Assembly: GCF_004343725.1 (NCBI RefSeq)
Contig: NZ_PTQW01000031.1
Location: 1-64,000, forward strand
DNA from: Treponema sp. J25
Lineage (GTDB): Bacteria; Spirochaetota; Spirochaetia; Treponematales; Breznakiellaceae
Length of the DNA: 64,000 bases
Direction of reading: 5' to 3'
The notes beneath the pieces were generated by a model. The model had not been told where the DNA came from, searched no databases, and saw only the letters and a list, made by a program, of their open reading frames with translations. A program made the position numbers and the translations under genes. Below are positions 1 through 64,000 of the stretch, piece after piece. Position 1 is the stretch's first letter. The number at the start of each line of letters is the position of its first letter.

Positions 1-409
1 AATGAGACCAAGAAAATAATTCATAAAAAGGGTGCATAAATAGGTGACAAATTTGTTGACAAATAGCGTGAACGCACTTAGGATAATCTAATTTTTTTTG
101 TTTCTTTAGAAAGTAGGAGTAACAAAAAGTATCAAGATGAAGTAATACCTCGGTCTTAGGATCTTGATAATGTAAAGAATTGATACTTTGAATGGCAAGA
201 TCTACATATACTTTCTTACGAATAGCAAGCATCCCAATGGAGATAGCCCTGGTGCTAGATGATGGATAATGAAAAAACTTCCTATATTTCCTTTTAATAA
301 AAAAGATAAACCGCTTATAGATTTGAATTATAGAAAGTTTTATTATGTGTAACTTTTCTAGGAAATTCTTACCGAAAAGAATTTTGATTATTCTTTTTAT
401 GATATACAT
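1..409 (-). CDS. 3'-truncated gene of the glycan cluster, function not recognised
   Basis: Reading leftwards from an ATG at 407-409, 136 codons run without a stop to the window edge, so this is the N-terminal part of a longer protein. The ATG directly abuts the TAA of the decarboxylase gene upstream, which fits an operon partner. The first ~55 residues are rich in Lys, Arg, Ile and Phe. A segment reading IRKKVYVDLAIQSINSL and then LLHLDTF follows, loosely like the first strands of a nucleotide-sugar glycosyltransferase, but that is only an impression. Codon use is AT-rich like its neighbours. I infer a role in surface glycan synthesis from context only. Confidence 0.6.
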   Translation of the reverse strand, partial: MYIIKRIIKILFGKNFLEKLHIIKLSIIQIYKRFIFFIKRKYRKFFHYPSSSTRAISIGMLAIRKKVYVDLAIQSINSLHYQDPKTEVLLHLDTFCYSYFLKKQKKLDYPKCVHAICQQICHLFMHPFYELFSWSH

Positions 410-1372
410 TTATTGCTCACCAAACAATTTTTTAAAGTAATCGATAGTATATTTAAGTCCTTCTTCCAGCGGAATAGCAGGCTGCCAATGTAATATTTCT
501 TTTGCTTTACTAATGTCAGGTCTGCGTTGTTTGGGATCGTCCTGAGGCAGTGGTTTAAATATAATTTTTGATTTTGAGCCGGTTAACTTGATAACCTTTT
601 CGGCCAATTCAAGAATAGTAAATTCTCCAGGATTTCCCAGATTTATGGGTCCTGTTATGCTGGGATCGGTATTCATTAGTTTAATAAGCCCAGACACAAG
701 GTCGGAAACGTAGCAAAAACTCCTGGTCTGACTCCCATCGCCGTAGACAGTAATATCCTCTCCTTTTAAGGCTTGAACAATAAAATTACTAACGACTCGA
801 CCGTCATTAGGATGCATATTTGGACCGTAGGTGTTAAAAATACGGGCCACTTTTATTTGTAGCTTATGCTGACGATGGTAGTCAAAAAATAGAGTTTCTG
901 CACAGCGTTTGCCCTCGTCATAACACGCCCGAATACCGATGGGATTGACATTACCCCAGTATTCTTCTACCTGGGGGTGTACCGATGGATCTCCATACAC
1001 TTCTGAGGTACTCGCCTGGAGTATTTTTACCTTGAGGCGTTTTGCAAGGCCGAGCATGTTTATCGCCCCATGTACCGAAGTCTTTGTGGTTTGTACTGGA
1101 TCAAATTGATAATGTACAGGAGATGCAGGACAGGCTAGATTATAAATTTCATCTACCTCTACATATAATGGAAAGGTTACATCATGGCGGATTACTTCAA
1201 AATACGGATTGGTTAATAAATGGGCAATGTTCCGTTTTGAGCCGGTGTAAAAATTATCAACACAAATAACTTCATTGCCTTCCTGTAGTAATCGTTCGCA
1301 TAGATGGCTTCCAATAAAACCAGCGCCACCGGTAACCAGGATTCTTTTACGATAGGGATTAGTATAAGACAT
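410..1372 (-). CDS. uxs: UDP-glucuronate decarboxylase (UDP-xylose synthase), SDR family
   Basis: Converts UDP-glucuronate to UDP-xylose (NAD-dependent, cytosolic). The N-terminal Rossmann motif [10 protein letters not shown] lies near residue 17. The decarboxylase-type signatures [26 protein letters not shown] and YDEGKRCAE (Tyr-xxx-Lys) are all present, and the length of 320 residues is normal for the family. I prefer the ATG at 1372 over a GTG at 1384 because GAGG sits 6 nt before it. The substrate is supplied by the UDP-glucose dehydrogenase at 5826-7166 in the same direction. The related SDR epimerases are the main alternative, but the decarboxylase motifs make this the better call. Confidence 0.87.
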
Positions 1373-1393
1373 ACACAGCCTCACATTATATTG

Positions 1394-2251
1394 TTATTCT
1401 ACGTCTATGACATCCATCCATGGAGCTATGATTCCAGATGGATATTCAATCTGCGATTTAAAACCGAGCCAATAGCGGGGAGCGATAACCTTTTTCCTGT
1501 TTTTCATGAAAAACGCTCCCCACCAGGAAAAACTGCTATTAGAAAGCACCCCATACTCACAAAGACTCATAAGGGCAAGATCCCCATATTGATCTAAATT
1601 TGAAATTGCTTTTTCAGAAAGATTTGGAAAATTGTGTAATACATATTCTGAATCATCAGTGAGAAAAATAAAAAAAGGATTGTTGATCGTCTCGGTAAAA
1701 ATCTTGGTGGCCCTGTGATAATAGGAGAGAGGAAGATCTGCCCCTGTTTTCCCCAGAACGTCAAATGTTATATAATCGGTTTTACGTATGTGAACAAATA
1801 CAAAGTTTTTCTTTTTAGGAAGCGAATCAAGAAACATATGTGCTTTATGTATATGGGTTTCTTTGATGGAGAAAGATACATTTTTTGCTAACTCTGCTTT
1901 TTGAAAATAAAATGTTGGTATCCATATGAAAGGAAATATTCCTTTTTTTAAGAAATAATGATTCTCTAGTTTATAACCGTTGTAGTGATCGAAAGAACAA
2001 TATATAGACCCTATAATTCTAATTTTTCTTAAAAAGTTTAACACATAGCATAAATATTTGTCGAATAGCTTTACGATAATCTTATTATTAATTATATTCA
2101 GAACTAGAGTAGTATCTAGGCATTCATTAATTGATGGCATATTTAGAAGAATAAATTTTCTTTTTTTTATTTCTTTGGTTGCCGAATCTACTCCATTCAG
2201 TTGGAATAATTGATTACCCAATCGACCGGTTCCATTAAATAGTATATGCAT
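1394..2251 (-). CDS. GT11 family glycosyltransferase (alpha-1,2-fucosyltransferase-like)
   Basis: Likely transfers a deoxy-hexose such as fucose onto a glycan. The protein starts with NGTGRLGNQLFQL, the usual GT11 beginning. HIRKTDY in the middle matches the HxRRxDY donor-binding motif, and FLTDDSEY followed by SNSSFSWWGAFF is the family's C-terminal part. The length of 285 residues is usual. The acceptor and exact sugar cannot be read from sequence. It sits 3 nt after the exostosin-like gene and 21 nt before uxs in one operon. The DNA is AT-rich compared with genes right of 4 kb, suggesting the cassette was acquired. Confidence 0.82.
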   Translation of the reverse strand: MHILFNGTGRLGNQLFQLNGVDSATKEIKKRKFILLNMPSINECLDTTLVLNIINNKIIVKLFDKYLCYVLNFLRKIRIIGSIYCSFDHYNGYKLENHYFLKKGIFPFIWIPTFYFQKAELAKNVSFSIKETHIHKAHMFLDSLPKKKNFVFVHIRKTDYITFDVLGKTGADLPLSYYHRATKIFTETINNPFFIFLTDDSEYVLHNFPNLSEKAISNLDQYGDLALMSLCEYGVLSNSSFSWWGAFFMKNRKKVIAPRYWLGFKSQIEYPSGIIAPWMDVIDVE

Positions 2252-2254
2252 AAT

Positions 2255-3136
2255 TTATCTCTGTTCTAATCTTAGTTTTTCTTTTTTTCTTAGTATCTGT
2301 ATTTTCCAGTATTTGTAATAAAGATAAGGACAATTTATTATTTTATGGTAATTATCTTTATAGTAGGCCTCTAAATCATTTTTAGTAAAAGCATAAATAT
2401 CTTCCCATCTTCTTAATGCTAATACAGGAAGATCGGGAAAATAAGTAAAAAAAACATTTTCCTTTACTATTGGGATAGAATTTAGGATTATTGCCTCCCA
2501 TGTTCTATGACAATCAAAACCATTACCGGGAGGAGATAAAACATATTGATAGTTAGACACTATTTTTCTATAAACAGGTACCGGTTTTTTATTTGAAAAA
2601 CACAAAGAATAATCTAATTTCTCAAAGATATTAAATGCTTTTTCTCGTTCTAATGGGTTAGTGCTAATGCTAAAATTAACTAATATTTTACACTTTTTTT
2701 TTCTAATTGTTTTGTATTTAAAAAATTCAAAAATAATTCCATTCTCTAAATATTTTAGATTTTCTAAACCAATAGGGATAGCCTGAATTTTGTTATGCTT
2801 AAATAATATGTTCTGTACAAACGCATAATATATCATTGGATGATCAAATATGTATGAGGATGATTCATTGAAATTTTCATCTCCATTAGTAACTATTAAT
2901 ATAATTGGATTTTTTAAATTTTTAACTATTTTTTCGTAAAATTCCCCTAACAAAGGGGACTCAACGAAAATAATATCTCCTTTTTTTATTTTTTCAATAG
3001 ATATTTTTTTATGTTTTTCATATCTTTTTTTTGTAATGAGCCTTAAAGTATCTCCAGATATATAAGGATAACTCGGTGGTCTTAATTTAAGGCTGAAAAT
3101 AATCTTTTTTATAATTTTTTTAATTATATTTCTCAT
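2255..3136 (-). CDS. Exostosin-like (GT47-type) glycosyltransferase
   Basis: The C-terminal half carries LSPPGNGFDCHRTWEAI followed by SIPIV, the pattern of exostosin-type nucleotide-sugar binding domains. No signal peptide is obvious, and a very Lys/Ile-rich stretch fills the first 20 residues. I place the start at the ATG 3134-3136, which overlaps the TGA of the GT32 gene as ATGA, rather than at an upstream in-frame start at 3202 that would overlap it by 70 nt. 293 residues. Donor and acceptor are unknown. It is among the most AT-rich genes in the window, with long A/T runs. Confidence 0.65.
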   Translation of the reverse strand: MRNIIKKIIKKIIFSLKLRPPSYPYISGDTLRLITKKRYEKHKKISIEKIKKGDIIFVESPLLGEFYEKIVKNLKNPIILIVTNGDENFNESSSYIFDHPMIYYAFVQNILFKHNKIQAIPIGLENLKYLENGIIFEFFKYKTIRKKKCKILVNFSISTNPLEREKAFNIFEKLDYSLCFSNKKPVPVYRKIVSNYQYVLSPPGNGFDCHRTWEAIILNSIPIVKENVFFTYFPDLPVLALRRWEDIYAFTKNDLEAYYKDNYHKIINCPYLYYKYWKIQILRKKEKLRLEQR

Positions 3137-3960
3137 GATTTTATTCCCAACATTTTTTTCACTATGCTTTTTATTTTCTTTTGCCAACGGTTTTTTATCC
3201 AACTAGCCTCCCAATAATGGATAGCATAACTTTCATGACCAATATATGTTTTTTTAATTGTTTTTATATCTAGGTTTTTCGATAATTCATAATTTGGATA
3301 TGGATAAAAATAGAGAGAAGGGAAGATAACGGCACTTAAATTAATGGCCATGTTTTTTATAAAGAGCTCTGTAAAAAGTCCTGGCCCAGAATGGTTAATA
3401 ACCTTCATTCCATCGGTGGAAAAGAGAGGCCGTTTTGTAGCCTCTAATAGTTCTTCAAAAAAGAAGTTTTGGGGGTAGGTACCAATAAGAGCATTAATAA
3501 TATTTATTGTTGATCCGTTACTATGCCCAGCAAAAAATCCGCACCCCTCTATGATTGGTTCAAAATTCTTAAGACATTCAAAATCGGTGTCTACATAAAT
3601 ACCGCCAAAACGATAGAGAATTTCATAGCGGGCAATGTCACTTTTGATGCCATAACTGGGCGAAAGATTATAGGCTATTTTATTCTTTAATCCTAATTTT
3701 TTTATTTTTTCTTCATCCCAGAGAATATATTCCCAATCGGGATGATAGAGCTTCCAGCTCTGCATAAAAGTTTTATATGCTTCTGGTACTGGAGAGCCCA
3801 GCCATATCTGATGAATAATTCGGGGGATCCGTTGGGTAATAGGAAGCGACTGGTTTAAAAAATCATTAAAACGGCGCTCTGCCAGTTCCCAAACAGGTAG
3901 GTTTTCAAGTTTTTTTTGTTCTTCTGTTTCAAAAAGGCAAAGGTCTAAAAATTTATTCAT
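3133..3960 (-). CDS. GT32-type glycosyltransferase with DXD motif
   Basis: A retaining glycosyltransferase of the sugar-binding DXD type (Gly_transf_sug). IPRIIHQIWLGSPVP near residue 45 is the family's hallmark opening. ARYEILYRFGGIYVDTDFEC contains the DTD metal/nucleotide-sugar motif near residue 135. 275 residues, with no membrane segment seen. The ATG at 3960 overlaps the end of the ABC transporter gene by 8 nt and its stop overlaps the next gene as ATGA, so translation is probably coupled. The transferred sugar is unknown. Confidence 0.82.
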   Translation of the reverse strand: MNKFLDLCLFETEEQKKLENLPVWELAERRFNDFLNQSLPITQRIPRIIHQIWLGSPVPEAYKTFMQSWKLYHPDWEYILWDEEKIKKLGLKNKIAYNLSPSYGIKSDIARYEILYRFGGIYVDTDFECLKNFEPIIEGCGFFAGHSNGSTINIINALIGTYPQNFFFEELLEATKRPLFSTDGMKVINHSGPGLFTELFIKNMAINLSAVIFPSLYFYPYPNYELSKNLDIKTIKKTYIGHESYAIHYWEASWIKNRWQKKIKSIVKKMLGIKS

Positions 3961-5797
3961 GTTTTTTTTGTTTTATTTCCGCATGCTGGGTGCTTTCTAT
4001 ATATTTTTTAAAAGCCCGATTGGTTAGTAGCTCAGTATAATTCCCTTCTGCTATAATTCTTCCCTGTTCTAAAAGATAAATCCGGTCACATTTTTCAATG
4101 GTGGTTAGTCGATGAGCAATAATAATGATTGTTTTACTGCGTTGCAGTTCTTCGATGGCTTCAAGAATTGTTCTCTCCGTGATAGTGTCGAGGGCACTGG
4201 TGGCCTCATCAAAAATAAGTATCTCCGGTTCATGGTATAATGCCCGGGCAATCCCAAGACGTTGCCGCTGGCCCCCACTCAAACGGACTCCCCGTTCCCC
4301 GATAATCGTATCGTATCCCTGGGGAAGTTCGTTAATAATAAAGTCATGGATATGGGCCATCTTGGCGGCCCTTTCTACTGCCCCATTGTCAATCTCGGTA
4401 TCGGAGAACCCAAATGCAATATTATGGCGAACCGTGTCGTCGCTTAAGAATATAAACTGGGGAACATAGCCAATATTCCGCCGCCAGTTTCTCATATTGT
4501 TTTCGCTCAGGGGCGTGTCATCTATTAAAATGGTTCCTTCCTGGGGCCGGAGTAAACCGATAATAATGTCTACCAGGGTGCTTTTTCCTGAACCGGTTCT
4601 GCCGGCGATGCCTATGGTTGCGTGTGCGGGGATCCGTAGATTGATATTCTGAAAAAGTGCTTCGTTTGCGGTGGCATAGCGGAACGATATGTTATTAAGA
4701 CGGATCCCCTCGCGAAGTCTGAGCTTTGTTTCTTCCTTTTCTGATGCAGGTAAATATATGGGCATCCGAAAATGTTCTTTTAACGTGTCTACACTGGAAG
4801 TAAAATAGTTAAGACTTGCGATACTGCGGAATACACTCTGAATGCTTGGCATGAGCCGGTAACCCGCGAGGGCAAAAAGGGTAAAGGTTTGCAAAATGGT
4901 GGAAAAATCTTTAACCAGTAGAAAATAAAAGGTGGCAAAGAGCACCATGAGACCAAAGATAAGAGTCTCAAGAATATATTTAGGTAAATCACTTAATAAT
5001 TCATTAATTGCATAGCTTAATGCATATTGTTTTGTGGGAACTGAGAAATCTTCTATAAAGTGGTATTCTCGCCCAAGGATCTGAATATCCTTTATGCCCC
5101 CAAAGGCTTCAAGAAGGGCCTTGGTGCTTTTTCCTTCTACCACGAGACGTTCTCTTCCGAGCCGTTCGATGGTCTTCCGTATCAAGGTGTAGAGGATGCT
5201 GTAGGAACTAATGATAATCACCGCTGTTACCAGAGCTATGAGAGGATTTACCATTACTAGAAGAATAATCAAAAGAAGAGAGATGAGCCCACGGGAAACG
5301 ATATCCATAAAGGGGTTTAGAACATTCCCTACAATATTGTTTACTTCTTTTTGAATATTCCGAAGCAGTTCGGATGAATTATGGGTAACAAAGAACTCGT
5401 AAGGGGCATATAGGTATTTGGTAAGAAGCTTAACGCTTAATTTATGTATTCGAAGAAGGGTAAACTTCTTTGCCACATAGGTAATCAGGGCCTTACTTAC
5501 ATTACTGAGGAGAATAAAAAAAACAAAGACAAGTCCTAAAAAGACAATAAACGAAGATACGGAGGAAAAATGCAGGAACTGATACAAAAATCGGAGTAAT
5601 TCATTGGTATGGATGCTTTCAGGATTAGAGAGAATAGTGATAAATGGTAGAATCGAGCCAATCCCTACCATCTCGATAAGGGCCGAGAAAAACATGAGGA
5701 TAAAAATAATGGATAATTTTATCTTATCCTCTTTTTCAAAAAAACTGAGGGTGGTACGGATAGGATCAATTATTTTTCGTAGTTTCGACACGATCAT
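3953..5797 (-). CDS. ABC transporter with fused membrane and ATPase domains, flippase-like
   Basis: A half-transporter of the MsbA/PglK type: about six membrane helices in residues 25-330, then an ATPase domain with Walker A AGRTGSGKST, signature LSGGQRQRLGIARAL and Walker B ILIFDEATSALD. 614 residues. Its place inside a glycosyltransferase operon, 28 nt after the UDP-glucose dehydrogenase, suggests it flips or exports a lipid-linked glycan; that substrate is inference. The start is an ATG at 5797. Lipid A or peptide export is the alternative. Confidence 0.82.
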   Translation of the reverse strand: MIVSKLRKIIDPIRTTLSFFEKEDKIKLSIIFILMFFSALIEMVGIGSILPFITILSNPESIHTNELLRFLYQFLHFSSVSSFIVFLGLVFVFFILLSNVSKALITYVAKKFTLLRIHKLSVKLLTKYLYAPYEFFVTHNSSELLRNIQKEVNNIVGNVLNPFMDIVSRGLISLLLIILLVMVNPLIALVTAVIIISSYSILYTLIRKTIERLGRERLVVEGKSTKALLEAFGGIKDIQILGREYHFIEDFSVPTKQYALSYAINELLSDLPKYILETLIFGLMVLFATFYFLLVKDFSTILQTFTLFALAGYRLMPSIQSVFRSIASLNYFTSSVDTLKEHFRMPIYLPASEKEETKLRLREGIRLNNISFRYATANEALFQNINLRIPAHATIGIAGRTGSGKSTLVDIIIGLLRPQEGTILIDDTPLSENNMRNWRRNIGYVPQFIFLSDDTVRHNIAFGFSDTEIDNGAVERAAKMAHIHDFIINELPQGYDTIIGERGVRLSGGQRQRLGIARALYHEPEILIFDEATSALDTITERTILEAIEELQRSKTIIIIAHRLTTIEKCDRIYLLEQGRIIAEGNYTELLTNRAFKKYIESTQHAEIKQKKHE

Positions 5798-5825
5798 GTT
5801 TTCTTATTTCTTTCCCTATTTTTTT

Positions 5826-7166
5826 TCATTTTCCTACCGCAAAGTAGGTAAATCCTGCGGCCTCCACTTCATGCCGTTTGTAAATATTGCGCAGATCAAA
5901 AAAGTAGGGGGCCCGGAGCAGACGACGCACCCGTTCCAGGTCCAGATTTCGGAATTGGTTCCATTCGGTAAGGATCACCAGGGCGTCCGCCCCTTCGATT
6001 GCTTCATATTCATCGTGGGCATAGTAAAGGGAATCCTTAATAGCTGAAAGTCGCCAGCTTGCCTCTTTCATGGCGGCGGGATCAAAAGCCCGAAGTTGGG
6101 CCCCCCGGGTAACAAGGCCTTCACAAATGGTGATGGCCGGGGATTCCCTCATATCGTCCGTATTGGGTTTAAAGGCCAGCCCCAAAATTGCAATCGTCTT
6201 TCCCTTAAGAGAGCCGGGGCCACCGAGGCCATCTTCGATTTTTTTTACCATCCGCTGTTTTTGTCGTTCGTTGGCGGCAATGGTGGTTTCCACAAGAGTT
6301 AAGGGCTCCCCATAATCCCGACCGATCCGGGCCATGGCCTGGGTATCCTTCGGGAAGCAGGAGCCTCCATAGCCAGGGCCGGGATGTAAAAACTTTGCCC
6401 CAATACGTCCATCCCGGCCCATGGCCCGAGCGACATCCTGTACATTGGCACCCACCTTTTCGCAGAGATTGGCCACTTCATTAATAAAGGTGATTTTTAC
6501 CGCGAGAAAGGCATTACTCGCATATTTAATCATCTCGGCGGTTTCTAGGTTTGTCTCGATATAAGGCGTTTCGTTCAGGTATAGGGCGCGGTACACATCT
6601 TTCATGAGTTCCCGGGCCCGATCGCTCTCTGCTCCAATGACTACCCGGTCAGGATGGGTAAAATCCTGTACCGCTGAGCCTTCTCGAAGAAATTCCGGAT
6701 TGGAGACCACATCAAATTCAATACGGGCAGCCTCGGGGCCTCGTTTTTCTAGTTCTTCCCGGATCCAGCCCATCACCTTACGGGCAGTTCCTACGGGAAC
6801 GGTACTCTTATCTACCACCACCGTATATTTGTTAATGGCCCGCCCTATTTCTCGAGCTACCTGCTCTACGTACCTTAGATCGGCGCTGCCATCGTCTGCC
6901 GGTGGGGTCCCTACCGCAATAAAGGCCACTTCGTTTGCCTGCACTGCAGCGGCCAGATTGGTGGTAAAGCTGAGGCGCCCTGCGGCCACGGTACGGGCAA
7001 CCACATCGTCCAACCCAGGCTCATAGATAGGGATAATACCCTTTTTCAGGGCCTCTATTTTTTCACTGTTATTATCTACACAGGTAACAAAATTCCCAAA
7101 ATCCGCAAGACAGGCCCCTGAAACAAGGCCCACATAACCAGTACCAATAACCGCAATTTTTGCCAT
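5826..7166 (-). CDS. ugd: UDP-glucose 6-dehydrogenase
   Basis: Oxidises UDP-glucose to UDP-glucuronate with two NAD. The N-terminal NAD motif GTGYVGLVSGACLADFG and the active-site region GPGYGGSCFPKDT with the nucleophilic Cys identify the family; 446 residues is standard. It is the first gene of the leftward glycan operon, whose last complete gene is the UDP-glucuronate decarboxylase, giving a short route to UDP-xylose. The start ATG at 7166 has a GAGGAG-like site upstream. The gene is more GC-rich than the transferases it precedes, so it may be native with the transferases acquired. Confidence 0.93.
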   Translation of the reverse strand: MAKIAVIGTGYVGLVSGACLADFGNFVTCVDNNSEKIEALKKGIIPIYEPGLDDVVARTVAAGRLSFTTNLAAAVQANEVAFIAVGTPPADDGSADLRYVEQVAREIGRAINKYTVVVDKSTVPVGTARKVMGWIREELEKRGPEAARIEFDVVSNPEFLREGSAVQDFTHPDRVVIGAESDRARELMKDVYRALYLNETPYIETNLETAEMIKYASNAFLAVKITFINEVANLCEKVGANVQDVARAMGRDGRIGAKFLHPGPGYGGSCFPKDTQAMARIGRDYGEPLTLVETTIAANERQKQRMVKKIEDGLGGPGSLKGKTIAILGLAFKPNTDDMRESPAITICEGLVTRGAQLRAFDPAAMKEASWRLSAIKDSLYYAHDEYEAIEGADALVILTEWNQFRNLDLERVRRLLRAPYFFDLRNIYKRHEVEAAGFTYFAVGK

Positions 7167-7265
7167 GGAACTAACTCCTCGTCATTGCTTGTAGCATAAG
7201 ATAATTTTTCTCATCATGTGTTTGTTTTACATAGCAACAGAATTTTCTGCGTTCCACATTTTTTA

Positions 7266-8810
7266 TTAATAGTGGTGTCCAATACCAATGAATACACTTC
7301 GGTAATTTCCTGAAGGAATCCCTTTGATTCTCAGGGCCTCTTGAATATCGAAACCCACGCTAATTCGGACATAAAAGCTTCGCATAAAGTAGGGAAAGGT
7401 TACCACCTCAAGTCCCGCGGTGGTGATGGCCCCCTGAAGCGAAAATTCCCGTCCATGGACGGGGTCTTTTACCAGGGCCACATCGAAGAAGGGAGACCAC
7501 TGTTGTTCAAAATCAAACAGGGCCATCCATTTTTTCCCAAACCACTCGGAAGGAACAAAGCGAATAACTCGGAAGGAAAAGTTCGTATTAAGGTATAGCC
7601 CATACTGAGCGGTAACGCTACTGGAAAGGATGCCCCGGATTGGCTCAGCCCCACTGGTATTGGGATCGTCAAAATAATATACCCCATACAGGCGACTTGA
7701 AAGACCCAGCCACGAAAACACTGGATAATGACCCATAATTGTGGCCGTTATATTCCTGCTCCAGGTTTCCTTATAAAAATTATGGGTGTTAGTATTGGCA
7801 AAGGAAACCTCGAGGCCGCGACGGAAATTCCCCACCCAGTCGGTACGTCCAAACGAGAGGGTATGTGAAAGAGTACCGGTGGGTCCTATTCGTTGCTGAC
7901 CAATGTCTCCCCACGGCCGGTAGTTATATTGAAACCGCGCCGAAGGGGTATAGGTAAGTTTCCCGAGGCCATTTACTTTAAGTCCTGTAGGAATTTCCCA
8001 ATCCGTCTGGAACCAGTTAGAAAGATACCAGTAGTCGGCAAACCGTTCCCCTTCGGTAGCCTTGTATTCAGAACTATTTTCTTCGTTAACATAAAACCCC
8101 TGATAGGCCTTTACCGTAAGGGTCGTAAAACCTACGGGGAAGGAGATGCCGAGTCCCGTGGTTGTTTTGTATTCAAATCCATATTGATAGGTGTATCCAA
8201 AGGTATGATCCGAATCGAGGTCCCAGTTAAGGTCGAAGGCCCTAAAAGGGAAATTAGAGTCTAACTCAATAAAGAGGGTTCCCTGTTTAAAGTCCAGTTC
8301 ATTAAGGGGTTCCCGATCGATGGTATAGCCCAGATCTATCTTAAGAGGCTGGAGGGTTCCTAAAAAATTGTAGTCCCGGGCCTTTGCACTGAGTTCAAGC
8401 CCCGTATTGGAATCGTATTTAAAGTAGGGGAGGGCAATGATGTTCCAGGTATCCTTCGTGTAAATAGTCAAATCCACAGGAATCCGTCCATCCCCATCGG
8501 GTTCTGCCAGGATATATTCTACCCGGACTGAAGCAAGGGCCCGCTGATTCAAAAGGAGCTGCTTTTTTTCCTGTACATATTGTTCCAGGACTTCTTTGCC
8601 AATCAGGGCTTCCCCTTCGGTAAGTTCCGCCGCATTCCGAAGGGCGTAGGGCTGGGAAATCCCTTCCCGGTAAAAAGTGATATGCCGAATATAGTAAACG
8701 GTTTCATCTCTGCTTTGCTGAACCTGCGCGAAAAGATGGGGGGCACCAGGCATTAGAGTGAAAAGAATAAGGCAGAGAGATACCGCACGAGGGGTTTTCC
8801 TTTTTTTCAT
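7266..8810 (-). CDS. BamA-like outer-membrane beta-barrel protein with short periplasmic domain
   Basis: Predicted outer-membrane protein of 514 residues. A signal peptide ends near HLFAQ (residue 28). Next comes a POTRA-like segment of about 80 residues (YYIRHITFY to VDLTIYTKD), then alternating aromatic/polar strands to a C-terminal FIGIGHHY. Canonical BamA has five POTRA domains and ~780 residues, so this is a reduced member of the superfamily or an unrelated barrel with one POTRA. The start is the ATG at 8810 with AGGA 7 nt upstream; an open frame continues upstream into aroB but is not used. It lies 10 nt after aroB in the same operon. Confidence 0.68.
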   Translation of the reverse strand: MKKRKTPRAVSLCLILFTLMPGAPHLFAQVQQSRDETVYYIRHITFYREGISQPYALRNAAELTEGEALIGKEVLEQYVQEKKQLLLNQRALASVRVEYILAEPDGDGRIPVDLTIYTKDTWNIIALPYFKYDSNTGLELSAKARDYNFLGTLQPLKIDLGYTIDREPLNELDFKQGTLFIELDSNFPFRAFDLNWDLDSDHTFGYTYQYGFEYKTTTGLGISFPVGFTTLTVKAYQGFYVNEENSSEYKATEGERFADYWYLSNWFQTDWEIPTGLKVNGLGKLTYTPSARFQYNYRPWGDIGQQRIGPTGTLSHTLSFGRTDWVGNFRRGLEVSFANTNTHNFYKETWSRNITATIMGHYPVFSWLGLSSRLYGVYYFDDPNTSGAEPIRGILSSSVTAQYGLYLNTNFSFRVIRFVPSEWFGKKWMALFDFEQQWSPFFDVALVKDPVHGREFSLQGAITTAGLEVVTFPYFMRSFYVRISVGFDIQEALRIKGIPSGNYRSVFIGIGHHY

Positions 8811-8820
8811 ACCAGGTCCT

Positions 8821-10188
8821 TTATTTAGGGAATAGCTGTACGAACGCTTCAAACGAAAGCGGGAGGATCGTACAGGTCTCTTCGGTGGGAACAATAAAAC
8901 GGAGCCCCCGCTCCTGATTCTTTTTATCGAGTCCCATGGGGCGGACAAGATGTTCCCACGAGATAGTTCCATTATAGAGGGGCGCCGTTTCGTATCCTAA
9001 CTGGTCTAAAAGATTAATAATCCATCGGCCTTTCTCTTGGGGGGTGTGCCCCGTTACGACCCCGAGCCGGCATGCCTGGGCAATGCCCCACGCAACGGCT
9101 TCGCCATGGCTTATGGCTCCCAGTCCAAGGATTGCCTCCAAAGCATGGCCGAAGGTATGTCCCAGATTAAGCAGGGCCCGCTTACCTCCCCGCTCTTCGG
9201 GATCTTCGCTTACGATTTTGGCTTTTACTTCGATGGAACGAAGGATCAGTTCTCCAATAAGCTCATACAATTCAGGGGCTTTGCTTCTGGGTGGTGGCAA
9301 TGCGTTCAAAGAAACAGTCCCATGGGAATCGGTATTCCCTTCTGAGGGATCCAGGTTAGTAGATAGGGGGGGCGGACTGAAGGTGTCTCCGGAGCCCCTT
9401 CCAAGGTTTTCCTGCGACGAAACAGGATTAAAAAGACTGTTCCATAAAGGAACTGTTTCTTCAATGAGGGAAAGGATTCCAGGATCTCCGATGATGCCGG
9501 TTTTTATGATTTCCGCAAACCCACTTTTCCATTCCCTGAGGGGAAGGGTTTCAAGGGTGATAAGAGGAGCCCATACTACTGAAGCAGGATAAAAGCTTCC
9601 GATAAGATTCTTTATTCCAAAGGCATCAAAGCCGGTTTTCCCACCCAGGGCAGCATCCACCATACCGAGCAGGGTAGTTGAAACAAGCCGTACCTCTACT
9701 CCTCGCATGTAGATGGAAGCAGCGAAGGCGACCAGGTCGGTGATTACTCCTCCTCCGATGCCAATGAAAAGCCCATCCCGTTTCATGCCTGCCTGTGAAG
9801 CGGATGCAAGGATCCTTTCTACCGTGGGCCAGCCTTTGTGGGCCTCTCCCGCCGGAAGAACGCAGAGGGCCGGTGTTCCCCGAGAAATGGGGGGTAAGCT
9901 GTTTTCAGTATTGTCGGCGGAGGATTTTTCGAGTTCTTCGCTAAAGGTAGAAAAGGGGGTTCCCGAATTGGATGGCGATCTGTTTTCCCTTACTAGCAAT
10001 TCACCGTACCGTTTCGTATTTTCATCGCATATAATAAGAGTACTCGAAGCGCTGTGATTTCCACATAATTCCTCAAGTGAAGGGAGTTCCTGGGTTAGGA
10101 CAAGGGTGGTCTTTTTGCTTCCAAACTGGTAGGTACGAGAAGAAGGTATTTTTTGAGACACCGCCAGATGAAAAGACATATCACACAT
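8821..10188 (-). CDS. aroB: 3-dehydroquinate synthase with two low-complexity inserts
   Basis: Catalyses the second shikimate step, DAHP to 3-dehydroquinate, with NAD and a divalent metal. Recognisable blocks are LPAGEAHK, GIGGGVITDLVAF, STTLLGMVDAALGGKT, KSGFAEIIK and NLGHTFGHALE, including metal-binding His. At 455 residues it is ~95 longer than usual. Two Ser/Pro/Asn-rich inserts account for the excess, at about residues 70-100 and 245-295, both between core elements. The start overlaps the stop of the regulator gene as TAATG. Core residues look intact, so I expect an active enzyme. Confidence 0.9.
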   Translation of the reverse strand: MCDMSFHLAVSQKIPSSRTYQFGSKKTTLVLTQELPSLEELCGNHSASSTLIICDENTKRYGELLVRENRSPSNSGTPFSTFSEELEKSSADNTENSLPPISRGTPALCVLPAGEAHKGWPTVERILASASQAGMKRDGLFIGIGGGVITDLVAFAASIYMRGVEVRLVSTTLLGMVDAALGGKTGFDAFGIKNLIGSFYPASVVWAPLITLETLPLREWKSGFAEIIKTGIIGDPGILSLIEETVPLWNSLFNPVSSQENLGRGSGDTFSPPPLSTNLDPSEGNTDSHGTVSLNALPPPRSKAPELYELIGELILRSIEVKAKIVSEDPEERGGKRALLNLGHTFGHALEAILGLGAISHGEAVAWGIAQACRLGVVTGHTPQEKGRWIINLLDQLGYETAPLYNGTISWEHLVRPMGLDKKNQERGLRFIVPTEETCTILPLSFEAFVQLFPK

Positions 10189-10784
10189 TACCGTTCTATT
10201 TCACTAGGTGCCGGTAGGGGCTCCTCAAGCAATGCCGAAAGGTATACGATAGCTGAAGCGTCGGTTTGTTCTGGATTAGAGGAAAGGTGTGAAGGGGCAA
10301 TGTTTTCCGAGTATATAACAAACAGACCTTTAGTAACCAGTTGTTCAATCTGGCTTACTTCGATGGCTTTGAAAAAAGGAAACTCGTGGCGTAAACATAC
10401 GTGTTCGATGATGAATTCAAAGTCACTAATTCCTACCAGGATCACCCCCGAATATCCCTGGAGTTTTGCAGAAAGAATGATTCTATCCAGAAGATCCCGG
10501 TAGATCACCACGTTTTTGATGGTCCGCTTTACATAGCGGTAGCTCCGGCGGGCAATTTCATGGAGGCCCTCCGGCGTAATTGCATAATGGATGTTACGAC
10601 TATTTACACGACGGATGGTAATCCAGCCTTTCTGGGCCATGCGTTTGAGGATCGCATTGGCCATGCCAAGCGAAACCCCCGCCACATGGGCCAAATCCCG
10701 CTGGCGGATTTCTTGCTCTTTTCGGGCAGAGTCATAGATGTTTTCCAGAATGACTAATTCTTCGTCAAAGTGTTCCGTTGGCAT
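10188..10784 (-). CDS. Winged-helix transcriptional regulator with C-terminal ligand-type domain
   Basis: The N-terminal ~75 residues form a MarR-like winged helix: the helix-turn-helix region DLAHVAGVSLGMANAILKRM is followed by a wing reading ITIRRVNSRNIHYAIT. The C-terminal ~110 residues contain GYSGVILVGISDFEFIIEH, which looks like an alpha/beta fold and may sense a ligand, though I do not recognise the family. It is first in an operon with aroB and the barrel protein. A promoter with overlapping inverted repeats lies ~200 nt upstream, so autoregulation is likely (inference). 198 residues. Confidence 0.75.
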   Translation of the reverse strand: MPTEHFDEELVILENIYDSARKEQEIRQRDLAHVAGVSLGMANAILKRMAQKGWITIRRVNSRNIHYAITPEGLHEIARRSYRYVKRTIKNVVIYRDLLDRIILSAKLQGYSGVILVGISDFEFIIEHVCLRHEFPFFKAIEVSQIEQLVTKGLFVIYSENIAPSHLSSNPEQTDASAIVYLSALLEEPLPAPSEIER

Positions 10785-10992
10785 GAAATATAAAGGGGAA
10801 AAAAATGAAGAAAGTAGGGAAGCCCTTCCTGAATAGAACGGGTTTTTACCTTCTTAAAAAATCCGTGGTTTCTTTTTAGAAATAGAAATTTTGTAGCCCC
10901 CTTCTTTTAATGGGACCCTTGGGCCGAAACCACATTAAAAAATTCCACAGGTGGCCGCAACACACTCTGTGAAAATTGTTCACTCTTTGAAC
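10785..10992 (-). promoter_or_regulatory. ~200-nt leader of the regulator-aroB operon, with candidate operator
   Basis: Between the predicted start of transcription (~10986) and the ATG at 10784 lies an untranslated leader with no convincing ORF or strong terminator. At its upstream end, two overlapping palindromes, GTGAA-N5-TTCAC (10969-10983) and GTTCA-N5-TGAAC (10978-10992), place TTCA/TGAA half-sites every 9 bp. CACTCTGTGAA (10963) recurs as CACTCTTTGAA (10981). Their position over the start site suits repression by the encoded winged-helix protein. Confidence 0.6.
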
Positions 10993-11021
10993 AGTATAGC
11001 ACGGCACCCTGGGAAAATCAA
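10993..11021 (-). promoter_or_regulatory. Sigma-70-type promoter of the regulator-aroB-barrel operon
   Basis: On the minus strand TTGATT (11016-11021) and TATACT (10993-10998) are separated by exactly 17 bp, close to the housekeeping consensus. The candidate operator palindromes begin immediately downstream of the -10 box. Confidence 0.75.
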
Positions 11022-11055
11022 TAGTAGGGGCTTTTTCTTAATGTAAAAGTTTTCT

Positions 11056-11904
11056 TTAAATGGTTAAATGATGCACCAGTGCTTCTTCAAGAGCCCGGGA
11101 ACTTACTTCCCATATATATGGTTCCTGATTCCAGAGTTTTTGATAGCCCTCTTTCCAGCTTTTTAGACTTTGTTCTATGATTGATTGTTCAAGGGGAAGT
11201 TGACTGCCCAGAAGCTTAAGTTCCATTTCTTTGTTTCGGAGCACCTGCTTGCCGGTCAGAATAAAACGAAAATCGCTGAGCACTTCCTTTTCTACCCGCG
11301 CCACCATAAGGATACACCCATAAGAAGTATAGGGAAGAGGACTGGGATAGGAACCAAAGCGGATATAATAAAATTGGTTCCAAGTTTCTAGGGGAATACG
11401 AACCCGGCTCAGAACCTTTTTCCCTTCGATGATCCGTTGTTCCCGTAAATACTGAAAGCGACTGGCCGAAATCCATTGACCCCCATTGGCATCTCGCAAT
11501 TCATACATGGCATCCATGGCGATGAGCGGTCCATGAATATCGGAGGCCCTTTTACGAGCACAGAGGGCCCCTCCTATGGTTGCCAGGTTCTGAATAAGGG
11601 GAGTCGCCATACCTTCCACGGTGGCAATGAAAAAGGGAGGAAGTAACTTTCCTAAGGAAAGAATCTCTGCCAGAGGTACCATCGCTCCTATTTCCAGATA
11701 TCGTTCGGTACGGGATATTTTTTTGAGTTCCTCCAGGGCCCCTAGATGCAAAATAATTGAAGGAATTTCAAATCGAAAATTGGTTTGCCCCTGCAGAATC
11801 TCGGTTCCTCCCGCAAAAAGGGTCGCCTCAGGATATTGATCCCATAACAAAAAAAGTTCATGGAAACTTCGGGGCGAAAAATATTGCCTATGAGGAACGT
11901 CCAT
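11056..11904 (-). CDS. FAD-binding subunit of a molybdenum-hydroxylase-type enzyme
   Basis: Corresponds to the medium (CoxM/XdhB-type) subunit that passes electrons between FAD and the 2Fe-2S subunit. The FAD motif LFAGGTEIL lies near residue 29 and NLATIGGALCARKR near residue 107, the usual ATIGGN position. 282 residues is normal. It overlaps the ferredoxin subunit gene by 17 nt and is last in the set of three. No maturation factor gene accompanies the set. Physiological substrate unknown. Confidence 0.82.
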   Translation of the reverse strand: MDVPHRQYFSPRSFHELFLLWDQYPEATLFAGGTEILQGQTNFRFEIPSIILHLGALEELKKISRTERYLEIGAMVPLAEILSLGKLLPPFFIATVEGMATPLIQNLATIGGALCARKRASDIHGPLIAMDAMYELRDANGGQWISASRFQYLREQRIIEGKKVLSRVRIPLETWNQFYYIRFGSYPSPLPYTSYGCILMVARVEKEVLSDFRFILTGKQVLRNKEMELKLLGSQLPLEQSIIEQSLKSWKEGYQKLWNQEPYIWEVSSRALEEALVHHLTI

Positions 11905-12373
11905 ACATCCTCCGTCGTCTGATATCTACAACCCGCTGAAGCACTTCAAGGCGTTCTTTGGGAGAAACACAATTACAGGGCATAAACGAACAAAAGGCGT
12001 TCATTTCTTCTGGGGTTGGTCTTGGAGAACGGAGCAGAAAATCCTCAATACTTAAGATGGTGGCATTGGTACAGTACCCACAGAAATGTATCCCCGTCTG
12101 GTCAATCCCCTGAATGATATCCTGATACTCTAGTGTCTGGGAAAAACCCTCTATGGTAACCACTTCGCTTCCCTGCAATTTGAATACAGGAATCATGCAG
12201 GATGGGACTAAGCGATTATTTAAAAAAACGCCGCAAAGACCACAGTGCCCGCTATTACAGGAACCATGGGTTCCCTTCAGATGAAAAGTTTCATGAAGAA
12301 TATGGAGTAATCGTTCGTCCATCGATGCTTGAATAACCACATCTTCTCCATTCAGAATAAAAGAGATGGTCAT
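11888..12373 (-). CDS. 2Fe-2S subunit of a molybdenum-hydroxylase-type enzyme
   Basis: Small CoxS/XdhC-type subunit. The first cluster motif reads CNSGHCGLCGVF with a further Cys in PSCMI. The second, helical domain has CGYCT and a PCNC site where the family normally has CRC, so all eight cluster cysteines appear to be kept. 161 residues. The ATG at 12373 overlaps the large-subunit stop as ATGA and the gene overlaps the FAD subunit, so the three are translationally coupled. Confidence 0.85.
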   Translation of the reverse strand: MTISFILNGEDVVIQASMDERLLHILHETFHLKGTHGSCNSGHCGLCGVFLNNRLVPSCMIPVFKLQGSEVVTIEGFSQTLEYQDIIQGIDQTGIHFCGYCTNATILSIEDFLLRSPRPTPEEMNAFCSFMPCNCVSPKERLEVLQRVVDIRRRRMYGRSS

Positions 12374-14442
12374 AGGACATCCTTTCTTTCTTTATACGTT
12401 TGTACGATATCGAAGGGGCTAATGGGAATATCGGTTATAGCACCGTACACCGCTTGAGAAATGGCTTTCCCGTATGCGGCAGGCACAAGAATGCGGGGAA
12501 GGTCCCCTATGCCTTTACTATGGGTGGCCCCACCCCAGGAAAAATCAATCGTAATGGGAAAATCGGAAAGTTCTGGTGGTCGATAATAGGTTCCAGGGGA
12601 AGAAACTGTTCCCTCTGGGGAAAAAAGAATAGGGTCTTGCATGAGGTAGCTTATAACCTTTCTGGTCGCCTGTTCGATGGAACGTTTTGCCATGATTTCT
12701 GAAAGAATGGTTCCCCCATCGATAGAAAACCATACCCCTTTTATTAAAGGGAAAAAGGTGACAGGATTAACTTCCACTTCTACTACACAGGAAGCGGTGC
12801 TTTGAAACTTAGAAAGAAGGGATGTCTTGCTTCGGGGAGTGCAACGAAGGGTCTTTTCTTCCCGGATAGGGAGGGGATTCCGGAACCGTTTTTTCCGGAT
12901 GTTTTCAAAGGCCTGTATGAGTAAACGGGTTATAATCACCATGCTGGAACTTACGGTAGGACCTGAGTCGGGGACCATGTCGGTTCTAAGGGGAGTAAAA
13001 ACAATTTTGGAAAGGGGGATGGTAAGAATTTCTCCCGCCAGTTGGGCCCATAAGAGCTGCCAATTCATGAATGCCGATTGGGCACTGGTTGTTATGATAA
13101 GCTGTCCATCTTTCTGCAGGGTGACTACCACCGAAATAGAGGGAATTGAAAAAAACTCAAAAAACTCTCCTGCGGGTTGATAAGAATAGCTTACTCCAAT
13201 CCCTCGCAGAGGCCGTTCTTCCTGGGAAAAGAACCCTTCCTGGGTAGAACGGTGTTTCCGACCCCGGGCAAGAAGTTCAAAGGAAACCCATTTGCGATGA
13301 AAATCGCTCATAGTGCATACCGTATCGATATGAGAAAAAAGGGGGCTCCGTTCCTGGCCTGCGGAGTGTGTTCCCGTACTTCCGGTATGGTACAGTTCCA
13401 CGGGGTTACGGTCGAAATGCCGGCCTACCATGGCCATATGTTGTTCGATACAGAAAACTCCCGCTGCAAAGCCCCCATCTTCTGGGAGGTGAGCGGGGGG
13501 GCGATTAGTAGTAATACCGTACAGCTCAATCCGCTGATGTTCTATGGCATAGGTCCCCTGAATCCCTTTCCCAAACATCTCCAGGTATTCCGATAAAAAG
13601 GGCATATATGCCCCAGCGTGGACTACTCCCTGTACTTCCAGGGCAAGGATATCCCCATTTCGGCTATGGGCAGAACGAATCGTCGTTTTTACAAGGGGAG
13701 TCGCAAAGGCCCTCCCAATTTCTTCCCATTTTTCAAGAATGAGTCGGACTGGTTTTTTGAATAGTCGGGTGGCGAGGGCCACATAACAGGCAAGCAGGGC
13801 GGGGTACCACAATTTAAGATTCCCATGATTCCCTAGTTTTGATGGTTCTATCACAATATCCCGACTATGGGCCCTTAACACCTGGGCAACTGAATCTCGC
13901 ACCAGGAAGGGCCATTGAGTTGGGAGTCGAATGCGTAATTTATCGTATTCATATTCTGCAAGGGCTCCGAGGGGTTCCGATGTCCAGGGATACAGGGGCT
14001 GTATCGTATAGGATTTTTCAAGAATGACCGGTGCTTTTTTAAATACCTCTTCTGGTTCTCCTTTTAGGGAACGAAATTTATCTCGAACATATTCGGAGGA
14101 GATAGAAGTGCTTCCATAATAGGGCTCTCGGGGCTGTACCTGTACTTGTATGTCCTGGCGAAGCTCATATAGTTTTTTTAAGGTAGGGCCTACGAGAATT
14201 CCTACCGGTTGTCCGCTATAAAGAATCTCTTCCTCAGCAAACAAAGGAACCTCGGTGTTCCCGATAGAAAGTACTTTGTGGCCCGGAATATCATCGGGTC
14301 CAATAAAGCTATAGTTGGGTGGTAACTTAGGAAGGCGAATGTCGGTGACCTGCCCTGCTGCCACTGGAGCCCCTACGAGGATAGCCTGGTACATTCCGTG
14401 GAGGATAATCTCATCAATATAAGGAGGGCTTCCTTCATTCAT
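12370..14442 (-). CDS. Large molybdopterin subunit, xanthine dehydrogenase/CO dehydrogenase family, divergent active site
   Basis: An aldehyde oxidase/xanthine dehydrogenase-type large subunit, 690 residues, somewhat short for the family (~750-800). The fold is recognisable from an N-terminal hammerhead-like region (YSGQPVGILVG) and the C-terminal THSKGIGDLPRIL block. Two hallmark motifs are altered: the glycine-rich GGGFGGK loop reads SKLGNHGNLK, and the catalytic glutamate of the C-terminal GVGE motif is Asp (GIGD). It may have unusual chemistry, a different cofactor, or lost activity. It begins 31 nt after the DegT aminotransferase gene. I do not assign a substrate. Confidence 0.72.
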   Translation of the reverse strand: MNEGSPPYIDEIILHGMYQAILVGAPVAAGQVTDIRLPKLPPNYSFIGPDDIPGHKVLSIGNTEVPLFAEEEILYSGQPVGILVGPTLKKLYELRQDIQVQVQPREPYYGSTSISSEYVRDKFRSLKGEPEEVFKKAPVILEKSYTIQPLYPWTSEPLGALAEYEYDKLRIRLPTQWPFLVRDSVAQVLRAHSRDIVIEPSKLGNHGNLKLWYPALLACYVALATRLFKKPVRLILEKWEEIGRAFATPLVKTTIRSAHSRNGDILALEVQGVVHAGAYMPFLSEYLEMFGKGIQGTYAIEHQRIELYGITTNRPPAHLPEDGGFAAGVFCIEQHMAMVGRHFDRNPVELYHTGSTGTHSAGQERSPLFSHIDTVCTMSDFHRKWVSFELLARGRKHRSTQEGFFSQEERPLRGIGVSYSYQPAGEFFEFFSIPSISVVVTLQKDGQLIITTSAQSAFMNWQLLWAQLAGEILTIPLSKIVFTPLRTDMVPDSGPTVSSSMVIITRLLIQAFENIRKKRFRNPLPIREEKTLRCTPRSKTSLLSKFQSTASCVVEVEVNPVTFFPLIKGVWFSIDGGTILSEIMAKRSIEQATRKVISYLMQDPILFSPEGTVSSPGTYYRPPELSDFPITIDFSWGGATHSKGIGDLPRILVPAAYGKAISQAVYGAITDIPISPFDIVQTYKERKDVL

Positions 14443-14472
14443 AGAACACCGCTTCCTTTGCTCCTTAAAGAG

Positions 14473-15753
14473 TTAGCGAAAAAGTTCTTCTCCCGCCTTT
14501 TTCACCGTGATAATTACCCGATCGATATCCTGGTCCGACATGTCCGGCCAGATAGGAAGAGAAATGGTCCGCTTGAAACTATCCATCGCATAGGGAAAAT
14601 CGGAAGGAAGAAGATGATAGGTTTCCGCATAGTATCGCATGGTATGAAGGGGGATAAAATGGACCGATACACCAATCCCCTGTTCTTGTAATCGTTGAAT
14701 CATCTCGTCCCGTTTTTGGAGGCCTATCGTCCCTGCCAGGCGGAGGGGATACAGGTGCCAGGCGTTTTCTGGACCGTCGGGGGGGATGATCACAAAGGGA
14801 AGGTCTCTGAAAGCTTCTGTATATCGATGGGCAATGTACCGTCGTCGGTCAAGGAGTTCCCAGGCCCGCTGTAATTGGACCCGACCAATGGCGGCAAGGA
14901 TATCAGGAAGATTGTACTTATAACCCGGTGCTACCACGTCGTATTGCCAGGATGCTTTCGTATCGGTGTAGCGATGCCATACGGATCGATCGATTCCATG
15001 GGAGCGCATGATCGATATTCGCTGGGCAAGCTCTGGCTTGCCTGTTACAACCATGCCTCCTTCGCCGGTGGTAATGGTTTTGGTCGCATAAAAGGAAAAG
15101 ACCCCTGCATCCCCGAGGGTTCCCAGAAAAGAACCGTCAGGGAGGAGCGAAGGGAACGCATGGGCCGCATCTTCGATGACCGTAAGATTATACTTCCGGG
15201 CGATGGAGCGAATGCTTCCCATATCACAGCCTAGGCCGCCAAAATGAACGGGAATCACTGCCCGGGGTCTCCCACGGGGGCCCTCAGTGACTGCCTGTCC
15301 TTCCCGCAGCAATTCGTAGGGGCCCTTTCCTTTGTTGATTCGCTCAAGGCTTTCTTCCAGGGCCCGGGGATCCATAAGGTAGGTACCGGGGATTACATCG
15401 ACAAAAACTACTTCCGCTCCAAGGTACCGAACAACTTCGGCAGTGGCGGTAAAAGTATAGGTGGGCACAAAAACGAGATCCCCCGGTCCGACTCCACAGG
15501 CTTCGAGGGCCAGATGGAGGCCGCTGGTGGCAGAATTAACCGCCAGGGCGGTATGCGAACAGGCAGGGGCCGAGCCCCCCTTTTCTTTTCTTTGCAAAAA
15601 GGAGGCGAATTCTTGTTCAAAAGCCAGGGTCTCTTTCCCGGTGGTAAGCCAGCCTGAACGAAGCACCCGGAGCACCGCCGCCTCTTCCTCTGGTCCGATG
15701 GAGGGGCGAGCAAAGGGGAGCGGCTCGTTAGAAAGATCTTTTTTCGTATTCAT
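14473..15753 (-). CDS. DegT/DnrJ/EryC1/StrS-family sugar aminotransferase
   Basis: PLP enzyme that aminates a nucleotide-linked keto sugar. Hallmarks are ATSGLHLALEACGVGPGD, VIPVHFGG and the PLP-lysine segment FYATKTITTGEGG near residue 235; 426 residues is in family range. It is 3 nt downstream of the CapD-type dehydratase gene, so the pair probably makes a 4-amino-4,6-dideoxy-hexose for a glycan, as PglF/PglE do. The exact sugar is inference. Confidence 0.88.
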   Translation of the reverse strand: MNTKKDLSNEPLPFARPSIGPEEEAAVLRVLRSGWLTTGKETLAFEQEFASFLQRKEKGGSAPACSHTALAVNSATSGLHLALEACGVGPGDLVFVPTYTFTATAEVVRYLGAEVVFVDVIPGTYLMDPRALEESLERINKGKGPYELLREGQAVTEGPRGRPRAVIPVHFGGLGCDMGSIRSIARKYNLTVIEDAAHAFPSLLPDGSFLGTLGDAGVFSFYATKTITTGEGGMVVTGKPELAQRISIMRSHGIDRSVWHRYTDTKASWQYDVVAPGYKYNLPDILAAIGRVQLQRAWELLDRRRYIAHRYTEAFRDLPFVIIPPDGPENAWHLYPLRLAGTIGLQKRDEMIQRLQEQGIGVSVHFIPLHTMRYYAETYHLLPSDFPYAMDSFKRTISLPIWPDMSDQDIDRVIITVKKAGEELFR

Positions 15754-15756
15754 ATA

Positions 15757-17223
15757 CTATGGCATCATAACCGTGGGGATTGCTTCGTGCAATACCTGAC
15801 GGAGCTTTTGCCGATCCCGATAGAGCGAAGGTTGGGCGGGATCAAAAAAGCAGATGGGCCGCAGGGCCTCGAGGATCTCCGGAAGAGAAAAGGGAGGGGT
15901 TTGCGTCCGTTCTACCCGTTTGATGCGGGGGTATTCGGTATCTACCGGCACTTCCTCATCACTCCAGAGGTGTTCATCCAGACGCTCTCCCGCCCGTAAC
16001 CCGATATACACAATTTTAATGTCCCGGTCTGGTTCATAGCCATAGAAACGAATCATCTGTTCCGCCAGGTCTTTTATACGAATGGGCTCTCCCATATCAA
16101 GGAGATACAATTTCCCGTTTTCTCCGACCCCGCCGGCTTTTAAAACCAACGAGCAGGCTTCGGGAATGGTCATGAAGTACCGTTTTGCTTCAGGGTGGGT
16201 TACCGTGACGGGACCCCCTTTTTCAATCTGTTTCTGAAAGAGGGGCATGATAGACCCCCGGGACCCCAGGACATTGCCAAAACGAACCACCATGTAGCTC
16301 CCTGGGGAACCTGTACGGGCCGCCTGGAGCACCAATTGTTCAGAGAGAAATTTTGATGCCCCATAGACCGATACGGGATGTACCGCTTTGTCGGTGGAAA
16401 TAAGAACGAAGCGTTTTACCCCATGACGGAGGGCGGCGTGGAGCAAATTTTCAGTCCCAAACACGTTATTTTCGATGGCCGCCACGGGATTTTCTTCCAT
16501 GAGAGGTACATGTTTATAGGCCGCGCAGTGAAAAATGACGTCGGTCCGGGTTTTCTCTATGATGTAGTCCATGTAGGCCCGATCTTTTAGGTCCCCAATG
16601 ATGGGAACAATGGTGGCCTTTTCTCCCACCCCTTCTTCTTGCAAAAGACGCAACTCCCGATCGATCTGGTAGATTGAATTCTCACCGTGCCCAAACAGAT
16701 ACAGCCGCTGGGCTCCTCCCGAAAGGAGCTGCCGGCAAATTTCGCTCCCGATGGATCCCCCCGCGCCAGTAACCAGGACACGCTTGCCCCGGAGGTACTT
16801 GAGGCTTTCTTTAAGACCGATGACCACCGGGGTTCTTCCCAATAAGTCCTGGGGATCGATGGTCCGGGTCTGGATAAGGTGGGCATCCCCTTCGATGATT
16901 TGGGCGATGGCTGGCAGGATACGGATTTTTTCGAAACCCGCTTTTTTGAGGATCCCGTACAGTTCCCGGAGGTATTCTCGGGAGGCACTGGGAATGGCAA
17001 TGATGGCCTCGTCGGCGGGGTTCATCCTCAGGAGTTGGGCCACGTCCTTAATGGGGCCGAGGACAGGAACTCCTTCGATGGTTTTCCCAATCTTTTCTGG
17101 GTCGTCGTCTAAAAAGGCAACTACTTTCCCAAATATCCCTTTAGACTGGATTTCCCGGGCCAGGTTCTGACCCGCAAATCCTGCTCCGATAATATACAGT
17201 CGTCGCGTTAGATTTCCGTTCAT
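15757..17223 (-). CDS. CapD/PglF-type nucleotide-sugar 4,6-dehydratase, soluble form
   Basis: Two Rossmann-like parts are visible: an N-terminal CoA-binding-like domain (YIIGAGFAGQNLAREI) and a C-terminal extended SDR with GAGGSIGSEICRQLL near residue 152. At 488 residues it lacks the four N-terminal membrane helices of full PglF/WbpM proteins. The catalytic region reads STDKAVHPVSVYGASK, with Tyr in the Tyr-xxx-Lys position where WbpM-type members usually carry Met (from memory). It probably dehydrates a UDP-HexNAc for the adjacent aminotransferase. The start ATG at 17223 lies 35 nt after the NusG-like gene. Confidence 0.85.
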   Translation of the reverse strand: MNGNLTRRLYIIGAGFAGQNLAREIQSKGIFGKVVAFLDDDPEKIGKTIEGVPVLGPIKDVAQLLRMNPADEAIIAIPSASREYLRELYGILKKAGFEKIRILPAIAQIIEGDAHLIQTRTIDPQDLLGRTPVVIGLKESLKYLRGKRVLVTGAGGSIGSEICRQLLSGGAQRLYLFGHGENSIYQIDRELRLLQEEGVGEKATIVPIIGDLKDRAYMDYIIEKTRTDVIFHCAAYKHVPLMEENPVAAIENNVFGTENLLHAALRHGVKRFVLISTDKAVHPVSVYGASKFLSEQLVLQAARTGSPGSYMVVRFGNVLGSRGSIMPLFQKQIEKGGPVTVTHPEAKRYFMTIPEACSLVLKAGGVGENGKLYLLDMGEPIRIKDLAEQMIRFYGYEPDRDIKIVYIGLRAGERLDEHLWSDEEVPVDTEYPRIKRVERTQTPPFSLPEILEALRPICFFDPAQPSLYRDRQKLRQVLHEAIPTVMMP

Positions 17224-17258
17224 CCTTGTTGCGAAGGTACCCCAAACTGCGGTGCCGA

Positions 17259-17774
17259 TTACGCTCGAGTAATCACCGTAAAGGCTAGATCAATAGTAAA
17301 GGAATCATTGTAGAGATCTAGCTTGACCTTCGCCCTCCCTTTTCTTTTATCGACCTTTACGATGGATCCCTCGAGTCCTTTGAGGGGACCTTCGGTAATC
17401 ACGATCCGATCCTGTTCATCAAAATAGACGATGGATTTTTCTGCGATGGGACCGAGGCGAATAAAATGAAGGACCGTTTCGAGATCCTTTCCTGAAAGGG
17501 GAGTAGGTTCTGAGTTAGATCGGAGAAAACGATAAAACCCTTCGGTTTTGCGGAGTTCCCAATAGAGGAGAGGGGAAAAGGCTGTCTCTGTTTGGATAAA
17601 TATATAACCCGGAAAGATAGGGGCCAGTTCGGTGTATAATTTCCCCATGCGTCGAATGGTGAGACGACGGCGGGGGAAGTGAAAAGACAGGGGAGTATCG
17701 GGATGTCTGCTGGTAAAGGTCTGGATGAATTTTTCTTCTCCCTTGGTTCGTACCTGGATGGTGTAGTACATCAT
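17259..17774 (-). CDS. Specialised NusG paralogue (LoaP/RfaH-type antiterminator)
   Basis: Short NusG-family protein of 171-172 residues: an NGN domain (MYYTIQVRTKGEEKF to GYIFIQTE) and a C-terminal KOW motif (GPLKGLEGSIVKVD). Two adjacent ATGs, 17774 and 17771, are the plausible starts; an open frame to 17900 lacks family similarity. It is the first gene of the run containing sugar-modifying enzymes and the molybdo-enzyme set, the usual position for NusG paralogues that prevent early termination in long polysaccharide operons. Housekeeping NusG is expected elsewhere, near the L11 operon. Target specificity is inference. Confidence 0.85.
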   Translation of the reverse strand: MMYYTIQVRTKGEEKFIQTFTSRHPDTPLSFHFPRRRLTIRRMGKLYTELAPIFPGYIFIQTETAFSPLLYWELRKTEGFYRFLRSNSEPTPLSGKDLETVLHFIRLGPIAEKSIVYFDEQDRIVITEGPLKGLEGSIVKVDKRKGRAKVKLDLYNDSFTIDLAFTVITRA

Positions 17775-17901
17775 GCCATGAGCATAGCACAGAGCATGAC
17801 CTCTAGGCAACGGAAGGGTTTTTATAATAGGGTACGGATTCCGTTTGTTTCTGCTATGCGGTGGTCTCCGATATTTTTTGTTGGACTGAACATACAACAA
17901 A

Positions 17902-17928
17902 GGGTGCCCGGGAAAATCCGGAGCACCC
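17902..17928 (-). terminator. Hairpin after the FecR-domain gene
   Basis: GGGTGC/GCACCC arms enclose a CCGG/CCGG inner pair with one bulged A. On the minus strand the stem is followed by TTTGTTG, a modest T-rich tract. It lies between the FecR gene stop (17956) and the NusG-like start. Confidence 0.5.
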
Positions 17929-17955
17929 TCATACTTTTTATTCTATTTGCAGTAA

Positions 17956-20127
17956 TTAAAAGTGCACCCGTGTTTCGATAGTGAGGGTTGGACCACTAGT
18001 ATAGGTAGGATTGGTAATCGAAAGGGTTTCGTTTCGAAGGGCATTGTTGGCAAGGATAAACGCCAGATCCACCGTCGGTGCAATGGGGACCACCACCTCT
18101 CCTTTAAAGATGGTGTTGGTATCAAAGAGATTTTGTCCCTTCGCAAGGGCATACACAAAGCCGGTCCGTTCATAACTGATAGAACCATACACATCATAGA
18201 TGGGAATGAGTCCTCGTTTTATTGTCAGTACCGCCTTGATATAGTCTTCCTTGCTTGCATCCACAAAGGAAACATCTCCGGTGGGTGACCAGGGCATAAG
18301 ATACCCCACCGTCATGGTGATCTTGTCCTTTATGAGGGAGAAGCCTGCCTCTCCGTAGATCCCGTTGATGGTTGCCTCCTGGCTCACCGGATTCTGGGCG
18401 AGGTTTATGAAATCTACCGCATACTGGGCCCGATTTCGTTCGTAGGTTCCATCGAACAACGAAGGTCTAAAGGCGCCCCGGTAGAATCGATATTCCAGTC
18501 TCCAGTCGATAAAGAGGACCCGTCCCATAAAACCGGTCATGAAGCCATAGTTCTGGAGAGCGTCAAACCCACTGCCCCGGTCGGGATCATAGATGGTTTT
18601 GTATTGCAAACCCGTTTCAAGTCCCGCTACTTCGGTCCTTGTGTAAGGGGCCACCGCAGCCACATCCGCAAAGGCCCGCAGCGCAAGCCAATCCATTTTA
18701 AGAATCGGCACATCAATATCCAGGGCCCCACCCAACAGCATCGGATTCCCGAGGGCATCCTGATCTGCCTTGCTCATGGCAGAAGCCGGATTAATATCCG
18801 CCACAAAGGTTATGCCGAAATACTGAGCAAGCTTTACGCGGGTTCCAAAGATCTCCGGTCTACCGATATCGTTGATTGCCCCTTCCAGAGCCCAGGGGCC
18901 TGCATCATAACCTGCATTCAGCCCAACCCGCCGTACCGATGGGAAGTCTGCATCATTGGCAAAGTTCCGCATGAGGATCCCATGCCCCAGGGTCATGGAA
19001 GAAAGGTTCCCTACTTTAAAGTAAAGATTGTCCACCAGGGGATCCCCATATTCAATGTATCGAATCTTAAGGGTCAGGTCCTGGAGGGCGTCCAGGGCTC
19101 CTTCGCCGGGGTTGCTTGCCCAGTATTCACTTCCGAAGGACCATTCATTGTTTCCTGCAGGATGGTACCAGGTAGAAGGATTAAAGAGGTCGTTGGTATA
19201 AATAACCGGCAGGTACAGGGCCATCTTTAATTTGCCAAGGGAGAATACCGGTTGTATCACCGCCTTGGAATAGGTTTTCCCATCAATAGCAACCGAACCA
19301 ATCTCAAAGCCCAGCATGTCCCCGAGCCATCCCATCAATTTAGATTCGGTGGCCCTTGGCTTTTCTTTCCCCTCTGAAGGAGCAGCCGTCTCTGCAGAAG
19401 GAGGAAGAACCGCTGCTTCTGTATTTTTGGGGGAATCTTCACTCGTTTGGGCTGCCGGTGCCTCTGCTTGGGGCACTGTTTCAGGATTAAGCCTGATGAA
19501 ATTCACGAGGTCCTGGAATTCCTGGGTAAATTGGTCCATCGTAAAGGGAACGGGAAGAAAGGCAGCACCAAAGACATCCACAAATTGGCCGGCCCCAACC
19601 AGGACCGATTGAACAGCTCCACCGCTTGTGCGGGCAAACTCTACCAGGCCCCGTTGGACATAGACCGCATCCCGTTTGCCTTCCTCTACCACCATGCTAA
19701 AGTCTGTTCCCCGCACGCCACAAACTGCGGTGGGGGTGCGGATTTCGTATCTTTCTTTACCCGTTACCTTTGCGGCCACCGTTCTGATTTTACCGGCCGC
19801 GAGGGACATTCGGTTGGTGTCCTGGCCCCCTCCACTCGCCAGGGCTTCAATCTTAAAGGTGGTATTCCGGGAAAGCTTAATAATACTGCCATTGGGATCA
19901 AGCTGAAGTTCCGCGGTAGTTTTTCCCGTTCTAATCGTCTCACCCACTTGAATGGTGTCACCCATCATGGCAGCGCGGGGTGTGCCTTCTTTAGTAATAA
20001 CCGTGAGGGCCGATTCATCGTCGGCGTATACTAAAAGGGCCTTTGGTCCCCCCTGGGCCCACACCATCGTGACACTGCTGAAGATAGCTATAAAAAGGAA
20101 TATATGCCGTATCCAGGCTTTTTTCAT
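17956..20127 (-). CDS. FecR-domain protein fused to an outer-membrane beta-barrel
   Basis: Secreted protein of 723 residues. A signal peptide ends near VWAQG. Residues ~55-170 form a FecR-type domain (GDTIQVGETIRTG, NTTFKIE, TPTAVCGVRGTDFSM). An Ala/Glu/Pro-rich linker (~230-265) follows, then a long barrel-like region ending in the aromatic strand TIETRVHF. The C-terminal part is paralogous to the next-upstream gene product (shared YIxYxxxGxPL, TLGxGxxMxN). FecR domains elsewhere regulate or bind surface carbohydrate; here the fusion to a barrel suggests a surface-anchored role. It starts 10 nt after its partner gene. Confidence 0.72.
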   Translation of the reverse strand: MKKAWIRHIFLFIAIFSSVTMVWAQGGPKALLVYADDESALTVITKEGTPRAAMMGDTIQVGETIRTGKTTAELQLDPNGSIIKLSRNTTFKIEALASGGGQDTNRMSLAAGKIRTVAAKVTGKERYEIRTPTAVCGVRGTDFSMVVEEGKRDAVYVQRGLVEFARTSGGAVQSVLVGAGQFVDVFGAAFLPVPFTMDQFTQEFQDLVNFIRLNPETVPQAEAPAAQTSEDSPKNTEAAVLPPSAETAAPSEGKEKPRATESKLMGWLGDMLGFEIGSVAIDGKTYSKAVIQPVFSLGKLKMALYLPVIYTNDLFNPSTWYHPAGNNEWSFGSEYWASNPGEGALDALQDLTLKIRYIEYGDPLVDNLYFKVGNLSSMTLGHGILMRNFANDADFPSVRRVGLNAGYDAGPWALEGAINDIGRPEIFGTRVKLAQYFGITFVADINPASAMSKADQDALGNPMLLGGALDIDVPILKMDWLALRAFADVAAVAPYTRTEVAGLETGLQYKTIYDPDRGSGFDALQNYGFMTGFMGRVLFIDWRLEYRFYRGAFRPSLFDGTYERNRAQYAVDFINLAQNPVSQEATINGIYGEAGFSLIKDKITMTVGYLMPWSPTGDVSFVDASKEDYIKAVLTIKRGLIPIYDVYGSISYERTGFVYALAKGQNLFDTNTIFKGEVVVPIAPTVDLAFILANNALRNETLSITNPTYTSGPTLTIETRVHF

Positions 20128-20137
20128 CGTTCGCCTC

Positions 20138-21541
20138 CTAGAACTGGACCGTCGTCATCAAGCTCGACGTCACCACATACGAATCCGTTCCCGGATCGTA
20201 GCGCAAATTATACACCAGCGAAAGAATCGCCGGTCCTGTTCTATAGTTTATTTTAGCACTTATGACCGCATTTTCAGGATCTACCAGATCCTTGAAAAAG
20301 TTCCCTGTTCCTTTAGGTGTGGGGGCTCCAAGATAATACTTTTCGTAGAGCGCATCAAAAGAGAATCCTGCCAGAAGCCCTTCCCCGAGCCGGGCAATCA
20401 TCCGTAGATGGGGAAAATCGGTGATAGCCGTATCCGTAAGGGTTGTGGGAAGCGCCTTAAATGGCCCATCCAGGCTTGCGTTGAACACAACCAGTTCATC
20501 CATAAGGGAGAACCCCATGCTCGCAAGCCAGCCGGTATATATATCGCCAGAGGGATCACCGGTAAGGGAGGCGTATTTAATGTGGCGGAAAAGGTCATAG
20601 GAACTATCAAAATACGTAGGGATAAAATCGGGGCCTAAGAGTCTCAACTGCGCGCCGTAGGTCATAAAACCAAAGAGTTTACCTCCCATACCGAGCATGG
20701 AACCCCAGCGACTGCGGGGTTGGAAGACCAGATCCGAAAAGGCCGCCAGGCTTACCAGGGAGGTATTCACAATGGGAACCCGGGTATCGAGCCCCCAGAT
20801 AACCACCGTTTCGTTGCTTAAGTTATAGGTGCTCACAAAAGTAGAATCCGCATAGCGCAGAGGATCCCGGTCGGCTGCTACGGTAACCCCTACTTGCATC
20901 TGTTTTAGAATGGGTAGATCGAAAGGATACAGGGGACGGACATACAAACGGCTTCCCACCACATCAAAATTGGCCAGGTTCCCCACAAAGGTTTCAATTC
21001 CCACATAGGGGAAATTGAAAAGTACGCCATCTATGTCGAGGGCGGCCCCAAAAATGCGGGTAGCGGGTAAGAAGCGGGTATTGGAATAATTGCCCATAAT
21101 GAAACCGTTCCCCAATGTCCCATCGTCGAAGGAGCCAAGTTTTACAAAAAGAGGTTCTCCCTTTTCGGCATACCTGATATAGGCAATTTTGGGAAGGTAC
21201 AGTTCGAAGAAGTTTTTTCCCGCCTTTTGCCAGTTCCAGTCGGGTTCGTATATTTCGACGGCGGTTCCACCGGGACCAGGCTTAATATTAAAGTGTATAG
21301 TGAGATCGAGGCCAATACCGAATTTTCCCAGGGCAATGTCAGGTTTTAGGGTAAGCTTATTGTAGGTTGCCTGGTTTTCTGCCGTTAAAGGGGCAGTGGG
21401 ATCTATGGGTAGTATTTCTGTGCCAAGGCCCAATTGAAAGGTGAATGCCGGAGCATTTGCGTTCTCCGCCTGCAGGGGAAGAATAGAAAAAATTCCTCCC
21501 AACACCAAGAGGGTCAGGCTGTGTCGTATCGTCTGTTTCAT
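20138..21541 (-). CDS. Predicted outer-membrane beta-barrel protein
   Basis: 467 residues with a signal peptide ending near LQAEN, followed by alternating amphipathic strands and a terminal SSLMTTVQF. It shares the pattern of the barrel half of the FecR protein encoded 10 nt downstream (YIRYAEKGEPLFVKLG, TLGNGFIMGNY). I place the start at the ATG 21541, preceded by GGAGGAG; an in-frame upstream start at 21562 lacks a ribosome site. No known porin family recognised. Confidence 0.65.
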   Translation of the reverse strand: MKQTIRHSLTLLVLGGIFSILPLQAENANAPAFTFQLGLGTEILPIDPTAPLTAENQATYNKLTLKPDIALGKFGIGLDLTIHFNIKPGPGGTAVEIYEPDWNWQKAGKNFFELYLPKIAYIRYAEKGEPLFVKLGSFDDGTLGNGFIMGNYSNTRFLPATRIFGAALDIDGVLFNFPYVGIETFVGNLANFDVVGSRLYVRPLYPFDLPILKQMQVGVTVAADRDPLRYADSTFVSTYNLSNETVVIWGLDTRVPIVNTSLVSLAAFSDLVFQPRSRWGSMLGMGGKLFGFMTYGAQLRLLGPDFIPTYFDSSYDLFRHIKYASLTGDPSGDIYTGWLASMGFSLMDELVVFNASLDGPFKALPTTLTDTAITDFPHLRMIARLGEGLLAGFSFDALYEKYYLGAPTPKGTGNFFKDLVDPENAVISAKINYRTGPAILSLVYNLRYDPGTDSYVVTSSLMTTVQF

Positions 21542-21556
21542 CACGTTCTCCTCCCT

Positions 21557-21627
21557 ACTCAAAATTATACTACATGGCTGGATAAAAAAAAGGAAAAAAG
21601 TTTACAATATGACTAGTTTTGTATGAT
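21557..21627. promoter_or_regulatory. Divergent promoter region between barrel operon and M16 operon
   Basis: Minus strand: TATAAT at 21564-21569, 22 nt before the ATG at 21541, but no good -35 box. Plus strand: TTTACA (21601-21606) and TATGAT (21622-21627) with a short 15-bp spacer, just before the GGAGGAGG ribosome site of the M16 gene. Confidence 0.4.
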
Positions 21628-21645
21628 TTTTAGGAGGAGGTATTC

Positions 21646-23118
21646 ATGAAGGTTGGAATTCGTCGGTGGCCCCTGGTACTGATGGTGATGGTAGGAAGTA
21701 TCTGGGCTCCCCTTCTTTGGTCAGAAATCCCTGAAGGAACTCCCCGCGGTTTTTCCCGCCAGGTACTCGATAATGGGCTTGAGGTGTTTTTGTATGAAAA
21801 CCACAGTACACCCCTGGTGTATATTGAGATTGCCTTTCGTTGTGGGGGTATTACTCAGGATGAGCGGACCGCAGGGCTCTTTCATTTTTACGAGCACCTG
21901 ATGTTTAAGGGGAATTCTCGATATCCCACCGCAGCGGCGGTGCAAACCGCCTATCTTGATCTTGGGGTGTCTCAATGGAATGGTTCTACCGGCTCGGAGT
22001 ACGTAAACTATTATTTTACCGTTCCTTCCCATATGATTCGGGAGGGTCTTGAGTTCTGGTCCTTTGCGATTCGAGAACCCCTCCTTAAAGAGGAAGAAAT
22101 AGAGCGAGAAAAAGGGGTGGTGATCAGCGAAATTACCGGTGATTTTTCGGATCCTGACCAGATCTTTCAAGCTGCAGTGGATAAGCATCTTTTTCCGCGC
22201 TATCCCTGGCGGCGGGATCCCCGGGGAACGGTGGAAAATGTTCGTTCCTGTACTCGAGATGACCTGCTTCGTATCAAAAACACCTATTATGTTCCTAACA
22301 ATGCGGCCCTTTTTATTGGGGGAGATATTGACCCTGTCAAAACCCTGGCACTGGTGAAAGAGATCTACGGTAGCTGGAAAGCTGCCCCGGACCCCTGGGC
22401 CACGGCGCTTTCCCCCCAGGTAGATAAACCCTTCCAGAAACCCCTCTTCCTTGTGTACCCCGATAGTACGGTAAATCCCCGGATTGGGGTAGTCAGTATC
22501 TACTATCGGGGCCCCGATGTTCAGCGGGATACCAATGCTACCTATGGTGCCGATGTCTGGGGAACCCTTTTGGATAATCCTGCGGGTCGATACAAGACCC
22601 GTCTTATTCAAGCTAACCTGGGCATCCCTGATCCCCGGTATACGGGGGCCTGGTATTGGACCCAGCGGGATGGGGGACAAATCGTTTTTTGGGCCTATCT
22701 TTTAAGGGATGAACGACCCTTTAGCCAGAAAGTGCGATCCCTGTATGAACTGCTTTCTCAGCAGGAAATTCCAGCCATGGTTCAGGACCCTGCCTATTTC
22801 TCCGCAGAAGAATTTGAACTGGTAAAGCAGGTCCTCGAAAATCAACAAATTTTGGAACAAGAGACGGTAGAGGGTTTCCTTCGGAACCTTCGATTCTGGT
22901 GGGCCTCGGCTTCTACGGACTACTACTTTTCGTACATGAAGAATCTCCGTTCCACCACAAAAGAAGCGGTAAGCCGGTATGTACAACAGTATCTTCTGGG
23001 AACGGCCCCCCTTATTACGCTGCGGATTCATCCATCGGTGTATGAGCAGGAGAAAAAACGATTAGAAAGCGATGGTTTTACCGTCATCACCGAAGACAAA
23101 GCCTTTTGGTGGAAATAA
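21646..23118 (+). CDS. Secreted M16-family zinc peptidase (active subunit)
   Basis: 490 residues with a signal peptide (hydrophobic stretch to LLWSE). The inverted zinc motif HFYEH near residue 84 and the downstream EREKGVVISE, which supplies the third zinc ligand, mark a catalytically competent M16 (insulinase-like) peptidase acting in the periplasm. The GGAGGAGG ribosome site precedes the ATG. The next gene, 18 nt downstream, encodes a related protein without the zinc motif, so the two probably form a heterodimer like the bacterial M16B pairs. Substrate unknown. Confidence 0.88.
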   Translation: MKVGIRRWPLVLMVMVGSIWAPLLWSEIPEGTPRGFSRQVLDNGLEVFLYENHSTPLVYIEIAFRCGGITQDERTAGLFHFYEHLMFKGNSRYPTAAAVQTAYLDLGVSQWNGSTGSEYVNYYFTVPSHMIREGLEFWSFAIREPLLKEEEIEREKGVVISEITGDFSDPDQIFQAAVDKHLFPRYPWRRDPRGTVENVRSCTRDDLLRIKNTYYVPNNAALFIGGDIDPVKTLALVKEIYGSWKAAPDPWATALSPQVDKPFQKPLFLVYPDSTVNPRIGVVSIYYRGPDVQRDTNATYGADVWGTLLDNPAGRYKTRLIQANLGIPDPRYTGAWYWTQRDGGQIVFWAYLLRDERPFSQKVRSLYELLSQQEIPAMVQDPAYFSAEEFELVKQVLENQQILEQETVEGFLRNLRFWWASASTDYYFSYMKNLRSTTKEAVSRYVQQYLLGTAPLITLRIHPSVYEQEKKRLESDGFTVITEDKAFWWK

Positions 23119-23136
23119 GAAAAAGGGGAGAGATAT

Positions 23137-24615
23137 ATGAAACAGCACAAACTATTACGATACGGTTATTCGGCTTTCGTTTATCTGGCTCTTATGGTCC
23201 TTTTTTTGTGGGGGTCCTGTGCAACTCCAGGGGATCGCCAGGGGACGGTGAAAGAGGTCTCCTCAGGATATGAGGCTTTTTATACGCAAAACCAGAAAGA
23301 TTTTACCCAGCGGACCTTATCCAATGGAATTCCCCTTGTCATAAAAGGAAATGCCCCCGGTCGTGTTGTTACGCTTAAAATCCTTATTCGAGGGGGAAGT
23401 TCCCTCATTCCTCCCCAAAAAGCAGGTCTTGAGAAAGTGGGACTTGCCCTCCTTTCCCGCGGCTCAGAACGATATCCCTACGAGGGCATCCTTGACACCC
23501 TGTATCGAACCTCCGCTTCTTTGTCGTTTGATAGCCAGTTAGATTATGCAAGTTATGATCTCATCTGTATCGACCAGTATCTTCCTACTCTTTTTGATAT
23601 GTATATTGATGGGTTCCTCCATCCTCTTTTTACGCAGGAACAATTTGAGCTTGTTCGGAACGAGGCCCTTCAAGCTCTGGAAGAAGAGGCAGGGGATCCC
23701 GATCGCTTTGGAAGACGCAAGGGAATCGAAACGCTTTTCCAGGGAGAAGCCTATGAAAGCCTGCCGGCAGGAACAAGAGAATCCCTTTTATCTCTTACCC
23801 TTGAAGATGTTCGACAATGGCATCGTTCAATCTTAAATGCCCAGCGACTGGTAGTCATTGTGGTGGGAAACGTTTCCTCCCAGGATATAGTTTCTCGGTT
23901 TGAAAAGAATGTGGGGACCTTACCGAAGAATCCCGTTACCTTCCCTTCGGCGTCCTATCACATCGGTTCTGAGGTGCGTACCTTCCCTCATGCCGCGAGT
24001 AAAGATGTGGCCTATATCCAGGGCTTTTTTCAGCTACCACCCCGTTCTCATGCCGATTATGTGCCCTTCGCCATGGGGATCGATATGCTGGATGATCTTT
24101 ATTTTAATATTGTCCGGGAACAGTATGGGGCCTGTTATTCGGTGGGTACTATTTTTAATCAGGCAAAGAGTCCCTACGGCATTGTGTGGGTGTATAAGGC
24201 TACCGATATACAGGGAATTCCCCGGTATATCGAAGAGGCTTGGAATCTTTTTAAAAAGGAACAGCTTATTTTAATGAAGGATCCGGAAACGGATCAGTAT
24301 GTGTATACCTCCCTTTCAGAACGATTACGGGCCTATAAAAACAAATACATTAATCAACTCTTTGAAAACCAAAAAACCTCTGCCCAGATTGCGGGGCTCA
24401 TTGCACGGAGCTTTATATTTACGGGAGATCCCCTGGATTATCTTCGTTTCCCCGAACGGATCGAAGCGGTGACGGTGGGGGATATTACAAGGGCGATGAA
24501 TCGCTGGCTTTTTGGGGCTTCCCTTCAGTGGGTTGTGGTAAGCGATGCAAATGGCCTGGCCAAAATAAAGGGGATTTCTTTCCCGGGGGTAGCTGCAGGC
24601 TCTTCTCAAAAATAA
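23137..24615 (+). CDS. M16-family inactive partner, predicted lipoprotein
   Basis: 492 residues with a lipoprotein signal (LFLWGSC, Cys near residue 28). The M16 fold is recognisable (SNGIPLVIKG, SLTLEDVRQWH), but the position of the HxxEH zinc motif reads GLEKVGLALLSRGSERY, so no metal site. Glu-rich FELVRNEALQALEEE corresponds to the second zinc helix. Expected to complete the chamber of the peptidase encoded immediately upstream and to tether it to a membrane. Same operon, same strand. Confidence 0.84.
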   Translation: MKQHKLLRYGYSAFVYLALMVLFLWGSCATPGDRQGTVKEVSSGYEAFYTQNQKDFTQRTLSNGIPLVIKGNAPGRVVTLKILIRGGSSLIPPQKAGLEKVGLALLSRGSERYPYEGILDTLYRTSASLSFDSQLDYASYDLICIDQYLPTLFDMYIDGFLHPLFTQEQFELVRNEALQALEEEAGDPDRFGRRKGIETLFQGEAYESLPAGTRESLLSLTLEDVRQWHRSILNAQRLVVIVVGNVSSQDIVSRFEKNVGTLPKNPVTFPSASYHIGSEVRTFPHAASKDVAYIQGFFQLPPRSHADYVPFAMGIDMLDDLYFNIVREQYGACYSVGTIFNQAKSPYGIVWVYKATDIQGIPRYIEEAWNLFKKEQLILMKDPETDQYVYTSLSERLRAYKNKYINQLFENQKTSAQIAGLIARSFIFTGDPLDYLRFPERIEAVTVGDITRAMNRWLFGASLQWVVVSDANGLAKIKGISFPGVAAGSSQK

Positions 24616-24720
24616 AGGTATGTGTCTTTTTTGACTCCCCATGTCTGACTGTTTAACCAGGGGCTCCCAGGGACTCCCTGGAGGAATGGTTGAGACTCTT
24701 TTTCTTGATAGGGCCGGAAC

Positions 24721-26862
24721 TTACAAGAGTTGCACCGGGTCTACATCTACCTCGATGTAGACCCGGGGGTCTCGTTTTTGTTCATAGAGCTCCAGGGCCG
24801 ACCGGGCGGCGGCGTGGATGCCTCCCAACTGTTTTGCCCGCAGAATAATGTGCCGTCGGTGATTTCCTGCGATAAGCGAAAGGGGGCAGTCCGCCGGCCC
24901 AAGGAGTTCCGCATCGGCGGGGAGGAAGAGGTGTATAAGGTGAGCCAGGGTTTCTGCCGCCCGGTCGGCCCGCTGGGGGTCCCGGGACCGGATGGTACAA
25001 CGGATAAGACGGGTGTAGGGCGGAAAGGCGAGTTCTTTGCGCACCGCCAGTTCGGCCGCGTAAAATCCAGTAATGTCCATGGCACAGGCCCGACTGATGG
25101 CGGGATCGGAGGGTCGGAAGGTCTGGACCAGGACTTTCCCATCGGGGAAATAGCGCCCCGCCCGGCCTGCAACCTGAACAATAAGAGAAAAGGTCCGTTC
25201 TGCGGCCCGAAAATCGGGAAGGTGAAGGGCCGTGTCCGCAAGAACTACCCCTACAAGGCGGACCCCCGGAAAATTGAGCCCCTTGGCGACCATCTGGGTT
25301 CCCAGGAGGATGTCAATGCCCCCTGCTCGAAACACCTCAAACACTTCTTTAAGGCTTCCCTTTTTCCCTAAGGTGTCCGTATCTACCCGCCGCACCCGGA
25401 GATCCGGAAAGGTTTGACGCACCTCTTCTTCGATCATTTCGGTCCCGAATCCCACAAAACCGGCTTCTACCGAACCGCACTGGGGGCATACCGACGGTGG
25501 CAAGACCGAATAGCCACAGTAGTGACAGAGGGCCCTTCCTTTGTGTTTGTGATACGTAAGAGAAACAGAACAGCGTTTGCACACCAGTTCGTATCCACAG
25601 TGTTTGCAATGATAAAAATAGGCAAAGCCCCGGCGATTCAAAAAGAGAATGGTCTGGCGTCCCATTCGAGCGGTGGTGCGAATTTCTTCTTTAAGTTCCT
25701 GGGTAAGACAGCCTTCTGTTCCTTCCAGGGAGAGAATTCGTATTTCCGGCGGAGCGCCGCCGGAAAGGCGACGGGTAAGGATGTGTCGTTCGAGCTTACC
25801 TTCTTCCATCAATTTCCAGGCTTCGACAGAAGGAGTGGCGGACCCCAAGAGCAGGGTGGCCCCCTTCATGGCACACCGTTTCATGGCCACCTGACGGGCA
25901 TGGTAGCGGGGAGTATTTCCCGATTTGTAACTGCCATCATGTTCTTCATCGATGATGATGAGCCCCAGATTTTGAAGGGGAGCAAAGACCGCACTCCGGG
26001 GGCCCACCACGAGGCGGACTTCGCCCCGCCGCATACGAAGCCACTCTCGAAGCCGCTGGCTTCCCGTCATGCGGGAATGGACGGTGGTAGCAAGGCTACC
26101 GAATCGTTTTTGCAGGGCCTCCTCTAATTGATGGGTAAGGCCGATTTCGGGGACCAGGTAAATCACCGACTTACCTGCGGCAAGGGTTGCTTCTGCGGCC
26201 CGGAGAAACACCTCTGTTTTACCCGAACCCGTAATGCCATAGAGATAGTGGGGTATTTCGGGCTTTCTCAAAATTGCCGAAAGGGCTTTCTCCTGTTCTT
26301 CCGACAGGACAAGGGTCTCCGGGGGAATGAAGCCCTCTTCGGTGAGCAAGGCTTCTGCCGCCGATTCTCGTCTTCCCGAAGGTACCATGACCGCCAGGGC
26401 TTCTCCCAGACTGCAGAGATAGTAGGAAGAAAGCCAGCGGGCAAGTTCGATGTGTTCTTCATCGTAGAGGGGTGCTTCATCGACGACCCGACGAATTTTT
26501 TTTAAGTTCCCTTCTTGTAAAGCGGGGGGGAGAGTGGGGGGAGTGCCAATCACAAAGCCGAGGAGTTCCTGTCGTCCAAAGGGTGCGATAACCCGCTTAC
26601 CCACCGCTACGCTTTGTTCATCATCGGGAAGATAGGTAAAGGTCCTCTGCAGGGGAATGTCAAAAACCACTTCCACAAAGAAGGGTGGGGAAGTCGTTGC
26701 TGGATGTTCTTGTTGAGAAGCGGTACCGGGATTCCCGCTGTCGTGATGGCGGGCTTCCTGCTCTTGTTTTTGTTCAGAGGGCACTTTAAAAGGGGTCTCG
26801 TCGGCGAGGGGGGAGGTTTTTGTCTGCTTTGAAAGAGATGGGCTAGCCATTTCCATAGGCAC
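24721..26862 (-). CDS. priA: Primosomal protein N' (replication-restart helicase PriA)
   Basis: 3'-5' superfamily-2 helicase that reloads the replisome at stalled forks. Visible parts are a DNA-binding domain (FFVEVVFDIPLQRTFTY), Walker A GITGSGKTE, the DEEHD box, SATPS, paired zinc-finger cysteines (CKHCGYELVCKRC, CHYCG, CPQCGS) and the C-terminal domain. 713 residues. A ~60-residue Ser/Gln/Glu-rich N-terminal extension precedes the domain start; the starts available (26862, 26856, 26850) all include it and overlap the glycosylase gene end. I see no closer start codon. Confidence 0.93.
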   Translation of the reverse strand: MPMEMASPSLSKQTKTSPLADETPFKVPSEQKQEQEARHHDSGNPGTASQQEHPATTSPPFFVEVVFDIPLQRTFTYLPDDEQSVAVGKRVIAPFGRQELLGFVIGTPPTLPPALQEGNLKKIRRVVDEAPLYDEEHIELARWLSSYYLCSLGEALAVMVPSGRRESAAEALLTEEGFIPPETLVLSEEQEKALSAILRKPEIPHYLYGITGSGKTEVFLRAAEATLAAGKSVIYLVPEIGLTHQLEEALQKRFGSLATTVHSRMTGSQRLREWLRMRRGEVRLVVGPRSAVFAPLQNLGLIIIDEEHDGSYKSGNTPRYHARQVAMKRCAMKGATLLLGSATPSVEAWKLMEEGKLERHILTRRLSGGAPPEIRILSLEGTEGCLTQELKEEIRTTARMGRQTILFLNRRGFAYFYHCKHCGYELVCKRCSVSLTYHKHKGRALCHYCGYSVLPPSVCPQCGSVEAGFVGFGTEMIEEEVRQTFPDLRVRRVDTDTLGKKGSLKEVFEVFRAGGIDILLGTQMVAKGLNFPGVRLVGVVLADTALHLPDFRAAERTFSLIVQVAGRAGRYFPDGKVLVQTFRPSDPAISRACAMDITGFYAAELAVRKELAFPPYTRLIRCTIRSRDPQRADRAAETLAHLIHLFLPADAELLGPADCPLSLIAGNHRRHIILRAKQLGGIHAAARSALELYEQKRDPRVYIEVDVDPVQLL
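24735..24766. terminator. Perfect 13-bp inverted repeat inside the 3' end of priA
   Basis: CCGGGTCTACATC and GATGTAGACCCGG flank a 6-nt loop. Read on the plus strand, a T5 run follows after ~10 nt, so the repeat could stop transcripts arriving from the M16 genes. On the minus strand it encodes VYIEVDVDP near the priA stop and has no T tract behind it. Terminator function is a guess. Confidence 0.4.
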
Positions 26863-27673
26863 CGATAGTAGTAAGGTAACTCCGTAGGAGTTTAAGATCT
26901 TCCCAGGCAGGTCGCTTCAGTTCTTCATTTCTCAGAAGAGCGCTGGGATGGTAGGTGGCAAAGAGGGGAATTCCCCGGTATGTATGTTGACGCCCTCGCA
27001 GGTGACTGATCCCTTCTGTGGTTTCTAAGAGCGTCTGGGCAGAAATACGGCCCACCGTCAGAATTGCCCGGGGCTGGAGTAACCTGATTTGTCGTTCTAA
27101 ATAGGAACGGCAGGCGGAAACCTCTCCCGGTAGGGGATCTCGATTGTTAGGAGGACGGCATTTTACCACATTGGCGATATAGCAGTTAGTTTCTCGGTTC
27201 AAATTGATGGCCGCAAGCATTTTATCTAACAGTTGCCCCGCCCGACCCACAAAGGGACGGCCGGTTCTGTCTTCGTCAGCCCCGGGGCCTTCTCCGATTA
27301 CCATGACGATGGGCTGGGGTACCCCTTCTCCTGGTACGGTAGTGGTCCGTCCCAGGGCAAGCTGACAGCGGCGGCAGTGGAAAATTTCCTGGGCAATTTT
27401 TTCAAGACTATCTTCTTCTAGTGAAGGGAGGGAAAGATCTTCAGCGAGGGGAAGAAGGGAAGGCTCCCTTGGTGGGGGGGATTCTGCGGGGGAATGCCCT
27501 TGTGGTAGCGTAAGGGTGGTAAAAAAGGAATCATCCTGTACGGGATATTCTGGGTGGGGCCGATGATATCTCCCATCGAGGTAATCGAGGATACAATCAA
27601 TATGAGTAAGGAGTGCCTTTTTTTCTTCCGCCCTCATAGCTGTAATAAAACTGGAATTGCCTGCCCTTGACAA
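26843..27673 (-). CDS. Family-4 (4Fe-4S) uracil-DNA glycosylase
   Basis: Removes uracil from DNA in base-excision repair. Cluster cysteines are seen in CRRCQLALGR and in the CRPP/ACRSYLE region. The catalytic loop reads GEGPGADEDRTG, with GRAGQLLDKML after it, and HPSALLRN is the C-terminal motif. The first ~75 residues are a variable Pro-rich region. The start is unsure: a TTG at 27673 sits almost on a GAGGGG, while an ATG at 27637 lacks a ribosome site. priA overlaps its end by 20 nt. Confidence 0.88.
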   Translation of the reverse strand: MSRAGNSSFITAMRAEEKKALLTHIDCILDYLDGRYHRPHPEYPVQDDSFFTTLTLPQGHSPAESPPPREPSLLPLAEDLSLPSLEEDSLEKIAQEIFHCRRCQLALGRTTTVPGEGVPQPIVMVIGEGPGADEDRTGRPFVGRAGQLLDKMLAAINLNRETNCYIANVVKCRPPNNRDPLPGEVSACRSYLERQIRLLQPRAILTVGRISAQTLLETTEGISHLRGRQHTYRGIPLFATYHPSALLRNEELKRPAWEDLKLLRSYLTTIGAYGNG

Positions 27674-27830
27674 GCCCCTCAGGGGGATTCAAGAAAGGAA
27701 CCCATAGGCCGGTTATGGCTCTGTTCTCATGGTGCAGGAAGACGGCCTTTTTTGAAAAGGTTTTGCAAAAAGAAAGGGATGGCACCTCTTTTTTACTAAC
27801 CTTTGACCTTATTTCTAAAATAGGATAGTC

Positions 27831-28538
27831 TTGAACCCTATGGCGGGCGTACTGCACCTTATACCTACTCCGATTAGTTCTGGTCCCTTCCCTTTGCCGG
27901 AATACCTAAAAGAGGTCTTTCGCTCTGTACCTTACATCATTAGTGAGCGGGAACGGACTACGATTCGTTTCCTTGCTTCTTTTCTTACCCCTGAGGAGCT
28001 TTCCCGGAAACACTTTGCCCGTTTTGACGAGCATTCTACCGAAGAGGATCTGGACCCCCTGCTTCATCCTATTGTACAGGGGATGGAGGGGGCCCTCGTA
28101 TCTGAGGCGGGGCTCCCCTGTGTGGCCGATCCGGGGGCTTCCCTGGTGGCCCTTGCCCATCGGCGGGGAATCTCCGTGGTGCCCCATCCTGGTCCCTCGG
28201 CGATTGTGCAGGCCCTCATGGCCAGTGGTCTTAATGGTCAACGTTTTATGTTTGAGGGCTATTTGCCCATTAAAGAACCGGACCGCCTTAAACGACTTCG
28301 GTATCTGGAAGGCCTTTCCCGTCGAGAGGCCCTTTCGGTAGGATGGATAGAGACCCCCTACAGGACCGACCAGCTTGCGGCGTACCTGGTGTCCCATCTG
28401 GAAGAAACAACCCGCCTCTGTATTGCCCGGGATATCATGGGTACCGATGAGCGAATTGAGATGAAGACCATAGGGGAATGGAGAAAACACCCCCTTCGTT
28501 TTGGCAAGATCCCTGCGATTTTCTGGATGCAGGGTTAA
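27831..28538 (+). CDS. RsmI-like tetrapyrrole-methylase-fold SAM methyltransferase
   Basis: 235 residues of the COG0313 type. VLHLIPTPIS replaces the usual ATPIGN opening, and SEAGLPCVADPGASLVALAH and VPHPGPSAI are the conserved SAM-binding blocks. It is ~45 residues shorter than standard RsmI (2'-O-methylation of 16S C1402) and lacks the common C-terminal part, so it may be a paralogue with another substrate. A TTG at 27831, spaced 5 nt after AGGA, or an ATG at 27840 could be the start. A possible promoter TTTACT-18-TAAAAT ends at 27821, leaving almost no leader. Confidence 0.75.
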   Translation: MNPMAGVLHLIPTPISSGPFPLPEYLKEVFRSVPYIISERERTTIRFLASFLTPEELSRKHFARFDEHSTEEDLDPLLHPIVQGMEGALVSEAGLPCVADPGASLVALAHRRGISVVPHPGPSAIVQALMASGLNGQRFMFEGYLPIKEPDRLKRLRYLEGLSRREALSVGWIETPYRTDQLAAYLVSHLEETTRLCIARDIMGTDERIEMKTIGEWRKHPLRFGKIPAIFWMQG

Positions 28539-28615
28539 ACAAGACGTGCCAGCTCTTCACGGTCCTCTCTGAAAAGGTCTGGTAGGGGGCCCTTATGATG
28601 GCATAGTAAGAGTTC

Positions 28616-29683
28616 TTAGTCTGTCCATGAGCCATCCCAGGGAACCAGTTCAAGGTTGCCCCATGCGGCAAGATGATCGGCCATGATACAGAGGGCTCCC
28701 TGGGGAAGACAATCAAAAGGTGTTTCTAAGAGAAGAGAGGATGTCCCTCCAGGTGTGCAGAACGAAGGGGGCCCACCATGGATGTCTCCTTTTTTCTGGG
28801 TTTGCGGTGCCGCTGAAGAGGGCCTTTCAAAATGAGATAAAGGTTCCTTATCATCCCTCTGGTTTTTCTGGGGTTGGTTTTTCTGAGGGGCCATTGAGGC
28901 AAGGTACGAAAGGGCTTCTTCCATATCTTCTTGCCGTTTAAGGAGGTTCCCCAGGGCGGTGGCCCAGGCATCAGCCGCGGCCGCATCGGGGGCCAGTACC
29001 ATGGCCGCATCGGCTTTGCCAAAGCTCAGGGAAGGCCCTACGGTTCCGGAAGAGCAGGCAAGCCCCCAGGGTCTTCCCGAAGGCTGTAGTCGCACTGCTA
29101 TTTTCCCCGAAAGCGAAGAAAGCCCCGCGTACACTCCCACAAGCAGCGGCTCCTGAATCCAGAGCCAATAATCTCCGCCGTTTTCTATAACCAATTCATC
29201 AAAGGCAAATTCTTTTGTAAGGTCTTCTCCCAGGATGGCCGCAATAGCTCCGGCTACCGCCGCCATGGGGCCTACACCGGCCGCCTGACCGGCCTGGAGC
29301 ATCCGTTGCACAATGGGGGGCGCCTCTGGATCAAAATGAAGGGGAACCAGGCTGGAAAGAAAATTGGGGTGTGTATCACTGTATTCCTGGATGTGTCTTC
29401 TTAAGGCCTGTACGATATGGGTTGCTCGCTGACGGACACGGTGTTCTTCGAAGGGGTGTGCAAGAAATGTTCCCCCCGTTTCCGCAGCGGCGCCACCCCC
29501 CATCCAGCTTACCGGATCTTTTTCAGCAATTTCTGTGGGATGGGCTGATTCCCCCTCTCCCTGCGCGGAAGGGAAGACTCCTCCCTTCCAGCCAATCCAG
29601 AGATCCGTTTCTTCTATTTGGAGGGTGAGGGAAGAAAAGCGGCTCCCTTCCATGGGATGCCGGTAAAATCGTTCTCTGTACAG
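28616..29683 (-). CDS. UPF0280/COG2122 protein linked to homocysteine synthesis
   Basis: Third member of the anaerobe homocysteine set (homologue of Methanosarcina MA1715, from memory). VGPMAAVAGAIAAILGE, VIENGGDYWLW and SGRPWGLACSSGTVGPSL are the conserved blocks, related to ApbE-type flavin-transfer folds. The best start is a CTG at 29683 with AGGAGG exactly 6 nt upstream: it restores YRERFYRHP, the usual family N-terminus, ahead of the first ATG at 29653, which has no ribosome site. The C-terminal ~60 residues after the core are low-complexity. It is last in the operon, 114 nt after the ferredoxin gene. Confidence 0.78.
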   Translation of the reverse strand: MYRERFYRHPMEGSRFSSLTLQIEETDLWIGWKGGVFPSAQGEGESAHPTEIAEKDPVSWMGGGAAAETGGTFLAHPFEEHRVRQRATHIVQALRRHIQEYSDTHPNFLSSLVPLHFDPEAPPIVQRMLQAGQAAGVGPMAAVAGAIAAILGEDLTKEFAFDELVIENGGDYWLWIQEPLLVGVYAGLSSLSGKIAVRLQPSGRPWGLACSSGTVGPSLSFGKADAAMVLAPDAAAADAWATALGNLLKRQEDMEEALSYLASMAPQKNQPQKNQRDDKEPLSHFERPSSAAPQTQKKGDIHGGPPSFCTPGGTSSLLLETPFDCLPQGALCIMADHLAAWGNLELVPWDGSWTD

Positions 29684-29797
29684 GGGATACCTCCTGGCGT
29701 ATGTGGGGGATACCGCACAAAGGCTGTCTCTGGGACGGCGCCTCAGCTACCATGATACTCCGGAACCTATCGGAAAGGCCGCCCCCTTTTTCATGGT

Positions 29798-30217
29798 TTA
29801 TGAAACTTCCCCAAAATCAAGGGTAAAGCACCCCATAGGGCAGGCCTTGACGCAGTTTCCGCAGGCCACACAAAGGTCCCGGTTTACCTGGAGCTTCCAG
29901 TCTTTTCTGTCCAGGAGGATGGCCCCTGAAAAACATACCCCCGAACAGCTGCCACAGTCGATGCATCGATCCTCGTCCCAGAAAAGGCGCTTTGAAACAC
30001 TAACCCAGCTTACCCCTATCGATTCGAGCCAGGAAAGGGCCCGGGAGAGCTTTTCTTCTTCTTCAACCCCAAATTCGACAAGGAGATTTCCCTCTTGTCC
30101 AGGAGAAATTTCAGCCCGAAGAATGTTTACCCGGATATCAAAATCTTTCACCAGGCGCCACAAGATAGGTTCGCTTACGGTTTCTGCGGAATATCCAAGT
30201 ACATATTTACTGGTCAT
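29798..30217 (-). CDS. NIL-domain ferredoxin (2 x 4Fe-4S) of the homocysteine pathway
   Basis: 139 residues. The N-terminal ~75 form a NIL domain, found in methionine-related proteins (YVLGYSAETVSEPILWRL); two 4Fe-4S motifs follow, CIDCGSCSGVC and CVACGNCVKACP. The homologue MA1822 acts with COG1900 in converting aspartate semialdehyde and sulfide to homocysteine (established for Methanosarcina, recalled). The ATG at 30217 overlaps the stop of the COG1900 gene as ATGA, so co-translation is likely. An open frame extends upstream to 30475 but lies inside the COG1900 gene. Confidence 0.88.
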   Translation of the reverse strand: MTSKYVLGYSAETVSEPILWRLVKDFDIRVNILRAEISPGQEGNLLVEFGVEEEEKLSRALSWLESIGVSWVSVSKRLFWDEDRCIDCGSCSGVCFSGAILLDRKDWKLQVNRDLCVACGNCVKACPMGCFTLDFGEVS

Positions 30218-31386
30218 CGGGATGTCCTCCGGTTTCTGATAATAGGTAATCCCTGCACGGTACTTCGCTGGGGAAGAGGACGTGCTGGAGGTATGAGGGG
30301 GAAGGCCCCCGAAAGGACCATGCGTTTTAAGGTCTCTGCCAGTTCTCGGGCTCGGCGATAACTGGAAAGAGGTGCGGTCCTCACCTTTTTCCCCCGGAAT
30401 TCGACGGTCCCTGACATGAGTTCTGCATAGCTTATGTTCCCCAGAGGCGGGTGCCCATCGAGGGCATAATCGCAAATAGTAGTCTGGATTTCTTCGTTGC
30501 GGACCATGACGCGATAGGCCAGATCTTCATCCAGAACGGGGATAGCAAAGCCCACTCCCACGTAGAGGGTAACCCCATATTTTTCATAATAGGCTGCCCG
30601 GATCCATTGGCTCGACATTTCTTTAGCATTCCCTACGAGCATGAGGGTTCGGGCGTTCGAAAGGGGAATGCCCCGTTCGTTGGTCGGTTTCTCGGTATTA
30701 AATTGGGTCCCATTCCAGGCTACGGATCCTACGGCGCCACCTAAAAAAACGGGGCTCCCAATCCCTATGGTACGGAGTTCAGGATCATTTAAAAGTGGAG
30801 AAAGACAACCCGAGGTGGAATAATTAATATTCAAGAAAGAAGGAAGTAGGGTGCCCATATAAGTATACAGGGTTCGATGACTGGAATTCGTTGCGGCCGG
30901 ATAGTTTTGATAAGCATTGCGGGGATTGGTAAGGATCATCTCGTTGACCCGATCCCGATGGATGTAGGTTTCAATGTCTTTTCGGGGATAACAGTCGGTT
31001 CCCTTGGCGTGGGCTTTGAGGAAGAGTTCTTCCCCTTCAATAAGCTTTTGGATGATGTGGGCCCCCCCAAAGCGGGGATTCTCTGGATGCACTTCTGTGG
31101 CGCCGATGTAGGCATCTACCGCCGCAATGCCGCCGAAGACCGGTACGCCCTCGATAGTAATATGCTCCATCCGAATCGGTGGTTCCGGATGGCCAAAATT
31201 GATAAACATCCCCGAGGAACACATGGCTCCAAAGGTTCCGGTGGTAACCACATCTACTTTTTGTACAAAATTAGCGGGTTTTTCTTCACTGGCCATCTGG
31301 GCTGCCTCTTCAGCGGTAATGACCACGGCCTTTCCTTCTTTTAGTTTTTGGTTAATCTCATCCCAGCTCTTGGTTGTCCTGCTCAT
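30214..31386 (-). CDS. Homocysteine biosynthesis protein, COG1900/DUF39 family
   Basis: 390 residues matching the DUF39 enzyme (homologue of MA1821) that incorporates sulfur into aspartate semialdehyde to form homocysteine without O-acyl-homoserine. TTGTFGAMCSSGMFINFGH holds Cys56 and AKGTDCYPRKD holds Cys132; both match the two conserved cysteines described for the family. GSPVFLGGAVG is another family block. The ATG at 31386 follows GAGGAG. It is the first gene of a three-gene operon with its own promoter ~20 nt upstream. Confidence 0.9.
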   Translation of the reverse strand: MSRTTKSWDEINQKLKEGKAVVITAEEAAQMASEEKPANFVQKVDVVTTGTFGAMCSSGMFINFGHPEPPIRMEHITIEGVPVFGGIAAVDAYIGATEVHPENPRFGGAHIIQKLIEGEELFLKAHAKGTDCYPRKDIETYIHRDRVNEMILTNPRNAYQNYPAATNSSHRTLYTYMGTLLPSFLNINYSTSGCLSPLLNDPELRTIGIGSPVFLGGAVGSVAWNGTQFNTEKPTNERGIPLSNARTLMLVGNAKEMSSQWIRAAYYEKYGVTLYVGVGFAIPVLDEDLAYRVMVRNEEIQTTICDYALDGHPPLGNISYAELMSGTVEFRGKKVRTAPLSSYRRARELAETLKRMVLSGAFPLIPPARPLPQRSTVQGLPIIRNRRTSR

Positions 31387-31613
31387 GGAAAACGCTCCTC
31401 TGGGGAGTATAGACCCTTCTTATTTTTTATTCAATAAATGTAGCCTCTTCGTATCGATGTTCCAAACAATGGAAAAACCTGGTTACGTGATACGCGGGTG
31501 AGCGCTCAGATTAGGAAATAGAAACAAAGGCCCCCGAATATTCCCCCTTTCTTTAAAAGTGGGGTATCCAGGGACCCGTGGTTGTTTCCTGCAGGCAGAG
31601 CCTACCGGGCGAT
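31387..31613. other. Intergenic region between sulfur-fusion gene and homocysteine operon
   Basis: 227 nt. It holds the promoter described separately near its left end. The rest contains short GC-rich stretches (31500-31600) where the upstream operon must terminate, but I could not draw a hairpin with a clear T tract. I looked for SAM, B12 and T-box signatures and saw none. Confidence 0.5.
31406..31434 (-). promoter_or_regulatory. Promoter of the homocysteine operon
   Basis: TTGAAT (31429-31434) and TATACT (31406-31411) with a 17-bp spacer on the minus strand give a leader of only ~15-20 nt. That leaves no room for a methionine-type riboswitch. A 13-bp AT palindrome, TTTATT-C-AATAAA (31426-31438), covers the -35 box and may bind a regulator. 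Confidence 0.75.
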
Positions 31614-34196
31614 TTAGATAAAGAGATTTACCCCCGCGTTACTGGCCGCTTCGTAGTAGGTGGCAACCCCGCCAATTTCGATGCCGTCAAGGAGTTCTTC
31701 TTTCTGAACCCCCATGATATCCATGGACATCTGGCATGCCACTAGGCGCACCCCCGCGGCCCGGGCCTGGGCAATCATTGCTTCCAGTGGATCCACCTGT
31801 TTTGCCTTCATGCGGGCTTTCATCATCCAGGGGCCCATACCCCCAAAATTCATCTTAGAAAGGGAAAGGGTCCCCGCATGTTTGGGCAGCATCCAGCTAA
31901 ACATCCGGCCCATGAGGTCCTTGCGAACCCGGGGTTTTTGTTGCTTCATGATGACCGAGAGCCCCCAGAAGGTGAAGAACATGGTTACCGGTTTGCCCAC
32001 CGCCGCAGCCCCATTGGCCAGAACAAAGGATGCCAGGGCCCGATCAAAATCGTTAGAAAAGACGATGATGGTGGCTCCCTGGGCGGTTTGAACCATCGTG
32101 GGGCTCGAAGAAGAAGGGACTGTTCCTTGGGGTCGATCGCCCCCCAGGAAGGGACGAGATGCGGATGCAAGGGGGGCCCCCTGTTGCTTTTCGATAAGGG
32201 CTTCGATTTTTCCTCCTTTGTTTTCAAGAGAAACAAGGAGGTTCCCCGTTAAATTGGTCCAGGACTGCACATCCCGGGCAAAACCAGGGTCAGTCGCGGT
32301 AATCAGGATACGGCTTCCCCGTTCGATTTTATCAATCTCTGTTTTAAGGCGCATGATGGGGCCCGGACACTGGAGACCACAGGCGTCCACCGTAATAATC
32401 TTGACATTTTTTTGTTCTACGATTCCTTCGGGAAGGCCCGTCCCTTCATGGTAGGTGATTTTTTGATCCCCCACCTGAGCGGTTTTCCCTTTCCACAGAG
32501 CCAGGGCCCCCGGGTTGTCCTGTTTTTCCATGGCGGCCTTCCAGGTTTTGTATCCCCCCGTCAGGTTGTAAAGGTCGGTCCATCCATGCTGACGGAGGAT
32601 CCGTTCGGCCAGGTAACCCCGCAGTCCTACACCGCAGTAGACGAGGACCGTTCTGTCTTTAGGAACCTCCGAAAGACGGGTGCGAAGTTCCGTGTTGGGG
32701 ATACACACCGCCCCCGGTATATGGCCGAGGTCGAATTCTTCTTTCGTACGTACGTCAAGGATAAAGGCTCCCTTTGCTCGCTGTTCTTCAAACTGTCGCC
32801 AGGAAAGGACCCGAGAGCGGCCGGCCAGGATGTTTTCGGCCACAAAACCGGCCATGTTGATGGGATCCTTGGCGGAGGAATAGGGTGGGGCATAGACGTG
32901 TTCGAATTCGCAGAGGTCAAAAACGGTGCCGCCCTTCTGAATAAAGGCCGCAATCGCATCAATCCGTTTATCTACTCCCTCATAGCCGACCGCCTGGGCG
33001 CCGTAGATGGCACCGTTCTCTGGATGAAAGAGAACTTTCAAGGTGAGGGGAAGGGCATTAGGATAGTATCCCGCATGGTGATTTGGATGTACAATAACCT
33101 GACTATAGGGCTTTCCAACCCTCTGAAGGACCTTTTCGTTGATTCCGGTGGTAGCGACGGTAAGATCAAAGATCTTCGCCCCAGCGGTTCCAATGGCCCC
33201 TTTCCAGGGCCGCACCTTCTTGTTCCCAAATACAATCGCATCGGCTACCAAACGCCCCTGTTTGTTTGCGGGACCCGCAAGGGGTATCACCCCGAGTTCC
33301 CCACTCAGGGGATGTTTGAAGGCAATTGCGTCCCCAATGGCCCGAATGGCCTGGTCACTGGTGGTAAAGTATTCATCCACTATGATGGCCCCTGCACCGG
33401 GTTTTCCCGGAGGGACAGTTTCGAGCCCCGCCTCCTGGGCGATCTTTGTATCGGGCCGTACGCCTACCGAAAAGATCACCATATCGGTCAGAATTTCATC
33501 CCCCGAAGCCAGAAGGACTGCGATACGGCTCCCCCGACGTTCAAAGGCCTTGACGCCATCTTTCAGTCGTAACTCGAGCCCCTTGTCTTTAAGATGTTGA
33601 TGAACGATGGCGGCCATTTCAAAGTCCAGCGGTGCCATTACCTGATCCAGGGCCTCCACAATGGCAACCCCGAGTCCCCGGTGGGCAAGATTTTCTGCCA
33701 TTTCAAGGCCGATAAAGCCTCCACCCACAACCACCGCAAGCTGGGGATGTTGGAGATCGAGCCACGCTTTGATACGATCCACGTCGGGAACAGAACGGAG
33801 GGTAAAAATCCCTTCGAGGTCAAGTCCCGGAATAGGAGGCCGTACCGGTTCGGCTCCCGGAGAAAGGATAAGGGTGTCGTAGGACTCTTCGTAGGTCCTG
33901 CCGGTTTTTTTATCCACCAGCGTTACGGTTTTTTTCTGCCGATTAATAACTGTCGCTTCCGTAGCAACCCGGACATCCACATTCAAGGTGGCCCGGAATT
34001 TTTCGGGGGTCATAACGAAGAGTTTGTCCCGTTCTGCAATAACCCCGCCACTGTAGTAGGGAAGTCCGCAGTTAGCGTAGGAGATATACTCTCCTCGTTC
34101 AACCAGGATTATCTCTGCCTGCTCATCGTTCCGTCTTAAGCGGGCCGCCGCAGTGGCACCTCCCGCGACACCACCGATAACAAGGTACTTTGCCAT
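31614..34196 (-). CDS. CoA-disulfide reductase-rhodanese-TusA-DsrE2 fusion protein
   Basis: 860 residues in four domains. Residues 1-450 are a pyridine-nucleotide-disulfide oxidoreductase of the CoA-disulfide reductase type (GGVAGGATAAARLRR; redox Cys43 in SYANCGLPYYSGG). About 458-560 is a rhodanese with loop VLVYCGVGLRG. About 600-675 is TusA with CGLQCPGP. From ~710 comes a DsrE2/DsrF-like domain with ACQMSMDIMGV. Each domain has its sulfur-carrying Cys, so it can reduce disulfides and pass persulfide sulfur along. It starts 3 nt after the MarR-like gene, with AAGGAG inside that gene's end. It probably feeds sulfur to, or manages polysulfide for, the neighbouring homocysteine operon. Confidence 0.9.
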   Translation of the reverse strand: MAKYLVIGGVAGGATAAARLRRNDEQAEIILVERGEYISYANCGLPYYSGGVIAERDKLFVMTPEKFRATLNVDVRVATEATVINRQKKTVTLVDKKTGRTYEESYDTLILSPGAEPVRPPIPGLDLEGIFTLRSVPDVDRIKAWLDLQHPQLAVVVGGGFIGLEMAENLAHRGLGVAIVEALDQVMAPLDFEMAAIVHQHLKDKGLELRLKDGVKAFERRGSRIAVLLASGDEILTDMVIFSVGVRPDTKIAQEAGLETVPPGKPGAGAIIVDEYFTTSDQAIRAIGDAIAFKHPLSGELGVIPLAGPANKQGRLVADAIVFGNKKVRPWKGAIGTAGAKIFDLTVATTGINEKVLQRVGKPYSQVIVHPNHHAGYYPNALPLTLKVLFHPENGAIYGAQAVGYEGVDKRIDAIAAFIQKGGTVFDLCEFEHVYAPPYSSAKDPINMAGFVAENILAGRSRVLSWRQFEEQRAKGAFILDVRTKEEFDLGHIPGAVCIPNTELRTRLSEVPKDRTVLVYCGVGLRGYLAERILRQHGWTDLYNLTGGYKTWKAAMEKQDNPGALALWKGKTAQVGDQKITYHEGTGLPEGIVEQKNVKIITVDACGLQCPGPIMRLKTEIDKIERGSRILITATDPGFARDVQSWTNLTGNLLVSLENKGGKIEALIEKQQGAPLASASRPFLGGDRPQGTVPSSSSPTMVQTAQGATIIVFSNDFDRALASFVLANGAAAVGKPVTMFFTFWGLSVIMKQQKPRVRKDLMGRMFSWMLPKHAGTLSLSKMNFGGMGPWMMKARMKAKQVDPLEAMIAQARAAGVRLVACQMSMDIMGVQKEELLDGIEIGGVATYYEAASNAGVNLFI

Positions 34197-34199
34197 AAC

Positions 34200-34562
34200 C
34201 TACTCCTTGAGGGCGATAAATATTTCAAGCAATTGAGGGGGAATAGTTATCCCCCGTTCTTGCAAAGCCGCCAACAATTCTTTGCCTTTTTCCGTCGGCT
34301 GGTTCGACCAGTGCCGTTTATCCTGGGTTCCCCGGCTTCGTTCTATCAAACCTTTCTGTTCAAGACTACTCAGGAGACGGGAAATCCGGGATGGTGAGAG
34401 ACCTATCTGGTCCTGCAGGGGGGCACTCCCCGTGCAGCCCCCGCCAATACAACAGAGGAGAAGGGCCTCCGAAAGGGTGATATGATATTCTTCCTTAAGA
34501 TCTTCTTCTAAGCGGGTGACATACCGGAGGATTTCTTTCAGAGCACAGAGTTTTTCTTTCAT
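34200..34562 (-). CDS. MarR-like regulator with cysteine-rich segment
   Basis: 120 residues forming one winged-helix domain: the recognition helix region LSPSRISRLLSSLEQKGLIER is followed by a wing with Arg/Gly/Lys. Cys37, Cys38 and Cys43 (LLLCCIGGGCTGS) lie just before the DNA-binding helices, with a further Cys6. The gene is co-transcribed with the persulfide-handling fusion protein, so a thiol or persulfide switch is a reasonable inference. A near-perfect palindrome sits at its own transcription start. Confidence 0.8.
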   Translation of the reverse strand: MKEKLCALKEILRYVTRLEEDLKEEYHITLSEALLLCCIGGGCTGSAPLQDQIGLSPSRISRLLSSLEQKGLIERSRGTQDKRHWSNQPTEKGKELLAALQERGITIPPQLLEIFIALKE

Positions 34563-34602
34563 ACAAACAGGGTCCGTCGTTCCTTTATGCTATTAATTGC
34601 CT

Positions 34603-34619
34603 CTATCAATGATTGTTAG
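34603..34619. promoter_or_regulatory. Palindromic operator at the MarR-like promoter
   Basis: CTATCAATGATTGTTAG reads as CTA-n-CAAT-n-ATTG-n-TAG, a 17-bp palindrome in which only one symmetric pair of bases does not match. It starts where transcription from the adjacent promoter should begin, the place expected for a MarR repressor site. Confidence 0.7.
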
Positions 34620-34625
34620 TAGCAA

Positions 34626-34653
34626 ATATTATATAAAAATATCGATATGTCAA
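34626..34653 (-). promoter_or_regulatory. Promoter of the MarR-sulfur fusion operon
   Basis: Perfect -35 TTGACA (34648-34653). The -10 is TAATAT (34626-34631, 16-bp spacer) or the overlapping TATAAT (34628-34633, 14 bp). AT-rich surroundings. Confidence 0.65.
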
Positions 34654-34746
34654 GAGCGGATTCCTGTATCCTGTTCCGGATCCCTTATGGTTCATCTTCT
34701 TTAGTTGATACAAGAATCGGTCGATACATACAGAGGAGGACCAGAA

Positions 34747-35292
34747 GTGCAAAAATCGTTATTTCTCCGCCGGGGAAAGAGTGTATCTGTACCATTTCTG
34801 TTTATCGTTTTTGTGATCCTGGGGATACTACCGCTCCAGGCATGGGGAGAATCTCTTTGTCTTGCGGTGGTAGAACAGAAAGGGGCACAGGAAAAGTATG
34901 AGGCTTCCACCGTCTGGGAAGGGGCCCTCATGGGGGTGTTTTTTAATGCGGGACATATCATTAGTAGTTTCCCCATTACCCTGGTAGAGGAACGCCCCCT
35001 GTATCAAGATATCTATCAAGCAAAAGAGGGTGGAGCAACTTTCTTTATTGTATGTATAATGAAGTATGATGACCTTCAGTTGAAAAACGGACAAATAAAA
35101 AAAGATGAAAATTATTCCTATATAGGTCCCCGGGAAGTGGTAGTCCAGATATTTACTACAAAAGATGGTAAAAAGGTATTTGAAAAATATTATGAGTATC
35201 CTCTAGATGAACGAGGCCTTTCTGTGGAGGAAGATATGCGGCGAGCCCAATATGTGGGATTAGAAGTGGTAGATTTTTTGAGAAAACGATGA
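34747..35292 (+). CDS. Small exported protein of unknown function
   Basis: 181 residues with a signal peptide (FLFIVFVILGILPLQAWGE). The mature part is soluble-looking and contains repeated charged/aromatic stretches (YSYIGPREVVVQIFTTKDG). I recognise no family. The start is a GTG at 34747, 6 nt after GAGGAGGA; the in-frame ATG at 34705 has no ribosome site. The next gene, 9 nt downstream, encodes a SPOR-domain envelope protein, so this may serve the same envelope process. Confidence 0.65.
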   Translation: MQKSLFLRRGKSVSVPFLFIVFVILGILPLQAWGESLCLAVVEQKGAQEKYEASTVWEGALMGVFFNAGHIISSFPITLVEERPLYQDIYQAKEGGATFFIVCIMKYDDLQLKNGQIKKDENYSYIGPREVVVQIFTTKDGKKVFEKYYEYPLDERGLSVEEDMRRAQYVGLEVVDFLRKR

Positions 35293-35301
35293 GGAAATAC
35301 C

Positions 35302-36849
35302 ATGAATGGGAGTAGTACTATGAAACGGCCATGGCTTTTGGGGTGTATTGCCGTCGTCTCTCTTGTCCTATTGCCAGCCTCTTCGGTGTGGGAGGGTGCT
35401 GCGGTCCAGGCCGATGGGGGCCTGTTGCCAGAAAAGGGCTACTTTATTGCGACAAGTTCTTTTCCCCGAAATACGCTGGTAGATATTGTGAATCTGGAAA
35501 ACAACCGGTCCTTGCGGGTTGTGGTAGTACAGGAACTGGATACGGCGGGCCTTTTGGCGCTTGTTTCAAAAGAAGCCGCCGAATACCTGGGAATGAAACC
35601 CCGGGTAGTCACGAGGATCCGCATGAGCATGCCCGCAGACCCCATTGCCTTCTCTCGGTTTAATGAGGAACTGGTAGCTCCTCGAGATCCGGATCGCAAT
35701 CCGTCGGTTTTTGTTGAGCAAAACCGAGCAAGGCCTGAGGACTCCATTGTCGGATCTCCTATTCAGGAAGAAGCTCCGGTGACATCTCTTGCTGAAAATA
35801 AAGAACCACTGCCGGAGAAAAAACCAGAAGAAACCCCTGTGGGGCCATCCCTGGCAGAAACCGTACCTGAGGCAGAAGCGCTGGTAGAAGTTCCTGTCCC
35901 TCAGGAAAAAGAAAAAAATGAGGGAGCGGTGGCTCAAGAATCTTCCCTTGCGGAAAACAAAAAAGAGGCATTGCCCCCCGTTTCTGCTTTTGAAACTCCG
36001 ATGGCACCCCAGAATGTTGAAACCGCCCACCTAGAAGGATTCCCTCCAGAGGAAGGAAAAATCACGGAGGTGCCTGAACCTGCTCTTGCAGCTCAACCAC
36101 CGCAGGAACAAAAAGCAGAGACCCTCTATCCTCAAGAGCCTTCTTCTGAAGTGACGGTGCTTATTGCAGAAGAACCTCCCCAAAAGGAAGAACCGATAGG
36201 GGCCCCTCAAAAAGAGGAAAAGGAAACACTTACAGAAGCGCCCCCTCTAAAAGAAGAGGTACCATCGACTCCTCCGGTTACTCCCGAACCAGAAGAAACG
36301 GAGATGGTCCTTGTGCCGGCAGAGGAACGACCACCCGTATTGGATACACCGGAGGCGCAGCTTCCTGACTCTGCTCGGGTGGCCACACTTCCGCCTGAAT
36401 CCCCTCTTGCTGCCCCAAAGGAAGAACAGTCGCAAGGGGAGATTAACCTTGAGATTAAGGAAGTTCCTCTCGAAATGGCTATACCTACCCCTAGCACTGA
36501 AGCGGTAGCGCCGGTTGTAAAAGGACCGGTGAAAGAAGTTGTACCAGAGGTTCTATCTGAAAAAAAAGCATCCATTCCCGAGCGAATCCTTCATGTGCCG
36601 GTAGTGCGCTCCCTGGAACGGGGAACGTATTATATCCAGTTGGGGTCCTTCCGCAGTGCCGCTTCCCTTGAAGGGGCCATTGCGAAACTCAATCCACGAT
36701 ATCCAGCGGTAATACAGGTTTCAGAAAATAAGGGGGAATTGATATATCGATTGTTTGTGGGCCCCTTGAATCAGGGAGAAAGTACCGCCCTGCTCCAGCA
36801 AATGAAACGGCTGGGTTACAAAGATGCCTTCGTTAAAAAGGAAGGATAG
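35302..36849 (+). CDS. SPOR-domain envelope protein with RlpA-like N-terminal region
   Basis: 515 residues. After a signal peptide (to about AAVQA), residues ~45-110 resemble a double-psi beta-barrel of the RlpA type (GYFIATSSFPRNTLVDIVNLENN). A ~300-residue Pro/Glu-rich disordered linker follows, then a C-terminal SPOR domain (YYIQLGSFRSAASLEGAI to LFVGPL) that binds septal peptidoglycan. Compared with true RlpA, the catalytic residues of the lytic domain are not obvious. Likely a division or cell-wall protein. It ends at a strong terminator. Confidence 0.78.
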   Translation: MNGSSTMKRPWLLGCIAVVSLVLLPASSVWEGAAVQADGGLLPEKGYFIATSSFPRNTLVDIVNLENNRSLRVVVVQELDTAGLLALVSKEAAEYLGMKPRVVTRIRMSMPADPIAFSRFNEELVAPRDPDRNPSVFVEQNRARPEDSIVGSPIQEEAPVTSLAENKEPLPEKKPEETPVGPSLAETVPEAEALVEVPVPQEKEKNEGAVAQESSLAENKKEALPPVSAFETPMAPQNVETAHLEGFPPEEGKITEVPEPALAAQPPQEQKAETLYPQEPSSEVTVLIAEEPPQKEEPIGAPQKEEKETLTEAPPLKEEVPSTPPVTPEPEETEMVLVPAEERPPVLDTPEAQLPDSARVATLPPESPLAAPKEEQSQGEINLEIKEVPLEMAIPTPSTEAVAPVVKGPVKEVVPEVLSEKKASIPERILHVPVVRSLERGTYYIQLGSFRSAASLEGAIAKLNPRYPAVIQVSENKGELIYRLFVGPLNQGESTALLQQMKRLGYKDAFVKKEG

Positions 36850-36910
36850 CACCTTACAATAAAAAGAAGGGTAAATCTCCGCTGAGCTAAGTAATTCTTG
36901 ATAAGTTGAA

Positions 36911-36936
36911 GGGGCCCCTGCAGGCCCCTGTTTTTT
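36911..36936 (+). terminator. Rho-independent terminator after the SPOR gene
   Basis: GGGGCC-cctgca-GGCCCC followed by TG and six T. The T run overlaps the last bases of the convergent secA gene, so this intergenic element may serve both strands, though the minus-strand T tract is weak. Confidence 0.8.
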
Positions 36937-39772
36937 ATCTTCCATGGCAGTATTTATACTTTTTCCCGCTTCCACAGGGACACGGATCGTTACGACCCAC
37001 TTTGGGAATGGTTCGTACCACCGTGGCAGCCTCCGGTTCTGAACGGGCAGGGCCAGCGCTTCGGCCCAGCGTAGCCCCTTGCCCGGAGCCTCCACTTTGC
37101 CCCGCGGACTGGAATGCTCCCCTGTTTCCGCTCACCGATTCCCTGCCGCCTGTTTCTACCATACCACCGAAACTGCCGATGCTCCCATGGCTTGCATTCT
37201 GAATAGTCACTAGGGGCCGAACGGTGCGGGTCTCCCGTTCTTCTGGCCGCTGGATGCGTACCAGATGGAGCCGACTTGCAATTTCTTGCCGGATCTCCGC
37301 AATCATGGTATCGAAAATCTGGAATCCTTCGATCTTGTATTCCGTAAGGGGATTCTTTTGCCCATAACTACGGAGATACACCGCCTCCCGAAGGGCCTCC
37401 ATGTTTTCCAGGTGGTCAAGCCATTTACGGTCGATGGCCTGCAGGTACTGCATGCGAATGAAAAGGTTAAGGTTTTCTTTTCCTACCAGATTTTCTTTTT
37501 CTATAAGTTCTTGTTTTAAATCTTGAATAATCCGGCTGGCCAGTTCTTCTGGCTTATCCCGCAGGGCCTGTTGGAGGGATGGATCGAGCAGGTAGCCGAA
37601 TTTTTCCCGTAAAAATTGGGAAAGCTCCTTTGCGGCTTGAGCAGGATCCCGCCGGACCATATCGGCATAGATCTCGATTCTATCCCGCACCATGTCTTCG
37701 GTGGCGCTATGGACCCGTTCGATAAGGTTCTGGTCGGCGAGAATCGCATCCCGTTGTTCGTAGATGAATTTCCGTTGCTGATTAAGCACATCATCATATT
37801 CCAACAGGTGTTTACGAATTTCGAAATTTCGCTCCTCCACCTTTTTCTGGGCCCGCTCAATACTTTTGTTCAGCCAGGGATGGAAGATGGGTTCCCCCGC
37901 CTCCATACCCATGCGGGCCATCATACCCTTTATTCGTTCCCCTCCAAAGAGACGCATGAGATCGTCATCGAGGGAAATGAAGAATTTAGAACGGCCGGGG
38001 TCTCCCTGTCGTCCTGAACGTCCCCGTAACTGGTTATCAATTCGTCGGCTTTCGTGCCGTTCCGTACCGATGACGTAAAGGCCCCCTAAATTTTTTACCT
38101 CTTCGTAATCCTTTTTCCATTTTTCGTATTCTTCTTGATATATTTTTGCATATTGTTCTGGAGTAGCATTGGTCCCGGCCCGCTTTCGTGCCCGATGTTC
38201 CGGATTACCTCCGAGCTTAATGTCCGTTCCTCGTCCGGCCATGTTGGTTGCTATGGTGACCGCCCCCTTGGCCCCTGCTTCAGCGATGATTACTGCTTCA
38301 CGGGCGTGGTTTTTTGCATTGAGCACTTCATGGCGGATTCCACGCCGGGTAAGAAGGGCAGAAACCTTTTCAGATTTTTCGATAGAGACGGTCCCCACAA
38401 GAACCGGTTGTCCCCGTTTATGGGCCGCCTCAATTTCGTCGCAGAGGGCGTTGAATTTATCGGTTTCGTTAAGATACACCACATCATCTTCGTCAATCCG
38501 AATTACCGGCAGGTTGGTGGGAATAACCACCACATCAAGACCGTATATTTTATTGAACTCTACCGCCTCGGTGTCGGCGGTCCCCGTCATACCGGCTATT
38601 TTTTCATACATCCTGAAGTAATTTTGAAAGGTGATGGTGGCGAGGGTTCTATTCCGTTGAGCTATTTTGATATGTTCTTTTGCCTCGATTGCCTGGTGAA
38701 GTCCATCGGAATAGCGGCGGCCGTGCAGAATACGACCGGTAAATTCATCTACGATTTGTACCTGCCCATCCTGGACCACATAATCCACATCAATATGGAA
38801 CAGCTTATGGGCCCGCAGCGCCTGGGTAAAGTAGTGGATGTATTCAAAATTTTCTTCATCGAAGAGGGAACCCTTTATAAGCCCCCGTTTTTGCAGGAGC
38901 TTTTCGATTTTATTCATCCCCGCATTGGTAAACGAAACGGTCTTGTTTTTTTCATTTATCTTATAATCGCCGATGACTTCTTCGCCCTGGGTCTCATCAG
39001 GATACTCCCCGTTCTCTTTTTTTCGAACCTCTTCCAGGGTGTCCAGGAGTTTATCTACTTCAAAATACTTGTAGGTGTCATCTTCGGCGGCACCGGAAAT
39101 GATAAGGGGGGTGCGGGCCTCATCAATAAGGATAGAGTCGATTTCATCGATAACGCAGAAATGATGACCCCGCTGAACCCGACCTTCCAGATCCCAGCGC
39201 ATGTTATCCCGCAGGTAATCAAAACCAAATTCGTTATTGGTTCCGTAGGTAATGTCGCAGGCATAATTTTGCCGGCGCCGGTCATTGTCCATATCAGAAA
39301 GGATGGTCCCTACCGTAAGTCCCAGGTATTCAAAAACCGGCCGCATCCACTGGGCATCCCGGCTTGCCAGGTAGTCGTTTACCGTTACGACGTGCACCCC
39401 TTTACCGGTGAGGGCATTCAAATAGGTGGCGGCCACACTCATCAGGGTCTTTCCTTCGCCGGTCTTCATTTCCACGATTTTTCCCTGGTGCAATACAATG
39501 GACCCCAAAACCTGAACATCGTAGGGCCGTTCTCCTAATTGCCGTCGGGCCGCTTCCCGGGCAAGGGCAAAGGCTTCGGGAAGCATAGAATCCAGACTTT
39601 CTCCATTTTGATACCGCTCTTTAAAACGGGCGGTCATCCGTTTAAACTCTTCCGCAGGCAGTGAAGCCGCCCAAGCTTCTTTTTCATTTACCGCATGAAG
39701 AATCGGTAACAGGGCTTTAAGATCCCGTTCATGCTGGGATCCAAACAGGGCAGTAAAAAGCTTTTCCAACAT
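36935..39772 (-). CDS. secA: Preprotein translocase ATPase SecA
   Basis: Motor of the Sec export channel. It starts [16 protein letters not shown]; Walker A MKTGEGKT, the [16 protein letters not shown] block and the DEAD-type helicase motifs are intact. The C-terminus carries the zinc/SecB-binding [15 protein letters not shown]. 945 residues from the ATG at 39772. An in-frame ATG at 39844 with GGGGA upstream would add 24 residues unlike other SecA proteins; that upstream start lies in a long RNA stem. A Gly/Ser-rich stretch precedes the zinc tail. Confidence 0.95.
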
Positions 39773-40153
39773 AGGGACAAGATACCCCGTTCTTGTGCTC
39801 TTGGCAAGGGACTTACTCCTGGTAAATGGTAAGTACACAGACATGGCATCCCCGCAGGTCCCGTAAAAAGCTGAATTTGCTCAATGGGCCGCTTAATTCC
39901 AGGGGGATACCATGTCTGTTAAATTATCACGTGCTCCTGGTATAATCGGAGAAAAAAGCGTCTGTTTGTTGTTAAGCTCTGCTTCCTCTCCCTAAAAGTG
40001 ATGGGCGGGATATACGGCGGCCTAACAAAAATGGGAGTATTCCTGCGGGGCCTATCCTGTGAGAGGGTGAAAGGAGGTATCTGGAAACAGTACCAACATC
40101 TCTCCTCTACCTCATTGGTTGACAAGGGTTTCCACTCGGTCTATGGTACATCC
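39773..40153. other. Intergenic region between divergent secA and lipoprotein gene
   Basis: 381 nt. Arms 39837-39853 and 39903-39919 form a 17-bp inverted repeat, fully paired in the secA-sense RNA if one G-U is allowed. A second small stem ACTTAC/GTAAGT covers 39811-39834. A plus-strand promoter lies at 40119-40147. I found no convincing secA promoter. AAGGAGG at ~40071-40077 has no usable start behind it. Confidence 0.6.
40119..40147 (+). promoter_or_regulatory. Promoter of the lipoprotein-nnrDE operon
   Basis: TTGACA (40119-40124), 17 bp, TATGGT (40142-40147). Transcription would begin at about 40154, which is the A of the lipoprotein ATG; no Shine-Dalgarno precedes that ATG, so a leaderless mRNA is possible. 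Confidence 0.55.
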
Positions 40154-41386
40154 ATGAATAGAAGAGAAATTAAAAGAACAGGAATGGTGATACTCGCAGG
40201 TTTTTGTCTTTTAGGATGGGGACTTGCTTCCTGTGCTTCAAAAAACAAGGTAGAAACCATACGACGGGAAAATCTTTTTCGTCTTGATCTTGGAAAATTG
40301 GAAAACCAGATCGACCTGGTGAACATGGAAGGAGATGGCCGACCCCTTAAGACAAGTCTGGTGATGCGGGATGGTCAATTCTATATTTCTGATAATAGAG
40401 GAAACAAGGTGGTTCGATATACGTCCTACGGGGATCTGCTTTCCATGATATACAATCCTGACACGAATCCACCACCCCTGACGTTACAAAAACAGGATGC
40501 GGAGCACCAGCTGGTTACTCGCCGGGCAATTCCGTACCCTCTTATTTCTAATGGCTACCTCGCCGTCGATTCCCGTCGCCATATCTATGTGGAGGATAAG
40601 TTACCCGTGGAACGGCAGGTATACGATCAAAATAATAATGTGCTCCTGGATTCTACGGTGCTCCATTTTGATGGGGATGGCAATTTCGTTGAATATCTTG
40701 GCCAGGAGGGTATTGGGGGATCTCCCTTTCCGTATATCACGGGAATTTATACGTCTGTGGATGATGATGTGGCTGTCGTATGCCGTCTTCAAAAGGGCTG
40801 GAATGTATATTGGTTCGATAAGGAAGGACAAAGCCGGTATATCATTCTTATTCGCTCGCAGGATATCCCGATTCCCAAGGGAATAGAGGGGTTCCCGGTG
40901 ATAGATAGCCTCGTCGTTTCTCCCGATAGTCGGCAGGTGTATCTAAAGGTGGATTATTATGCAGACCTCTTTGATGAGACCACCAAAATGAAGACCGGGA
41001 TCCAGATAGTAGGCTCCTATTTGTGGATCATGAATGTGGAAACAGGAAATTATGAAAAAAGCATGGTTATTCCTTTCTTCGAACAAACACGGGTAGAAAA
41101 TGATAAAAAAGAAACCCTTTCATTGCTGTATTCCCTTTTGGGGGTTGCAAATGGTCATAAGGTATTTTTCGTTATCCCCGTAGAAGAAGGGTATCGCCTT
41201 TTAGTGATTGATGTGGAATCAAAAACCCAAAAACAGAGTTTTATTCAAGTGAGTCGGGATGAACTCATTTACAATGCCCTCTCCCTTTCTCCAGAGGGTA
41301 TTCTTTCGGCCCTCCTTGCCACCGAATATGAGGTAAAAATTGTATGGTGGAGAACGGATAGTCTTACGGGGGTGGTGTACAAATGA
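40154..41386 (+). CDS. Conserved spirochaetal lipoprotein, possible beta-propeller
   Basis: 410 residues with a lipoprotein signal (charged MNRREIKRTG, hydrophobic core, LASC). The mature part has repeated beta-rich units such as QFYISDNRGNKVVRYTSYGD and HIYVEDKL, reminiscent of NHL-like propellers. It may be the family annotated LIC_12708 in other spirochaetes (from memory). The start at 40154 is chosen for the signal peptide; the frame is open back to 39998. The next gene overlaps as ATGA. Confidence 0.72.
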   Translation: MNRREIKRTGMVILAGFCLLGWGLASCASKNKVETIRRENLFRLDLGKLENQIDLVNMEGDGRPLKTSLVMRDGQFYISDNRGNKVVRYTSYGDLLSMIYNPDTNPPPLTLQKQDAEHQLVTRRAIPYPLISNGYLAVDSRRHIYVEDKLPVERQVYDQNNNVLLDSTVLHFDGDGNFVEYLGQEGIGGSPFPYITGIYTSVDDDVAVVCRLQKGWNVYWFDKEGQSRYIILIRSQDIPIPKGIEGFPVIDSLVVSPDSRQVYLKVDYYADLFDETTKMKTGIQIVGSYLWIMNVETGNYEKSMVIPFFEQTRVENDKKETLSLLYSLLGVANGHKVFFVIPVEEGYRLLVIDVESKTQKQSFIQVSRDELIYNALSLSPEGILSALLATEYEVKIVWWRTDSLTGVVYK

Positions 41387-42987
41387 AGCTGGTGCTCAGT
41401 AAGGAAGCCCGTCTTCTCGATCAAGAGGCAATTGAAGGGTGGGGGTATCCTTCTGAAATGCTGGTGGAAGCGGCTGGCCGGGCTTGTTGGGAGGTACTCC
41501 AACGGCAGGGTTTCTTTACTGAACACACAGGGGATGAGAAAATTGTTGTTCTCGTCGGGTCTGGAAACAATGGGGCCGATGCATTGGTGGTACTCAAAAA
41601 CCTGCTGTTTTGTGGAGCCCTTACACCTGCTTCCTGCGCGGTGGTGTTTTGTAAAGCCCCGGTATACCCGCCTCAGAGCGTAAGGGATCGACTCCTTTTT
41701 GTGGTAAACCGTTGTGGCTGTCCCCTCTATCACTGGGAAGAAGAGAAAGAAAGAATTACGAAGTTCCTCCAGGAAGCCCCGTTCATTATTGATGGTCTTC
41801 TTGGGACGGGAGTACATCAACCGATAAGTGGAGCGGTACAAAGCCTTGTGGATGTGGTGAATGAAATCCGTTCTCAAAGAGAGGCAGGGAAGTCTCCGTG
41901 CATCATTTCGATAGATATTCCGTCGGGCCTCTATGATGGCTGGAAAGCCGCTGATGGGGCAGTCCGCGCGGACTATACCTTAGCGATTGAGCCCCTTAAG
42001 GCATGTCTTTTTAGCCCCGAAGGAAGAAAAATGGCAGGCACCATTCTTCCTGTTACTGGTATTTTCCCGCCGCCTTTGCTTGATTCTCTTACGGGGGGAG
42101 AGCTCCAGACCTTTGCAGAGGCCCTTCCGTCCCTTAAAAAACTTGCTTCGCTACCGACAAACTATAAACATGAACGAGGGGTGGTAGAAATTTATGGAGG
42201 GGCAGAGGGAACCACGGGAGCCCCCCTCTTAAGTGCCCGAGGAGCCCAGTATGGCGGCTCTGGTTTGGTGCGACTTGTGGTGGATAATCACCTTCTTCCC
42301 CTCGTTGCGCCGGGGGCAGGGGGCATCATGGTGGTCTCTCAGAAGGGGGCCCGGGAGCGCCCCTTAGCTACGGACGTGATGGTAGTAGGGCCTGGCTGGG
42401 GGAATGGCCCAGAACGGGCTTCTTTGTTTTCAGAACTGGTGAGAGAGCGGCCTGCGGGAACGGGACTCGTCATTGATGCGGATGCCCTTCGGTGGTGCGA
42501 AAATTTTTCCTATGGGGGGAAGGCGGTCTGTACTCCCCATGTAGGAGAAATGGAGCAACTCCTTATAAGGCTTAATGAACGGAGCCCTCTCTCTTTTCCA
42601 CAAGGAAAAATCGTTCGGGAAATGCTACTTTCCCAGCCCCTTCCGTTGCTTCAAGAAGTTTCTCGCCGCTTAGAGGCGGTTATTCTTTTTAAATCCCATA
42701 TCCTCTGGGTTGTTGCTCCCGACGGCCGATGGTCCGTCATTGATGGCCTTGTGCCTGTTCTGGCAATGGGAGGAACGGGGGATGTTCTCGCGGGGCTTGT
42801 GGGGGCGGTGATGGCCCGCATAAAACGGCAAACTGGAGGAGTAGATCCGTACCAGGCCGCGGTGATAGCTGGATTGCTTCTTATGGAAGCAGGAAAAACG
42901 GTACAAAAAGAAGGTTTCTGTGATCCTACTGCGGTAGTTGCCGCGGTGGGGAAATTGGCAGGTTCTTTGTGGCTTTCTCAGGGATAA
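41383..42987 (+). CDS. nnrD/nnrE: Bifunctional NAD(P)H-hydrate epimerase / ADP-dependent dehydratase
   Basis: Repairs hydrated NAD(P)H. The N-terminal YjeF epimerase domain (LVGSGNNGADALVVLKNL near residue 56) joins a C-terminal ribokinase-like dehydratase domain (GGTGDVLAGLVGAVMA near residue 460). 534 residues is usual for the fused form. It overlaps the lipoprotein gene by 4 nt (ATGA). Gene neighbours here give no special context. Confidence 0.9.
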   Translation: MKLVLSKEARLLDQEAIEGWGYPSEMLVEAAGRACWEVLQRQGFFTEHTGDEKIVVLVGSGNNGADALVVLKNLLFCGALTPASCAVVFCKAPVYPPQSVRDRLLFVVNRCGCPLYHWEEEKERITKFLQEAPFIIDGLLGTGVHQPISGAVQSLVDVVNEIRSQREAGKSPCIISIDIPSGLYDGWKAADGAVRADYTLAIEPLKACLFSPEGRKMAGTILPVTGIFPPPLLDSLTGGELQTFAEALPSLKKLASLPTNYKHERGVVEIYGGAEGTTGAPLLSARGAQYGGSGLVRLVVDNHLLPLVAPGAGGIMVVSQKGARERPLATDVMVVGPGWGNGPERASLFSELVRERPAGTGLVIDADALRWCENFSYGGKAVCTPHVGEMEQLLIRLNERSPLSFPQGKIVREMLLSQPLPLLQEVSRRLEAVILFKSHILWVVAPDGRWSVIDGLVPVLAMGGTGDVLAGLVGAVMARIKRQTGGVDPYQAAVIAGLLLMEAGKTVQKEGFCDPTAVVAAVGKLAGSLWLSQG

Positions 42988-43006
42988 GCTACCGAGGAGG
43001 CTTTTT

Positions 43007-43231
43007 ATGAAGGATAGTGAGAAAAAAGAGATTCCCTTTTATTATTCCCGGGCACGCCGGTTAGAAAGGGCACCCCTTGAGGTACAACGGTTGATGAATT
43101 CCTCCAACCAGGGTAAACCAAGCCTCTTTAAAACCCTTACGGCAAGCCGTTCCCATGCCTTTCTGTTTCTTGCCATTGTGATATTGTCCCTTACCATCAT
43201 GGTGCTTACCTATTTGATGCCCCTTCGATGA
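43007..43231 (+). CDS. Small single-span membrane protein
   Basis: 74 residues with one C-terminal hydrophobic segment (FLFLAIVILSLTIMVLTYL) after a basic, soluble N-terminus. GAGGAGG precedes the ATG by 6 nt. No family recognised. It follows nnrD by 19 nt and probably belongs to that operon. Confidence 0.65.
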   Translation: MKDSEKKEIPFYYSRARRLERAPLEVQRLMNSSNQGKPSLFKTLTASRSHAFLFLAIVILSLTIMVLTYLMPLR

Positions 43232-43334
43232 CTGAATGAGAGGGTAAGATACGCATGGAGGAGGGAACCCATTGGGTTATTCACAATAGGGAAGACGAAG
43301 AGCCGCAGAAGTTTCTTTTTTAAAAGAATCATGA

Positions 43335-43362
43335 TTGACCAGAGGGATATTTTTACTATAGA
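43335..43362 (+). promoter_or_regulatory. Promoter before the 134-residue membrane protein gene
   Basis: TTGACC (43335-43340), 16 bp, TATAGA (43357-43362). It would give a short leader to the ATG at 43378. Confidence 0.55.
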
Positions 43363-43377
43363 GTAGAAAGAGAGCCT

Positions 43378-43782
43378 ATGCTTCAATTTTATTTCTTATC
43401 GGTTCTAACGAATATGCTCGCTGGGTATGCCCTTCTGGTAGAAGATTCGGAAGGTTCTTCTGCACTGGAGGGATTGCGTTCTTACGCAAAGGATGAAATA
43501 GTTCGCCTTGTTCTAGGCATCCTCAGTGTTATTGTGGGCTTTTTTAAGGTGCTTTCCGCTATACGGGGGGATATCCCTATAATAGGGGACCTGATTCCAG
43601 CCGCGGCCGGAATACTCTCAGGAATTCTCTTGGTGTACGAATACTACAAGAGACATAGCACCGTGGCGGGTGAACAACCGGAAAAGTTAGAAGTTCTCTG
43701 GCAAAAAAAACGGTGGGTAGGGTATGGTGCGCTCGTTGCAGGGGTAGCCCACTTTCTCTTTCCTACCGTGCTTTTCTTGTGA
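43378..43782 (+). CDS. Small integral membrane protein, unknown function
   Basis: 134 residues with three or four hydrophobic segments (start to LAGYALL, LVLGILSVIVGFF, LIPAAAGILSGILLVYEYY, C-terminal GALVAGVAHFLF). Not recognised. It is first in a run with a Nudix hydrolase, an SH3 lipoprotein and DUF445, separated by short gaps. Confidence 0.6.
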   Translation: MLQFYFLSVLTNMLAGYALLVEDSEGSSALEGLRSYAKDEIVRLVLGILSVIVGFFKVLSAIRGDIPIIGDLIPAAAGILSGILLVYEYYKRHSTVAGEQPEKLEVLWQKKRWVGYGALVAGVAHFLFPTVLFL

Positions 43783-43803
43783 TATGGAGTAGAAGGAGAA
43801 CCG

Positions 43804-44202
43804 GTGGCTGTTCAGCGTTCAGTGGCAGGGGTTGCTATTCGGGATAGAAAGATTTTTGTGGCCCAACGAAAAGCTGGTGGTTCCATGGGAGAGCGCTGGG
43901 AATTCCCGGGGGGTAAAGTAGAAGCGGGTGAACGAGATGAAGATGCCCTTGTTCGGGAATTTCAGGAAGAGCTTGAGCTTTCTATTACGGTAGGTCCTCT
44001 GATTGGAAAAACCTCTTTTGTTCACAATGGTGTGCCCCGAGAACTTTACGCTTATGAAGTGACATTTTCAGGAGAGCCTTCTTCCCTCCATGAACATTTG
44101 CAGGTGCGGTGGGTTTCTCTCCCGGAACTGAACACCCTTCGATTTGCCGATTCGGATGGCAAAATAGTAGAGGCTATTGTATCCTACCTGGAGAAAAAAT
44201 GA
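43804..44202 (+). CDS. MutT-like Nudix hydrolase
   Basis: 132 residues. The Nudix box GGKVEAGERDEDALVREFQEEL keeps the catalytic Glu residues. The overall layout (AGVAIRDRKIFVAQRK start) matches 8-oxo-dGTP diphosphatases that clean the nucleotide pool, though other nucleotides are possible. The start is a GTG at 43804 with GGAG upstream. Its stop overlaps the next start (ATGA). Confidence 0.85.
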   Translation: MAVQRSVAGVAIRDRKIFVAQRKAGGSMGERWEFPGGKVEAGERDEDALVREFQEELELSITVGPLIGKTSFVHNGVPRELYAYEVTFSGEPSSLHEHLQVRWVSLPELNTLRFADSDGKIVEAIVSYLEKK

Positions 44203-44585
44203 TGAAAAGAACACATAACGTCGGTGGACTGTTTCTTTTTCTGGTATGGGTATTAGGGTCTTGTTCTGGAGAATCATCCAAAACCACCGTTGTTCCCTCA
44301 GAAAATCCGCCCCTTTCTCGAGCATATATTGGATACGGACAGGTTATTGTTCCCTATGCCCAGGTTTTGGACAAACCGGGTAAGGAGGGAATCATTTTAA
44401 GAATCATCCGGGAAAACGAATTGTATCCTATTCTCGAACGGCGCTATAAAACAGAAAACGGTCGTCCTGATGTATGGGTTCGCATTGGAACAGAAGAAAG
44501 TGGATGGGTCCGGGCTTCTCAGCTTTCGATATATGCGACCGAAAAGAAGGCCCGCTTCATGATAGAAAAGAAAACCCATGAATAG
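44199..44585 (+). CDS. SH3-like lipoprotein
   Basis: 128 residues with a lipoprotein signal (LVWVLGSC). The mature region has the pattern of a bacterial SH3 domain (AQVLDKPGKEG, ESGWVRASQLSIY), which often binds peptidoglycan or divalent metal sites on envelope proteins. The ATG at 44199 overlaps the Nudix stop and follows GGAG. Its 3' end overlaps the DUF445 gene by 8 nt. Role unknown. Confidence 0.68.
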   Translation: MMKRTHNVGGLFLFLVWVLGSCSGESSKTTVVPSENPPLSRAYIGYGQVIVPYAQVLDKPGKEGIILRIIRENELYPILERRYKTENGRPDVWVRIGTEESGWVRASQLSIYATEKKARFMIEKKTHE

Positions 44586-45996
44586 GTTCCTTGTCTTTAT
44601 TGTTCCTCCCCTGGTGGGGGCAATTATTGGGTATGTAACCAATGCCATCGCCATTAAAATGTTGTTTCGTCCCCTCAGGCCCTGGTATATTGGTCGCTGG
44701 CGTGTTCCCTTTACCCCGGGAATTTTGCCCCGTCAACGGGAGAAACTGGCCGATAATATTGGGCGGATGGTAGAACGGGAGCTTATTACTCCCCACCTTA
44801 TTCAGCAGCGCCTTGCCCACCCCGAGATACAAACGGCCGTAGCTGCCACCATCAAAACGTTTTCCCTTCCCCTTATGACTCGCCCGCTGCATGTCCATGT
44901 GGCTAGTCTTTCAAAGTTTGTGCAATCCCTGGGAAAGAAAACCGACGCTCCCACCTCTCAGGAACCGGCGGTGGCGGATGGGGTGGTTCTTTTTGTGCAA
45001 AAGATTCTTTTTTCTCCTCCTGTTCAGACCCTGATTCAGCGGGGAATCGAAGCGGTGGAACAGTCCCTGGAAGAGCGGACGGTGCCCGAATTGTTACACT
45101 GGACCGCGGAGGAATGTTCAGAGCGGGTACGGACTTTTTTCTGGAACCTTTTGGAGCAACACCAGGAGACTCTGATTCGCCAGGTGGAAGAACTGCTTGA
45201 ACGCCTTTATGACCCCCTCACGGGAGCTGCCATAGGATTGCTTAAAACCGAACAGGTCCGGAAGAAACTGGAGCACCATGGGAGAGCTTTTTTGAAACGG
45301 GTCATATTACGGCTCAATGTTTTTCAGCGCCTGTTCTTATCCGCTGCCCAGTATGATAAGACCCTGGATGAAAAAATGCCCGAAATCATTCAGGATCTCA
45401 TTGAAGAACTGGAACGTATGCTTTCGGATCAAAAAAATAAAAAAGTAATAATTGAATATGTACGGAGAGAATTTTCGAAATTCATAGGAAGTACTTCTAA
45501 CCGTATCCAAATTGCTACATTCCTGTATACCCTGGTGGTGCCCCTCCTTTCTCTTCCGGTAGGGAAACTGGTGGAAAAGGTGGGTCTGGGGAATCTTCAG
45601 TCGGTTGGGACGGCCCTGCAAGAAAAATTAAAAGACTTTCTGGCTCAGCTAAACTATGAAAAGCTTACTGCCTTTATACAAGGAGGAGAAAAGCCCCTCC
45701 TTGATAATTCACTCCAGGAACTTCTTGGACTGAAGGAAGATGATATAGATCGATTGAGTACTGTTCTGACCTCGGCACTGCTTTCTTTTGTTGAGGGGCA
45801 GGTGGAAGGAATCCTCGGAGCTTTAAATGTTAAGGAGGTGGTACGCCAGAGGATCAACAGCCTTGAGATGGAAGAGGTGGAACGGATCGTTTTGGATGTG
45901 ATGGCAAGTCAATTTCAATGGATTAACATTTTTGGAGCTATCCTGGGAGCCCTTATCGGTATTGGACAGGTGGGCCTTTCTTTTTTCATGAAGTGA
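44578..45996 (+). CDS. DUF445 family membrane protein
   Basis: 472 residues. The N-terminal segment FIVPPLVGAIIGYVTNAIAIKMLFRP, with a short amphipathic loop, is the DUF445 hallmark. A long helical middle region follows, then a C-terminal membrane segment (IFGAILGALIGIGQVGL). The family (YheB-like) is widespread but has no agreed biochemical function. It ends 28 nt before the convergent rlmN gene. Confidence 0.85.
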   Translation: MNRFLVFIVPPLVGAIIGYVTNAIAIKMLFRPLRPWYIGRWRVPFTPGILPRQREKLADNIGRMVERELITPHLIQQRLAHPEIQTAVAATIKTFSLPLMTRPLHVHVASLSKFVQSLGKKTDAPTSQEPAVADGVVLFVQKILFSPPVQTLIQRGIEAVEQSLEERTVPELLHWTAEECSERVRTFFWNLLEQHQETLIRQVEELLERLYDPLTGAAIGLLKTEQVRKKLEHHGRAFLKRVILRLNVFQRLFLSAAQYDKTLDEKMPEIIQDLIEELERMLSDQKNKKVIIEYVRREFSKFIGSTSNRIQIATFLYTLVVPLLSLPVGKLVEKVGLGNLQSVGTALQEKLKDFLAQLNYEKLTAFIQGGEKPLLDNSLQELLGLKEDDIDRLSTVLTSALLSFVEGQVEGILGALNVKEVVRQRINSLEMEEVERIVLDVMASQFQWINIFGAILGALIGIGQVGLSFFMK

Positions 45997-46024
45997 TGGA
46001 AAGTGTTTATTTCTCTTTCTTTCT

Positions 46025-47062
46025 TCAAGCTTCCGTTTGATAGGGAAGTGCCCCCAATTGTCCGCACGAGCCGGATACGCCGCGGCCTTTCTTATAGCGA
46101 ATAGTTACGGGAATGCCGGTTTTTTCTAGCTGTCGGGCAAAATTTTCTACCTCCGCAGGAGCGGGTTCTGCAAAATTTTTATCATCCATCCCAAGACCTT
46201 CAACGGGGTTCCAGGGGATAAGATTTACCATCACCTTAAGGCTCCGACAGAACTCCTGGAGGGCCCGTATGTCCTGGGGCCTCGTGTTAATTCCCTTAAG
46301 GAGCACCGCTTCCAGGGTAATGCGGTGGTGTTGTTTCTGTTGATAGAGGAGAAGGGATTCTTTTAGTGTATCAAGTGGATAGGTCCGATTAATAGGCATG
46401 AGACGGTTTCGTAATTGGGGATCCGCGGTAGTGAGGGAGACGGCAAGACGAACCTCTGGACCTTTCTCTGCAAGTTCTGTGATGCCAGGAACAATACCAC
46501 TGGTGGAAATAGTAATCCGACGATGGGAAAGATTAAGTCCTTCAGGACTCGTCCAGATATCGATGGCCTTCCGGAGGGCTTCCAGATTCAAGAGGGGTTC
46601 CCCCATACCCATCACCACGATGTTCGATATTGTTCCCCCTACCTTTTGGAGATGAAAAAACTGGTCCACTATTTCTGAAGGGGAAAGATTACGGAAAAAA
46701 CCGAGGGTGCCGGTTTTACAAAACAGGCACCCTATAGGACAGCCTACCTGGGTGGAAATACAGGCGGTCTTTCTTCCCATTCCATCCTGAAGGAGCACCG
46801 CCTCCACAAGGGAGTTGTCTGCACAGCGAAGCTGGAGTTTGATAGTCCCATCCTTATCCGTAAGTTGTTGGGCTATTTCGGTAGCGTGAAGGGTGAATCG
46901 AGAAGCAAGCTCCTCCCGCAGGGAGCAAGGAAGGTCCGTCATTTCCTCAAAGCTCTCGGCTCCGCGGGCGATCCATTTAAAAATTTGCCGCCCCCGATAG
47001 GGGGGCAGGGGGGCCATCAGGGCGGTTAGCTCGGGAAGGGTTAAACCTGAGAGAATTTCCAT
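46025..47062 (-). CDS. rlmN: Radical-SAM 23S rRNA/tRNA adenine-C2 methyltransferase RlmN
   Basis: 345 residues. The radical-SAM motif Cys108-xxx-Cys112-xx-Cys115 (CPIGCLFC) and MGMGEPLLN are intact, and a Cys near residue 331 (GVSGSCGQLG) matches the methyl-carrying cysteine. Methylates 23S A2503 and tRNA A37. It lies 15 nt after the TPR protein gene. Confidence 0.95.
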   Translation of the reverse strand: MEILSGLTLPELTALMAPLPPYRGRQIFKWIARGAESFEEMTDLPCSLREELASRFTLHATEIAQQLTDKDGTIKLQLRCADNSLVEAVLLQDGMGRKTACISTQVGCPIGCLFCKTGTLGFFRNLSPSEIVDQFFHLQKVGGTISNIVVMGMGEPLLNLEALRKAIDIWTSPEGLNLSHRRITISTSGIVPGITELAEKGPEVRLAVSLTTADPQLRNRLMPINRTYPLDTLKESLLLYQQKQHHRITLEAVLLKGINTRPQDIRALQEFCRSLKVMVNLIPWNPVEGLGMDDKNFAEPAPAEVENFARQLEKTGIPVTIRYKKGRGVSGSCGQLGALPYQTEA

Positions 47063-47077
47063 GGGCTTACGATTTGC

Positions 47078-48232
47078 TTAGGCCTGTTTCAATTTTTCAA
47101 ACAATTCGTTGATAGCCGCATTCTTGATTCCCAGTTTTTGAAATTCCGCAAGAACCTCTAGGGCTCGCTCTTTTTCGCCCTTTTTAAGCCAACAATCCGC
47201 TAATTCAAGGTAGAGTCGATAGTTTTTTTGGTCCTGTTGAATGAGCCTTCGCAGGGATTCAATGGCATCCTCATATTTCCCTTGCATTTTTGCGATGATG
47301 GCAAGGCCTAACACTGCATACACATCGAATTCAATGTTCAGTGCCCGATGGTAGTACTCCTGGGCCTTTTCGAGTTCCCCCATATTGCGGTAGGCATCCC
47401 CCGCTCGAGTAAGGATGACCTTGTTGCGGGGGTCCTGTTCCAGGATACGGTTCCAGTATTCGAGGGAACGATATTGCTGGTTAAGTCCCCGATAACAGTC
47501 GGCCAGTCCGAAGAGGGCATAGAAATTGTAGGGGTCCATTTTTAAGGCCCGTTCAAAATAGGGAATCCCCTCTGCAAAGGTTTTGAGCTTGCGGTGACAG
47601 TTTCCGATGGAGGTTAAGACCCGAATATCCACATTGTCTTTGTGGAGTTCCAGCATCTTCTCCCAATAGTACAGGGCATCCCGGTATTCTTTAAAGTCGT
47701 AGTGGAGATGGCCCAGGCCGATGAGGGCGTAGGGGTTGTTTTCTTCCATTTCCAGGACCCGCAGGTACACCGCCTTGGATTTGCGGAAATCCCGCACCTT
47801 GCGGTATGCATCCGCCACCCGGGTAAGAACCGTAATGTTTCGGTCGTCATGAAGGAGGTATTGTTCCCAAATTTCGATAGCCTTCTGGAATTGATTCAAG
47901 GCTTTGTAACAGTCTGCAAGCCCAAAGAGGGCGTAGTTATTTCCCGGGTGATGGGAAAGACAACGACGGTAATATTCCACCGCATCTCGGAAGGCCCCCC
48001 GTTTGCGGGCTGCGTCTCCAAGCCCTACCAGGGCGTAATTATTGTCGGGATCCTTTTCAAGGATAGTCTTAAAACATTCCACCGCTTCGGGAATCTTATT
48101 CTCTTTAAGGAGATGATACCCTTTTTTGGAAAGTTCTGAAATTTCGGTAAATTTATCTTTTTCTTTTTGGCTTAGCCCCTCAGGAATTTCAAAATTCATG
48201 TCCTGGGTAAGCTGTGCTGGTTCTTCCATCAT
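47078..48232 (-). CDS. Tetratricopeptide repeat protein
   Basis: 384 residues, almost entirely about nine 34-residue TPR units with the typical NYALVGLGDAARKRGAFRDA pattern. No signal peptide, so probably cytosolic. It starts at ATG 48232, after AGAGG, and overlaps the preceding small gene by 44 nt. Binding partner unknown; similar TPR proteins adjoin rsmD/rlmN-type genes in other spirochaetes (recalled, not checked). Confidence 0.8.
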   Translation of the reverse strand: MMEEPAQLTQDMNFEIPEGLSQKEKDKFTEISELSKKGYHLLKENKIPEAVECFKTILEKDPDNNYALVGLGDAARKRGAFRDAVEYYRRCLSHHPGNNYALFGLADCYKALNQFQKAIEIWEQYLLHDDRNITVLTRVADAYRKVRDFRKSKAVYLRVLEMEENNPYALIGLGHLHYDFKEYRDALYYWEKMLELHKDNVDIRVLTSIGNCHRKLKTFAEGIPYFERALKMDPYNFYALFGLADCYRGLNQQYRSLEYWNRILEQDPRNKVILTRAGDAYRNMGELEKAQEYYHRALNIEFDVYAVLGLAIIAKMQGKYEDAIESLRRLIQQDQKNYRLYLELADCWLKKGEKERALEVLAEFQKLGIKNAAINELFEKLKQA

Positions 48233-48566
48233 CGCTTTTTTCCTCTTGATGCAGCAATTTTTGTATAAGTATGGCCAATTTGGCGCTTAGCTGTTCTACC
48301 TTTGCTTTGTCAGGGGCAAGCCAATACATCTTGAGGGCCTCTAGTATTTTCCCCTGTCGCTCGTAATACTCTCCTACCCGGCGTAACCCATCGGAGTACC
48401 CTGTGGTAAGATATATTTTTCGGGCCTCTTCTATCCTTCCCTTGTTAAAAAGATCATTTCCTTTACGATTCAGGGCAACCTTTTGGGTATCTGTCAGGGC
48501 AGGTCGTTCAATGGTTTTTATAAATCCCTGATCGCCAAAACGATCAAATATATTATTTTTATCCAA
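48189..48566 (-). CDS. Small helical repeat protein, unknown function
   Basis: 125 residues from a TTG at 48566 with AAGGTGG just upstream; the frame is open to 48641 but without a better start. NRKGNDLFNKGRIEEARKIY and the following helices resemble one or two degenerate TPR-like hairpins, possibly acting with the TPR protein encoded in the overlapping gene. No known family. Confidence 0.6.
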   Translation of the reverse strand: MDKNNIFDRFGDQGFIKTIERPALTDTQKVALNRKGNDLFNKGRIEEARKIYLTTGYSDGLRRVGEYYERQGKILEALKMYWLAPDKAKVEQLSAKLAILIQKLLHQEEKSDDGRTSTAYPGHEF

Positions 48567-48656
48567 TGGCCACCTTACTCTATTCTCTCTTAATCTGTAA
48601 TATAACCTACAAAGGGGAGAAAATGCAAGAAAAATTTTCAAAAAACTCCAAAATCT

Positions 48657-49190
48657 TTAATTTTGTAGGCTATAAAAGTCCACAAGGGATCGCCCGTATT
48701 GTCGACGGTCCGTAAGCATGAGCTTTCCCGGCGGCGTTTCAAACTGTTCTTCCCGGGGATAGTGGATAAGCAAAAGGCTGGTCTCCTGCATGAGGGGCGA
48801 AGTGCTTATGGCTTCTAGCAACTCTTTTTTATATGCATAGGGGAAGGGGGGATCACAAAAAATCACATCGAAGGAATTTTTTGCCCGCTTAACATATAAT
48901 TCTACCGCCATGAAGTGACAATGGATATGCACCGGAGAAATAGCCACGTTTCGAAGTAATTGGGACCGTTTGCGGGGATCCTTTTCTACCGCTTCGATAG
49001 GAGAGGCCCCCCGACTTGCGGCTTCTAGCGCGATTATTCCTGATCCCGAAAAGAGATCGAGGAATGATTTTCCGCTGAGATCCCCCAGGATGGCAAACAC
49101 CGATTCCCGCATTCTATCCATGGCGGGCCTGATAATGCCATCGGGAACAGCTATCCTTCGACCACAGAGGGAGCCCCCGGTAATTCTCAT
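48657..49190 (-). CDS. rsmD: 16S rRNA m2G966 methyltransferase RsmD
   Basis: 177 residues. It starts MRITGGSLCGRRIAVPDG. SFLDLFSGSGIIALEAASRGA is the SAM motif and FCDPPFPY the catalytic DPPY-type motif. It overlaps the upstream oxidoreductase stop as ATGA. Confidence 0.95.
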   Translation of the reverse strand: MRITGGSLCGRRIAVPDGIIRPAMDRMRESVFAILGDLSGKSFLDLFSGSGIIALEAASRGASPIEAVEKDPRKRSQLLRNVAISPVHIHCHFMAVELYVKRAKNSFDVIFCDPPFPYAYKKELLEAISTSPLMQETSLLLIHYPREEQFETPPGKLMLTDRRQYGRSLVDFYSLQN

Positions 49191-50476
49191 GATTGTTCCT
49201 CCTCGAGCATACCGTCGGCAACCCGAATACCACTGGCCCAGGCGGCGGTGATGCCCCGACTTGTTCCTGCTCCATCGCCGGCCAAATACAGGTGGGGGAG
49301 GGCCCGGAAATAACGGGGGTCCTGGAAAACCGGTTTGTTGGCGTAGAGTTTTATTTCGGGATAGTACATTATGGTACTCGGATGAAGCACCCCCGGTACA
49401 ATCGTATCTAACAATTTCAGAGCCTTCCAGATGGACCTGAGGAATTTAGCGGGCATGACAAGACTAATATCGCCAGGGGTACAATCCGCAAGGGTTGGTT
49501 CGAAATCATAGAGGTCATGGTTAAAGGTATCCCGACTGGAACGTTTCCCTAAACGAAAATCTCCCACCCGTTGCATGAGGGGTTTGCCCCCACCGGCAAG
49601 CATTGCCTGGAGGCCGAGCATCTCCGCAAAGTCCTGGCCTGAAGCGAGGGGCTCGGTAAAATCGACGGTTCGCAGCATGGCAAAATTCACAAGGCCATTG
49701 GGCGCTCGTTGTTCTGACCAGGCATGGCCGTTTACGCTGTAGTACACCTCTCCATGGTGGGTTTCGTATCGTTCTTTTACTACGTGGGCAGAGCGGGAAT
49801 TAGTACAAAAGGTCCGTACCCGTTCTGGAAAGAGGAACTTGGGGTCATAATAATCCCGCACAATAGGGTAGCGCTCTTCCCGGGTTTCTATACGAATCCC
49901 GACGTCGATAGAATTGTCAGAGAAGGGTATGGCAAGCTTTTTCATAAGGTTCCTGAGAAAGTCAAAGCCACCCCGGCCAGGGGCCACGAGAAGCGAGCCA
50001 TATCGGGCTTCCCGTTTACTGGTCACTATTATGCGGGACGAAGCATCCACCTCTACAAGGGATTCTTCAAGGGCGATGTCTACTCCTTTTTGTTGGAGTT
50101 CTGCCATAAGATGCTGGATGAGTTTGAGCCCCCCATCGGTACCCAGGTGAGCCTGGGTGATTTCAAGGAGTTCTACCCCAATTTTCTGGGCCCGATACAT
50201 ATATGATGAAAGATTTTTTTTCTCCATCACCGGTGGTGAAAGAATTTCCATAACCCGGTGGAGATATGATTCGGCTAATTCTCGATCCCAGAACTCGGTA
50301 GGAAATCCGATAGGATAGGTAAAATTCATTTTACAATCGTTTCGCAGGCCCCCGGAAGAAACCTTAGCCTTATCGATGAGAAGGATCGATGCACTTTTTC
50401 GGCGTTTTACCAGTTCAAAGGCGGCTCCCAATCCCGCCGGGCCCGAACCGACGATGATATACTCGTAGCTGTCCAT
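49187..50476 (-). CDS. FAD-dependent oxidoreductase (COG2509 type)
   Basis: 429 residues. The N-terminal FAD motif GSGPAGLGAAFELVKRR and a C-terminal GDGAGTSRGITAAWASGI frame an uncharacterised dehydrogenase family common in anaerobes. Redox partner and substrate unknown. It is co-transcribed with rsmD (4-nt overlap). Confidence 0.85.
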   Translation of the reverse strand: MDSYEYIIVGSGPAGLGAAFELVKRRKSASILLIDKAKVSSGGLRNDCKMNFTYPIGFPTEFWDRELAESYLHRVMEILSPPVMEKKNLSSYMYRAQKIGVELLEITQAHLGTDGGLKLIQHLMAELQQKGVDIALEESLVEVDASSRIIVTSKREARYGSLLVAPGRGGFDFLRNLMKKLAIPFSDNSIDVGIRIETREERYPIVRDYYDPKFLFPERVRTFCTNSRSAHVVKERYETHHGEVYYSVNGHAWSEQRAPNGLVNFAMLRTVDFTEPLASGQDFAEMLGLQAMLAGGGKPLMQRVGDFRLGKRSSRDTFNHDLYDFEPTLADCTPGDISLVMPAKFLRSIWKALKLLDTIVPGVLHPSTIMYYPEIKLYANKPVFQDPRYFRALPHLYLAGDGAGTSRGITAAWASGIRVADGMLEEEQS

Positions 50477-50562
50477 ACCTTCATCATACCCTATAAGGGG
50501 AGTTTGTATCTATGGTTGATAGGGAGGGAGTAAAAACTTCCCAGGAAGGCCTTTTGCTGCTT

Positions 50563-51006
50563 TTACATGCCCCGTAATAATTCTTCCATTTCGGCGGAAC
50601 TTACCACCTGGATTTCTTCTGGGAATAGGTGCGGTTGGGCCAGTTGATTTTGAAATTGGGCGCGCCACTCTATTCGATGTTGGCGGAGGGTAACAAAACG
50701 ATCGCTAATGGGTATAAGAGATCGGGTAATCGGGGTGTTTCCTTCAAGTATCAGACCTAAAACCCTCGTAAAATATTCGTCGGTTTCGATAAGATTTTTT
50801 AATTGTTCTTCCCGGTCCACGAAACGATCGTTGGCAAGCAAAAAGTTTCCTATTTGATCGAGGGCGACCGTTATGGTGTCGATGGTAGTAACGAGATGTT
50901 CTGCAAAAAGATCCGCCGATATTTCCAACTGGCTTGTCTGTTCTATCAGCCGAATCAGACTATTGATAAAAAAAATGGTGTCTTCTATGTGTATTTTCTG
51001 AATCAT
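50563..51006 (-). CDS. Unrecognised helical protein
   Basis: 147 residues, mainly amphipathic helices (FAEHLVTTIDTITVALDQIG, LKNLIETDEYF), no signal peptide. I do not recognise a family. It is divergent from rpsF, whose promoter lies just upstream of this gene's start. Confidence 0.55.
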   Translation of the reverse strand: MIQKIHIEDTIFFINSLIRLIEQTSQLEISADLFAEHLVTTIDTITVALDQIGNFLLANDRFVDREEQLKNLIETDEYFTRVLGLILEGNTPITRSLIPISDRFVTLRQHRIEWRAQFQNQLAQPHLFPEEIQVVSSAEMEELLRGM

Positions 51007-51047
51007 AGGCCCTTCCTTCTAAGGTATCGGTATTCTCAAGTACAACC

Positions 51048-51076
51048 TTGACAGGATACCTATACAAGATTATACT
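51048..51076 (+). promoter_or_regulatory. Near-consensus promoter of the rpsF operon
   Basis: TTGACA (51048-51053), 17 bp, TATACT (51071-51076): among the strongest housekeeping promoters visible here. The transcript starts ~55 nt before rpsF. Confidence 0.85.
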
Positions 51077-51090
51077 TCCTTCGCCTCTTT

Positions 51091-51111
51091 ATCCACCCCC
51101 GGCGGGTGGAT
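51091..51111 (+). promoter_or_regulatory. rpsF leader hairpin, possible S6:S18 binding site
   Basis: ATCCACCC and GGGTGGAT form an 8-bp stem with loop CCGGC. A second small stem GTCC/GGAC (51120-51134) holds the AAGGAGG ribosome site. The known S6:S18 autoregulatory motif in rpsF leaders contains an exposed CCG, as here, and the operon includes both rpsF and rpsR; function not proven. Confidence 0.45.
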
Positions 51112-51137
51112 CATTCTAGAGTCCATAAGGAGGACCT

Positions 51138-51416
51138 ATGCGTCACTATGAACTTACGGTCATCTTCCCCCTGGAAGAAGACCAATATCGATCTGGTCGG
51201 GAACAAGTTATGGCCGACCTCGCGGCTCACCATGCCACGGTCGAAAAAACCGATGAAATGGGAGACCGGGATCTTGCCTATCCCATCAACAAGCGGAAGC
51301 GGGGACGCTACGTAGTATTTTACCTGCAGTTGGATCCAGCGCAGCTTACCGGCTTAGACAGGGCTTTTAAACTGAATCAGAATGTGGTGCGCTACTTATT
51401 TGTTAAAGTAGATTAA
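51138..51416 (+). CDS. rpsF: 30S ribosomal protein S6
   Basis: 92 residues (MRHYELTVIFPLEEDQY to RYLFVKVD). Binds S18 and 16S rRNA. First gene of the rpsF-ssb-rpsR-membrane protein-rplI-dnaB run. The ribosome site AAGGAGG is 6 nt upstream. Confidence 0.97.
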   Translation: MRHYELTVIFPLEEDQYRSGREQVMADLAAHHATVEKTDEMGDRDLAYPINKRKRGRYVVFYLQLDPAQLTGLDRAFKLNQNVVRYLFVKVD

Positions 51417-51431
51417 TAAGGAAACAAAAGT

Positions 51432-51875
51432 ATGGCCGATGTGAACCATGTTATTCTGATTGGACGGCTTACCCGGGATGCGGAACTGAAATATACTCCG
51501 AATGGGCAGGCGGTGTGTAAGTTTTCCCTGGCGGTCAATCGTCGCCGAAAAAATGGAGAACAATGGGTAGATGAACCTAATTTTTTTGATATTGTTCTGT
51601 GGGGACGGCAGGGAGAAACCCTTACCCCTTACCTGATAAAGGGAAAGCAAGTTGCCGTAGAGGGAGAGCTCCGACAGGATAAATGGGAACAGGATGGTCA
51701 AAGTCGTTCACGGGTGGAAATCTTGGCAAACAATATTCAACTGTTAGGCGGCGGAACAGGGGCAGGAGGTTCTGCGCCATCCGCTCCGGGCCGCCAGGAT
51801 GCATCCCAGGGAAGAGGCCCTTCAGCAATGAACGGCCCTGAGGATGATTCCTTTGTCGATGATATTCCATTCTAA
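51432..51875 (+). CDS. ssb: Single-stranded DNA-binding protein
   Basis: 147 residues. OB fold (VNHVILIGRLTRDAELKYTP), Gly/Pro-rich linker, and the acidic tip DSFVDDIPF that contacts repair and replication partners. Between rpsF and rpsR as in many bacteria. Confidence 0.97.
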   Translation: MADVNHVILIGRLTRDAELKYTPNGQAVCKFSLAVNRRRKNGEQWVDEPNFFDIVLWGRQGETLTPYLIKGKQVAVEGELRQDKWEQDGQSRSRVEILANNIQLLGGGTGAGGSAPSAPGRQDASQGRGPSAMNGPEDDSFVDDIPF

Positions 51876-51895
51876 ACTGAAAAGAAGATGGGTAT

Positions 51896-51944
51896 GACAG
51901 GGGCACGGATCACCCAAATTGAAAGGTCCCCAGATATGCCTGTC
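51896..51944 (+). other. Stem between ssb and rpsR
   Basis: GACAGG (51896-51901) can pair with CCTGTC (51939-51944), with GGGG/CCCC adding a second possible helix. There is no T tract, so it is not a terminator; it might be part of ribosomal-protein control. Weak evidence. Confidence 0.3.
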
Positions 51945-51984
51945 TACGTTGATTGCTAGTACCTAAGATGAGAAGGAGTAATCC

Positions 51985-52296
51985 ATGGCTGATGAAATGA
52001 TGAATGAAGAGGTAAAAGTAGAGCCCGCTGCTGATATGGGCAGTCGAGAAGGGGATGATAAAAGCGGGCGGAATCCAAAAGGGAAAATATATTTTAAGAA
52101 GAAGGTGTGCAAATTCTGCGCCCAGAAAGCCGCTATCGATTATAAAGATGCGGATACCCTTCGTCGGTATACCACAGAACGGGGTAAGATTTTGCCCCGC
52201 CGTATTACTGGTACCTGTGCAAAACATCAGCGGGAGCTTTCTACGGCCATTAAACGGGCCCGTATTTTAGCGTTGCTTCCGTTTGTAGCGGACTAA
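51985..52296 (+). CDS. rpsR: 30S ribosomal protein S18, zinc-ribbon form
   Basis: 103 residues. [12 protein letters not shown] and AKHQ give the Cys set of the zinc-binding (C+) S18 type. An acidic N-terminal extension of ~30 residues precedes the conserved core. The ribosome site GAAGGAG is 7 nt upstream. Confidence 0.95.
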
Positions 52297-52354
52297 TCAG
52301 ATAATTAAACGGCAGGGGTGATTTGCGAAATCCCTGCCAAAGAGACCCTAAGTA

Positions 52355-53365
52355 ATGAATACAAAGTGGCGGCCCTTCCTGCAGAAGGTGGTACAGGGAG
52401 GGGGTATTGCGATTGTAGGAGCGGGGCTTTCTCTGTTTTTGATGGGAAGTGGCCTGTTAAGTCCCTTTTATCTTCTTCCTTTTGGGGTGGTGGCATACCG
52501 CTTTTCTCCCAAGGTAAGTTGGATAAGCTGGGGAGTGGCCTCTCTGTTGCACCTGGCCTTAGGCATAAAGGGCGGATTTCCCCTTTCGATAGGTAGTACA
52601 GCCTTCTATTGGGAATTACTCTATTTTGGGATTCTTTCGGCATCTTTTGTGGTGATGGTGCTACCGGGAATGTCGGTGCGCACCTTATATCGCTTCCTGG
52701 GAGGAGCCCTGATTAGCTCGGTGGTTTTTCTTGGGTTGCTCCAGGTTTCTTCTGGGAAAGGAGAGCAAAGCCTTATTCAACAGGTGGTTCAGGAGGTTCT
52801 CAGGCTGTACGAAGAAACGGCGACGATCGATGGTGAGGCCTCCCTTGGAGAAAGCCTGGTCGAAAAAAAAGAGGAAATAGCCACCTTTATATGGTATCTA
52901 TTGCTGTATGGGGGGGCCCTGGTAGGGCATCTGATACTGGTAAGTGTAAACTACTTTTTGGCCCGTTTTTTTGATCGATCATCCTCTCCCAAGGGTGCGG
53001 TGTTTATCGGCCGTTTTACGGTACCCCCAGGGTTTATCTGGTTACTGTCCCTCTCGCTTCTTTTGTTAGTGCTGGGGGCCTTTTTTAACGTGTCGGTACT
53101 CCAGATTGCTGGAGGCAATGGGATTGTGGTAGGAGGGTTTGTGTATCTGGTACAGGGGATGGGAATATTGGTGTACCTGTCTTCTCACCCTGCTTTTCCT
53201 GGATTTCTCAGGACCCTCGGAACAGTCCTTTTTTTAGTAGCCCTTTTTATACCGGGAATTAACGTGATACCCCTGGGAATTTGTATAATTCTGGGTATTG
53301 CGGAAACCTGGGTACCCCTGCGGGTACCTTATACTACGGGATCATCCTCTACTCCGGGGATGTGA
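52355..53365 (+). CDS. DUF2232-type (YybS-like) membrane protein
   Basis: 336 residues with about eight hydrophobic segments. The position between rpsR and rplI matches the YybS-type membrane protein in many genomes; its function is unknown, with a transporter suspected. Family assignment rests on context and topology more than on motifs. Confidence 0.65.
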   Translation: MNTKWRPFLQKVVQGGGIAIVGAGLSLFLMGSGLLSPFYLLPFGVVAYRFSPKVSWISWGVASLLHLALGIKGGFPLSIGSTAFYWELLYFGILSASFVVMVLPGMSVRTLYRFLGGALISSVVFLGLLQVSSGKGEQSLIQQVVQEVLRLYEETATIDGEASLGESLVEKKEEIATFIWYLLLYGGALVGHLILVSVNYFLARFFDRSSSPKGAVFIGRFTVPPGFIWLLSLSLLLLVLGAFFNVSVLQIAGGNGIVVGGFVYLVQGMGILVYLSSHPAFPGFLRTLGTVLFLVALFIPGINVIPLGICIILGIAETWVPLRVPYTTGSSSTPGM

Positions 53366-53412
53366 ATAGGGAATTTCTCTATTCTGGGTCCTAACATTTA
53401 TAAGGAGCTTGT

Positions 53413-53994
53413 ATGAAGGTCATTCTGAACAAGGATGTCCATCCCCTCGGCGAAGAGGGCGATGTGCGAGATGTAGCCCGGGGCTATGCTCGCAATTATT
53501 TGTTTCCTCGGGGGCTCGCATTACCCTATACCGAGCGAAATCTGAAACTGTTTGAGGCCCGCCGCGAAGAGATTGAAAAACGGAAGGCGGAAAAACGGCA
53601 GAATGCGGCAAGCCTTAAAGAACGGCTTGAAAGCCTGGAACTGGTACTTTCTATGCCGGCAGGGGCTAACGGAAAACTCTATGGGGCGGTGACGAACCAG
53701 ACCATTGCGGATGAGCTTGCCCGCCAGGGTTTCCAGATTGAACGGAAAAAGATTGAAGTCCCGGGAAATCATATTAAGAGTGTCGGAAAGTACAAGGTTA
53801 CGGTACGGCTCTATGAAAATGCTTCGGCAGAACTTACGGTTCTGGTCCAGGCCCACATAGAGGAAAAAACCGAAGAACCCAAGACAACCCACAGCAAGCA
53901 GCGCCATCAGCGTTCTTCCCGGGCTCCCGAAACAAAGGAGACCTCGGGAGATACGGCGGCTCCTGCTGAGGCGAGCCAGGAAAAAACTGAATAA
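53413..53994 (+). CDS. rplI: 50S ribosomal protein L9, long form
   Basis: 193 residues. It starts MKVILNKDVHPLGEEGDVRDV and has the GYARNYLFPRGLA block. About 45 extra Lys/Thr/Ala/Glu-rich residues extend the C-terminus beyond the usual ~150. The ribosome site AAGGAG is 7 nt upstream. Confidence 0.95.
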   Translation: MKVILNKDVHPLGEEGDVRDVARGYARNYLFPRGLALPYTERNLKLFEARREEIEKRKAEKRQNAASLKERLESLELVLSMPAGANGKLYGAVTNQTIADELARQGFQIERKKIEVPGNHIKSVGKYKVTVRLYENASAELTVLVQAHIEEKTEEPKTTHSKQRHQRSSRAPETKETSGDTAAPAEASQEKTE

Positions 53995-54011
53995 AGAGGG
54001 GTAGGTACGCC

Positions 54012-55343
54012 GTGGCAATGCGAGATAAAATTCCTCCTCATAATGAGGAGGCTGAGCAGGCTACCCTTGGGGCACTGCTGTTAGATGAAAATGCTATTGC
54101 AACGGCTATCCGCTACCTCAGACCCGACGATTTTTACAGTAATGCGAATCGTCGGGTCTATCGAGCCATTTTGAACCTCTTTAACCAGGGACAAAAGGCA
54201 GACATCATTACAGTCACGGAAGAGTTAAAAAAGCAAGGAGAATTAGAACAGGCAGGAGGGGCGGCCTATGTGGCATCCCTTCCGAACCTGGTGCCTACCA
54301 GTGCGAATATCGAGTATTATGCCCGGCTCGTGCAAGATTGTGCCATTCGGCGCTCCCTTATTCGTATTTCGACGGATATTTCAGCGAAATCCTATGATGA
54401 GGGAGAGGATTCTCGCCTTTTGGTAGAAGAAGCCCAGCGCCAGATTTTTGAGCTTACCGATGATCGACAAACCCTGAGTTTTAAAAGTGCAAAGGAAATC
54501 ATTCCTAAGGCCATCGAGGCTATAGAAAAACTCTACTATACGAAAGAAGCCTTTACCGGTATTCCTTCGGGGCTGTCTGACCTGGATGCCATGACAAGCG
54601 GTTTTCAAAAGTCGGAGCTTATCATCATCGGAGCCCGACCTTCGGTGGGGAAAACCGCCCTTGCCCTTACGATGGCAGCCCATACGAGTATCAAATTGAA
54701 AATTCCCACCGCCTTTTTTACCCTCGAAATGTCGGACCTGGCCCTGATGCAACGACTTATTTCAGCGGAAGCCCGCATAGAGTCGGAGAAAATCAGAACA
54801 GGGATGCTCAAACCCAGTGATTTTCAGAGTTTGATGGAGGCCGCCGGTCGTATCTATGATGCTCCTCTGTACGTTGTGGACATGCCTAATATGAAGCTCC
54901 TGGATCTTCGGGCCCAGGCCCGGCGACTTCGGGCGCAACAAAAGGTAGAAATCATATTTATCGATTATCTTACCCTCATTACCTCTGAAAACTATCAACT
55001 CCCCCGGCATGAACAGATTGCAGAAATTTCCCGGTCCTTAAAGAGTCTGGCCCGGGAACTGGATATTCCCATCGTGGCCCTTTCTCAGGTACGCCGGGAT
55101 GCGGAGGGGAAACGGCCAACCCTGTCGGATATTCGGGAGTCCGGCTCCATCGAACAGGATGCGGATGTGGTGATGTTTCTGCATCGGGAACGGGAAACGG
55201 AAAAACGCCCCGATGCGGAGCGTTCCCGGGCCATTACCACGGAACTTATCGTCGCCAAACAACGCAATGGTCCGGTAGGTACCGTAGAAATTGTATTCCT
55301 TCCGAGTTACACAAAATTTGAAAATTTAACTCGAAGTGCCTAA
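54012..55343 (+). CDS. dnaB: Replicative DNA helicase DnaB
   Basis: 443 residues. PPHNEEAEQATLGALLLDE is the N-terminal domain. Walker A is GARPSVGKTALAL, with IFIDYLTLI as Walker B, and the C-terminal RecA fold is complete. No intein. Starts are GTG 54012 or ATG 54018. Confidence 0.97.
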   Translation: MAMRDKIPPHNEEAEQATLGALLLDENAIATAIRYLRPDDFYSNANRRVYRAILNLFNQGQKADIITVTEELKKQGELEQAGGAAYVASLPNLVPTSANIEYYARLVQDCAIRRSLIRISTDISAKSYDEGEDSRLLVEEAQRQIFELTDDRQTLSFKSAKEIIPKAIEAIEKLYYTKEAFTGIPSGLSDLDAMTSGFQKSELIIIGARPSVGKTALALTMAAHTSIKLKIPTAFFTLEMSDLALMQRLISAEARIESEKIRTGMLKPSDFQSLMEAAGRIYDAPLYVVDMPNMKLLDLRAQARRLRAQQKVEIIFIDYLTLITSENYQLPRHEQIAEISRSLKSLARELDIPIVALSQVRRDAEGKRPTLSDIRESGSIEQDADVVMFLHRERETEKRPDAERSRAITTELIVAKQRNGPVGTVEIVFLPSYTKFENLTRSA

Positions 55344-55352
55344 AATACTGTT

Positions 55353-55649
55353 ATGGGATTTAAAGATCAATACGACTTTGAACAACTGGTAAATGAAGCG
55401 GAACGGCTCGTGATTGATGAACTGGAACGCCAACTGGATGCGCTTTCTGAGCCAGTTTGTCGCTGCGAAGATTGTGTGCTTGACATGGCTACCCTCGCGT
55501 TAAATGCGGTAAAACCGCTGTATCGGGTCTCGCTCCTTGGTTCTTTGTATGCGGCCCACGCAATGGATGAAGCATCCTACGCCGAAAGTCTCCGAAAGGC
55601 CGTTGCCGCGGCAATCCAAAGGGTGCGGGAAAACCCCTCCCACGATTAA
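55353..55649 (+). CDS. Late-competence ComFB-like protein
   Basis: 98 residues matching the small ComFB type: DEL-rich helix, then VCRCEDCVLDMATLALNAVKP with paired Cys, as in comFB proteins of Bacillus and spirochaetes. Function unclear; co-transcribed with dnaB (9-nt gap). Confidence 0.75.
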   Translation: MGFKDQYDFEQLVNEAERLVIDELERQLDALSEPVCRCEDCVLDMATLALNAVKPLYRVSLLGSLYAAHAMDEASYAESLRKAVAAAIQRVRENPSHD

Positions 55650-55814
55650 GGGAATACCCTTCCTCTTTGGAGGTAGCCGCTGCGTTTCGTTTTTTCAGGC
55701 CCTGAAGCTTCATTGTATCCAGGGACGTTCTTCCGCATCAGAAGCCGGTGAGCGTTTTGGTACTATGGGGGGGGACCGGTAGACTTCCTGATGCCCCAAA
55801 AAGTGTCAATCCCC

Positions 55815-56444
55815 TTACTCTATCTCTGGCCGTAGCAGGTTCTGTACCGAAAGATAGGGCCCAAAGCGGAGGGAAGGGAAGGGTTCTGCCTGCGGGTTTG
55901 TCTCGTATTCGGTAAGAGTTTTTTCATAAATTCGGTAGGGAAGTATGGTAACCGCTACTTCATCGGCTTTAAGACCATGGATATGGAATTCAAGCTGATC
56001 GCCGTTTTTCCCGGAAAACCAGGCAGAAAGTTCTGCCTGGGGATTCGCCTCATCCGCTTTCAGGAGCAAATAGTATTTGATAGCTTCGATGATGAGGGGA
56101 TCCAGTCCTGCATGGACTACCATGATTCGATCGATTGCCTCGGGGTATCCAATAACCAGTTCTGAATCTTCCATGAGGGGATACCCTCCCTTTTTGTATT
56201 TTAGGTAAAAGGAGGAACGATCAAACTCAGGGATCACCTGGAGCCTTAGGCGATGACTGGGCCATTCGATGATAATCGGAAACTCAGGCTTAAGACGGGT
56301 ATCACAGGAAGGACACACCACCGTAAGAAAGGTCCCCTGATACAATTCATCGATGCGACCTTTTTCTGTATCCAGGTTAATTTTTTCCGGTATTTCCACA
56401 TTAAAAACATACTCACATTGACAGGTAATCTGATGCTGCGCCAT
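55815..56444 (-). CDS. CpXC-domain protein
   Basis: 209 residues. Paired cysteines CQCEY near the start and CPSCDTRL near residue 50 give the CpXC zinc-ribbon-like pattern, followed by a mostly beta C-terminal half. No signal peptide. The CpXC family has no settled function. It lies 11 nt after rseP's stop in sense order. Confidence 0.72.
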   Translation of the reverse strand: MAQHQITCQCEYVFNVEIPEKINLDTEKGRIDELYQGTFLTVVCPSCDTRLKPEFPIIIEWPSHRLRLQVIPEFDRSSFYLKYKKGGYPLMEDSELVIGYPEAIDRIMVVHAGLDPLIIEAIKYYLLLKADEANPQAELSAWFSGKNGDQLEFHIHGLKADEVAVTILPYRIYEKTLTEYETNPQAEPFPSLRFGPYLSVQNLLRPEIE

Positions 56445-56455
56445 AGATCCTCCTT

Positions 56456-57811
56456 TTATTGCTTAAATAAAAATGCCACATCTCCAAAGAGAGAAAAAAT
56501 CAAAAGGGTGAAAATAAATAAGGTCCCAAGCATCTGAAAGGCATAGACAAGTTTTGGATGCAGGGGTTTACGAAAAATTCCCTCGATAAGAAACAGTACG
56601 AAAAGACCCCCATCGAGGGCAGGAATGGGGAGCAAGTTCATGATGGCGAGGGATATAGATATAAGAGCAAGGAAGCTTGCCACCGATATGAATGCCGTTT
56701 CAAACCCTTCGCCGATACTTTCGGTGGCCACGTCTCCTACCATGTAGGTAATGCGAACAGGACCAGAAAGGGCCTTGCTTAAATCCACCCCCCTAAAGAG
56801 AATCGCGAGACTTTTTACAGAAACCTGTAGGGTTTTTATCGTTTCGGTGGTTCCCCGCCACAGGGCTTCTGCTACATTGGAAGCCCTCTTTCGGTACCGA
56901 AGGCCTTCAAAACTGATGCCTATATTGGGATTCCCTCCTTCATCATAGGAGAGGACCAGTTCTTTTGTCAGGATAGTTCCATTTCGTTCAATAGTAAGGG
57001 GAAGCACTTCAGGCTTGTTTTTTAGTATACGATAAAGAGCCGCAGAATAGGGAAGCGGTTCCCCTGCGGCTTGCAGGATACGGTCCCCTTTTTGTAATCC
57101 CCCAATAGCCGCAGCACTGTGGGCTGCCACAGCAGCAATCCGCGGTTCCCCCCAGAAGTAGATCCCAATTTTCCCAGACCCTGTGGCGGGATCTAGCTGG
57201 GGTGTTATCTGATAGGTAAACACCGAACCCTCTCGCTCTACGGTAAAATTCAAGGTTTTTCCTGGATTTGTGGAAACCCACTCCTGAATGTCCAGGGCAT
57301 TGGTAACGGTTTTCCCATTTATGGCAGTGATGCGATCGCCCGTTTTAAGACCCGCCTGGTTTGCCGGATAGTCGTTTTTTTGGTCAATATCAGAAGCGAG
57401 CACAATCCGGTTATCCATGGTATGGACAGTGAATCCAATACCCCACACTATAGAAAGCAAACATACTGCAAAAAGGGCGTTAAAAAAGGGTCCCGCCAGG
57501 GCCACAATAATTCTTCGCCAGGGAGAGGCTCCATAAAAGCTTCCTGTTTCTCGCGGGATGTGAGAGAGGTCGTGGGTAAGGGCCTCTTTAAACTCATCTT
57601 CCCCCTTCATTTTGCAGTATCCACCGACGGGAAAAACTCCAATTCGATATTCAACCTGACCAATTTTCCGTTTCCATAGGGGTTTTCCCCACCCGATGGA
57701 AAAAGCCTCCACATCGATTCCCACAAGCCGGGCCGCTAAGAAGTGGCCCAACTCATGAACAAAGACTACGATTCCGAGTCCCACCAGACCGACTAAAATC
57801 TTCACTATCAT
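56456..57811 (-). CDS. rseP: Intramembrane zinc protease RseP (site-2 protease)
   Basis: 451 residues. HELGH at residues 19-23 is the zinc site, LPIPALDGG the second metal motif near the C-terminus. Two PDZ domains lie between (DRITAINGKTV; GDRILQAAGEPL). I use the ATG at 57811, after AAGGAG, rather than an in-frame upstream start at 57898 inside dxr. Cleaves anti-sigma factors or signal-peptide remnants in the membrane. Confidence 0.92.
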   Translation of the reverse strand: MIVKILVGLVGLGIVVFVHELGHFLAARLVGIDVEAFSIGWGKPLWKRKIGQVEYRIGVFPVGGYCKMKGEDEFKEALTHDLSHIPRETGSFYGASPWRRIIVALAGPFFNALFAVCLLSIVWGIGFTVHTMDNRIVLASDIDQKNDYPANQAGLKTGDRITAINGKTVTNALDIQEWVSTNPGKTLNFTVEREGSVFTYQITPQLDPATGSGKIGIYFWGEPRIAAVAAHSAAAIGGLQKGDRILQAAGEPLPYSAALYRILKNKPEVLPLTIERNGTILTKELVLSYDEGGNPNIGISFEGLRYRKRASNVAEALWRGTTETIKTLQVSVKSLAILFRGVDLSKALSGPVRITYMVGDVATESIGEGFETAFISVASFLALISISLAIMNLLPIPALDGGLFVLFLIEGIFRKPLHPKLVYAFQMLGTLFIFTLLIFSLFGDVAFLFKQ

Positions 57812-57824
57812 GAAAAGGCACTCC

Positions 57825-58970
57825 TTATTTCTCGGATATTTTTTGTGAGAAGGTGAATGCAAGATCCCGTGCCTTCTGGTCAGCATCGAGGATATCATCT
57901 AAATTAGTGTCACAACCAATCCAGTCTCGCTGTAAAATTTCTTCAGTAAGGGCAGGAATGTCGATGAACCGGAGGGCCCCCTTCACAAAGAGTTCTACCG
58001 CCACTTCATTTGCCGCGTTATATACCGCAGGATACACCCCTCCCTTACGAATAGCCTCGTAAGCAAGGGAAAGCATGGGGAATTTGTGGATATCCGGTGC
58101 TTCGAAGGTTAATGTTTCAAAGGGAATTTCAAGCCGTCCAAAGGGATTCTGCTCATGGGATGGCCAGAAAAGGGCGTTATGAATGGGAAGTCGCATATCC
58201 GGCTGGGATAATTGGGCATACAGAGCTCCATCAGAAAGCCGGATAAGGGAATGAACGATGCTTTGAGGATGAACCACCACTTTGATCTTTTCAGGGGGCA
58301 TCGCAAAAAGCCGCACCGCTTCAATAACTTCAAGGCCCTTATTGGCAAGACTGGCCGAATCAATAGTAATTTTTCCACCCATTTTCCATGTGGGATGATT
58401 AAGGGCTTCCTGGGCAGTGATTTTGGCTAGTTCTTCTTTGGCGTAGCTGCGAAAGGGCCCACCGGAGGCGGTAAGAATCAATTCTTCCACCCGCTCTTTC
58501 CCATGGGCATTCACCAGATGAAACAGGGCCGAGTGTTCCGAATCGACGGGGAGGATGGCCACTCCCTGACGGCGGGCCTGATCAAACACCAGGGGGCCTG
58601 CCATGACGAGGGTTTCCTTGTTTGCCAGGGCAAGGGTAGCCCCTGCTTCAATGGCTTTTAAAGAAGGGAGGAGACCCGCAGCTCCAGCAATGCCATTTAC
58701 GACGATATCAGGGTGACTTTCGTTAATTGCAGAAAGAAGTCCCTCTTGACCAAAGAATTGAATGGCCGCTCGTTTTGAATTACTAGGAGAAGACCCAGAA
58801 AGAGCAAGAAGCGCATCGGGAAAATCCTTCCCTATCCGCAGTAGCCCTTCCTCATCCCGATGGCTCGAAAGAAGAACCACCGAAAAAAAATCAGGGTGGG
58901 CCCTAATTACATCAAGGGCGTTTTTCCCTATGGAGCCGGTAGCTCCTAGAATAGCAACCCTTTTTTTCAT
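57825..58970 (-). CDS. dxr: 1-deoxy-D-xylulose-5-phosphate reductoisomerase
   Basis: 381 residues. NADPH motif ILGATGSIGKNALDVI and the DXP/fosmidomycin loop ASGGPFRSY are intact. Second enzyme of the MEP isoprenoid pathway; uppS nearby uses the product. The ATG has AGGAG upstream. Confidence 0.96.
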   Translation of the reverse strand: MKKRVAILGATGSIGKNALDVIRAHPDFFSVVLLSSHRDEEGLLRIGKDFPDALLALSGSSPSNSKRAAIQFFGQEGLLSAINESHPDIVVNGIAGAAGLLPSLKAIEAGATLALANKETLVMAGPLVFDQARRQGVAILPVDSEHSALFHLVNAHGKERVEELILTASGGPFRSYAKEELAKITAQEALNHPTWKMGGKITIDSASLANKGLEVIEAVRLFAMPPEKIKVVVHPQSIVHSLIRLSDGALYAQLSQPDMRLPIHNALFWPSHEQNPFGRLEIPFETLTFEAPDIHKFPMLSLAYEAIRKGGVYPAVYNAANEVAVELFVKGALRFIDIPALTEEILQRDWIGCDTNLDDILDADQKARDLAFTFSQKISEK

Positions 58971-58985
58971 AGCTACTCCTGAAAA

Positions 58986-59004
58986 AAGAACAGCCCCTGT
59001 TCTT
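58986..59004 (-). terminator. Terminator-like hairpin between cdsA and dxr
   Basis: AAGAACAG-CCC-CTGTTCTT, followed on the minus strand by TTTTC. It could reduce expression of dxr and rseP relative to cdsA, although these are otherwise one run. Confidence 0.6.
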
Positions 59005-59064
59005 GGGTGATTGTTTCGTATTTTTCGGCAGGCTGCCCCCCGTGTTCATCCCATTACTTTCCTG

Positions 59065-59928
59065 TTAGATTGAGAAAAGTATCCAATATAAAGCGTAATA
59101 CACAGGGGCGGCAAGTACCAGGGAATCAATAGAATCCAGGATACCCCCGCGTCCGGGGATAAGCCCCCCTGAATCCTTGACGGAGCTGCTTCTTTTCATA
59201 GTCGATTCTGCTAAATCTCCTATAATGGCCATGATTCCTGTCCCCAGGCCAAGCAATGCTCCTGCCCCAAGAGAAGGAAGATTTCGAGGAACAAAGGCTG
59301 CAGGAAAAAGCAAAACCGCCCCTATCCCGATGCCAAGGGACGTTAAGAGCCCTCCGATAAAGCCGGCCACACTTTTGTTGGGACTAGCGGGAATAAGGCC
59401 CCGATTACCATTCCCCAGGGTCATCCCAATGGCCCAGGCAAGGGAATCATTGCCAAATACCATGAGTAAAAAGGTAAGCAAGACCACGGTGGGATGGGGC
59501 AAAAGGGTGAGTCGGATAAGCCAGATAAGAAAAAGCCCCGGGTATATCATTACCGATAAGCCTGAGGTAATACGATCAATGGTGAGTTCTATTTCTTTCT
59601 GTGAAGAAAAAATACGAGAAGAAATGAGCCAGGTGGCACCAAAAATAAAAGAAGCCGCCACCATCTCTCCGGGAACGCCAAAACTTACCGAAAGGGTGCT
59701 TGCCGCCGGAGCGAGGGCTCCCAGGATAAGGGCTTCCCAGGTTGGTAAGCTATAATGCTTTTTTGAAATCAGCCACGAGAATTCCAGAGCCCCAAGGGAA
59801 CTTACCAGGACCACAATACAATTCACTGCCAGGTGATGATAATGGGGAAAAAACACCACAATCCCTACAATGAGGGGTAGGCCGACAAAAAAAATAAGAA
59901 GCCGTTCTATGAGTTTTTTTATATTCAT
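59065..59928 (-). CDS. cdsA: Phosphatidate cytidylyltransferase
   Basis: 287 residues with about seven membrane spans. The C-terminal signature (STMKRSSSVKDSGGLIPGRG, then DSIDSL) is complete. Makes CDP-diacylglycerol for phospholipids. It overlaps uppS by 4 nt. Confidence 0.93.
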   Translation of the reverse strand: MNIKKLIERLLIFFVGLPLIVGIVVFFPHYHHLAVNCIVVLVSSLGALEFSWLISKKHYSLPTWEALILGALAPAASTLSVSFGVPGEMVAASFIFGATWLISSRIFSSQKEIELTIDRITSGLSVMIYPGLFLIWLIRLTLLPHPTVVLLTFLLMVFGNDSLAWAIGMTLGNGNRGLIPASPNKSVAGFIGGLLTSLGIGIGAVLLFPAAFVPRNLPSLGAGALLGLGTGIMAIIGDLAESTMKRSSSVKDSGGLIPGRGGILDSIDSLVLAAPVYYALYWILFSI

Positions 59929-60620
59929 AGGCCACCAAACCGTCGTTGTCGCTTTGAATAATCTTCAATGGCGGCGACGAGATCTTCCCGATCCCAGTCG
60001 GGCCATAGTTTATCAGAAAAATAATATTCACTATAGGCGGATTCCCAAAGGAGAAAGTTACTCGACCGTTTTTCTGAGGCAGTGCGAATAATAAGATCCG
60101 GATCAGGAATGTCAGGATTATCAAGATAGCTCTGAACCAGACTTTCAGTGATTGCTTCTTCGGGGACGCCATCTTTCACTATTTTTTTAATGGCCCGGAC
60201 AATCTCGTCTCGTCCTCCATAATTAAAGGCAAGGATAACGGTCATGCCGGTATACGTACGGGTAAGGTCCGCTACAGTTTTGAGTTCCTGGGCTATGTCG
60301 GAAGGGAGTCCATCCAGGTTCCCCGCATGGCGGATCCGGATACTGTGTTGGACGTAAAAGTCAAGTTCTTTCATGAGATACTGCTTCACGAGTCCCATAA
60401 GGAACCCAACCTCATCCTGGGTTCGTTTCCAGTTTTCTGTGGAGAAGGTGTACAGCGTAAGATAGGAAATTCCTAATTCTCGAGCGGCCGCAACAATCCG
60501 CTTCGCCGCCTTAAGCCCCTCCAGGTGCCCCCGGGTGCGGTTTTGATTTCTTGCGACGGCCCAGCGTCCATTCCCATCCATGATGATCCCCACATGGGGT
60601 GGAACGTGTATAGCTGACAT
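59925..60620 (-). CDS. uppS: Isoprenyl (undecaprenyl) diphosphate synthase
   Basis: 231 residues. HVGIIMDGNGRWA with the catalytic Asp, the TLYTFSTENW block and RTASEKRSSNFLLW are standard cis-prenyltransferase motifs. Provides lipid carrier for cell-wall and glycan synthesis. Confidence 0.95.
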   Translation of the reverse strand: MSAIHVPPHVGIIMDGNGRWAVARNQNRTRGHLEGLKAAKRIVAAARELGISYLTLYTFSTENWKRTQDEVGFLMGLVKQYLMKELDFYVQHSIRIRHAGNLDGLPSDIAQELKTVADLTRTYTGMTVILAFNYGGRDEIVRAIKKIVKDGVPEEAITESLVQSYLDNPDIPDPDLIIRTASEKRSSNFLLWESAYSEYYFSDKLWPDWDREDLVAAIEDYSKRQRRFGGL

Positions 60621-61174
60621 TATACTTCCATTATTTCTTTTTCTTTTTCTTCCAGAATATGATTTATTTCTTTAATGTATTTGTCCGTAAGGTTCTGGAG
60701 TTCCTCAGAGGCTCGCTGTTCTTCGTCTTCCGTTAATTCTCCGTCTTTAAGGGCCTTTTTTAATTCCTCGTTTCCATCCCGTCGAATATTCCGAACAGCC
60801 ACACGGCTCTGCTCTGCCATGTTTTTTGCCTGTTTGGCCAGTTCTTTGCGCCGTTCTTCCGTAAGCGGGGGAATCGCAATTCGAATCACCTTACCATCAT
60901 TGGAAGGATTAAGTGAAAGCTCAGAGGTACGAATAGCCTTTTCGATTTCCCCGATAAGGCTCCTATCCCAGGGCTGAATGACGATAAGTCGCGCTTCCGG
61001 AATAGAAATATTTGCTACCTGGTTAAGAGGTGTCTTTTCACCATAATAATCCACACGGATTTTCTCAAAAAGAGCTGCGGAAGCCCGACCGGTTCGAAGG
61101 GTGGCAAACTCGTCTTTGAGGCTCGCAATCGTTTTTTTCATCCGATCTTCGGCGTTTTTTAGTGCACTGTGCAT
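60620..61174 (-). CDS. frr: Ribosome recycling factor
   Basis: 184 residues. The three-helix RRF pattern is complete (TGRASAALFEKIRVDYYG, NISIPEARLIVIQPWD, RDGNEELKKALKDGELTEDE). Its stop overlaps the start of uppS. The ATG at 61174 follows GAGGAG, but no promoter is seen, so it depends on readthrough from tsf or a hidden promoter. Confidence 0.96.
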   Translation of the reverse strand: MHSALKNAEDRMKKTIASLKDEFATLRTGRASAALFEKIRVDYYGEKTPLNQVANISIPEARLIVIQPWDRSLIGEIEKAIRTSELSLNPSNDGKVIRIAIPPLTEERRKELAKQAKNMAEQSRVAVRNIRRDGNEELKKALKDGELTEDEEQRASEELQNLTDKYIKEINHILEEKEKEIMEV

Positions 61175-61202
61175 AGATATCTCCTCTTCTAAAAGGTCCC
61201 AG

Positions 61203-61230
61203 AAAAAGGGAGAACCCTCTGGGTTCTCCC
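61203..61230 (-). terminator. Strong terminator after tsf
   Basis: GGGAGAACCC-TCT-GGGTTCTCCC, a perfect 10-bp stem, followed on the minus strand by TTTTTC. It would limit transcription from rpsB-tsf into frr. Confidence 0.85.
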
Positions 61231-61245
61231 CGGTACGACGAAACG

Positions 61246-62094
61246 TTATTGACCGACCCTAAAGTAGACGTATTCACTAATGGAGAGCTGGGCCCCCACT
61301 TTTTTGCCTGTCTCCTCTAATACTTTTGCAACCGAAACCTTTTCGTCCTTCACAAAGCCCTGATCGAGCAAACAAATTTCTGCAAGGTACTTGGAAACCT
61401 TACCTTTCAGGATATTATCGAATACGGCGGCGGGCTTGCCTTTCATCTTTTCATCCGCTTCCATCTGTTTCCGGAAGATTTCTTCCTGTTCTGCCAGGTG
61501 AGCGGGATCCACATGATTTTTATCGAGGGCATAGGGGTTAAACGCTGCAATGTGAAGGGCAAGATCAAATGCGAGGGTCTTTACCGCTTCCGTCTGAAGC
61601 GCCTCTGGTTTGTCCGCCGCAAGCTTGACTACCACGCCGATTAAGCCATCCCCATGGATGTAGCTGGTCAGGTATTCATTAGGAGCGGCGGTGATCATCT
61701 TAAGACGCTTTAGCCCCATGTTTTCTCGAATTTTGGTAGCCAGATCGGTAACCATCGCATGGAGTTCATCGGTGGGTTCCTGATACCCCTTTTCCAGCGC
61801 TACCTCTACAATCTTGTTCCCCAGGGCGATGAAATCGGCGTTGCGGGCCACAAAATCGGTTTCAGAGGAAAGCTCTGCGATAACTGCCCGATTCCCTGCC
61901 ACCTTAACAAAGATCTTTCCTTCATTGGTGGCCCGGTTGGCCCGCTTTTCTACCGCCGCAAGCCCCTTTTCTTTGAGGAGTTTTTCTGCCTTTGCAAAAT
62001 CCCCTTCACAGGCTAGCAGGGCATTCTTACATTCCATCATCCCTGCGCCGGTTTTTTCTCGCAGGGCCTTTACATCAGACGCCTTTATCTCCAC
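61246..62094 (-). CDS. tsf: Translation elongation factor Ts
   Basis: 282 residues. ALREKTGAGMMECKNAL, the TDFVARN Tu-contact motif and VVKLAADKPEAL are intact. Exchanges nucleotide on EF-Tu. It starts 3 nt after rpsB. Confidence 0.97.
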   Translation of the reverse strand: MEIKASDVKALREKTGAGMMECKNALLACEGDFAKAEKLLKEKGLAAVEKRANRATNEGKIFVKVAGNRAVIAELSSETDFVARNADFIALGNKIVEVALEKGYQEPTDELHAMVTDLATKIRENMGLKRLKMITAAPNEYLTSYIHGDGLIGVVVKLAADKPEALQTEAVKTLAFDLALHIAAFNPYALDKNHVDPAHLAEQEEIFRKQMEADEKMKGKPAAVFDNILKGKVSKYLAEICLLDQGFVKDEKVSVAKVLEETGKKVGAQLSISEYVYFRVGQ

Positions 62095-62097
62095 GGT

Positions 62098-62979
62098 TTA
62101 CTCCTTTTCGTAGACCTTATCTACATCCACTGGAAGTTCATCTTCTTCCAGATCCTCATCGTATCCTGCGGTGGACGCCATTTCTTGATCGTAGGATTCG
62201 ATATCGATTTCCCGATCCTCTTCTTTAATGGAAACGTCGGAAAGGAGCCCCTCCGTATCTTCGTCTTCACCCAGGGTTTCCACGATCTTAAGTCCTACCT
62301 CGTTGTCTGCTTCAATGACCGCATTTGCAATAATCTGGGTAAAGAGGGTAATGGCCCGAATCGCATCGTCATTCCCAGGGATAGGGTAGTCGATTCCTTC
62401 GGGATTACAGTTGGTGTCTACCACCGCTACAATGGGAATACCCATCCGCTGGGCTTCTGCCACGGCAATGGCTTCCTTTCGGGTGTCAATCACAAAAAGG
62501 ATGCCGGGCAGTTCCTTCATTTCCTTGATACCCCCGAGGTTTTTCTGAAGCCGGGCTCGTTCTTTTGCGAGGGCAGCAATTTCTTTCTTGGTCAGGTTCT
62601 CGAGACTTCCATCCACTTCCATCTTCTCAAGTTTCTTGAGACGAAGAAGGGATTTTTTTATGGTGGCAAAGTTGGTGAGCATACCCCCAAGCCATCGGTT
62701 GTTGACATAGAACATGCCACACCGTTCTGCTTCTTTTTGAATGGCCTGTTGGGCCTGCTTCTTGGTACCTACAAAGAGTACCGTCTTTCCAGAACTCACC
62801 GTTTTTCGGACCGCCTCATAGGCGTCCTTAATAGCCTGGATGGTCTTCTGCAGGTCAATGATATGGATGCCATTCCGTTCGGCGAAGATGTACTTCTTCA
62901 TCCGTGGGTCCCAGCGTTTGACCTGATGACCAAAGTGTACGCCCGCTTCAAGCAGGCTTTTCATGGTGACCACTGCCAA
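62098..62979 (-). CDS. rpsB: 30S ribosomal protein S2 with acidic C-terminal extension
   Basis: 293 residues from a TTG start at 62979 with GGGAGGA upstream; this gives the family start [18 protein letters not shown]. Starting at the first ATG of the frame (63024) would add 15 unrelated residues. The last ~60 residues are very Asp/Glu-rich, an extension not normal for S2. The conserved core ([20 protein letters not shown]) is intact. Confidence 0.95.
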
Positions 62980-63115
62980 AGTGTCCTCCCTTGTTCGTTT
63001 TGAGGAATCCATAGACCTCCGCAAAACGACTCCTTCTCTCTATCTCACCACCCTACGGTGGCGGAAAATATGAAAATCAGGGCTTTTCACAGCCCTGTTT
63101 TCTTTTTACCTTATA
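62980..63115 (-). promoter_or_regulatory. rpsB promoter and structured leader
   Basis: Extended -10 TG-C-TATAAG (box at 63110-63115) with only a poor -35 (TTTCAT, 17 bp upstream). The ~120-nt leader can form two hairpins: CAGGGCT/AGCCCTG at 63078-63097 with ATTTTC behind it, and CCACC/GGTGG at 63048-63061 near the ribosome site. The layout suggests S2 autoregulation or attenuation. Confidence 0.55.
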
Positions 63116-63138
63116 GCATACCCTGCCTTTTTATGAAA

Positions 63139-63180
63139 GGCCCCTCTGCCGTAGTATCCGACTGTAATTGCTGAGGGGCC
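63139..63180 (-). terminator. Hairpin after maf
   Basis: GGCCCCTC and GAGGGGCC pair over a 26-nt loop and, on the minus strand, lead into TTTCAT. A modest terminator separating maf from rpsB. Confidence 0.5.
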
Positions 63181-63205
63181 CCCATCTGTGGAAATTGGAC
63201 TGCTG

Positions 63206-63808
63206 TTAATCCGTTGATGGCGCAGCCCCATAGGGGTACCCCTGTTCTCGTAATAAGACATACAATTCTCGAATGGGGAGCCCTACGATGTTACTGTAAG
63301 AGCCACGAATCTCGGAGATAAAACAGGCCCCAAGGGACTGGATCTGATAGGCCCCTGCTACCCCCTGCCATTCACCCGTATCAAGGTACCATTCGATTTC
63401 TGAAGGGCTCAGTTCAGCAAAAGTAACATAGCTCGTTATCACCCTGCTTACAATCTGTTCCTTTCGACCCACATACAACGCGAGGGCGGTGATGACCTCC
63501 TGGGTTTTACCAGAAAAACTCTGGAGCATTTCCCGGGCCTCGTCCCGATCCCGAGGTTTCCCGTAGATACGATTGTCCAGGGAGATCACCGTATCGGCCC
63601 CAAGGATCCAGAGGGGAAGCCTCCCCTGGAGGGTTTTGATGGCGGCCTGGACTTTTCGCTCAGCGATGTTTTGTACTTGTTCATGAATCGTGTATCCCGG
63701 CAGGGGAGTCTCATCAATGTAGGAGGGAAGAATTTTAAAAGGTAGGCCCAACTGTTTACACAGTTCCTGCCGACGGAGAGAAGCGGATGCTAAAATAATT
63801 GGTTCCAT
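63206..63808 (-). CDS. Maf-like nucleotide pyrophosphatase
   Basis: 200 residues. LASASLRRQELCKQLG is the family start, with DETP, LGADTVISLDNRIYGKPRD and GVAGAYQIQ downstream. Hydrolyses non-canonical nucleoside triphosphates (dTTP/UTP-type or 7-methyl-GTP subclass, not resolved here). Linked to septation control in Bacillus. Confidence 0.92.
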   Translation of the reverse strand: MEPIILASASLRRQELCKQLGLPFKILPSYIDETPLPGYTIHEQVQNIAERKVQAAIKTLQGRLPLWILGADTVISLDNRIYGKPRDRDEAREMLQSFSGKTQEVITALALYVGRKEQIVSRVITSYVTFAELSPSEIEWYLDTGEWQGVAGAYQIQSLGACFISEIRGSYSNIVGLPIRELYVLLREQGYPYGAAPSTD

Positions 63809-63879
63809 TGTTCCTTCCAGGGTGTTTTGTGATACCTAAAGAGGGGAGATCCTCGTCTGTGATGGGCTATAAAAAATAG

Positions 63880-63953
<74 letters not shown>

Positions 63954-64000
63954 ACTTGACTTGTACCATACTCCAGGGATTCTCCCTTTGTCAAGGGGAC

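Follow-up and report, generated by a model that had tools for sequence, protein, structure and literature searches.

Five genes and the signals between them

The DNA analysed here (the window) is a stretch of 64,000 nucleotides from Treponema sp. J25 (NCBI RefSeq assembly GCF_004343725.1, contig NZ_PTQW01000031.1, positions 1 to 64,000 of the forward strand; GTDB lineage Bacteria; Spirochaetota; Spirochaetia; Treponematales; Breznakiellaceae), the 3.18 Mb genome of which is 99.9% complete and was searched for genes family by family. Positions 28616–34562 hold five open reading frames, all on the minus strand, and the genes and family names given in a preliminary description were confirmed with Pfam and NCBIfam, joined by PDB 2o34 for the UPF0280 protein. 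Read in the direction of transcription, a MarR-family regulator (34200–34562; 120 aa, with Cys6, 37, 38 and 43; PF01047) is followed by a CoA-disulfide (persulfide) reductase-rhodanese-TusA-DsrE2 protein (31614–34196; 860 aa; Pfam domains, TIGR03385), hereafter the fusion. Three genes lie beyond it: HcyBio (30214–31386; 390 aa; COG1900/DUF39, PF01837), annotated as the catalytic subunit of L-aspartate-semialdehyde sulfurtransferase (L-ASST); a NIL-domain ferredoxin with two 4Fe-4S motifs (29798–30217; 139 aa; PF09383, PF00037); and a UPF0280/COG2122 protein (28616–29683; 355 aa when read from a CTG; PRK04334-type models, PDB 2o34).

Ahead of the MarR gene, a promoter-like TTGACA/TAATAT pair is present on the minus strand (34625–34653, 10/12 consensus matches), with an imperfect inverted repeat, CTAACAATCATTGATAG, just downstream; at the matching place, genome G194 carries a perfect 23-bp palindrome. 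A shared MarR operator was considered and rejected, the sites in the window and at loci L160, L162 and L163 being too unlike for one motif. The fusion and HcyBio genes are 227 bp apart. Between them lie a terminator-like hairpin followed by TTTGTTTCTATTT (31528–31577, minus strand; the 114-nt piece containing it folds at -47.1 kcal/mol, z -3.3), which is absent from the output of a consensus terminator scan, and a promoter-like TTGAAT-17-TATACT positioned 20 bases upstream of the HcyBio ATG (31406–31434, minus strand), a 9/12 match of a kind for which chance matches are common (9 found, 5.3 expected). The row of HcyBio, NIL-ferredoxin and UPF0280 genes stands as first described; on account of the gap, the hairpin and the promoter-like site, it is not clear that the fusion shares their operon, and the MarR-fusion pair and the three-gene module are probably transcribed separately.

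A tRNA at 63880–63953 is the sole RNA element found in the whole window, and the homocysteine module thus has no SAM riboswitch. At locus L060 (14140–14277), an FMN riboswitch precedes genes, named by eye, for a BMP-family-like lipoprotein and an ABC transporter, likely a riboflavin transporter.

The homocysteine module and a second route

HcyBio matches PF01837 over the entire profile (1–349 of 349; 464 bits against a curated cut-off of 26.2, E 2.8e-139), the match covering residues 20–364 of 390; no other Pfam family, and hence no CBS domain, is matched. Sequence searches returned no solved structure for the protein, and a profile search gave only chance-like nanobody matches. The COG1900 relative MMP16 makes coenzyme M. 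Membership of HcyBio in this group (CoM synthase, COG1900d) was rejected at 119.7 bits to TIGR03287 against a cut-off of 363.95, as was the MMP16 layout: no Fer4 match falls inside the HcyBio protein, and the NIL-ferredoxin is separate. The NIL-ferredoxin gene overlaps HcyBio by ATGA, read directly at 30217–30214 as had been noted, and its product matches NIL at 50 bits and two Fer4 domains at 54 bits, with all eight cysteines of the 4Fe-4S motifs present.

No Pfam family matches the UPF0280 protein; PRK04334-type NCBIfam models reach up to 212 bits, under their strict equivalog cut-offs, and PDB 2o34 is matched with E 9.9e-28. Its translation most likely starts at CTG 29683, which has AGGAGG 6 nt upstream, rather than at ATG 29653, which would give 345 aa, because the YxxRFYR motif common to relatives falls between the two codons and the relatives have CTG (G194, G319, G314) or GTG (G328) at this place. 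A low-complexity insert near the C-terminus (window 28680–28880) is absent in relatives.

Both the NIL-ferredoxin and the UPF0280 genes are adjacent to HcyBio. Most loci in a survey of 296 genomes of the phylum have all three genes, ordered HcyBio-NIL-UPF0280 or HcyBio-UPF0280-NIL, and the window order recurs in most of 80 further loci from other groups; it is kept in most Bacteroidota, Bacillota and Spirochaetota loci and in Methanomassiliicoccales archaea. The family matches, this conserved order and the cysteines, as well as the aspartate kinase linkage in relatives described below, support the proposed identity of the three genes as the known L-aspartate-semialdehyde sulfurtransferase module of Methanosarcina and Desulfovibrio. 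In Desulfovibrio, homocysteine formation requires all three genes, and homoserine is no intermediate (PMC5764234).

The two HcyBio cysteines named at the outset are both present, Cys56 within MCSSG and Cys132 within GTDCYP. In a set of 49 proteins, made up of the window HcyBio and the profile matches from the phylum, Cys56 is kept in 49/49 and Cys132 in 44/49. For 128 proteins (the survey plus the 80 added loci) the counts are 128/128 and 122/128; Cys56 counts in the added loci are biased because MCSSG was part of a search pattern, and the 49-protein survey is used instead. Published models already give the cysteine positions. Methanosarcinales homologues have two cysteines at about 54 and 130, and Cys56 and Cys132 align with the cysteines of Methanosarcinales/ANME-2 homologues, an alignment that MA1821 itself stands outside. 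The pair matches Cys54 and Cys131 of L-ASST, of which the C54A variant is inactive and the C131A variant partly, though weakly, active (PMC12068725). A conserved cysteine of Methanosarcina acetivorans MA1821 bears a persulfide in vivo (PMC5764234); in the same organism, a sulfur-trafficking function has been ascribed to COG2122 (MA1715), and methionine binding to the NIL domain (PMC12068725).

In all six other HcyBio carriers of the family (6/6; G194, G362, G391, G319, G328 and G314), the gene directly preceding HcyBio, at a distance of no more than about 15 bp, encodes an aspartate kinase, and in relatives it stands between the fusion and HcyBio. One Mesoaciditogaceae locus and one Acidobacteria locus have a similar placement. 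The corresponding gap in the window (31386–31613) contains no aspartate kinase gene, and the closest kinases of the host genome lie on other contigs and are 33–36% identical; the gene has most likely been lost at this locus. The linkage supports aspartate semialdehyde as the substrate, and does so more than the window's own evidence. Over the aspartate kinase start codon, a near-perfect hairpin, GGCCCATAGTTCAGGTATACCATGAACTATGGGCC, is seen at L046:7955–7990 and at the same place in L180 and L184, that is, in three genomes of one genus (z -5.5 in G194, -6.3 in G362), while GGTATACC alone is kept at this start in G319; the hairpin is a possible candidate for translational control.

The host genome also encodes an apparently complete O-acetylhomoserine route, comprising the bifunctional aspartate kinase-homoserine dehydrogenase ThrA (Homoserine_dh, 165 bits), MetA (MetA_acetyl, 490.7 bits, over the cut-off of 460.5) and MetY (OAH_OAS_sulfhy, 608.8 bits, over the cut-off of 495.1), with metA adjoining metY on contig C10. 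The absence of metA, metX and metY, raised in the preliminary description, is thus not borne out: only MetX is without a match in the host genome. That description had set against its own reading a full acylhomoserine pathway joined to a COG1900 protein lacking its two cysteines; the pathway is there, and so are the cysteines. With ThrA, MetA and MetY present, the idea of the module as the sole homocysteine route was rejected. MetA or MetX also occurs in 35/47 HcyBio genomes of the phylum. Alongside the O-acetylhomoserine route, the module may contribute only a minor share, or may instead serve a different aldehyde substrate.

The fusion protein and its linkage to HcyBio

The fusion matches Pyr_redox_2, Rhodanese, TusA and DrsE_2 in that order (Pfam), with redox cysteines in each domain (Cys43, Cys521, Cys606/610 and Cys821, respectively). 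It scores 464 bits against NCBIfam TIGR03385, under the model's cut-off, and matches PDB 3icr (E 2.5e-175) and the CoA-persulfide reductase 8a56 (E 4.3e-144). The MarR gene directly upstream (39.7 bits to PF01047) is paired with the fusion in G194, G391, G362, G150, G064 and G224 as well, the last three without an adjoining HcyBio. In other spirochaetes, a CsoR-type (G074) or ArsR-type (G275) regulator takes the place of MarR before the fusion gene in single cases (L147, L159), and the presence of MarR, CsoR-type or ArsR-type regulators before fusion genes fits a role in thiol or persulfide stress. In Bacteroides fragilis, the MarR protein BmoR represses the same four-domain protein, BF638R_0572: the fusion gene is up 50-fold without BmoR, and losing the four-domain protein increases diamide sensitivity (PMC6158253). 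CoAPR of Enterococcus faecalis, which is related to the first two fusion domains, reduces CoA persulfide (PMC9405070).

The preliminary description proposed that the fusion supplies or recycles persulfide sulfur to the COG1900 enzyme. In the phylum survey, HcyBio occurs in 47/296 genomes and fused DsrE2 in 33/296; both are found in 6, which is the chance level, with no association (Fisher p=0.62), and the fusion adjoins HcyBio in the window and G194 only. Within the sequence covered per locus, the fusion stands beside HcyBio in 0/80 of the further loci. A family sample of 100 genomes has HcyBio in 7/100; 5/7 of these carriers encode fused DsrE2, always adjoining the module, compared to 0/93 of the others (p=3e-7 by count, the carriers being related). 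Same-strand adjacency of the fusion and HcyBio is seen in 5/6 family members with a readable upstream region, from 3 genera. In two carriers that keep the module, G328 (a single contig) and G314 (97% complete), no DsrE2 domain is found anywhere in the genome, which means that the module does not need the fusion. The neighbourhood is conserved within one family (3/5 genera) and not outside it (0/80 loci; phylum survey).

One founding event explains the family pattern, yet leaves room for a functional tie. The family's HcyBio proteins cluster with those of two Spirochaetaceae MAGs, inside a clan whose members come from Bacteroidota, Fidelibacterota and some of the Spirochaetota and which is separate from the majority of the phylum's HcyBio proteins; this placement would be compatible with horizontal transfer as well as with an old duplication.

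Two sulfur-related units and their known counterparts

We consider it likely that the locus comprises two neighbouring sulfur-related units that work separately. By analogy with other organisms, the first, made up of HcyBio, NIL-ferredoxin and UPF0280, would be a direct homocysteine route: UPF0280 would handle sulfide, a persulfide would form on HcyBio Cys56 and its sulfur would pass to aspartate semialdehyde, with the two-cluster ferredoxin giving electrons to the reaction and its NIL domain probably sensing methionine. The second, again judged from counterparts elsewhere, would be a MarR-repressed CoA-disulfide/CoA-persulfide reductase protecting the thiol pool, in which the cysteines of the rhodanese, TusA and DsrE2 domains may hand sulfane sulfur to one another and the FAD domain may use NAD(P)H to reduce CoA persulfide or CoA disulfide.

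That the rhodanese, TusA and DsrE2 domains instead pass or recycle persulfide sulfur to UPF0280 or to HcyBio Cys56 is a reading we consider unlikely. The same-strand adjacency in three genera of the family, the restriction of the family's fused DsrE2 to genomes where it stands beside HcyBio, the presence of every carrier cysteine in the fusion and the in vivo persulfide on a conserved cysteine of M. acetivorans MA1821 (PMC5764234) would accommodate it, but the missing linkage in 80 loci elsewhere and the lack of phylum-wide association rule it out as a general rule and, with G328 and G314 keeping the module without a DsrE2 domain, leave the proposed feeding of COG1900 unsupported. Moreover, UPF0280 has already been proposed as the sulfur-trafficking partner, and the units are separated by a terminator-like hairpin here and by the aspartate kinase gene in relatives. 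A narrower form, in which the fusion donates sulfur, taken from CoA persulfide or polysulfide, to the UPF0280/HcyBio module when free sulfide is scarce, likewise seems improbable; if true, the direct homocysteine route would have a sulfur-relay input peculiar to this spirochaete lineage.

We regard as very unlikely that the module mainly serves another aldehyde, converted to another thiol, while MetA and MetY make homocysteine. The complete O-acetylhomoserine route, the frequency of MetA or MetX among HcyBio genomes of the phylum and the match to the MMP16 model, though its 120 bits fall short of the cut-off of 364, would agree with this; the COG1900a cysteines and the separate NIL-ferredoxin depart from the MMP16 layout, the linkage to aspartate kinase suggests a substrate derived from aspartate, and M. 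acetivorans likewise has two methionine routes. The locus places a direct homocysteine route in a Spirochaetota lineage that also has the O-acetylhomoserine route, and the aspartate kinase gene that neighbours HcyBio in relatives independently supports, at the genomic level, aspartate semialdehyde as its substrate. It further illustrates how gene proximity in one genome may hint at a coupling that does not hold once more genomes are sampled; the genera in which this module has the fusion as its neighbour and those in which it does not offer a natural comparison for the fusion's role, if any, in homocysteine formation.

The module shares its three protein families and the two cysteines with MA1821/MA1822 and MA1715 of M. 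acetivorans and with DvMF_1464/DvMF_0262/DvMF_0044 of Desulfovibrio vulgaris Miyazaki F; here all three genes are contiguous, as in many surveyed genomes. It differs from the known L-ASST modules in that its 390-aa HcyBio has no CBS domain, its UPF0280 carries the low-complexity insert and a probable CTG start, and the aspartate kinase gene that the family usually has ahead of HcyBio is absent there in the window genome. The direct and the second methionine route occur together in one genome, as in M. acetivorans, which carries two methionine routes (PMC12068725). The fusion has the four domains of B. fragilis BF638R_0572 in the same order and an adjacent MarR gene, probably forming an autoregulated unit; the MarR gene lies upstream here and downstream in B. 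fragilis, and MarR binding and repression come from the B. fragilis experiments. With CoAPR of E. faecalis (PDB 8a56), which is under CstR control, and CoADR-RHD of Bacillus anthracis (PDB 3icr/3ics), the fusion shares the reductase and rhodanese domains and two catalytic cysteines; unlike the fusion, both are without TusA and DsrE2 domains.
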